From positions 1 through 28,720 of IMG/VR virus record IMGVR_UViG_3300042906_000146: 28,720 nucleotides of DNA. One strand, given 5' to 3'. The notes under the pieces are model-generated. The model had not been told where the DNA came from. It was given only the letters and a program-made list of their open reading frames with translations, and did not search any database. The position numbers were made by a program, and so were the translations under genes. The DNA is from a virus. This document shows positions 1 to 28,720 of this stretch, one piece after another (position 1 is the first letter of the stretch; every line of letters begins with the position of its first letter).

Positions 1-2
1 TT

Positions 3-314
3 AACCCAACAGCCGCAACGCTGACAACTGTTTATACAGTTCCTACGGGTTATTACGCCAAGTTTACTGTGATGTACATTCACAATACTGGTGGTTCGAC
101 TAAGCACATTACTGTTCAATGGTATGACGCAAGTGCTGCCACAACCTTGGATATTCTTACTAATTACGACTTTACATCTAAGCAATACCTTCAGTTTGAT
201 GGCAATGCTTATATCGTTTTAGAAGAAGGCGATAGAATTCAAATTACTACTCAAAGTGCAAGTACATTCAGTTTTATTGCCACATTTGAAGTATCAGGAG
301 CGCAACGAACATGA
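3..314 (+). CDS. Partial virion structural protein (5' end outside window)
   Basis: The frame is open from the window's first bases to TGA at 312-314, giving at least 103 residues, so the gene's start lies upstream. The Met codons near 69-72 are internal to this open frame and not needed as starts. The visible part is rich in Thr, Ser and aromatic residues with alternating beta-type patterning, and has no transmembrane segment or catalytic motif. It sits directly before the connector gene and overlaps it by an ATGA junction, so it probably belongs to the head-tail/tail structural operon. I do not recognise the family with certainty. The structural role rests on position and composition. Confidence 0.75.
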   Translation, partial: NPTAATLTTVYTVPTGYYAKFTVMYIHNTGGSTKHITVQWYDASAATTLDILTNYDFTSKQYLQFDGNAYIVLEEGDRIQITTQSASTFSFIATFEVSGAQRT

Positions 315-955
315 CCTACTTAGAACTTGTTAACGATGTGTTAGTTCGCTTGCGTGAAAGCACAGTATCTACTGTTGGCGAAACCGCCTATTCTGCTTTG
401 ATTGGCAAGTTTGTCAATGATGCCAAGCGTCAGATTGAAGATTCCTATAACTGGAATGTTTTAGGACAAATAATTACAGTTACTACTGCTGCTGCCACAA
501 GTTCTTATTCTTTGACAGGTGCAGGTCAGAAGTTCCGTATCAATGACGCTATAAACACTACAAGTGTTATTACTTTAGACAACATTGCTGTTGCGGATAT
601 GAACCGCAAGCTCAACTTTGGTACGCCTTCACAGTCTATCCCTTCAGAGTTTTGCTTTAGTGGTGTAGATGGCAATGGCGACACAAAGGTTGACTTGTTC
701 CCTGTTCCCAATGGCGTATATACATTGAAGTTTGATGTAACTGTCCCACAGGCTAATTTGTCTGCTGATGGTACTTCTGTAAAGGTCTTGGACTATTTGG
801 TTGCTCAAAGTGCTTATGCAAGGGCTTTGATTGAGCGTGGTGAAGATGGTGGAACAAACTCTAATGAGGCTTATGCTTTGTTTAGAGGAATGCTCTCTGA
901 TGCTATTGCATTGGAAAGCACTCGCTATCCTGAAGACAACTTTGTGGCGGTCTAA
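311..955 (+). CDS. Head-to-tail adaptor / tail accessory protein (P22 gp4-like position)
   Basis: A 214-residue protein. Its N-terminal 40 residues are helical and charged (start MTYLELVNDVLVRLRES), followed by a beta-rich Thr/Val/Asn region and a helical C-terminus. This opening is typical of short phage connector or tail-tube accessory proteins that extend the portal. It is followed directly by a gp10-like nozzle protein, the same order as P22 gp4-gp10. Start ATG 311 overlaps the previous stop (ATGA), with an AGGAG at 296-300 upstream. Its own stop overlaps the next start as TAATG. The adaptor role is inferred from size, N-terminal pattern and gene order. No enzymatic motif (gp4 has muramidase activity in P22) can be claimed here. 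Confidence 0.65.
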   Translation: MTYLELVNDVLVRLRESTVSTVGETAYSALIGKFVNDAKRQIEDSYNWNVLGQIITVTTAAATSSYSLTGAGQKFRINDAINTTSVITLDNIAVADMNRKLNFGTPSQSIPSEFCFSGVDGNGDTKVDLFPVPNGVYTLKFDVTVPQANLSADGTSVKVLDYLVAQSAYARALIERGEDGGTNSNEAYALFRGMLSDAIALESTRYPEDNFVAV

Positions 956-2499
956 TGGCATCAGCACTCCAAAGTTATAGTCTCTCAGCACCAGGCTTTT
1001 ATGGCCTGAATACTGAAGATTCGCCCCTTGATTTGGGGTCTGGTTTTGCCTTGGTCGCAACTAATTGCATCTTGGATCAGTATGGTCGTATTGGTGCTAG
1101 AAAAGGTTGGACAAGGGTTAACTCTTCCTCTGGCAATCTAGGTGCTAACGATGTTGGCGTGATCCATGAATTAGTCCAAAACGATGGAACTTTGACTGTT
1201 CTGTTTGCTGGCAACAACAAGATATTTAAACTCGGGACATCTAACGCTGTTACTGAGTTGACCTATGGCGGTGGTGGTTCTGCTCCTACTATTTCAGCAA
1301 GTAACTGGCAATGTGCATCTTTGAATGGCATTGCATACTTCTTCCAAACTGGTCACGATCCTTTGATTTATGACCCTGCCGTAAGTACAACTACTTATCG
1401 CAGAGTCTCTGAGAAGTCTGGTTATGTAGCTACAGTTCCTCAAGCCAACATTGCTATTTCAGCATTTGGTCGCTTATGGGTAGCTAATACATCTACAGAC
1501 AAAGTAACAGTTACCTTTTCTGATCTGATTGCAGGTCATGTGTGGGGTGGTGGCACTTCAGGCTCATTGGATGTCTCTCGTGTGTGGCCTAATGGTGCAG
1601 ATGAAGTTATGGGCTTGGCAGCTCACAATGATTTCTTGTTTATCTTTGGTAAGAAGCAGATTCTTGTTTACTCTGGTGCTTCTACCCCCGCATCTCTAGT
1701 TCTTAGCGACACAGTAGGCTCTATTGGGTGTATTGCTAGGGATACCATACAAAGTATTGGTACTGACGTTGTTTTCTTGTCAGACTCAGGTGTTCGTTCA
1801 TTGATGAGGACTATTCAAGAGAAGTCTGCTCCATTGCGAGACCTTTCTAAGAATGTTCGATTTGATTTGGAATCTTCTTTGTCTGGAGAAACACTAGCAA
1901 ACGTCAAATCTGTTTATTCAGAGAAGAATGCTTTTTATCTGCTTGTTCTGCCAGCTACTTTGCAAGTTTATTGCTTTGATACCAAACAATCTTTGCAAGA
2001 TGGTGCTTCCCGTGTAACCAAATGGGACAGTATTTCACCAACCGCACTAAGATCGTTGCGAAATGGTGATTTGTACATTGGAAAGAACGGCTATATTGGT
2101 AAATATGGTGGGTATCTTGATGATGCTACTACTTACCAATTTTCGTACTACACAAACAATGCTGACTTAGGCAATCCTAATCAGATTTCTATTTTGAAGT
2201 CTATTACTGCCGTGGTGATTGGTGGCTCTAACCAGTTCCTCACAATTAAGTGGGCTTTTGACTATTCAGGTGCTTATCAGTCAGAGAACGTCTTTATTCC
2301 ACCTCAAGGCTATTTTGAGTATGGCATTGGAGAATATGCGGTTGCAGACTACTCAAGCGGTATACCAATTAAAGCATTAACAAGTAATGCGTCTAGTGCG
2401 GGTAAAATCGTACAAACTGGTTACGAAGCCACTATCAATGGCACTCAGTTGTCAATTCAGAAAATTGAACTTCAAGCCAAAGAAGGCAAGATAGGATAA
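955..2499 (+). CDS. Tail nozzle / packaged-DNA stabilisation protein (gp10-like)
   Basis: A 514-residue protein with beta-propeller-like composition: repeated aromatic-Gly strands, many surface Asn/Thr, and segments such as AFGRLWVANTS and GDLYIGKNGYIGKYGG. The N-terminal part, which commits to a 'GLNTEDSPLDL...G...GRIGARKGW' pattern, is a hallmark I associate with the P22 gp10/tail-nozzle type proteins of podoviruses, which plug the tail and retain packaged DNA. Length agrees with that family (roughly 450-550 residues). It is coupled to the preceding connector gene by TAATG and followed after 3 bp by the tail fibre gene. Assignment is by composition, motif and order, so a related tail-tube B-type protein remains possible. 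Confidence 0.65.
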   Translation: MASALQSYSLSAPGFYGLNTEDSPLDLGSGFALVATNCILDQYGRIGARKGWTRVNSSSGNLGANDVGVIHELVQNDGTLTVLFAGNNKIFKLGTSNAVTELTYGGGGSAPTISASNWQCASLNGIAYFFQTGHDPLIYDPAVSTTTYRRVSEKSGYVATVPQANIAISAFGRLWVANTSTDKVTVTFSDLIAGHVWGGGTSGSLDVSRVWPNGADEVMGLAAHNDFLFIFGKKQILVYSGASTPASLVLSDTVGSIGCIARDTIQSIGTDVVFLSDSGVRSLMRTIQEKSAPLRDLSKNVRFDLESSLSGETLANVKSVYSEKNAFYLLVLPATLQVYCFDTKQSLQDGASRVTKWDSISPTALRSLRNGDLYIGKNGYIGKYGGYLDDATTYQFSYYTNNADLGNPNQISILKSITAVVIGGSNQFLTIKWAFDYSGAYQSENVFIPPQGYFEYGIGEYAVADYSSGIPIKALTSNASSAGKIVQTGYEATINGTQLSIQKIELQAKEGKIG

Positions 2500-2502
2500 A
2501 CC

Positions 2503-4659
2503 ATGTCTAATTATTCAAAATCCACTAACTTTGCGTCTAAAGATAATCTTTCGCCTGGCAATCCTCTAAAGATTGTTAAAGGTACTGAGATTGACACAGA
2601 GTTCAACAATATTGCTACTGCTGTAGCTACAAAGACAGATAACTCCTCTGCGACCATTACTGGCGGTACTATAAATGGTGCGGTTATCGGTGGAACTACT
2701 GCCGCAGCAGGTACTTTCACTAACCTTACTGTTAGCACAGCAGCTACGATTGCTTCTGCCGCCATTAGTGCAGGAACAATCAATGGTGCGGTTATTGGTG
2801 GCTCTTCTCCCCTTGCTATCACTGGCACAAACATCACTGCAAATACAGGCTTTAGTGGCCCATTAACAGGTGCAGTCACAGGTAACGTAACAGGCAACTT
2901 AACGGGTGCAGTTACAGGTAATGTCACAGGAAACGTAACTGGCAACCTGACAGGCAATGTTACTGCGGCTTCTGGTACTTCTACATTCAACAATGTGACC
3001 ATCTCTGGCTCATTGGATATGGATAGTGGTACATCGGCAACCATTACTGGTTTGGCAAGCCCTACAAACGATTCTGATGCGGCTACCAAGGGTTATGTGG
3101 ATGCACTAGCCCAAGGAATTGATGCTAAAGCCTCTGTGGTTGCGGCTACTACTGCAAACATCACTTTGTCTGGCGCACAAACCATTGATGGCATCTCGAT
3201 TGTTGCGGGTGATCGGGTCTTAGTTAAAGACCAATCTACTGCCTCACAGAATGGTATTTACTTGTGTGCAACAGGTTCATGGACACGCACAACAGATGCT
3301 GACACTTATGCTGAGTTGGTGGCGGCCTTTACCTTTGTTGAAAAAGGTACTGAAAACGCTGACTCAGGCTTTATCTGCACAATAGATGCAGGTGGGACAT
3401 TGGGTAGCACATCGATTACATGGGCGCAGTTCTCAGGTGCGGGTCAGATTACGGCTGGTGCAGGTATGGTCAAGTCTGGCAACACCTTAAATGTTCAGTC
3501 AGCATCAAATACCCGTCTTGTTGTTGGTGCAGATGAGATTGACTTGGCAACTTCTGGAGTTTCAGCAGGAACTTATCAGTCTGTTACAACCGATGTGTAT
3601 GGACGTATCACAGCAGGAACTAATCCGACAACGATTGCTGGCTATAACATCACAAATGCTTATACCAAAACTGAAATAGATTCGATCTTTGGCTCGACTA
3701 CTGCTGCGGCTACCTCGGCTTCTAATGCGGCTACATCTGCTTCTAATGCGGCAACAAGTGCCTCTAACGCTTCCACAAGTGCAAGCAATGCGTCTACATC
3801 AGCTACCAATGCAGCGGCTAGTTTTGACTCTTTTGATGACAGATACTTAGGTGCTAAGTCTTCTGCTCCTACTGTTGACAATGATGGCGATGCTTTGCTA
3901 ACAGGTGCTTTGTATTTCAATACAACCACAAGTCAACTATTTGTGTGGTCAGGATCGGCATGGACTCAGGCGGCATTTACTGCCTCTGGCTTTGCTACCT
4001 TGACAGGTACTGAAACCCTGACAAACAAGACTCTGACAGCACCAATAATGACTGCTCCAGTATTGGGTACTCCTGCTAGTGGTACTTTAACCAATGCTAC
4101 AGGTCTTCCTCTCTCTACTGGTGTAACGGGAACACTTCCTATTGCTAATGGTGGTACAGGTGCATCTACTTTGGCAGGGGCTAATATTGCTGTTGTCAAT
4201 GTTGCCAACACCTTTACTGGCACACAGACATTCTCAGGAACTTCCTCAGCCCAAGCCATTGTCCTAAACGATGCAGCAGAGGTAGCAACAGTATCTGCAA
4301 CGGCAGCTACTGGAACGATTGCTTACGACATTACAACTCAGTCTGTTCTGTACTACACAAGTAACGCTTCTGCTAACTGGACAGTTAACTTTAGAGGCTC
4401 TAGCGGTACTTCACTGGATACTTTGATGAGTACAGGTCAATCAATGACTGTGGCTTTCTTGGTTACTCAAGGCTCTACTGCTTATTACAACTCTGCTGTG
4501 CAAGTTGATGGCACTACATCTGGTGTGACTACACGTTGGTTAGGTGGTGCGCCTACTGCGGGAAATGCAAGTGGCATTGATTCTTATCGTTATTTGATTA
4601 TCAAAGTTTCGTCTGGTACATTTACAGTTCTTGCCTCTGTAACTCAGTTCAAAGCCTAA
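2503..4659 (+). CDS. Tail fibre protein with collagen-like and Ala/Ser repeats
   Basis: A 718-residue fibrous protein. Residues about 120-155 hold tandem TGN-x repeats (TGNVTGNLTGAV pattern). A DAATKGYVDA motif follows near residue 195, a segment shared by many phage fibres where a coiled region meets a beta module. Residues about 400-440 are seven-residue SNAATSA-type repeats, then comes a small beta module (ALYFNTTTSQLFVWSGSAW), and near residue 505 a TGTETLTNKTLTAPI block typical of fibre shafts. The C-terminal 150 residues are beta-rich and may form the tip. The N-terminus likely anchors to the tail. An AGGATA precedes ATG 2503. It lies between the nozzle gene and the adhesin, as expected for fibres. 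The receptor is unknown. Confidence 0.85.
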   Translation: MSNYSKSTNFASKDNLSPGNPLKIVKGTEIDTEFNNIATAVATKTDNSSATITGGTINGAVIGGTTAAAGTFTNLTVSTAATIASAAISAGTINGAVIGGSSPLAITGTNITANTGFSGPLTGAVTGNVTGNLTGAVTGNVTGNVTGNLTGNVTAASGTSTFNNVTISGSLDMDSGTSATITGLASPTNDSDAATKGYVDALAQGIDAKASVVAATTANITLSGAQTIDGISIVAGDRVLVKDQSTASQNGIYLCATGSWTRTTDADTYAELVAAFTFVEKGTENADSGFICTIDAGGTLGSTSITWAQFSGAGQITAGAGMVKSGNTLNVQSASNTRLVVGADEIDLATSGVSAGTYQSVTTDVYGRITAGTNPTTIAGYNITNAYTKTEIDSIFGSTTAAATSASNAATSASNAATSASNASTSASNASTSATNAAASFDSFDDRYLGAKSSAPTVDNDGDALLTGALYFNTTTSQLFVWSGSAWTQAAFTASGFATLTGTETLTNKTLTAPIMTAPVLGTPASGTLTNATGLPLSTGVTGTLPIANGGTGASTLAGANIAVVNVANTFTGTQTFSGTSSAQAIVLNDAAEVATVSATAATGTIAYDITTQSVLYYTSNASANWTVNFRGSSGTSLDTLMSTGQSMTVAFLVTQGSTAYYNSAVQVDGTTSGVTTRWLGGAPTAGNASGIDSYRYLIIKVSSGTFTVLASVTQFKA
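2863..2965 (+). repeat. Tandem 12-nt repeat coding TGN-x
   Basis: Degenerate 12-nt units of the form acaggtaacgta are repeated about eight times inside the fibre gene and encode Thr-Gly-Asn-Val/Leu or Thr-Gly-Ala-Val. Third positions vary while the protein repeat is kept, so selection acts on the shaft protein. Such repeats also allow unequal recombination that changes fibre length. Confidence 0.8.
3709..3816 (+). repeat. 21-nt repeat coding Ala/Ser-rich heptads
   Basis: About five copies of a 21-nt unit (gcggctacatctgcttctaat type) encode seven-residue Ser-Asn-Ala-Ala-Thr-Ser-Ala repeats. The heptad period suggests a trimeric coiled-coil section of the fibre shaft. Confidence 0.75.
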
Positions 4660-4661
4660 TC

Positions 4662-5336
4662 ATGTGTATCTGCAAAAGATGTAATGTTGACAAACCTTTG
4701 GATGAATTCCAAATAGATAAGCGTAGGAACAAGCACTATGGTACTTGCAGAAAGTGCCGTGTCAAAGCGCAGAACGACAGAAGACTTGCAAACATTGACG
4801 AGAGCAGAAAGAAGACTCGTGAGTATTTGCGTGAGTGGAGGATTAAAAACCCAGAAAAAGCTCATGCTGCTGACAAAAGATATAGCGATAAAAACAAGGA
4901 AAAGCGAAATGCTTATGCCAAACAATATCGCAAAGACAATCCTGAGAAAATTAAAGCATTGGCTAAAGAATGGGCAAAAGCTAATCCTGAGAAAATCAGA
5001 GCCTATGGACAAAAAGCAGTTAAGGCTTGGCTTGAGCGTAACCCTGAGTATTCAAGCAACTTTTACAAGGCCAACAAAGAACGTTATGTTGCGGCTAGAG
5101 CAAGGCGTAGGGCGGCTCAAGAGTCAGCCACACCATCTTGGTTAACAGCCATTGATAAAGCTATGATTCAAGAGATGTACGATGTTTCTGAAGCAAGATA
5201 TATCCAAACTGGTATAAAACACCATGTTGACCATATTGTCCCAATTAACGGCAAAGGCGTAGCGGGTATGCACGTTCCTTGGAATTTACAAGTAATAACT
5301 GCTCACGACAATCTGAGCAAAGGTTGGAGATTTTAA
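4662..5336 (+). CDS. HNH homing endonuclease with N-terminal zinc finger
   Basis: A 224-residue free-standing nuclease. Residues 4-32 carry two CxxC pairs (C4/C7 and C29/C32), a zinc knuckle. Residues 40-145 are very basic with repeated NPEK/Y..KN.EK units, a probable DNA-binding linker. The HNH core occupies residues 187-224: HHVDHIVP (H188, D190, H191), then the N-x-PWNLQ segment and a final HDN. It starts 3 bp after the fibre stop and its stop TAA overlaps the adhesin ATG. It has the same HNH core as the nuclease at 26986-27492, so the two are paralogues. It likely spreads itself by cutting phages that lack it. It is unlikely to be needed for virion assembly. Confidence 0.88.
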   Translation: MCICKRCNVDKPLDEFQIDKRRNKHYGTCRKCRVKAQNDRRLANIDESRKKTREYLREWRIKNPEKAHAADKRYSDKNKEKRNAYAKQYRKDNPEKIKALAKEWAKANPEKIRAYGQKAVKAWLERNPEYSSNFYKANKERYVAARARRRAAQESATPSWLTAIDKAMIQEMYDVSEARYIQTGIKHHVDHIVPINGKGVAGMHVPWNLQVITAHDNLSKGWRF

Positions 5337-7255
5337 TGCCATTACAAGCAACTTCTGGTGCGGCTAGTTACGATGCCTTTGGTGGTGGTGCGGCTGCTGT
5401 TCCTCAGTATATTGAGGACGTGTTTAGCACATACCTTTACACAGGCAACGGCTCTACACAGACAATTACCAATGGCATTGATGAGTCTGGCAAAGGGGCT
5501 ATGACATGGATTAAATGCCGAAGCACCGCATATGGACATAGGGTTAATGACACTACCCGTGGAGCTAGTAAGTTTTTAGCTACAAACTCAACTGCGGCTG
5601 AAGATACTAATGCTTCAGTATTAACTGCATTTACATCTTCTGGTTTTTCTGTTGGTGCTTCTACAGCGGTTAATGAAAATGCAGCCACATACGCCTCATG
5701 GACATTCCGCAAGCAACCAAAGTTCTTTGATGTTGTGACGTGGAGCGGCAACGGGGTAAATGGTCGCAACATTTCTCACAGTCTTGGTTCTGTTCCGGGT
5801 TGCATTATTGTTAAGCGAACCAATACAACAAGCGATTGGACTGTTTATCACAGAAGTTTGGGAACGGTTAATGACCCTTACAGCTACACGCTGTTTCTAA
5901 ACACCACTGCCGCGCAAAACGCATCTAGTGCTTGGAATGATTCAGCTCCGACATCGACGACTTTTCAAGTCAGCAGCGGCGCTGCACTTAACGCATCTGG
6001 CGGAACCTACGTTGCCTACCTATTCGCCCATGACGCAGGAGGCTTTGGCCTAACTGGTACAGACAATGTGATTTCGTGTGGGTCTGGTACTACGCCATCA
6101 AGCGGCAATCTTCAGGTGAACTTGGGCTATGAGCCACAGTGGATTTTGTGGAAAAACACCGCGCAATATGGCTGGTCTATCGCAGACAACATGAGGGGGA
6201 TGCCTGTAAGCGGTAATACTCGCGACCTTGAGGCAAACACTTCGGGTGCAGAGCGCGATCTTGGTCAGTTTTACATCCCCAACGCAACCGGTTTTGAGGT
6301 AAGCGGCCCAGCAGTCGGCCAGAACGTAAACTTTATCTACATAGCCATTCGCAGAGGCCCGATGAAAGTGCCTACGAGTGGGACTAGTGTTTACACAGCA
6401 GGTTTTGCAACAGCGACAACGCCTTGGTTTGATGCTGGATTCCCTGTTGATATGGCAATATATACGGAAAGGTCAGGAATAAGCGATAGGTACAATTCGT
6501 CACGTCTGTTGCAAGGAAAATACCTTCTTACTAATTCAACTGCGGCCGAAGCAAGCGCATCCACTTTGGCGCAATATGATTTTCAGGAAGGTTATTACAA
6601 CAATTCTGGAGCCAGCACTGACAGACTGTCGTGGATGTTCAAACGTGCCCCTAGCTTCTTTGATGAGGTTTGCTATACAGGGACGGGAAGCACAAGAACT
6701 GTGACACACAACTTGCAAGCTGTGCCAGAACTTCTAATATTTAAAAACCGAGGTTCATCTGTAAATTGGAAGGTTCGCCTACCCTCTGCATTAGCTAACT
6801 TTGACCTTGCGCTTAACACCACAAGCGCTAAGGGTGGAGACACTCAGGTTACTAGTTTTACCGCAAGTTCATTCACAATAAGTGGTGGCTCTTCATTTTA
6901 CAATGATTCTGCCAATACTTACGTAGCATACCTATTTGCCACTTGTGCTGGTGTTTCCAAAGTAGGCTCATACACAGGAACAGGAACTACACTTCAAATT
7001 GATTGTGGATTTACAGCAGGGGCGAGATTCGTCCTCATTAAGAAAACAAGCGGTACAGGGTCGTGGTACGTCTGGGATAGTGCTAGGGGTATTGTGTCAG
7101 GAAATGATCCCTACCTTTTATTGAACTCTACAGCAGCTGAAGTTACCAACACAGATTACATTGATACTTATTCGGCAGGTTTTGAAATTAGTTCAACAGC
7201 CCCATCAGAAATCAACGAAAATGGCGGTAGTTTTATCTTTTTGGCGATTGCCTAG
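5336..7255 (+). CDS. Modular tail adhesin / receptor-binding protein candidate
   Basis: Start chosen at ATG 5336 (MPLQATSGAAS), which overlaps the HNH stop. An in-frame upstream ATG lies inside the HNH gene and has no support. The 639-residue product is beta-rich with an internal module repeated at least twice: SWTFRKQPKFFDVV and SWMFKRAPSFFDEV, each followed by a 'G.G..R.I.H.L..VP' stretch, a W-containing strand, an LNTT or LNSTAAE turn, and TYVAYLFA. Three NSTAAE-like turns occur (near 5590, 6537 and 7130). This looks like a concanavalin-like or jelly-roll repeat adhesin found in phage tails. Base composition shifts inside the gene (about 5730-6420 richer in G+C), suggesting recombination between phages with different receptors. 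Both neighbours are homing endonucleases. Confidence 0.7.
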   Translation: MPLQATSGAASYDAFGGGAAAVPQYIEDVFSTYLYTGNGSTQTITNGIDESGKGAMTWIKCRSTAYGHRVNDTTRGASKFLATNSTAAEDTNASVLTAFTSSGFSVGASTAVNENAATYASWTFRKQPKFFDVVTWSGNGVNGRNISHSLGSVPGCIIVKRTNTTSDWTVYHRSLGTVNDPYSYTLFLNTTAAQNASSAWNDSAPTSTTFQVSSGAALNASGGTYVAYLFAHDAGGFGLTGTDNVISCGSGTTPSSGNLQVNLGYEPQWILWKNTAQYGWSIADNMRGMPVSGNTRDLEANTSGAERDLGQFYIPNATGFEVSGPAVGQNVNFIYIAIRRGPMKVPTSGTSVYTAGFATATTPWFDAGFPVDMAIYTERSGISDRYNSSRLLQGKYLLTNSTAAEASASTLAQYDFQEGYYNNSGASTDRLSWMFKRAPSFFDEVCYTGTGSTRTVTHNLQAVPELLIFKNRGSSVNWKVRLPSALANFDLALNTTSAKGGDTQVTSFTASSFTISGGSSFYNDSANTYVAYLFATCAGVSKVGSYTGTGTTLQIDCGFTAGARFVLIKKTSGTGSWYVWDSARGIVSGNDPYLLLNSTAAEVTNTDYIDTYSAGFEISSTAPSEINENGGSFIFLAIA

Positions 7256-7257
7256 AC

Positions 7258-7917
7258 ATGAAAAGCGGAATCTATCATATTAAGAATATTGTCAGTAATG
7301 GCATATATTTTGGTCGCTCTGTTGATGTAGCGGATAGGTTGAGCCATCACAAGCATCAATTAAAGCGTGGTGTTCATGTTAACAAGCGTTTGCAACATTC
7401 ATGGAATAAACATGGTGAGCAATCGTTTGAGTTCAAGATGATTTGGGAAGAAACTCCAGATAAGTTAGAAGAATTAGAAGGCTTTATTCTTGAGACTGTT
7501 TGGGGCAATGAAAGATTGTTTAACCATCACAAACTGTCTGCTGGTGGATTCTTGCCAAACAATAAACTAGGTTGTTTTACAAGGTCAGAAGAAACCAAAA
7601 AGAAATTAAGCGTTGCTTTTAAAGGTCGTGAATTTTCTGAGCAACATAAGCAAAAGATTGCAATAGGTAAAACTGGTTTAAAAGCTAGTGATGAAACTAA
7701 AAAGAAAATGTCAGATAAAAGGTCTGGTAAAGCTAGACCACAATCATGGCATGACAAGATGGCTGAATATAGGGAAAACAATCCAAACCCTATGCAAGGC
7801 AAGATTAGCCCTATGAGAGGAAAGAAATTCCCTACTATTGCTTGTGAGCATTGCGGTAAGGAAGCCTCAAAAGGAAACCACTTACGCTGGCATGGAAACA
7901 ATTGTAGGAGCAAATAA
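7258..7917 (+). CDS. GIY-YIG homing endonuclease with NUMOD3 repeats
   Basis: A 219-residue nuclease. The N-terminal GIY-YIG domain has GIY at residues 4-6, a YFG variant of the second motif at 17-19, R27 and H31 in helix 1, and a glutamate near 74 (LEELEGF) that would be the metal ligand. Residues about 115-165 hold repeated NUMOD3 DNA-binding motifs (SEETKKKLS, SDETKKKMS, with G.A..K...G spacing). The C-terminus has a small zinc finger, CEHCG followed by H and C. This architecture matches T4 Seg-like free-standing homing enzymes. It begins 3 bp after the adhesin stop and its stop overlaps the next ATG (TAATG), so it sits in the operon without disrupting a neighbour. No clear Shine-Dalgarno precedes it. 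Confidence 0.88.
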   Translation: MKSGIYHIKNIVSNGIYFGRSVDVADRLSHHKHQLKRGVHVNKRLQHSWNKHGEQSFEFKMIWEETPDKLEELEGFILETVWGNERLFNHHKLSAGGFLPNNKLGCFTRSEETKKKLSVAFKGREFSEQHKQKIAIGKTGLKASDETKKKMSDKRSGKARPQSWHDKMAEYRENNPNPMQGKISPMRGKKFPTIACEHCGKEASKGNHLRWHGNNCRSK

Positions 7918-8411
7918 TGCAAATCAGAACAAATAATGGGCAAGTAATGTACGAAGCAGAATTTCGTGCATACACAAAAGCCAATGGTGGCCCATCATGG
8001 GACATAACAACAACTGAAGTCTTAACTGCTTTGGGTGCTGATGTAGTCTTTGAAGGCCCACAAGCAACTGGCGGTACTGTTTACCAATACTCTCAAGCCT
8101 CTGGTGTAGAACAGATTGATGGTAAGTGGTTCACAAAGTATGTGCTTGGCCCTGTCTTTGTAGACACTACTGTTGAGGGCGTAACAACTACAGCCCTTGA
8201 GCATGAGACTGCCTACAAAGCCACTAAAGATGCTGAACAGGCTAAGAGTGTTCGTCAGTCCCGTGATGATAAACTAACAGAAACTGATTGGAGATTTCGT
8301 AGCGATATGACTCCATCACAAGAGTGGAAAGACTACTGCCAAGCATTGAGAGATGTTCCTTTGCAGAGTGGTTTCCCTTGGACTATTACTTGGCCTGTTG
8401 AGCCACAATAA
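7917..8411 (+). CDS. Phage tail assembly chaperone-like protein
   Basis: A 164-residue protein. The C-terminal 55 residues read R..RD..L.ETDWRFRSDMTPSQEWKDYCQALRDVP followed by FPWTI, which is the pattern of the phage tail assembly chaperone (APC-type) domain found with fibre and adhesin genes. The N-terminal 90 residues are beta-rich with QI...GQVMYEAEFRAY, probably a fibre-associated part. It follows the adhesin/homing endonuclease block, where fibre chaperones usually sit. Start ATG 7917 overlaps the GIY-YIG stop. The family match is by pattern. The client, fibre or adhesin, is inferred. Confidence 0.72.
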   Translation: MQIRTNNGQVMYEAEFRAYTKANGGPSWDITTTEVLTALGADVVFEGPQATGGTVYQYSQASGVEQIDGKWFTKYVLGPVFVDTTVEGVTTTALEHETAYKATKDAEQAKSVRQSRDDKLTETDWRFRSDMTPSQEWKDYCQALRDVPLQSGFPWTITWPVEPQ

Positions 8412-8420
8412 GGAGCAATC

Positions 8421-10277
8421 ATGGCTGTAACTAGCGCACAAATTGTAGATTTTCTGCTTTCTAATCCAGGCATGACTGACGATCAGATCGTCAAGGCTAT
8501 GGAGGCTAATGGAGTTTCTCCTGCTCAGATGGCTCAAGCTGTTGGGTTAGATGAGGGTGCAGTTGCGGCTCGTGTGGCGGCTACTGTTCCTCAAGGTCAA
8601 ACAGTAACCCTTGGTGACACCATTGTTCAGCCTGTTTATCAAGTAACTGGTTCTGGCATGGATCAGCAAGTTGGTGGTATTGAAAATGTAATTACCTACA
8701 AAGCTACTGATAACAAAGCAGGTGGAGCGTATACCCAATACACACCTACTGGTGAAGTAGAGAAAACTGGCACTCAACAAGAAGTTAAAAGTGGTCTAAA
8801 AGAGTTTGCATTAGGTGCGGCTGTACTCTTTGGATTGCCAACTTTATTGAATGCGGGTGCGGCTACAGCGGCTGGTACAGCAGGAATGACTGCATCAGAA
8901 ATTGCGGCTTTAACAGCACAAGATTTAGCCATTGGTGGTGGAGGTTTAGGAGCTTTTGCACCATTGACTGCGGCTCAAATTGCGGCATTAACTGCTCAAG
9001 ATTTAGCTATAGGAGGCGGTGCTTTAGCAGGGACACCACCAGCAACTATACCTGGCTTGCTAACTCCTGCTGCGACTACAACTGCGGCTACAGCACTTAC
9101 ACCTACGGCATTAACACCTGCGGCTACGGCAACTACTATCCCTGCGGCTACAACTGCCGCAACTCTTGCCACAACCGCTGCCACAACAGGTCTTACGACA
9201 ACTCAAGTAGCTGACTTAGTAAAAACAGGGTTAACAACTGCACAAATTGCTAATTTGTTCTCATCGGGAGCAACTACTGCGGCTGGTCTTCTGCAACAAC
9301 AAACGTCTAAAGAAGCGGCTGTCAAAGCGCAAGCTATGATTGATAGAGAGACTGCTGCTGCCAAACAAGCGGCTCAGTTCAGACCTATTGGAATGACTAC
9401 TAGGTTTGGTGCTTCTCAGTTTGGTTTTGATCCCGTAACAGGGCAATTGACTAGCGCAGGATACACTTTAAGTCCCGAAGCTAAAGCGGCTCAAGATAGA
9501 TTTGTCAAACTAGCTGAGTCTGGTATTCAACAAGCAGAAGGCGCTCAGAAAGCCTTTGAACCACTCCAAACAGGCGCTCAGAGTTTGTTTAAACTTGGTC
9601 AAGGTTATCTTGCTGAAAAGCCTGAAGATGTTGCTAAGAACTATTTAGCTTCTCAAATGGCTTTGTTGCAACCTGGTCGTGAGACTGAACTTGCTAATCT
9701 GCAAAACAGACTCCAACAACAAGGTCGTGGCGGTCTTTCTGTGGCTCAAGGTGGTGCTTTGGGTGCTACTACTCCTGAGTTGCAAGCTCTGTATAACGCT
9801 AGAGCGCAACAAGAAGCTCAACTAGCGGCTAATGCTCAACAGTATGGTCAGCAGAATGTATTGTTTGGTGCGGGTTTATTAGGTCAAGGCTCACAAGCTA
9901 TGGGTCAATACTATGGTGGTCAACAAGCGGCTTATGCACCTTATACGACTGCTTTGGGACAAGTTCAAGGTCTTGAGACTGCTGCACAACAACCCTTCCA
10001 ATTGGGCGTTGGTCTTGGTAAAGAAACGTCTACAGCAGGTTACAACGTAGGTCGTTTAGGCTTAACGGGTGCGGGTCAAAGCGTTGCTCTAGCTACTGGT
10101 GCAGATGCCACTAGAAACCCATACGCAACGGCAATTGGTGGCATTACCTCTAATCCTTTGTTTACAGATGCGCTAACTAAAATAGCGGGTGGTACACCTG
10201 TTAATGCGTTAGATTTCGCTGCTTATGGAACAGGTGATGTTGGTTTTCAAAATATGCTCCAAGACATTTACGGATAA
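8421..10277 (+). CDS. Internal virion / DNA ejection protein 1
   Basis: A 618-residue protein. The first 50 residues form small helices (IVDFLLSNPGMTDDQIVKAM). Residues about 125-155 include a hydrophobic helix (FALGAAVLFGLPTLLNAG). Residues 160-270 are Ala/Thr low complexity with the duplicated segment AALTAQDLAIGGG, and the remainder is Gln/Ala-rich helical with many GQQ and QAQ runs. Phage proteins of this composition are ejected with DNA and form a trans-envelope channel in podoviruses (gp7/gp20/gp16 in P22). It is the first of three large genes in a row after the tail genes, matching that trio. SD AAGGAG lies 5 bp before ATG 8421. The role is inferred from composition and order, not from a specific domain. 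Confidence 0.6.
   Translation: MAVTSAQIVDFLLSNPGMTDDQIVKAMEANGVSPAQMAQAVGLDEGAVAARVAATVPQGQTVTLGDTIVQPVYQVTGSGMDQQVGGIENVITYKATDNKAGGAYTQYTPTGEVEKTGTQQEVKSGLKEFALGAAVLFGLPTLLNAGAATAAGTAGMTASEIAALTAQDLAIGGGGLGAFAPLTAAQIAALTAQDLAIGGGALAGTPPATIPGLLTPAATTTAATALTPTALTPAATATTIPAATTAATLATTAATTGLTTTQVADLVKTGLTTAQIANLFSSGATTAAGLLQQQTSKEAAVKAQAMIDRETAAAKQAAQFRPIGMTTRFGASQFGFDPVTGQLTSAGYTLSPEAKAAQDRFVKLAESGIQQAEGAQKAFEPLQTGAQSLFKLGQGYLAEKPEDVAKNYLASQMALLQPGRETELANLQNRLQQQGRGGLSVAQGGALGATTPELQALYNARAQQEAQLAANAQQYGQQNVLFGAGLLGQGSQAMGQYYGGQQAAYAPYTTALGQVQGLETAAQQPFQLGVGLGKETSTAGYNVGRLGLTGAGQSVALATGADATRNPYATAIGGITSNPLFTDALTKIAGGTPVNALDFAAYGTGDVGFQNMLQDIYG
8901..9023 (+). repeat. Duplicated segment in ejection protein 1
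   Basis: Two copies, about 8901-8945 and 8979-9023, encode the same stretch IAALTAQDLAIGGG 26 residues apart. Their third codon positions differ (for example gcggctttaaca against gcggcattaact), so the duplication is not very recent and the peptide has been kept. Confidence 0.75.
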
Positions 10278-10286
10278 GGATTTATC

Positions 10287-11600
10287 ATGGCTGAAAATAT
10301 CGTAGCGGGTCTGTTTGGACTAACACCACAAATGTATGGTGAGCAACAACGTAGAAGTGCTTTGCGTGAGGGTATTGACCTTGCCAAACTGACTCCTGGT
10401 GAAGCGGGTGCGGCAATGACCTATGCAGGTGCTAGAGGTCTTGGTGGCGCTATTGCGGGTGCTTTGGGTGTAGAAGACCCCCAAATGAAGAAAATGTCGC
10501 AACGTAATCAATTACTTCAGCAACTTGACGTAAATGATCCAGAGTCTTTTGTTGCTGTAGCAAAACAAGCCGCAGGTCTTGGAGATGGTGAGTTTGCAGT
10601 AGGATTGATTGAGAAAGCTAAATCATTAGCTGAATCACAATCAAAAATTGCACTTAACCAAGCGCAAACTCTTAAAGCACTTCAGCCAGAAAAACTTACT
10701 GGTGATGAGCGTTATATTCAGGCATTGAGAGTTGTTGAGACTAAGTTGCAAAAAGGTGAGAAACCTACTCTTACAGAATTGGCTAATGCCAATATTTCAG
10801 GACAGATGTTATCAAAGCCTCGTAGTTATCTTGACCAAGCAAGCGGTCAGATGATTACTCAAGCGGCTACTGATCCATCCAAAGCGTTCCCATTGGCATA
10901 TAAAGAGATGGGTGCTACTACTGAAGGTGGTGCTACAACAGTTCCCAAGCCAACTGTTCAACAAGCAACGGCTGGAAACATTCCCGCTGGTTCACAAAAC
11001 GAAATTGCAGATATTGAAGCAAGTTTAGTAAGACTCGAAAACACAAGTCCTCAATTGGATAAGTTTTCACAATTACTTAAATCTGGTGATGTGAAATTTA
11101 ATGCTGCAGCAAATGCGTTTGATTTTCTTGGTGCTGTTGTTCCTCCAATTTTTGGCGGAGCAGAAGTTGGTAATCAAGTCAAAAAAGATGAATTTACTAG
11201 GGCATTCAAAGAACGAGTTAACACTGTTTTAAATAATGCCAAAGGTGTTCAAGCAAAAGATGACGCAAAACGAGCAGAAGAACAAATTGCTTCACCATCA
11301 ACATTTTTAAGTTCTGCACGAATGCAAGGAGCTATTGATTATTTAAAGAAAGCAGAAAAGGGATATACAGAAGAATTATTAGCCCGCAAAAATTCTTTGC
11401 AAAGACAAGGAAAGCCAGAAGCGCAAGAAACTCCATCTGCAAAACCAACAGAACAAAAACCTACTCCTAAACCAACTTCAAAACCTGTTGGAGAAACTAG
11501 AGAGCAACTAATTGAAAGAATTATTAAGCTTAATGCTGATAATGGCAAAACTGTAACTAGAGCACAAGTTGAGCAAAAACTTCGTGAATCTAAGCTTTAA
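10287..11600 (+). CDS. Internal virion / DNA ejection protein 2
   Basis: A 437-residue protein, largely helical, with an N-terminal Gly/Ala-rich segment (GARGLGGAIAGALGV), long charged helices around residues 90-160, and a Pro/Lys/Thr-rich low-complexity linker near residues 375-405 before a short helical C-terminus (REQLIERIIKL). No catalytic motif is visible. It starts 9 bp after the previous gene with SD AAGGA and is followed after 11 bp by a third large gene. The trio corresponds in position to podovirus ejection proteins. The exact partner and order of ejection cannot be told. Confidence 0.55.
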   Translation: MAENIVAGLFGLTPQMYGEQQRRSALREGIDLAKLTPGEAGAAMTYAGARGLGGAIAGALGVEDPQMKKMSQRNQLLQQLDVNDPESFVAVAKQAAGLGDGEFAVGLIEKAKSLAESQSKIALNQAQTLKALQPEKLTGDERYIQALRVVETKLQKGEKPTLTELANANISGQMLSKPRSYLDQASGQMITQAATDPSKAFPLAYKEMGATTEGGATTVPKPTVQQATAGNIPAGSQNEIADIEASLVRLENTSPQLDKFSQLLKSGDVKFNAAANAFDFLGAVVPPIFGGAEVGNQVKKDEFTRAFKERVNTVLNNAKGVQAKDDAKRAEEQIASPSTFLSSARMQGAIDYLKKAEKGYTEELLARKNSLQRQGKPEAQETPSAKPTEQKPTPKPTSKPVGETREQLIERIIKLNADNGKTVTRAQVEQKLRESKL

Positions 11601-11611
11601 GGAGTTAAGTC

Positions 11612-13780
11612 ATGGGATTGTTTGACCAGTGGAAAAATAAGACTGATGCAGATAAACTGCAACAGAAGTACTTGACTGACTTTGAAAAAGGTAAAGTTAA
11701 CAAAGCTAATGAACTTGCTGAAGGAATCATGCAATCGGTGCTTGAACTCGGCACTATGACTGGTTTAACAAAACAGCAAACACTTGATAAATTTAACGCA
11801 CAACTTGCCAAACAACCAGATCGTTTGTCTTATGACAATAAAGTAATTGGTGCGGCAGGTGAGATTGTTGGCGAACTAATCATTGTTGCTCCTGCCTCTA
11901 CTTTGGGTTGGTTTGGTGCAGGTGGAAAAGTTGCTCAAATATTGAAGCAAGGTTTGTTTGGTGGTCTTTGGGAAGGTCTAACTAAGACAGTTAAAGAGGG
12001 CGAAAGCAGACAAGAAGTAGCTACTCAAGCGGGCTTAATCAGTGGTGGTGCAACTGCTGTTCTTGGTGTTGTTGGAAGACCAATAGAGAAAGTCACTAAC
12101 TTTGACTTTAAGAGCAACATTCAAGCGGTAAAAGATGCCTCTGCTTCACTAGGAATTAGTCCTAAGTTGCTTGGTGACTTTACTGGTGATGATGCTACAC
12201 GTGCGGCAGAAGCAATGAACAGATTGAGGGCTGGTGGTGTTGCAGATCGTCTAAAGCAAAATGCCAAAGAACTTCAAAAGGCTGGCGGTACTGTAGAGAA
12301 AACTATTACTGGTGGTGCTCAGTACTCAGGCAAAGCAGGTGAAAACATTTCTAAGGCTGTTCAAGCTAACTATTTAAGTGCTACAAAAGAAGGCAATAGT
12401 TTGTATGACAAGTTAAATGTTCTTGCTACTCAAAATAATCTTTCAAAGATTCGACCAAATGAGACTGAAGCGGCTGTTAACAATGTTATTTCAGAGTATG
12501 GTGATTTATTCAAAGCTCTTGAAAGACCAAGTTTAGAAGCTAAATTAACATCATTTGGTTCAAAATTAGGTAAAGAAGAGGTTAAACAAGAAGCGGGATT
12601 GATTGTCAGCGAAAGTGGAAGACCATTTATTCCTGAGATTAAAGGCCCAACAGACTTTACTTTTAATGACATACGTAAAGCAAGAGAAGGTTTAACAGAT
12701 GCTTTGCAAGCAGCTTTAGCACAAAATAAATTTGGCCCTAAAGAAGCAATTCGTTTAAACAGTGTCATAGAAGCAATGGATAACGATATTGAAAATTGGG
12801 GTAAAACTCTTGTTCAAAATCAATCTGTATCTGATGCTTTTTCAACTGCTAGACAATACTGGAGAGGAAACGTAATTCCTTTGCGTGATGCTGATTTGGC
12901 GGTGGCAATGATTAAAGACCCAAATTCTGGTGAACTTAAAACTGATATTTCTAAGTTGGTAAATAAAATTGTCTCTGCTGAATCTACAGGGCAAGAAGGC
13001 GCAAAAAGAGCATCAATGATGATCGCTAAAGTTTTGCCACCAGATATTAAACAAGATGTGGCTGCGGCTACCTTTGCTTCTGCACGTAATGAAGCAACTG
13101 ATAAAGGAACAGGTGCATTTGACCCAATTAAGTTTTCCACATTCTTGCAATCAAGAAAAACAAACTTACAACCATTTGTTGACGAAAACCTTGATACATT
13201 GCTAAATAAATATAGCTTCTTAACAAGCTCTATGACCCGTCAAGCGGCTGGTTCTGGACTAGATGAGGCTATTACACAAGGTGCAAGGGTTGGTGTTGGA
13301 GCATTAGTTGGTGGCCCTACAGGTGCGGCTATTGCGGCTGTTCCTGTCAATAGGGCTATAGAGGCTTTATCTCGTAGTGTATTTGATACAAAAGCAGGTC
13401 GTGCAATGATGCTATCTGCTAAATCACTTGATGATTTGCGTCCTTTGGTTACTGGTGGTGTTGTTTCTGCTCCAGAAGAGCAAACTATGCAACAACCTAC
13501 TGAAATGCCAATAGATGTTGATTTGCCACCAGATTTAATGGGTGCGCCATCAAAAATAGATGTTGACTTGCCATCAGATTTGACTGCCCCACCCCCTCAA
13601 CCAACCACAACTATTGACCAACAACGTCAAGCAATTTTTAATGCCGAATTAAAAACTGAAATGGGTAGATCAATGGTGGCACAAGAGAAGGGTGATGAAG
13701 AGGGAACAGGTCGTGCAGTTCGTAGCTTAAATTCTTTGTTAATGGAGGCGGCAAGGGCAAAAATACCTTTGTCGTATTGA
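11612..13780 (+). CDS. Internal virion / DNA ejection protein 3
   Basis: A 722-residue protein. Residues about 80-160 hold two hydrophobic stretches (VGELIIVAPASTLGWFGAGG and the LISGGATAVLGVVG region) that could insert in membrane. A third lies near 555-580 (GARVGVGALVGGPTGAAIAAV). The rest is charged helix, with an acidic Pro-rich tail containing a duplicated IDVDLPPDL / IDVDLPSDL. SD AAGGAG precedes ATG 11612. Amphipathic/hydrophobic patches in an otherwise soluble large virion protein fit an ejected pore protein such as P22 gp16. No lytic transglycosylase motif is seen. Role inferred from context. Confidence 0.55.
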   Translation: MGLFDQWKNKTDADKLQQKYLTDFEKGKVNKANELAEGIMQSVLELGTMTGLTKQQTLDKFNAQLAKQPDRLSYDNKVIGAAGEIVGELIIVAPASTLGWFGAGGKVAQILKQGLFGGLWEGLTKTVKEGESRQEVATQAGLISGGATAVLGVVGRPIEKVTNFDFKSNIQAVKDASASLGISPKLLGDFTGDDATRAAEAMNRLRAGGVADRLKQNAKELQKAGGTVEKTITGGAQYSGKAGENISKAVQANYLSATKEGNSLYDKLNVLATQNNLSKIRPNETEAAVNNVISEYGDLFKALERPSLEAKLTSFGSKLGKEEVKQEAGLIVSESGRPFIPEIKGPTDFTFNDIRKAREGLTDALQAALAQNKFGPKEAIRLNSVIEAMDNDIENWGKTLVQNQSVSDAFSTARQYWRGNVIPLRDADLAVAMIKDPNSGELKTDISKLVNKIVSAESTGQEGAKRASMMIAKVLPPDIKQDVAAATFASARNEATDKGTGAFDPIKFSTFLQSRKTNLQPFVDENLDTLLNKYSFLTSSMTRQAAGSGLDEAITQGARVGVGALVGGPTGAAIAAVPVNRAIEALSRSVFDTKAGRAMMLSAKSLDDLRPLVTGGVVSAPEEQTMQQPTEMPIDVDLPPDLMGAPSKIDVDLPSDLTAPPPQPTTTIDQQRQAIFNAELKTEMGRSMVAQEKGDEEGTGRAVRSLNSLLMEAARAKIPLSY

Positions 13781-13782
13781 CA

Positions 13783-13875
13783 ATGAAAGATGGGCTGTTT
13801 GCTATCTCAGTAGCAGCCCTTCTTCTTTGTTTTGTAATTTTCTGTAGTTATATTATTGTTTGGGCATTTCCGTGA
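13783..13875 (+). CDS. 30-residue single-pass membrane microprotein
   Basis: ATG 13783 to TGA 13873-13875 encodes a 30-residue peptide that is almost entirely one hydrophobic helix (LFAISVAALLLCFVIFCSYI). It begins 3 bp after the third ejection gene, and its stop overlaps the GTG start of the next small gene. It has no clear SD and may be translated by coupling. Position at the head of the lysis region and a single membrane helix make a lysis-accessory role possible, but the function is unknown. Confidence 0.5.
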   Translation: MKDGLFAISVAALLLCFVIFCSYIIVWAFP

Positions 13876-13985
13876 TCGCCTTTCTCTTGGCGGCAACCAT
13901 AGAGTACCGATGTATTAAATGGACTTGGAGTGGTGATGTTTACAACCGAAGGGTTGTTTGCATTAAGTGGGAGAGAAAGAAATGA
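13872..13985 (+). CDS. 37-residue small basic protein
   Basis: GTG 13872 overlaps the preceding stop (GTGA), and TGA 13983-13985 overlaps the next ATG (ATGA). The peptide has a short hydrophobic start (IAFLLAATIEY) and a basic, Trp-containing remainder (RCIKWTWSGD). The perfect stop-start overlaps on both sides are the main reason to treat it as a gene. No family is recognised. Confidence 0.4.
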   Translation: MIAFLLAATIEYRCIKWTWSGDVYNRRVVCIKWERKK

Positions 13986-14479
13986 TTGATCCGATAACGG
14001 CTCTAGCTGGCATACAGTCAGCTATTTCGATGGTCAAGAAGGCAGCTAATGTTGCCAATGACCTAGGCTCACTTGCGCCAATGATTGGGAAATTATTTGA
14101 CGCAAAAAGTGTAGCTACCAAAGCAATGCTTCAGGCTAAACAGTCTGGCAAAGGCTCGAACATGGGTACGGCTTTGCAGATTGAGATGGCTTTAGAACAG
14201 GCTAGAGCGTTTGAGGAAGAGTTAAAGATGCTCTTCATGCAAACAGGAAAGATTGACGTTTGGAACAAGATTAAAGCCCGTCAAGCAGAGATGGACTTGG
14301 CAGATGCCAAAGAGATAAGTGCATTAAAGAAAGCAGAGAAAGAAGCTAAACAGAAAGAGCAAGAACAACTAGAGATTGGTTTAGCAATAGGTGGAATATT
14401 CTTTGTTTTGTTTCTAGTCTTTGTTGGTGTCAATGAGTTGATGACATTCTGTGAAGCAACAAGAAGGTGTGGTCGGTGA
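13982..14479 (+). CDS. Coiled-coil protein with C-terminal membrane anchor
   Basis: Start chosen at ATG 13982 because a purine-rich GGGAGAGAAAG lies just upstream and the ATG overlaps the preceding stop. An in-frame GTG at 13967 is the alternative. The 165-residue product starts with a hydrophobic Ala/Ile helix (MIDPITALAGIQSAISMVKK), continues as a charged coiled coil (residues about 65-130, rich in Glu, Lys, Gln), and ends with a membrane helix (LAIGGIFFVLFLVFVGV) and a short tail. Such proteins often sit between ejection and lysis genes in podoviruses. The function is unknown; a virion or envelope-associated role is a guess. Confidence 0.75.
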   Translation: MIDPITALAGIQSAISMVKKAANVANDLGSLAPMIGKLFDAKSVATKAMLQAKQSGKGSNMGTALQIEMALEQARAFEEELKMLFMQTGKIDVWNKIKARQAEMDLADAKEISALKKAEKEAKQKEQEQLEIGLAIGGIFFVLFLVFVGVNELMTFCEATRRCGR

Positions 14480-14631
14480 ATGAGTATCAAAAGACCTTTG
14501 ACTTGTGTCTAAAAATCTTCGTTTACGGGGTAGTGGCTTTGTATTTCTTGGGTTTTCTGAAGTTCTTACCTGATGATCTGTCAGACAGAATTGTTAATCT
14601 TTTACTTGGAAAGGTTGGATTGGGCAAATGA
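14476..14631 (+). CDS. 51-residue membrane protein
   Basis: GTG 14476 overlaps the previous stop (GTGA), and TGA 14629-14631 overlaps the next ATG. The product has one clear membrane helix (residues 11-30, CLKIFVYGVVALYFLGFLKF) and an amphipathic C-terminal helix. An AGGTGTGGTCG stretch lies upstream. It could be an antiholin or lysis accessory protein given its site, but nothing specific shows this. Confidence 0.55.
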   Translation: MNEYQKTFDLCLKIFVYGVVALYFLGFLKFLPDDLSDRIVNLLLGKVGLGK

Positions 14632-14795
14632 GAATCACCACTTACCAACAGAATGCTCAAATGTTGTCAGAGGCTCACCGAGTGATCCACCAACAGAATA
14701 TGAAGCGTCTGGCAGAGTTAAACCAACAGGCTCAACAACAACAGAAAGCCCAAGAGATTAAGACTCAATGGGCTAAAGTGGATGTTAAGGTATGA
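14628..14795 (+). CDS. 55-residue Gln-rich helical protein
   Basis: ATG 14628 to TGA 14793-14795, with ATGA overlaps at both ends. The peptide is soluble and helical, and exceptionally rich in Gln (NQQAQQQQKAQEIK near residues 32-45), with no Cys. Its place inside an unbroken chain of overlapping genes supports it as real. No family is recognised. Confidence 0.5.
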   Translation: MRITTYQQNAQMLSEAHRVIHQQNMKRLAELNQQAQQQQKAQEIKTQWAKVDVKV

Positions 14796-14983
14796 GATAC
14801 ATATTGCTTCTTTTACTGTTAACTGGTTGTGACGAGAAATATCGGTATTTCTGCCAAAACCCAGACAATTTCCATGCTGAACCTTGTCAAAAACCTAGAT
14901 GCCAATTCACTCAGACTTGTCCTGAGTACTTAGTAGCACCAATTTTGGAGAAAAAGATTGACGAAGTTAAACCTAACAACTGA
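14792..14983 (+). CDS. Small cysteine-rich lipoprotein
   Basis: A 63-residue protein. It has a very short signal (RYILLLLLLTGC) with lipobox LTGC, so lipidation would be at C13. The mature part has five further Cys (FCQ, EPCQ, PRCQ, QTCPE) and ends EVKPNN. The pattern Y-R-Y-x-C-Q-x-P in front of a Cys-rich tail recurs in small phage lipoproteins next to lysis genes. It would sit in the inner or outer membrane facing the periplasm. It could be a superinfection-exclusion or lysis-timing protein, but that is speculation. Start ATG 14792 overlaps the previous stop. Confidence 0.7.
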   Translation: MRYILLLLLLTGCDEKYRYFCQNPDNFHAEPCQKPRCQFTQTCPEYLVAPILEKKIDEVKPNN

Positions 14984-15479
14984 AGAGATTGAGGTAAGGA
15001 TTTGGGGCTTTGTCGTGGTGGCAGTCACGCTTATCCTCATGTTTATTGTTGCTGCTTTGCTCTATTCGGTCACTTTTGTGACTCAGCCAATCAAAAGCAT
15101 GGCCCCGATTGACCAAGCCTATACCAAGATGCTGAACGACATTGTTCTGCTAATCGTGGGTGGTATCGGTGGAGTTATTGGTAAACGGGCTATGTCAACT
15201 GCCGCCAGAGCGTTTAATCCTCCAACGCAACCAATGTGTCAACCAATGGGTTATGGAGGCTCTCAGGGCGGTTTTAATCAGTCCTATGGGTCTTCCTATG
15301 CCCCTCCGCAATCTGCGTATGGTTTGCCTAGCCAACCATTTGGTGCTATGCCTGTTTGGAAGAACCCAGAGTTGGATGAATCTTGGACACCTGGCCCTCC
15401 TCCGACTACCCCACCTGACCACTTAGAAGATGACCAAGAGCGTGAAGAATTGGCTCAAGCAAGAAAAGAGGCTGAATAA
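14958..15479 (+). CDS. Holin candidate, two membrane helices and long soluble tail
   Basis: TTG 14958 is taken as start because GGAG (14947-14950) lies 7 bp upstream and no ATG comes before the first membrane helix. The 173-residue product has a strong membrane helix at residues 16-40 (GFVVVAVTLILMFIVAALLY), a second weaker one at about 60-78 (DIVLLIVGGIGGVIG), then a Gly/Gln/Pro/Tyr-rich region and an acidic charged C-terminus. It overlaps the lipoprotein gene by 26 bp and abuts the Rz gene. Position before spanins and endolysin suggests the holin, although the long Pro-rich tail is unusual for one. Confidence 0.55.
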   Translation: MTKLNLTTEEIEVRIWGFVVVAVTLILMFIVAALLYSVTFVTQPIKSMAPIDQAYTKMLNDIVLLIVGGIGGVIGKRAMSTAARAFNPPTQPMCQPMGYGGSQGGFNQSYGSSYAPPQSAYGLPSQPFGAMPVWKNPELDESWTPGPPPTTPPDHLEDDQEREELAQARKEAE

Positions 15480-15976
15480 TGTTTCCAATCCCTCTCCCGT
15501 GGCTTATTGTGGGTGCTTTGGTATCTCTCTTTGGTACATACCAAGTTGGACACCACTATGGATGGCTAGAACGTGATAACGACATGAAGATTGCCATTGC
15601 CAAAAAGAATGATGAAGCTCGTCAGATCGAGCAAAACATGGGTGAGAAACTTAATCAACAATCTCTGAAACTACAGGAAGCCAATGATGCCATCAACAAA
15701 AAAACTACTGCTCTTGCTGTTGCCAATCGTGCTGGCAAGTTGCGCCTCTGCCCCTCAAGTAACGTACAAACCCCCACAAGTTCCCCCGTTGCCACCACAG
15801 ATACAAAAGCAACCAGCGAACCTGACAGACAGGCTAATGAACCTTCTGATGCCGAAAGAGCAACCATCGAAGCCATCGCAGAAATAGTGGCACAGGGGGA
15901 TCGGAACACTATTGCATTGAATGCTTGTGTAGATTCTTACAATGATGTTAGGAACTTACTAAATGATAAACGCTGA
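15479..15976 (+). CDS. Rz: Rz-like inner-membrane spanin (i-spanin)
   Basis: A 165-residue protein with an N-terminal membrane anchor (residues about 6-24, LPWLIVGALVSLFGTYQVG), then a periplasmic coiled coil (residues 33-85, rich in Lys, Glu, Gln, Asn), two Cys (CPSS and NACVD), and a low-complexity Thr/Ser/Pro stretch where the Rz1 frame overlaps. This is the Rz architecture. With the o-spanin it bridges the periplasm and fuses inner and outer membranes after endolysin action. The Rz1 partner gene lies wholly inside it in the +1 frame. The stop overlaps the endolysin start region by 14 bp. Confidence 0.82.
   Translation: MFPIPLPWLIVGALVSLFGTYQVGHHYGWLERDNDMKIAIAKKNDEARQIEQNMGEKLNQQSLKLQEANDAINKKTTALAVANRAGKLRLCPSSNVQTPTSSPVATTDTKATSEPDRQANEPSDAERATIEAIAEIVAQGDRNTIALNACVDSYNDVRNLLNDKR
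15687..15887 (+). CDS. Rz1: Rz1-like outer-membrane lipoprotein spanin (o-spanin), nested in Rz
   Basis: A 66-residue protein encoded entirely within the Rz gene in another frame. ATG 15687 is preferred over ATG 15684 because AGGAAG (15675-15680) is then 6 bp away. It has a signal KKLLLLLLPIVLASC with lipobox LASC (lipid at C19) and a mature part rich in Pro (YKPPQVPPLPPQIQKQP), the hallmark of Rz1. Complete nesting inside Rz is known from lambda-type spanin pairs. It would be anchored in the outer membrane and contact the Rz coiled coil. Confidence 0.88.
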   Translation: MPSTKKLLLLLLPIVLASCASAPQVTYKPPQVPPLPPQIQKQPANLTDRLMNLLMPKEQPSKPSQK

Positions 15977-16556
15977 ACAACTTAAAGAATTGCACATTGG
16001 TGCTGAGTGGCTAGATGGTCTAAATGCTACTTTTGAGCGTTTTGACATTATGAACCCACTTAGAAAAGCGGCTTTTATTGGTCAATGTGGGCATGAATGT
16101 GGGAACTTTAGAATCCTTGAAGAGAATTTGAACTATCGTGCAGAGGCTTTGCAGAAGTTATGGCCTAAAAGGTTTGATGCTGCCAAAGCACAGGCTTGCG
16201 CTCGTAATCCTAAGTTGATTGCCAATACTGTTTACTCAAATCGTATGGGCAATAGAGATGAGGCTTCTGGTGATGGGTATCGTTTCCGAGGCAGAGGGTG
16301 TATCCAATTGACAGGCCATGCAAACTATTTTCATGCAGGTCAGGCTCTAGGGGTGGATTTTGTGATGCAACCAGAGTTAGTGGCTACTCCGATGTATGCC
16401 GCACTAACTGCGGGGTGGTTCTGGGATACGCATAAGCTAAACCAATACGCTGATTCCCGTGACTACAGAACCATGACTAAAAAGATCAATGGTGGTTTTA
16501 TCGGTCTTGATGACAGAATTAAACACATTAACCATGCGATAGAAGTTCTTACCTAA
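15963..16556 (+). CDS. Endolysin, glycoside hydrolase family 19
   Basis: A 197-residue GH19 (chitinase-like) lysozyme that cuts peptidoglycan glycan strands. Visible motifs are FIGQCGHECGNF with the likely catalytic E45, EENLNYRAEAL with a second acid near 53-54, and GDGYRFRGRGCIQLTGHANY (residues about 104-123), the substrate-groove signature. It has no signal peptide and no separate cell-wall-binding domain, so it would need the holin for access. It is the usual length for a single-domain phage GH19. ATG 15963 lies inside the Rz end. Its stop overlaps the stop of the convergent gene on the other strand. Confidence 0.92.
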   Translation: MINAEQLKELHIGAEWLDGLNATFERFDIMNPLRKAAFIGQCGHECGNFRILEENLNYRAEALQKLWPKRFDAAKAQACARNPKLIANTVYSNRMGNRDEASGDGYRFRGRGCIQLTGHANYFHAGQALGVDFVMQPELVATPMYAALTAGWFWDTHKLNQYADSRDYRTMTKKINGGFIGLDDRIKHINHAIEVLT

Positions 16557-16768
16557 GAAATCCTAGCAGGGCAATCTCTACCTTGATTGCAAGTGTTTAA
16601 ACAGGGTGGACACCTTTTCATGTCCCTGACAAAGGAAGCAAAACTCTGTGCTGTGTCACCAAAGGCTTTCATCTTGTCGAACTCCTTGGCAACCTCCTCA
16701 AGCACTTCGTTTCGGTCTGGTCTATCAATGAATTCATGGTCATTGAGCCATGTTCTGATGATGCCCAT
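16553..16768 (-). CDS. Small Cys-containing protein, end of recombination operon
   Basis: A 71-residue protein, acidic-helical in its first 50 residues (EVLEEVAKEFDKMKAF), with a C-terminal CPPCLNTCNQGRDCP cluster of four Cys that could bind zinc. It starts with a GGTGAG just upstream and follows the previous gene without a gap. Its TAG stop shares three bases with the endolysin TAA on the other strand. Function unknown. Confidence 0.7.
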   Translation of the reverse strand: MGIIRTWLNDHEFIDRPDRNEVLEEVAKEFDKMKAFGDTAQSFASFVRDMKRCPPCLNTCNQGRDCPARIS

Positions 16769-16963
16769 TTATCTCACCCTGCGAAGAGGAAACTCTTGAG
16801 GCTTCTCAGGTGGTGGTGGCAGCATCTTCTCTGAAGGTGGAGTCCATCCATGCTTTCTCCAAAGTGCCTGGACGTCTGATCCTGTAGACCATTTAAATTC
16901 TTTGTTTGCCACTGAAGGGTAACTGATCTTGGAATAAGGTGGTTTTTCTAGCATATTGCCCAT
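16769..16963 (-). CDS. Small Pro-rich unknown protein
   Basis: A 64-residue protein with an aromatic/basic N-terminal half (SKISYPSVANKEFKWSTGSD), a W..HGW segment, and a Pro-rich C-terminus (PPPPEKPQEFP). It overlaps the winged-helix gene upstream. ATG 16963 is used. ATG 16954 (MLEKPP) is an equally good start, being farther from the AAAGAGA that could act as SD. No family is recognised. Confidence 0.6.
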   Translation of the reverse strand: MGNMLEKPPYSKISYPSVANKEFKWSTGSDVQALWRKHGWTPPSEKMLPPPPEKPQEFPLRRVR

Positions 16964-17265
16964 TCTCTTTCGTTTCTGCCTGAATTTGATTTAACTGTTC
17001 TACCAGTTAGATGGATAAGACCAATCTTCTGCATCTCGTTTAAACGTCTTGCAACCTGATTGCTCTCTAGTTTGGTCAGAGATGAGATGCCATCCTTTCC
17101 AAGCGCACCATAGGTCTGTAAACACTCCAGAATGATGTCATAGTGTTTGTTGACTACTGGCTTGATTGACTCTGCTGCTTCAAATGAAGTGAGAGGGTCT
17201 GTAGTCCTAACTCGTGGAAAGTTAGGTAAGTTAAACATTTTATCGAAAGCACTTTTAATATCCAT
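16948..17265 (-). CDS. Winged-helix DNA-binding protein
   Basis: A 105-residue protein. Residues about 35-100 fit a winged helix: a helix with DIILECLQTYG, a turn, the recognition helix region TKLESNQVARRLNEMQKIGLI, then a two-stranded wing HLTGRTVKSNSGRNEREW. The N-terminal part has TDPLTSFEAAES, common in phage proteins of this type. It follows a highly structured 88-bp intergenic gap and has AGGAG 6 bp before ATG. It could be a transcription regulator of the recombination operon, or the repressor of the AGGG-CCCT sites, but binding is not shown. Confidence 0.7.
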   Translation of the reverse strand: MDIKSAFDKMFNLPNFPRVRTTDPLTSFEAAESIKPVVNKHYDIILECLQTYGALGKDGISSLTKLESNQVARRLNEMQKIGLIHLTGRTVKSNSGRNEREWAIC

Positions 17266-17283
17266 TATTAACTCCTATTGGGT

Positions 17284-17339
17284 GAGGGGAAAACTGTTCG
17301 TCTGCAAGCTAGGAAAATCCTTTGCACAGCTCTCCCCTC
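17284..17339. other. Long nested inverted repeat / structured RNA element
   Basis: In the gap between the SSB-like and winged-helix genes, successive arms pair around one centre: 17284-17290 with 17333-17339 (7 bp), 17294-17296 with 17327-17329 (3 bp), 17303-17307 with 17322-17326 (5 bp), and 17311-17314 with 17318-17321 (4 bp) closing a 3-nt loop. In the leftward transcript this hairpin would lie just before the SD (AGGAG) of the winged-helix gene. It has no T-run, so it is not a plain terminator. Possible roles are translational control, an RNA-processing site or a small RNA. Confidence 0.7.
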
Positions 17340-17353
17340 GGGTTTATATTAAC

Positions 17354-17611
17354 TCAGAACGGCATCGAATCATCGCTATCAAAGCCAGTAGCCTTGGAAC
17401 GCTCAGAAGGCTTTGGCTTATATTCTTCTTTAGGAGACACCGCTAACCCCATGAATTTGCCTGACTTTCCTTCTTTGACCCAAGCAGAAATCCAGTAGTC
17501 TTTACCCTCAACAGTAATATTTCCTTTGTACTGAGGCGACCTTTCGTTTTCAATTTTGTCGGATTTAAAAAGTACACCGCTGTTATCCCGCTGATTTTGT
17601 TTATTGTCCAT
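17354..17611 (-). CDS. Small single-stranded DNA-binding protein candidate
   Basis: An 85-residue protein. ATG 17611 is chosen over GTG 17614 because AAGGA lies 6 bp upstream. The central part (SPQYKGNITVEGKDYWISAW and KFMGLAVSPKEE) looks like a small beta-barrel. The last residues, FDSDDSMPF, closely resemble the acidic, Phe-terminated tail of bacterial SSB (DFDDDIPF), which recruits repair and replication partners. The gene is coupled (TGATG) to the annealing-protein gene, a usual pairing. It would coat ssDNA during recombination or replication. It is shorter than classic SSB, so it is a distinct phage type. Confidence 0.68.
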   Translation of the reverse strand: MDNKQNQRDNSGVLFKSDKIENERSPQYKGNITVEGKDYWISAWVKEGKSGKFMGLAVSPKEEYKPKPSERSKATGFDSDDSMPF

Positions 17612-18264
17612 CACATTTCCTTCGCTTTCTTTAACGCTGAACGCACTTTACTAGGTAGGAGTGTCCACAGAGCAATCTTTTGTTGATCGTCAAGGTTCTC
17701 TCCTTCCAACTTATCCCAAGCTGCCTTGGGGTCACCTTGCTCACAGGTAGCAATCAATTCAACTGCCATCTCTTGCAAGTACTGTAATTCCTCTGGAGGA
17801 ATATTATCTTGTGCGCCTTGAGTAGGTGTGATCACTACTGATCTACCCTCTTCAGGCAAGTCTTCACCCGCATAGATGTACAAAGAGAGTCCATGCAAGG
17901 CTAGAGCTTTGGTCATGCACCGCATGATGGCGGTATTGACTGCAAAGGCATCAGGATTAGGGATTGCTTTGTTGCGATAGTCCATCACAGGCAACTGGCA
18001 AGTCATAGGCTTTTTAAACATAGTTACTGTAACGAACACCATTGCTGTGCCGTTGATGTCCATGAAGCACTTGCCATCAAACATCTCTACCTTGTAAGTA
18101 GCGTCTGCATCAGCTTTGAGAGCCTCTGCCCATGCCCATGCCCATGACAGGTAGGACAGGCCGTTCTTTTTCTCAAGATGACCATTGACATTTGTTGCCA
18201 ATAGTCTTGCAATTAACTCTTTGCGTTCAACCAAAAGACCTGGTTGGTTTGGATCAATTACCAT
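17611..18264 (-). CDS. Sak3/DUF1071-type single-strand annealing protein
   Basis: A 217-residue protein. ATG 18264 is chosen because AAGGAG lies 6-7 bp upstream. The in-frame ATG at 18285 lies inside the previous gene. The N-terminal half has YLSWAWAWAEALKADADATY (residues 38-57), a block typical of DUF1071/Sak3 annealing proteins. A central M.D.RN.AIPNPDAF.VNTAIMRCM..ALA..GL..YIYAGEDLP block completes the conserved core. The C-terminal 60 residues are acidic helix. It would pair complementary single strands in phage recombination, with the SSB-like protein as partner. It stands in for Red-beta/ERF. Confidence 0.85.
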   Translation of the reverse strand: MVIDPNQPGLLVERKELIARLLATNVNGHLEKKNGLSYLSWAWAWAEALKADADATYKVEMFDGKCFMDINGTAMVFVTVTMFKKPMTCQLPVMDYRNKAIPNPDAFAVNTAIMRCMTKALALHGLSLYIYAGEDLPEEGRSVVITPTQGAQDNIPPEELQYLQEMAVELIATCEQGDPKAAWDKLEGENLDDQQKIALWTLLPSKVRSALKKAKEM

Positions 18265-18265
18265 A

Positions 18266-18454
18266 TTAACTCCTTTGATTTTCATCTAACTCTTGTTGAA
18301 TAATCTCTTTTTGTTGTTCAGGATATAAATCCTTGAACTCGATAAAGTCTGCTTCTTGGCAGCAAACTATTTTATCCCCTTTGATTGTCAAACAATAGGG
18401 GCAGTAGTGTATGTCTGAGAACTCTGACACATAGGTTTGGAATAGTGTTTTCAA
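18266..18454 (-). CDS. Small CxxC protein
   Basis: TTG 18454 is the start and overlaps the previous stop (TTGA); a weak GAAAG lies upstream. The 62-residue product has CPYC (residues 18-21) and CC (31-32), giving four Cys for a possible zinc site, and an acidic helical C-terminus. Its last codons contain the SD of the annealing-protein gene, tying the two translationally. No family is recognised. Confidence 0.6.
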   Translation of the reverse strand: MKTLFQTYVSEFSDIHYCPYCLTIKGDKIVCCQEADFIEFKDLYPEQQKEIIQQELDENQRS

Positions 18455-18651
18455 TGGAAACTTTCATAAGCCATTGTCCACAGAACATCACCCGCCAGAT
18501 CGGTGAGCTTATTCAACTCATCTTCTGTCAATGGTGTTCCATCTTCATAGCATCCACCTGAAAAGTAGGCATCAGAGAAGTCTGGAAAGTCTCTGCTATC
18601 TACTCCATCTACTTCTAGGTCTACAACCATTTTTCCATTAAGAATCGGCAT
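18451..18651 (-). CDS. Small acidic unknown protein, first gene of leftward operon
   Basis: ATG 18651 is chosen because AGGAGT lies 6 bp upstream. The longer open frame to 18690 has no such site. The 66-residue acidic product has two short beta segments (PILNGKMVVDLEVDGV), a DFPDFSDAYFSGG stretch with a single Cys, and a helical end (TEDELNKLTDLAG). It is first in the operon after the predicted leftward promoter at 18720-18748. Function unknown. Confidence 0.7.
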   Translation of the reverse strand: MPILNGKMVVDLEVDGVDSRDFPDFSDAYFSGGCYEDGTPLTEDELNKLTDLAGDVLWTMAYESFH

Positions 18652-18719
18652 ATTTACTCCTGTTAAGCGTGGGTTACTGTTTGCCCACATCGATAATGTG
18701 CCACATACATTCCTGAATT

Positions 18720-18748
18720 TACATAGGGGTTTTCCCTAATTTACGCAA
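18720..18748 (-). promoter_or_regulatory. Leftward promoter with operator in its spacer
   Basis: On the minus strand TTGCGT (18748-18743) and TATGTA (18725-18720) are separated by exactly 17 bp. The palindrome at 18725-18737 fills most of the spacer, so a bound regulator would block polymerase. Start of transcription would be near 18713, giving a leader of about 60 nt before ATG 18651. Confidence 0.5.
18724..18738. promoter_or_regulatory. Candidate operator, TAGGG-N5-CCCTA
   Basis: A perfect 5-bp inverted repeat TAGGG/CCCTA around GTTTT. It lies between divergent genes, inside the spacer of the leftward promoter and over the -35 region that a rightward -10 (TATCAT, 18755-18760) would need. 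It could therefore control both directions. It is the same palindrome type as at 21775 and 26365-26524. Confidence 0.5.
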
Positions 18749-18774
18749 CTTTTTTATCATGTTAGGCTACTCGC

Positions 18775-18954
18775 ATGAAAACTGAAATACTTGAAAAAAG
18801 ATGCGCTGAAGCCTTGCTTGGGTACTCTCAAACAATGGCAGATGCTTATACAACCGAACCAGAGGACTTTGATGCGGCTGTAACAGCTTTGCTTGCCAGA
18901 ACGCTAGAACTCCATCTAAACCGAACAATCAACATAGAGAACCTTTACAAATGA
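18775..18954 (+). CDS. 59-residue helical protein, first rightward gene
   Basis: ATG 18775 to TGA 18952-18954, overlapping the next ATG (ATGA). The product is mostly helical and mildly acidic (KTEILEKRCAEALLGYSQTM, then EPEDFDAAVTALLARTLELH). It stands first after the divergent control region, the usual place for a small early regulator, but no DNA-binding motif is obvious. Function unknown. Confidence 0.6.
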   Translation: MKTEILEKRCAEALLGYSQTMADAYTTEPEDFDAAVTALLARTLELHLNRTINIENLYK

Positions 18955-19313
18955 CCCAAGAAGCAGTTATCAGAGCATTACAAAATGGCCCACTTACATC
19001 CTACCAAATAGAGGATTTAACTGGCATACCAAGACTATCTATTGCAGCTTGTTGCACAAAAATGAGCTACAAGAAGAAATTGAAAATCGGGAAAATTAAG
19101 TTAGGTCGGTCATGGGTTTCTCAGTACACGTTAGAGCCACACATGATTGAGGCTGAAAAGGTTGAAGAACCTCGTGATCTGCTAAACCCGTTTGACATCA
19201 GAAACGCTAAAGGCATCTTCACTAAGGCTGAATATGCCTCTATGAACGCTCAGGCTGTTCGTTTGTTTGGCAGAAAACCAACAAATGAAATTACCAACAA
19301 TCAATTTATTTGA
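18951..19313 (+). CDS. Helix-turn-helix DNA-binding protein
   Basis: A 120-residue protein. Residues 5-60 form a likely winged helix: VIRALQNGPLTSYQIEDLTG, a turn, a second helix with IPRLSIAACCTKMSYKKKL, then strands KIGKIKLGRSWVSQYTL. The rest is charged and includes FDIRNAKGIFTKAEY. It overlaps the previous gene and ends inside the promoter of the replication gene. It could act on the operators of this region or aid replication. Its stop TGA forms part of the extended -10 of the next promoter. Confidence 0.65.
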   Translation: MTQEAVIRALQNGPLTSYQIEDLTGIPRLSIAACCTKMSYKKKLKIGKIKLGRSWVSQYTLEPHMIEAEKVEEPRDLLNPFDIRNAKGIFTKAEYASMNAQAVRLFGRKPTNEITNNQFI

Positions 19314-19319
19314 TACAAT
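19291..19319 (+). promoter_or_regulatory. Promoter with extended -10 for the replication operon
   Basis: TTACCA (19291-19296), 17-bp spacer, TACAAT (19314-19319), with TG at 19311-19312 forming an extended -10. Transcription would start near 19326, giving a leader of about 98 nt before ATG 19424. Confidence 0.55.
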
Positions 19320-19336
19320 GTTTTGAAACACGGCTA

Positions 19337-19358
19337 GATAGGGCTTGATCTCCCTATC
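19337..19358. other. Leader hairpin before the replication initiator
   Basis: A perfect 7-bp inverted repeat GATAGGG/CCCTATC with an 8-nt loop, directly after the predicted transcription start. No T-run follows, so it is not a standard terminator. It contains AGGG and CCCT halves spaced 8 bp apart, so it may be an operator variant or an mRNA-stabilising 5' hairpin. Confidence 0.5.
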
Positions 19359-19423
19359 GAAAAGAGTTATCCCTTCTCCTGCCGCAGTTTCTTTCTAAGG
19401 GTGTTTAAAAAGCGGAAATTATT

Positions 19424-20191
19424 ATGGCTAATCCTTGGTTTAGGCTCTATTCAGAGTTCGCACACGACCCGAAAATCCAAATGCTTTCAGAGGCTATGCA
19501 AAGACGTTATGTCATGCTTATGTGCCTTCGATGTAGCGAAGTTCTTGAAACGTTACATGAAACAGAGATAGCGTTTCAACTAAGGTTATCCACAGGCGAA
19601 TTGGATGAAACTAAAGAGTTGTTTATCAGCAAGAATTTCATTGATAAACATTGGAATCTGCTTAATTGGGATAAACGTCAATTTGTCTCAGACTCAAGCA
19701 CCATGCGGGTTGCCAAGCATCGTAATAAAAAGAAACAGGTAAGTAACGTTGGTGAAACGTTACAGAAACGCTCAAGTAACGCTATAGATACAGATACAGA
19801 TACAGAACAGATACAGATACAGAAAAGAACAACTAGCGTTGCACCACCTATCGGTGTTTCTGATTCAGTTTGGCAAGAATTCAAAACATTGAGGAAAGCC
19901 AAGAAAGCCCCGATAACCCAAAGAGCCATAGACAAGATTTCAGAGGAAGCCAACTTAGCGGGTTGGACATTGGAAAAAGCCTTAGAGGAATGTATCGTTC
20001 GTGGTTGGCAAGCATTCAAAGCAGAGTGGGTTGCGAAAAAAGGAAATCCCGCTGACAACATAAGGCTCACAGTTCCACCATCAAATGAGCCTGACCCTGC
20101 GCTTGAGAAGATCAAGGCTGATGCAAAAACAACACGCCCACCAACAGCGGCAGAGCGAGAAATTCTTAATTCTTTCAGGAGAAAAGCATGA
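19424..20191 (+). CDS. Replication initiator / replisome organiser (lambda O-like)
   Basis: A 255-residue protein. The N-terminal 95 residues (start MANPWFRLYSEFAHDPKIQM, followed by a YVMLMCLRC helix and LRLSTGELDETK) match the winged-helix origin-binding domain seen at the start of phage replisome organisers. A hydrophilic linker (residues 100-145) is coded by a repeat-rich DNA segment. The C-terminal part is helical (TQRAIDKISEEANLAGWTLE, then GWQAFKAEW), resembling helicase-loader-contacting domains. It has its own promoter and leader. No separate helicase loader follows, so the host helicase may be recruited directly. Assignment is by pattern and by the origin-like repeats inside the gene. 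Confidence 0.7.
   Translation: MANPWFRLYSEFAHDPKIQMLSEAMQRRYVMLMCLRCSEVLETLHETEIAFQLRLSTGELDETKELFISKNFIDKHWNLLNWDKRQFVSDSSTMRVAKHRNKKKQVSNVGETLQKRSSNAIDTDTDTEQIQIQKRTTSVAPPIGVSDSVWQEFKTLRKAKKAPITQRAIDKISEEANLAGWTLEKALEECIVRGWQAFKAEWVAKKGNPADNIRLTVPPSNEPDPALEKIKADAKTTRPPTAAEREILNSFRRKA
19743..19821. repeat. Origin-like repeats inside the initiator gene
   Basis: GTAACGTT (19743-19750) and AACGTTAC (19756-19763) form a perfect 8-bp inverted repeat around 5 bp. GTAACGCT follows at 19776, and another AACGTTAC lies upstream at 19549-19556. Then come three GATACA hexamers (19787-19804), a GAACA, and two more GATACA (19810-19821). Binding-site repeats next to a short tandem array, within the initiator gene, resemble the lambda ori arrangement. 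Confidence 0.55.
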
Positions 20192-20394
20192 ACTTTTTAG
20201 ATTCTTATCCAACAGAGTTTTACATTTCAGATGTTGGTTATTTGGTGTTTAAACAAGATTGTTTTGAGTGTGGACATCAAACTCAGTTTTTAATTACCCC
20301 AGAGCAAACAAAAATACTTTTAAATTTATTGCCTGACATGATTAAGCAACAAACAGAAAGATGGACAGGAATTCAATCTCCTGAAATTGAATGA
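20188..20394 (+). CDS. Small CxxCxH protein upstream of mom-like gene
   Basis: A 68-residue protein with AGGAG 7 bp before ATG, overlapping both neighbours by ATGA. The N-terminus is aromatic (FLDSYPTEFYISDVGYLVF), followed by DCFECGHQTQF, a single CxxCxH that could be half a zinc site, and a helical C-terminus. In Mu a small zinc-finger protein, Com, is coded just before and overlapping mom and activates its translation. This gene has the same place and similar size but only one Cys pair, so a Com-like role is only a hypothesis. Confidence 0.65.
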   Translation: MNFLDSYPTEFYISDVGYLVFKQDCFECGHQTQFLITPEQTKILLNLLPDMIKQQTERWTGIQSPEIE

Positions 20395-21047
20395 AAGTGT
20401 TGCCAATAAACAACTTTGAAGTTGAGCCTTGGTTGCTTGAAAAACACTATGCCAAGCGGATGCCACAAATAATGTTTGCGTTTGGGCTTTACAAAGATGA
20501 CATCTTGGTTGGCGTAGTGACTTATGGGATTCCCGCCTCACCACCACTTTGCATGGGAATCTGTGGCAAAGAATACTCAGACAAAGTTTTAGAGCTAAAC
20601 CGAGTCTGTTTGTTGGCCAACCACAAAAACGAAGCATCATTTCTTGTTGCGAACTCAATCAAGTTATTGCCAAAACCAATGATTGTTGTTTCATTTGCAG
20701 ATACAAGTAAAGGTCATGTTGGATATGTATATCAGGCTACTAATTTTCTTTACACTGGTTTATCAGCTAACAGAATTGATTGGACTATAAAAGGTCAAGA
20801 GCATAAACACGCTAAAACCATTGGCGATGGCTTAACTTTGGCAGAGATAAAAGAGCTTCATGGCGATGACTTTTACTATGTCGAACGATCTAGGAAACAT
20901 CGTTACATCATCTTTCATGGGTCAAAGACTGACAAAAAAGTCATGCGATCTAAGCTGAAATACGAAGTTATGCCGTATCCCAAAGGCGACTCACAGAGAT
21001 ATGACTCTGGAACAACTGTAAAAACCCAACAACTTTTATTTGTATGA
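20391..21047 (+). CDS. mom: Mom-family DNA adenine modification protein
   Basis: A 218-residue protein of the Mom type (GNAT-like fold), which converts adenine to a methylcarbamoyl (momylated) form and so protects phage DNA from many restriction enzymes. Recognisable blocks are LLEKHYAKRMPQIMFAFGLY (residues 15-34), GICGKEYSDKVLELNRVCL (56-74), the NEASFLVANSIKLLPKP block (80-96), and VVSFADTSKGHVGYVYQATN (99-118), the family's most conserved stretch. Length is close to Mu Mom. ATG overlaps the upstream CxxC gene (ATGA), and its stop overlaps a further microgene. It is placed in the replication operon rather than late, unlike Mu. The actual modification is inferred from the family. Confidence 0.85.
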   Translation: MKVLPINNFEVEPWLLEKHYAKRMPQIMFAFGLYKDDILVGVVTYGIPASPPLCMGICGKEYSDKVLELNRVCLLANHKNEASFLVANSIKLLPKPMIVVSFADTSKGHVGYVYQATNFLYTGLSANRIDWTIKGQEHKHAKTIGDGLTLAEIKELHGDDFYYVERSRKHRYIIFHGSKTDKKVMRSKLKYEVMPYPKGDSQRYDSGTTVKTQQLLFV

Positions 21048-21151
21048 ACTACTTTGAAGCGATGAGACTTTTGGACAAAGTGAAAGAGGGTGTTCCTTAT
21101 CCCTTACATCTGATAAACAAAGCATTGGAGTTAACTGGTGACTTGGAGTAG
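21044..21151 (+). CDS. 35-residue microprotein
   Basis: ATG 21044 overlaps the mom stop (ATGA), and the frame ends at TAG 21149-21151 inside the next gene. The peptide is an acidic amphipathic helix (NYFEAMRLLDKVKEG, then LHLINKALELTGD). Its last codons carry the GGAG that serves as SD for the next gene. The only support is the overlapping layout. Confidence 0.45.
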   Translation: MNYFEAMRLLDKVKEGVPYPLHLINKALELTGDLE

Positions 21152-21350
21152 AAGAAACATTCAAGGCCCAAGCGATAGAGTAATCCTTGAGCAAGCCGAG
21201 GCTAGAGAGCTATATCGAAATTGGGAAGGAAGTAAAAATCGTGACCTTATCAGGGCGAGACTTGAGAGAGCCGAAAGAATCTATGGCATAGGTGCAAGAG
21301 ATCGCATAAGGGAATATATGAACCGAATCAAAGATGGGACACTTTTATGA
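21138..21350 (+). CDS. Small basic helical protein
   Basis: GTG 21138 is the start, with GGAG at 21127-21130 7 bp upstream. The 70-residue product is rich in Arg and Glu and almost wholly helical (SDRVILEQAEARELYRNWEG, then IRARLERAERIYGIGARDRI). It overlaps the rusA ATG. The high Arg content suggests nucleic-acid or protein binding. No family name can be given. Confidence 0.65.
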   Translation: MTWSRRNIQGPSDRVILEQAEARELYRNWEGSKNRDLIRARLERAERIYGIGARDRIREYMNRIKDGTLL

Positions 21351-21775
21351 CTTTCATGGTGACTTTCAAACTAGACGCTGACCCTGTTGGCAAACAAAGA
21401 GCAAGATACGCTAGGCGAGGAAACTTTGTCCAGACTTACACCCCTGACAAAACTAGAACCTATGAATCTTTAATCAAAGAAGCCGCTACAGAAGCAATGG
21501 GAAGTTCTGAACCACTGGAAACCCCTGTAAATCTGTATCTCTACATTCGAGCACCTATCCCCAAGTCTTACTCTAAAAAGAAAATAGCAGACTGTTTAAA
21601 CGGCCTTGAGAAACCAATTAAGAAGCCTGACGCATCAAATGTTCTCAAGAGCGTAGAAGATGCAATGAATGGAGTTGTTTATAGGGATGACTGTCAAATC
21701 GTCAACTTTCATGTGTCAAAGGTTTATTCAAGTCAATCAGGAATAGATGTGTGCGTAAAAGAATGCTTGGACTAA
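21347..21775 (+). CDS. rusA: RusA-family Holliday junction resolvase
   Basis: A 142-residue resolvase. The family signature is clear: KPDASNVLKSVEDAMNG (residues 93-109) with D95 and D105, followed by VVYRDDCQIV with D114/D115. These Asp residues coordinate metal for strand cleavage. The N-terminal GKQRARYARRGNFVQTYTPD is the usual opening. It acts on four-way junctions made by annealing and recombination, complementing the Sak3/SSB genes, and clears branches before packaging. An alternative start is the second Met at residue 4. Its stop codon overlaps a candidate operator. Confidence 0.92.
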   Translation: MTFMVTFKLDADPVGKQRARYARRGNFVQTYTPDKTRTYESLIKEAATEAMGSSEPLETPVNLYLYIRAPIPKSYSKKKIADCLNGLEKPIKKPDASNVLKSVEDAMNGVVYRDDCQIVNFHVSKVYSSQSGIDVCVKECLD

Positions 21776-21787
21776 GGGTTTATCCCT
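21775..21787. promoter_or_regulatory. Candidate operator, AGGG-N5-CCCT
   Basis: AGGG (21775-21778), TTTAT, CCCT (21784-21787), at the rusA stop and 55 bp before the next gene. TTGGAC at 21767 could be a -35, but a convincing -10 is not seen. Same palindrome as at 18725 and 26481. Confidence 0.4.
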
Positions 21788-21841
21788 ATTCAAAACATTC
21801 CAAAATAGGAATAACATTTAATTTTTAACAGGAGTTACATC

Positions 21842-22078
21842 ATGGAATCAACTTGGGAATTTGACACCACCATTGGTGCGGGTAGCGAAATCGTAACAGT
21901 AGTTTATGAGTATTCCTCAGACGAGGATGGAACTTACAACGAGTCCATAAAAGAGGTTTGGTTTGAGGGAAAAAACGTCATAGGGCTTTTCTCTGACGAA
22001 CAGTTTAAAGAGATGGAGTGCGAGGCGGCAATGCGGTTTCAGCATCACAAACTGAACTATAAAACCGAGGATGTATGA
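21842..22078 (+). CDS. Acidic unknown protein
   Basis: A 78-residue protein with a strong SD (AGGAG, 8 bp before ATG) after a 66-bp gap with a candidate operator. The product is acidic and beta-rich at first (TWEFDTTIGAGSEIVTVVYE), with EYSSDEDG, then a helix (SDEQFKEMECEAAMRF). Low pI is common in early phage proteins that bind host factors, but no function can be named. Confidence 0.7.
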   Translation: MESTWEFDTTIGAGSEIVTVVYEYSSDEDGTYNESIKEVWFEGKNVIGLFSDEQFKEMECEAAMRFQHHKLNYKTEDV

Positions 22079-22398
22079 ACGAACCCACCAAAGCAATCCA
22101 GTTTCTAATTGACACTGCGCCTTTGTATGCAAAAGCGAAGGCCGACAGAATGTATTTAGAGGAGTTTCGCAAATCACGCAAGGCTCAACTGGCGAGTCAA
22201 GCGGGAACAGAAGTTCTTGGAAAACAGGAAACCTTTGCTTATGCCCATGCCGACTACATCGAAATCTTAGAAGGAATCAGGCAAGCCGTAGAGAAGGAAG
22301 AGCGTTTTCGTTGGCTTATGACTGCGGCACAAGCAAGAATTGAGGTGTGGCGAACAGAGCAATACTCTGCCCGTATAGAGCAAAAAGCCACCCAATGA
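22075..22398 (+). CDS. Conserved-type helical phage protein
   Basis: A 107-residue protein, nearly all helix and highly charged, with recognisable stretches ALQ-type FLIDTAPLYAKAKADR and YLEEFRKSRKAQL, ending RIEVWRTEQYSARI. Proteins with this exact layout occur widely in phages next to recombination and nuclease genes, but their role is unknown. ATGA overlaps couple it to the genes on both sides, including the Ref-like nuclease, so a shared DNA-repair role is possible. Confidence 0.7.
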   Translation: MNEPTKAIQFLIDTAPLYAKAKADRMYLEEFRKSRKAQLASQAGTEVLGKQETFAYAHADYIEILEGIRQAVEKEERFRWLMTAAQARIEVWRTEQYSARIEQKATQ

Positions 22399-22685
22399 AC
22401 AACAAGTTGAACGCAAAGGAGAGGCTACACCTTGCGAGGGTCAAGTCTTTGCCGTGTTCAGTTTGCGAAGCACCACCACCAAGCGAAGCCCACCATTACA
22501 AACAAGGGCTTCAATATACTTGCATCGCCCTTTGTGTAGATTGCCACCGAAATCCCTTGCTTGGTTGGCACGGGCAAAAACGGGCGTGGTCGATTGCTAA
22601 AATGGATCAGATAGATGCGTTGAGCGAAACCATTCGCAGATTGTGCGAGGAAATGCCCACCAAAGGCTCTAATAGCCCTTTATAG
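22395..22685 (+). CDS. Ref-like RecA-dependent HNH nuclease
   Basis: Start ATG 22395 overlaps the previous stop and gives 96 residues. A longer frame from 22347 lies inside the upstream gene. The motif pattern is CSVCEAPPPSEAHHYKQG (C21, C24, H33, H34), then CVDCHR (C47, C50, H51) and GWHG (H59). This is the zinc-HNH core of the P1 Ref type, a nuclease that cuts at RecA D-loops. It would work with host RecA in recombination. Unlike the two homing HNH genes it has no N-terminal targeting domain. Confidence 0.8.
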   Translation: MNNKLNAKERLHLARVKSLPCSVCEAPPPSEAHHYKQGLQYTCIALCVDCHRNPLLGWHGQKRAWSIAKMDQIDALSETIRRLCEEMPTKGSNSPL

Positions 22686-22724
22686 GCTCTTTTGAGGGCT
22701 TGCCCATCCCAACCTACGCCAGAC

Positions 22725-22758
22725 AAGAAAAAACCCTCCTAAGAGGGCTTGAGGGTTT
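22725..22758 (-). terminator. Intrinsic terminator for the leftward cluster
   Basis: On the minus strand CCCTC-TTAG-GAGGG (22747-22734) is followed by six T (22733-22728). An extra CCCTC arm at 22755-22751 allows an alternative AAACCCTC/GAGGGTTT fold (22731-22738 with 22751-22758). It lies in the convergent gap about 50 bp beyond the last leftward stop, where a terminator is expected. Confidence 0.75.
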
Positions 22759-22806
22759 AGCGTTTCCCGCCAAGTATTCGCAGAATTAAGGCAATACACG
22801 CATAAA

Positions 22807-22983
22807 TCATAGATCGTTTAAACACGCTGTGTGTATGTAGGTGTTCAAAATCTCAGCTTCTGGGTGATACTTTTTAAGTTCAGCCACCGCATCCTCTAAA
22901 GATTCTGCGCTTGTTTCATCGTACTCAGCGTGAACACAATCAGGGTATGGGTAAAACTCAATGAGAAAAGTTCTAAAAGTCAT
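22807..22983 (-). CDS. Small acidic unknown protein
   Basis: ATG 22983 is chosen because GGAGG lies 4-5 bp upstream. The 58-residue acidic product begins with two strands (TFRTFLIEFYPYPDCVHAEY) and has a helix SAESLEDAVAELKKYHPEAE. This beta-beta-helix layout is common in small phage proteins of unknown role. The 8-mer GTTTAAAC lies six codons from its end. It is the last gene before the terminator. Confidence 0.7.
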   Translation of the reverse strand: MTFRTFLIEFYPYPDCVHAEYDETSAESLEDAVAELKKYHPEAEILNTYIHTACLNDL

Positions 22984-23150
22984 AATGCCTCCACCAATTC
23001 GAGAGCTTGCGCCTTGCAATCTTCTACTTGGTCAACCGATAACCCTCTAGCTATTTCTTCCGCTAATTCGCTTGCTCGTTGAGCTTTGTGGTCATTTGGT
23101 GCAGTTATTGCCAAAACTAGGCATTGTGTGAGTGCTTGTAATTGTGTCAT
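22980..23150 (-). CDS. Small helical unknown protein
   Basis: ATG 23150 is used because GGAA lies 6 bp upstream. A TTG at 23162 is the alternative start. The 56-residue product is one or two helices: LQALTQCLVLAITAPNDHKA, then ASELAEEIARGLSVDQVEDC. The type is frequent in phage early regions, with no known role. Its stop overlaps the next ATG. Confidence 0.7.
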   Translation of the reverse strand: MTQLQALTQCLVLAITAPNDHKAQRASELAEEIARGLSVDQVEDCKAQALELVEAL

Positions 23151-23163
23151 TTTGTTTTCCAAT

Positions 23164-23352
23164 TCATTCTGTTTTAAACATTAACTCAGTTTCAATATAT
23201 CGACAAAAAATTTGGTGTATTTCGTCCTCTTGTTGACCGCAGAAAAACATACCCGCAGTGTCTCCAGTTTTCACGCCTATAGCGTCTTGAATGTGTCGGC
23301 AAGCCTCATGCAAAGCATTTTCTGCAAGGTTTTGAATGTCTTGTTTGTTCAT
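23164..23352 (-). CDS. Small acidic helical unknown protein
   Basis: A 62-residue protein with a GGGAGAAG 5 bp before ATG. Helices IQNLAENALHEACRHIQDAI and EDEIHQIFCRYIETELMF flank a GDTAGMFFCG turn. It overlaps the upstream microgene by ATGA. Not recognised. Confidence 0.65.
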   Translation of the reverse strand: MNKQDIQNLAENALHEACRHIQDAIGVKTGDTAGMFFCGQQEDEIHQIFCRYIETELMFKTE

Positions 23353-23501
23353 TTATTCTTCTCCCAAATTTTGTAACCATTTGGCATTCTGACAATGCCA
23401 TGTTGATGTTTAAAACGCTTGATTGCGTCTTTTTTGTCATATCCGTGTTGAGTCCATGCACGATGAATCCATGATGGGATAAAAAAAAGATAATGTTTCA
23501 T
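23349..23501 (-). CDS. 50-residue basic protein
   Basis: ATG 23501 (GGTGA 4 bp upstream) to TGA 23351-23349, with ATGA overlaps on both sides. The peptide is basic and aromatic (KHYLFFIPSWIHRAWTQHGY, then KKDAIKRFKHQHGI). The pattern W-I-H-R-A-W, with Lys/His/Arg clusters, suggests a nucleic-acid or membrane-surface contact. The frame is closed neatly by neighbours, which supports it as a gene. Confidence 0.55.
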   Translation of the reverse strand: MKHYLFFIPSWIHRAWTQHGYDKKDAIKRFKHQHGIVRMPNGYKIWEKNK

Positions 23502-23704
23502 GCTTTCACCTTAAGTTGTTTAAACGATATGGATCGGGCATAGTCTGACAAATGAAACTCGTGCAATATTTGGTCTGGGTTTTTCTCTGACCAATAATAA
23601 AACCCTCGTTTAGCTCGTTTCTTGTGCGTGAATTGCAAATGGTCGAGATCACAAATGCGCTCGTCAAATGATCTTGGCTTGAAGCCACTCGGAGGCTTTC
23701 TCAT
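23498..23704 (-). CDS. Small basic unknown protein
   Basis: A 68-residue protein coupled to both neighbours. It is basic and aromatic: KPRSFDERICDLDHLQFTHK, then KRAKRGFYYWSEKNPDQ. No domain is recognised. GTTTAAAC lies near its 3' end, where it codes Ser-Phe-Lys in this frame. Confidence 0.65.
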   Translation of the reverse strand: MRKPPSGFKPRSFDERICDLDHLQFTHKKRAKRGFYYWSEKNPDQILHEFHLSDYARSISFKQLKVKA

Positions 23705-23886
23705 GTTGTTACCACCAATTCTTTTACATCTTGAATAAACTCTTCAGCGTGAACAACTTTATAGTTCTCGCTTCCTGTAAATTCATCGTGCGCCACATCT
23801 TCAGCATCATCTTCATCTTCAGCTTCCACCTCAAGAAAATAAACTTGATGCTCGATTCGTACATATTGAACTTCAAACTTTTTCAT
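23701..23886 (-). CDS. Very acidic small protein
   Basis: A 61-residue protein, extremely acidic in the middle (EVEAEDEDDAEDVAHDEF) after two strands (KKFEVQYVRIEHQVYFLEV). A strongly acidic phage early protein can mimic DNA and bind host nucleic-acid enzymes, as Ocr-type proteins do, but sequence alone does not show this. It is coupled by ATGA to both neighbours. Confidence 0.65.
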   Translation of the reverse strand: MKKFEVQYVRIEHQVYFLEVEAEDEDDAEDVAHDEFTGSENYKVVHAEEFIQDVKELVVTT

Positions 23887-24287
23887 GCTGACACCTTGTC
23901 ATAAATAGCCCATTGAGCCGTGTCGTAACCTTCTAAGTCAGGGATTGCGTTAGAGATGATTGCCTCGATAAACTTAGAAGCCAGAGAGTCCTCAAATTCT
24001 GGATGTTCGCAAGATTGATAACGCAAGCACTGAGCCGCTTTGATCGCTTGAATAGCCGTAAGAATCGGTGCGCCTCGGTCGTAATCTATTTGCGTGGTTT
24101 CGCTCTCGCCATAGCGATAGTTAACGCTTTTCACGTTTTCTTTAAAAAGAATCTGCGCAACGGCTTGCTCATTGCCGAAAGCGTTTAAACGCATTACTGT
24201 TGCGCCATAGGAAACGCCCACCTTATGCCTTGAGGCATAGCGAACCAGAGCGTTGATGTGGGAGTCGGAAACAATAAAAGCTGACAT
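23883..24287 (-). CDS. Conserved-type unknown phage protein
   Basis: ATG 24287 is chosen because AGGTG lies 6 bp upstream. An in-frame GTG at 24296 overlaps the SD. The 134-residue product opens MSAFIVSDSHINALVRYASR, a start I associate with widespread early phage proteins of unknown role. It contains NYRYGE..T and a helical section AIQAIKAAQCLRYQSCEHPE. The leader contains the TGC-N6-GCA motif 21 bp from ATG. The reading frame includes one GTTTAAAC. Confidence 0.7.
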   Translation of the reverse strand: MSAFIVSDSHINALVRYASRHKVGVSYGATVMRLNAFGNEQAVAQILFKENVKSVNYRYGESETTQIDYDRGAPILTAIQAIKAAQCLRYQSCEHPEFEDSLASKFIEAIISNAIPDLEGYDTAQWAIYDKVSA

Positions 24288-24307
24288 TTTGAACACCTAT
24301 TAAATGA

Positions 24308-24319
24308 TGCGACATTGCA
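24308..24319 (-). promoter_or_regulatory. Leader motif TGC-N6-GCA, copy A
   Basis: Minus-strand TGCAATGTCGCA, 21 bp before ATG 24287, followed by a -10-like CATCAT and the SD. It matches copies at 25045 and 25324 in sequence and in distance to the start codon. Confidence 0.45.
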
Positions 24320-24357
24320 CCGAATAGACCCAACCCGTGAGCCTACCCGTTGAAATT

Positions 24358-24453
24358 TCACTTTACCAAGATGTCGAAATACGCCATCAAACCCCAACAC
24401 AAGACAAGCCCCAACCCGATAGCAGTTAAGAGGTCGTAAATTATGTTTTTCAT
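24358..24453 (-). CDS. 31-residue membrane microprotein
   Basis: ATG 24453 overlaps the upstream stop (ATGA) and has GGTG 5 bp upstream. The frame ends at TGA 24360-24358. The product is one membrane helix (LLTAIGLGLVLCWGLMAYF) with a short basic N-terminus. It is the only membrane protein in the leftward cluster. It could alter host membrane function or superinfection, but this is speculation. Confidence 0.5.
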   Translation of the reverse strand: MKNIIYDLLTAIGLGLVLCWGLMAYFDILVK

Positions 24454-24707
24454 GGAGACACCTTGTAAACGTCAATCATCGTATCTGGGTGAACCCATCT
24501 CTGTTTGGATTCGGGCGCATTTTTATGGCACAAATACACTGTGTTTTCTGATCTCTCTCGCCATGCAGACCCCACCTCATCGTAAAGAGTTGACCCTTTT
24601 TTAAATGTAAATTTCCAATCATCAGGGATTGATCCATTCATCTCAAGGTCTGCAAGGTCAGTGATAGCCATCGAGCAGATTAAATATTTCCAAGAATAGT
24701 TTGTCAT
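24450..24707 (-). CDS. Unknown 85-residue protein
   Basis: An 85-residue protein. Near its N-terminus is ICSMAITDLADLEMNGSIPD, then WKFTFKKGSTLYDEVGSAWR, and later a C-H containing stretch (VYLCHKNAPESKQRWVHPDT). It is coupled by ATGA to both neighbours. No motif identifies a function. Confidence 0.65.
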   Translation of the reverse strand: MTNYSWKYLICSMAITDLADLEMNGSIPDDWKFTFKKGSTLYDEVGSAWRERSENTVYLCHKNAPESKQRWVHPDTMIDVYKVSP

Positions 24708-25024
24708 ACTGTTGCATCTTTTAAAAGCGTTGACATCATTACCTCGTACTCAGCTTGGGAGATATGGCCTTGCATCAGCTTTTTGTCTACTCGATCAATG
24801 AGTCGCTCAATGAATGCCTCATGCTTTGCTTCGTCAAATTCTGGCTCAATATCGTTATATCGTGCGACACGATCAAAAAGCCCTGAAAACGCTTTTGTAA
24901 GTGTTTGCATATTTCCAGTGTCGGCAACCATATAAGCATCACCAATTCGAGCCGCAAATGACCCATGAATGCCAGAAATCATTGAGCGAACGATTGTGTT
25001 CATTTGTTGTGGAGAGTATTTCAT
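24704..25024 (-). CDS. Unknown helical protein
   Basis: A 106-residue protein, mainly helical: NTIVRSMISGIHGSFAARIG, AYMVADTGNMQTLTKAF, and a C-terminal segment DKKLMQGHISQAEYEVMMST. AAAGG lies upstream of ATG 25024, and the TGC-N6-GCA motif is 21 bp upstream. The repeated leader motif suggests it begins a separately controlled part of the cluster. Not recognised. Confidence 0.7.
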   Translation of the reverse strand: MKYSPQQMNTIVRSMISGIHGSFAARIGDAYMVADTGNMQTLTKAFSGLFDRVARYNDIEPEFDEAKHEAFIERLIDRVDKKLMQGHISQAEYEVMMSTLLKDATV

Positions 25025-25044
25025 TTTTAACGCCTTTCAAATAA

Positions 25045-25056
25045 TGCAACAGTGCA
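25045..25056 (-). promoter_or_regulatory. Leader motif TGC-N6-GCA, copy B
   Basis: Minus-strand TGCACTGTTGCA, 21 bp before ATG 25024, followed by TTATTTGAAAGG. Nearly identical to copy C. Confidence 0.45.
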
Positions 25057-25061
25057 TCCAA

Positions 25062-25082
25062 AGCCACTCTGTCACAGTGGCT
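25062..25082 (-). other. Intergenic hairpin
   Basis: AGCCACT (25062-25068) pairs with AGTGGCT (25076-25082) over a 7-nt loop, 14 bp after the stop of the leftward gene at 25096. There is no T-run, so termination is doubtful. An mRNA-processing or stability hairpin is possible. Confidence 0.4.
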
Positions 25083-25095
25083 CAAGAGAAACTGT

Positions 25096-25302
25096 TTAAA
25101 CGCTCTCACCAAGCCACTCGGCTCTTTGCTCTGTTAGTTGGTCAAATATCTCTTGGCGTGTGCCTTTGTAACCCTCTGCCTTGAGAATGGCATATGCGCT
25201 TTTGCCGCCTCTTTTCATGCCTAACATTTCAAGCCTTAGAGCTTGGCGCAAGGTGAGGATTCGCATTTGTGCGATGTGATCTGGGTTAGTGATTACTGAC
25301 AT
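25096..25302 (-). CDS. Unknown conserved-type small protein
   Basis: A 68-residue basic protein: MSVITNPDHIAQMRILTLRQ, then ALRLEMLGMKRGGKSAYAIL and KAEGYKGTRQEIFDQL. The 'L..R..L.LE..GM' helix and 'A..ILK.E...KGT' block are seen in many small phage proteins whose function is not known. AAAGG precedes ATG 25302. The TAA stop is embedded in a GTTTAAAC. Confidence 0.7.
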   Translation of the reverse strand: MSVITNPDHIAQMRILTLRQALRLEMLGMKRGGKSAYAILKAEGYKGTRQEIFDQLTEQRAEWLGESV

Positions 25303-25323
25303 AATTTAAGCCTTTCGATATAG

Positions 25324-25335
25324 TGCAACAGCGCA
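25324..25335 (-). promoter_or_regulatory. Leader motif TGC-N6-GCA, copy C
   Basis: Minus-strand TGCGCTGTTGCA, 22 bp before ATG 25302, followed by CTATATCGAAAGG. Same spacing to SD and ATG as copies A and B. Confidence 0.45.
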
Positions 25336-25369
25336 CAGAAAAGCCCTTTCGAGCTTCCCTCTAAGCTGT

Positions 25370-25942
25370 TTAAACGCTCTGCATCTCTCCGTGATCTGGG
25401 CAATGAGGCGCACCCATTTCATTGATCCACTTACCCGCAACCCTTACTGTGTAACCACAATCACGGCAAACACATTTCAACATTCTGGTTGATTGTTTCT
25501 TTTGAGCATTTGAGGGGATCAAGTCAGCATGAGGATAAATGCCAAGCCTTTCCAAAACAGGCGATGCCCAGAGCTTGAATTTCTCGCCCGCTACTGTGGC
25601 GGTCATTTTGCCCTCTAAGCCAATGGCCAAGGCGGTGCGTTTAAACAGCTTGCCATGCCCGTCATTTGGATGACAAGCGTGGACAAGCTCATGCGCCAAG
25701 ATATCTAAGACACGCATTGAATCGCTGATCGTTGGAGAGATAAAAATTTCCGCATGGCTATCTGCTGATGCCCGAGCAGACCAACATTCTCCGATTCTCC
25801 GATTCTTATTTGAAAGGGCAGATTTTGAGGGAAAGCCACAGCTTGAGCGAACCTCTAAGGGTAGGTCTACCCCATTCGCTTTAAAGAGGCTACGAAGCTC
25901 TGTGGTTGCGTTTGCAAGCCATTGTTCTCTGGTATTAGTCAT
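25370..25942 (-). CDS. SprT-like zinc metalloprotease
   Basis: A 190-residue protein. The zinc protease motif HELVH is at residues 84-88 (E85 catalytic), with ACHPNDGHGKLFK following (third ligand probably H96). This is the SprT/SPRTN pattern. A C-terminal zinc ribbon has CVCRDCG (C159, C162) and HCPDHG (C181, H184). SPRTN-type enzymes cut proteins crosslinked to DNA, so a role in clearing blocked phage DNA is possible. It is first in the leftward cluster, directly after its promoter, so expressed early. Its TAA stop is part of GTTTAAAC. Confidence 0.85.
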   Translation of the reverse strand: MTNTREQWLANATTELRSLFKANGVDLPLEVRSSCGFPSKSALSNKNRRIGECWSARASADSHAEIFISPTISDSMRVLDILAHELVHACHPNDGHGKLFKRTALAIGLEGKMTATVAGEKFKLWASPVLERLGIYPHADLIPSNAQKKQSTRMLKCVCRDCGYTVRVAGKWINEMGAPHCPDHGEMQSV

Positions 25943-26004
25943 TTTGAATTCACGCCTTTTAATAAATGTTGATAAGAAAGAGAGAGCTAAAAATCTACCC
26001 TCTC

Positions 26005-26033
26005 ACTATATAAGCATAATAGAATCGTGCCAA
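26005..26033 (-). promoter_or_regulatory. Leftward promoter of the small-gene cluster
   Basis: Minus-strand TTGGCA (26033-26028), 17-bp spacer, TATAGT (26010-26005): five of six matches to each sigma70 consensus. Start near 25998, leader about 55 nt to ATG 25942. This is the best promoter seen in the window. Confidence 0.65.
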
Positions 26034-26088
26034 CTCTCGTAAGTTGTTGATTTATAAGACCCCTCCAAAACCCTATCAGTAGAAACCC

Positions 26089-26117
26089 TTGGAACTATGG
26101 TTTACAATTATTTAAAT
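26089..26117 (+). promoter_or_regulatory. Possible rightward promoter before 26138
   Basis: TTGGAA (26089-26094), 17 bp, TTAAAT (26112-26117), about 14 nt of leader before the GAGGA SD. An imperfect ACAATT/AATTGT inverted repeat (26104-26128) overlaps it and could be an autoregulatory site. Weak matches, so tentative. Confidence 0.35.
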
Positions 26118-26137
26118 TATTAAATTGTGAGGAAAAA

Positions 26138-26365
26138 ATGGGCAGACCCTCAAAACCTAATACCAGATATTTCCAAAGGACATTGACAGACCCAGAGAGG
26201 ATCATCTTGTTGTCAGCGGGTAAGGGCAATATTTGCCGAGGGTTTGAAACAGTGTTGGATTTATACCACTATGCCCACAATCAAGGGTTTCGCCCTGATA
26301 TGGAAATGAGTATTTTAAATATTGTCCCAGATAAACAACAGCCCCAAACAGAGGATCAAAGGTAA
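26138..26365 (+). CDS. Small basic DNA-binding-type protein
   Basis: A 75-residue protein with GAGGA 5-6 bp before ATG. It opens MGRPSKPNTRYFQRTLTDPE, an AT-hook-like GRP with a short strand, followed by helices ERIILLSAGKGNICRGFETV and LDLYHYAHNQGF. This strand-helix-helix order is compatible with a ribbon-helix-helix-type regulator. It is flanked by control regions on both sides, including the AGGG-CCCT cluster just downstream, which makes it a plausible regulator of them. Confidence 0.6.
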   Translation: MGRPSKPNTRYFQRTLTDPERIILLSAGKGNICRGFETVLDLYHYAHNQGFRPDMEMSILNIVPDKQQPQTEDQR

Positions 26366-26404
26366 GGGTAAACACTAAGGGATGGATAGGATAGGGTTAA
26401 CACT
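26365..26404. promoter_or_regulatory. Two operator-like sites, AGGGTWAACACT
   Basis: AGGGTAAACACT at 26365-26376 and AGGGTTAACACT at 26393-26404, 28 bp apart. Each differs by one base from the AGGG-N4-CCCT palindrome in the second half. Together with the two perfect sites downstream they make four copies in 160 bp. Confidence 0.45.
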
Positions 26405-26473
26405 TAGAAAGGTAAGACTACCCAAAAAGGTGCATCGACTACTCTCACACTTTATGCAAAAAACGCATAACCT

Positions 26474-26502
26474 TTGACTAAGGGAAAACCCTATGCTGTA
26501 TA
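26474..26502 (+). promoter_or_regulatory. Promoter for the packaging operon with operator in spacer
   Basis: TTGACT (26474-26479), 17 bp, TGTATA (26497-26502). The spacer contains the perfect palindrome AGGGAAAACCCT (26481-26492). Start near 26509, leader about 120 nt to ATG 26631. Confidence 0.6.
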
Positions 26503-26524
26503 AAAAGACATGAGGGTAAACCCT
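26481..26524. promoter_or_regulatory. Paired operators AGGG-N4-CCCT
   Basis: Two perfect 4-bp-arm palindromes, AGGGAAAACCCT (26481-26492) in the promoter spacer and AGGGTAAACCCT (26513-26524) at about +5. Their centres are 32 bp apart, about three helical turns, so two dimers could sit on one face of the DNA. Confidence 0.55.
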
Positions 26525-26534
26525 AGGAGATGTA

Positions 26535-26549
26535 TGGGGGGGAGGGGGT
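26535..26549. other. G-tract in leader before the small terminase gene
   Basis: A run of seven G, one A and five G lies between the operator pair and the small terminase candidate. No similar tract occurs elsewhere in the window. It could be a packaging-recognition feature or a transcript leader element. Its role is unknown. Confidence 0.35.
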
Positions 26550-26630
26550 AGCGTCTGTGTGTAGATATTTGTGGAGCCACCATCCCTCAGAAAAAGCTAA
26601 AATGAACTAATCCATTCCAAGGAGGACAAA

Positions 26631-26993
26631 ATGGAAAAAAGAGGAAGAGGAAGACCAAAGGGAAGCGTCAAGATGACCATACAGAGGTTTGCTGACAATC
26701 CTCCTCTTGTACTACCTAAGACAGACCATCAACGTCTCAAGGAGCTTAAAGAGCTGATGATTAGGAGTGGGGGTAAGGATGTGGCTCAGAAGGTTATTGA
26801 GATAGCCCTTAATGATGAGCATCCCCATCAATTGGTAGCTTTGAAGATGTGTCTTGATAGGACTCTTCCTGTAAGTATGTTCGAGAAGGACAAGACCCAA
26901 AGGTCTGCGGTGAGCATCACAATTACTGGATTGGGTGAACCGACTATAATAGAGCCTAATAACGCTGAAGACGTAGAGGCTAAATATGAGTAG
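26631..26993 (+). CDS. terS: Small terminase subunit candidate
   Basis: A 120-residue protein with AAGGAGG 6 bp before ATG. The N-terminus MEKRGRGRPKGSVK is an AT-hook-like basic stretch for DNA binding. The middle is helical (QRLKELKELMIRSGGKDVAQ, VIEIALNDEHPHQLVALKMC), followed by LDRTLPVSMFEK and a beta strand SAVSITITGLGEP at the end. This LNDEHPHQ..ALKM..DR..P block is common in proteins directly before large terminases. TerS picks the packaging site and regulates TerL. The gene pair is now separated by an HNH gene. Confidence 0.72.
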   Translation: MEKRGRGRPKGSVKMTIQRFADNPPLVLPKTDHQRLKELKELMIRSGGKDVAQKVIEIALNDEHPHQLVALKMCLDRTLPVSMFEKDKTQRSAVSITITGLGEPTIIEPNNAEDVEAKYE

Positions 26994-27492
26994 AGCAGCA
27001 GAACGTGCCAATGCAAAAGAGCTTGGTGAGCGTTTTTACTTTACTGGCAAACCCTGTAAGCATGGGCATATTTCAAAGCGTTATACAGATAAGGGCACTT
27101 GTTGCGAGTGCATGACTCTTGATTTCGAGGCTAAAAAAGAATCAAGATTAAGCCAAATGAAGTCAAATTACGAAGCAAAGAAGTCAATCTATGCTCAAAG
27201 GATGGTTTCTTGGAGAGCAAACAATAAGCACAAACAAGCCGTGTATTCCTCTAAGAAGCGGTCTGAAATCATGTTGCGGACACCCAAGTGGCTAGATTCA
27301 GATGCTTTTGCCAAGATGGAAGAGTACTACTACACCGCCAATATGCTTGGGATGCACACTGGTGAGCAATACCATGTTGACCATATAGTTCCGCTAAGAG
27401 GCAAGTTGGTAAGCGGTTTAAATGTTCCTTGGAACTTACAAATCCTTACAAAGACGGACAACCTAAGAAAGAAAAACAAGTTCTATGGCTGA
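26986..27492 (+). CDS. HNH homing endonuclease between terminase genes
   Basis: A 168-residue nuclease. The N-terminal zinc finger has CKHGH (C24, H26) and CCEC (C39, C40, C42). A basic linker (residues 47-95) leads to the HNH core at about 126-168: QYHVDHIVPLRG (H130, D132, H133), N-x-PWNLQ and a final TDN. It shares the HNH core and the zinc-linker-HNH order with the gene at 4662-5336. It overlaps terS by 8 bp and terL by 8 bp, so it inserted between two essential genes without breaking them. This is typical of free-standing homing enzymes that target conserved sites nearby. Confidence 0.87.
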   Translation: MSRAAERANAKELGERFYFTGKPCKHGHISKRYTDKGTCCECMTLDFEAKKESRLSQMKSNYEAKKSIYAQRMVSWRANNKHKQAVYSSKKRSEIMLRTPKWLDSDAFAKMEEYYYTANMLGMHTGEQYHVDHIVPLRGKLVSGLNVPWNLQILTKTDNLRKKNKFYG

Positions 27493-28720
27493 TCTTAATT
27501 TCCAACTATTGCCGTGGCAGCAGATTGTTTTTAAAGACCCCGCCCGATTCAAGGTGGTTGCCGCAGGTCGTAGGTGTGGGAAGTCTCGATTAGCCGCTAC
27601 AACTTTGTTGATTGAGGGATTGCGTTGCCCTCCTGGTTCGGCTGTACTCTATGTTTCGCCAACTATGGGGCAGTCGAGGCAAATCGTCTGGGACTTGTTG
27701 CTAGACCTTGGTAGAGAGGTTATCCAGTCTTCCCATGTGAATAACCTAGATATTACCCTGATAAACGGGGCGAGAATCTACGTTCGTGGTGCAGATCGTC
27801 CTGATACGCTCCGTGGTGTCAGTCTGACCTATGCCGTTCTCGATGAGGTTGCGGACATTAAACCCGAGGCTTGGGAACAGGTCATTCGAGCATCACTTTC
27901 TGATAAACGGGGGAGAGCACTCTTTATTGGGACTCCAAAAGGACGCAACTGGTTCTACGATACCTTCAAACTAGGCGAGTCAGAAGATGATCCTGATTGG
28001 AAGAGTTGGCACTTCACGACTGCTGACAACCCCTTGATTGACCAAGCAGAGATAGATTCCGCTAAAAAGACCCTGAGTTCCTTCGCTTTTAAGCAAGAGT
28101 TTATGGCTTCGTTCACCAATGCGGGTTCTGACATCTTCAAGGAAGAGTGGATCAAATACGGGGTTAAGCCTGAACATGGAAGCTATTACATTGCTGTTGA
28201 CCTGGCAGGATTCGAGGAAGTTGCCAAACAAGCAGCCAATTCTAAGAAGCGTCTAGACGAATCTGCTATCTCAATCGTTAAGGTGACAGACGATGGAAAG
28301 TGGTTTGTTGAGAAGATTGAACATGGACGTTGGGATATCCGAGAGACCGCCTCCAAGATACTGATTGCCATTCGGGACTATCGCCCTTTAAGCGTGGGGA
28401 TAGAGAGGGGGGCTTTAAAGAACGCTGTTTTACCCTATCTTTCGGACTTGATGCGAAAGAACAACACCTATGCCCACATCATAGATTTGACCCATGGGAA
28501 TAGAAAAAAAGCAGACAGAATCATCTGGGCTTTACAAGGTAGGTTCGAGCATGGCAGAATTGTGTTAAATTCGGAAGAAGATTGGGATGAGTTTGTAGAC
28601 CAGTTAATCCTGTTCCCTGCTCAAGGAGTCCATGATGACTTGCCTGACTCCCTCAGTTACATTGACCAACTGGCTGTTACATCTTACATGGAAGAAGATG
28701 ATAGCGAGGATTGGCAACCT
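27485..28720 (+). CDS. terL: Large terminase subunit (3' end outside window)
   Basis: Open from ATG 27485 to the window end, 412 codons without stop. The ATPase has Walker A GRRCGKS (residues 28-34), Walker B YAVLDE (116-121) with the catalytic Glu, and motif III FIGTPKG (147-153). The nuclease half has AVDLAGF with D239, GIERG with E307, and HDDLPDSL with D385/D388, the metal-binding acids. TerL drives DNA into the prohead and cuts it. Nearly the whole functional length is present; only a short C-terminus is missing. ATG lies inside the HNH gene end. Confidence 0.93.
   Translation, partial: MADLNFQLLPWQQIVFKDPARFKVVAAGRRCGKSRLAATTLLIEGLRCPPGSAVLYVSPTMGQSRQIVWDLLLDLGREVIQSSHVNNLDITLINGARIYVRGADRPDTLRGVSLTYAVLDEVADIKPEAWEQVIRASLSDKRGRALFIGTPKGRNWFYDTFKLGESEDDPDWKSWHFTTADNPLIDQAEIDSAKKTLSSFAFKQEFMASFTNAGSDIFKEEWIKYGVKPEHGSYYIAVDLAGFEEVAKQAANSKKRLDESAISIVKVTDDGKWFVEKIEHGRWDIRETASKILIAIRDYRPLSVGIERGALKNAVLPYLSDLMRKNNTYAHIIDLTHGNRKKADRIIWALQGRFEHGRIVLNSEEDWDEFVDQLILFPAQGVHDDLPDSLSYIDQLAVTSYMEEDDSEDWQP

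Follow-up and report, generated by a model that had tools for sequence, protein, structure and literature searches.

The mom locus and its product

The window, by which we mean the whole stretch of DNA analysed, spans 28,720 nucleotides (positions 1 to 28,720 of IMG/VR virus record IMGVR_UViG_3300042906_000146) and comes from a group of phages that we take to be freshwater, judging from where such contigs occur. Among its replication genes lie a gene of the Mom family and the features that define its setting:

19424..20191, plus strand: replication initiator (lambda O-like / DnaD-like; phrog_678, E=4.7e-17; phrog_10469, E=1.1e-15), the 5' border of the slot described below
20188..20394, plus strand: p68, an optional small protein, predicted beta-beta-beta-alpha, not Com (model and alignments)
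20391..21047, plus strand: mom, a Mom-family (GNAT-fold) DNA modification enzyme of 218 aa (Pfam, PHROGs, PDB and AlphaFold2 model)
21044..21151, plus strand: ORF of 35 aa, starting at the ATGA that overlaps the mom stop; constant 3' border of the slot, of no known family (sequence)
21138..21350, plus strand: p70, a conserved ORF of 70 aa used as an anchor (locus comparison)
21347..21775, plus strand: RusA-like Holliday junction resolvase, the downstream anchor (PF05866, E=3.9e-32)

The first-pass annotation had located the 218-residue ORF correctly, as it had the 68-residue ORF with its CFECGH motif and single cysteine pair and the 4-bp ATGA overlap by which that ORF runs into mom. The initiator gene and p68 are joined by the same kind of ATGA overlap. 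The replication setting that it had proposed is also real, with the O-like/DnaD-like initiator before p68 and RusA downstream.

Several other genes of the window were noted. An Rz-like gene (15479-15976) contains an internal out-of-frame ORF (15684-15887) with a lipoprotein signal (LASC), an arrangement that by eye is like Rz/Rz1. On the strand opposite the replication genes, a Sak-type single-strand annealing protein (PF06378; 17354-18285, minus strand) adjoins an SSB-like protein. There are also three apparent free-standing endonucleases: two endonuclease VII/HNH-like proteins, at 26986-27492 (phrog_1035) and at 4662-5336 (by eye), and a GIY-YIG-like protein among the tail genes at 7258-7917 (by eye).

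The Mom family blocks that had been recognised in the 218-residue protein from the sequence are borne out by database comparison. The Pfam Mom profile PF25680 matches residues 14-198 (E=1.4e-35) over profile positions 15-202 of 202, with a score of 123.2 bits against a cut-off of 27.1; a PHROGs search returned phrog_1384 (E=6.7e-55), and the sequence matches Mu Mom in the PDB (8bv8, E=1.1e-8), while a search of NCBIfam gave no match. Modelled with AlphaFold2 from 51 diverse sequences, the protein reaches a mean pLDDT of 88.6, and the model finds 8bv8 with Foldseek at E=2.2e-10. Superposed on 8bv8, it gives Z=19.2, with 174 residues aligned at an rmsd of 3.4; the score of the next GNAT enzyme is 12.5. 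According to its title, 8bv8 is the inactive S124A mutant of Mu Mom, and S124 pairs with S83 of the window protein. The first-pass annotation had named loss of catalytic residues as the observation that would speak against Mom. No such loss was seen, S83 being kept in 50 of the 51 diverse members and H19, Y20, R23, R71, N80, Y114 and K169 being invariant in all 51. The agreement of profile, solved structure, fold and active site strongly supports the assignment of the 218-aa protein as a true member of the Mom family.

Across 80 close homologues the median dN/dS of mom is 0.017, as against 0.08-0.09 for p70 and RusA, suggesting that the Mom protein is under strong constraint and is very likely functional. 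Relatives of Mom occur in 278 phage records; in a host search, neither Mom nor the 514-aa structural protein of the window had relatives in the genome contigs searched. The Mom protein of Mu coats phage DNA with a chemical group, and host enzymes are then unable to cut it. By analogy with the family, the window Mom would modify adenines and protect the virion DNA.

Occupancy of the interval between initiator and RusA

The slot, that is the interval between the initiator and RusA, was sampled independently of mom from loci anchored on the 70-aa ORF or on RusA. This gave 85 non-redundant loci that extend 1.4 kb or more upstream, whose occupants were identified with Pfam and PHROGs. The slot contains mom in 31 of the 85 loci and another modification gene in 21: eight N6/N4 methyltransferases, six DpdA/queuine-TGT-like genes, three ABC-GNAT fusions, two C5 methyltransferases, one further methyltransferase and one PAPS-reductase-like gene, which may or may not act in DNA modification. 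An HNH endonuclease occupies a further slot. The ABC-GNAT genes (L249:1403-2485, L264 and L353) encode an ABC-ATPase fused to a GNAT domain (phrog_11143, a family of unknown function) and might catalyse an as yet uncharacterised DNA acylation; for ABC-linked GNAT proteins, a role in DNA modification has been predicted (PMC7824862). The DpdA-like gene at L340:784-1521 (phrog_887, E=9e-69) has counterparts in five other loci, and its start always lies at the ATGA of the preceding gene.

These genes sit in the slot as cassettes with precise borders. The 5' junction is ATGA in nearly all loci, two copies of mom starting instead with GTGA, and most cassettes end at the ATGA of the 35-aa ORF. The 3' junction is ATGA in every case of Mom, N6/N4 methyltransferase, C5 methyltransferase and DpdA; the PAPS-reductase case, a phrog_1008 case and one ABC-GNAT case are the exceptions. 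L084 and L086 show the empty site of mom: there, p68 is joined through ATGA to the 35-aa ORF itself.

Exactly one modification gene was found in 52 of the 85 slots, and two were found in none, within either 1.4 or 2.0 kb. Mom together with another modification gene was observed 0 times against 7.7 expected at 1.4 kb (hypergeometric P=1.2e-5, a value that takes no account of the phylogeny of these related loci), and the count is also 0 at 2.0 and 2.7 kb. The rival modification families were first found in mom-negative slots, a bias that is partly covered by a check of the Mom-positive slots, in which the only other large unknown gene is one HNH-endonuclease-like ORF. That one modification gene occupies a slot at a time, with several kinds alternating, suggests that mom is an interchangeable anti-restriction cassette.

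Could the slot be an ordinary moron hotspot near replication genes, filled with modification genes simply because these are common in phages? We consider this unlikely, although it is the alternative that fares best. In cryoconite phages, orphan methyltransferases have been described as the flexible genes met most often (PMC7468147), and some of our loci have modification genes downstream of the anchor as well. In the 2.7-kb set, moreover, locus L347 combines a C5 methyltransferase in the slot with a DpdA-like gene 1.9 kb upstream, neither of them mom. This pair and the downstream genes indicate that the slot is enriched in modification genes rather than exclusive to them. A hotspot of this kind does not, however, readily account for the one-gene occupancy described above, and p68, by contrast, was found in the slot together with mom three times and with a methyltransferase once. 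Downstream modification genes are also rarer in loci with Mom (1/31) than in those without a slot gene (14/33; Fisher P=0.0002, again with phylogeny disregarded), which favours redundancy between modification genes. Exclusion in the slot may arise because a single protection suffices or because two do not tolerate each other, or it may be no more than the outcome of recombination in the flanks exchanging one cassette for another.

Some evidence points to movement of the cassette itself. The gene 5' of mom varies between loci, and mom itself is 93-100% identical. Among the 80 close homologues the median dS of mom is 0.41, compared with about 1.0 for p70 and RusA, suggesting that mom moved between phage backbones after these had diverged; alternatively, the low dS of mom may reflect strong constraint on synonymous sites.

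Substrate of Mom, and p68 and the translation of mom

Other GNAT substrates are possible for the window Mom. The enzyme could act on a target other than DNA adenine, or add a different group, given that GNAT substrates diverge easily, that its identity to Mu Mom is only about 23-28%, and that its sequence continues beyond PYPK in a C-terminal tail absent from Mu Mom. We regard this as improbable, since the catalytic positions are conserved, the fold is far nearer to Mom than to other GNATs, and the slot is one common to DNA-modifying genes. Modification of DNA adenine is the reading that we prefer.

In Mu, mom has a translational activator in Com, whose N-terminal finger carries four zinc cysteines and whose target is a hairpin close to the start of mom (PMC6483171). 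The first-pass annotation had seen an echo of this com-mom arrangement in the window, p68 being small, with a CxxC motif, and immediately 5' of mom. That p68 is a zinc-binding translational activator of mom is nonetheless so improbable that it can be set aside: p68 has no match to Com (phrog_13819) in PHROGs or by BLAST, and HHalign against Com gives a probability of 0.7% over 8 columns; it has two cysteines only, lost in four aligned relatives (L052 and L057, both immediately 5' of mom, lack the CFECGH segment altogether, and L098 and L099 have SLEYGH in its place); of 79 close mom loci whose upstream gene could be read, only 5 have a p68-family gene directly before mom, and of 43 p68-family loci, 36 lack mom in the flank retrieved, which extends 1.3 kb or more downstream in 33 of them; and Com homologues were found in only 27 phage records, compared with 278 for Mom. 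By these last counts, Com appears to be restricted to a minority of the phages with Mom. The overlap, too, is unlike that of Mu, in whose annotation com and mom share 80 bp.

On these grounds of similarity, cysteines and linkage, p68 is not Com, and it is not consistently linked to mom; in most of the other close mom loci it is the initiator or a related replication gene that ends at mom. A zinc ribbon was also considered for p68 and rejected: the Pfam matches are sub-threshold (E 0.02-0.1), and the structural model, of modest confidence (pLDDT 72), places CFECGH in the turn of a predicted beta-hairpin. Structure prediction had been proposed as a check of p68 against Com; a Foldseek search of the PDB with this model returned nothing at E<=0.001.

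A translation inhibition hairpin was also looked for at the mom start. RNA folding there has z=-0.73 in the window; the Mu control, with only z=-0.48, does not stand out either, so that folding does not discriminate. A CAGGA/TCCTG stem 5' of mom is also found in p68 loci without mom. The window mom has no Shine-Dalgarno-like core 4-18 nt before its start, which fits translational coupling, while 64 of 80 relatives do have such a core, so that coupling is unproven. We infer that translation of mom is probably coupled to that of the preceding gene and is not driven by Com.

Proposed role and comparison with known systems

We propose that the window ORF encodes a GNAT-fold acyl/methylcarbamoyl transferase of the Mom family, which would most likely modify the adenines of the phage DNA during replication and thereby hide it from host restriction enzymes. 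The gene would be kept as a precise cassette, usually bounded by ATGA, between the initiator and the block formed by the 35-aa ORF, the 70-aa ORF and RusA, and recombination in the flanking genes could allow related phages to swap it for other DNA-modifying genes or to lose it. Its translation would probably be coupled through ATGA to the gene before it, which is p68 in the window and usually the initiator in related phages, with no activator of the Com type present. The slot would then supply one DNA protection at a time, encoded together with the replication proteins, and Mom would be one of the options. We put a probability of about 0.8 on this explanation as a whole, that is, a Mom-family enzyme held as a swappable cassette, probably translated by coupling and having no Com; its direct support comes from the family, fold and active-site conservation of the protein, the cassette borders, the alternation of slot genes and the lack of linkage between p68 and mom.

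The wider reading is that a widespread freshwater phage group keeps a dedicated modification slot beside its initiator, in which chemically different and mutually exclusive cassettes replace one another, one being sufficient or two incompatible; to this we would give even odds. The chemistries involved would, on this reading, be acylation of adenine by Mom, 7-deazaguanine (DpdA-like), ABC-GNAT acylation and N6/N4 or C5 methylation. If the proposed activity is true, Mom works without Com and within a replication-gene cluster. Related backbones with different DNA protections would also form a natural experiment, in which each protection could be set directly against the others for its worth in resisting host restriction. 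The slot genes about which little is known, ABC-GNAT fusions among them, would be candidates for new DNA modifications.

Databases already contain phages with Mom but no Com. One slot alternating Mom, methyltransferases, DpdA-like proteins and ABC-GNAT fusions appears to be new; a literature search found no description of the initiator-RusA slot, which is weak evidence because journal coverage was partial.

The window Mom shares with Mu Mom (PDB 8bv8; PF25680; phrog_1384) its family, the GNAT fold, the position of the catalytic serine and the blocks HY..R, E-L-x-R, N..S, A-D/E, YQA.N and YPK, and differs from it in the extra C-terminal tail. The genes are also set differently: mom of Mu lies at the genome end and overlaps com by 80 bp, whereas mom of the window lies in a replication-gene cluster and has no Com, with a 4-bp ATGA overlap. 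Mu Com (phrog_13819) and p68 are alike in being small and encoded just 5' of mom, but Com has a four-cysteine zinc finger, whereas p68 has one non-conserved cysteine pair and no sequence similarity to Com. Phages of Listeria, Staphylococcus, Exiguobacterium, Acinetobacter and Roseobacter encode single-domain Mom-like proteins with 38-43% identity to that of the window, though the neighbours of these genes differ from those seen here; in the four inspected (Acinetobacter, Exiguobacterium, Roseobacter and Listeria), no Com-like protein is encoded immediately upstream of Mom. A parallel to the slot lies in the flexible orphan methyltransferase genes of phages (PMC7468147), which are likewise variable anti-restriction genes in otherwise related phages; here, by comparison, it is one defined slot that alternates between types of modification, including Mom, DpdA/TGT-like proteins and ABC-GNAT fusions.
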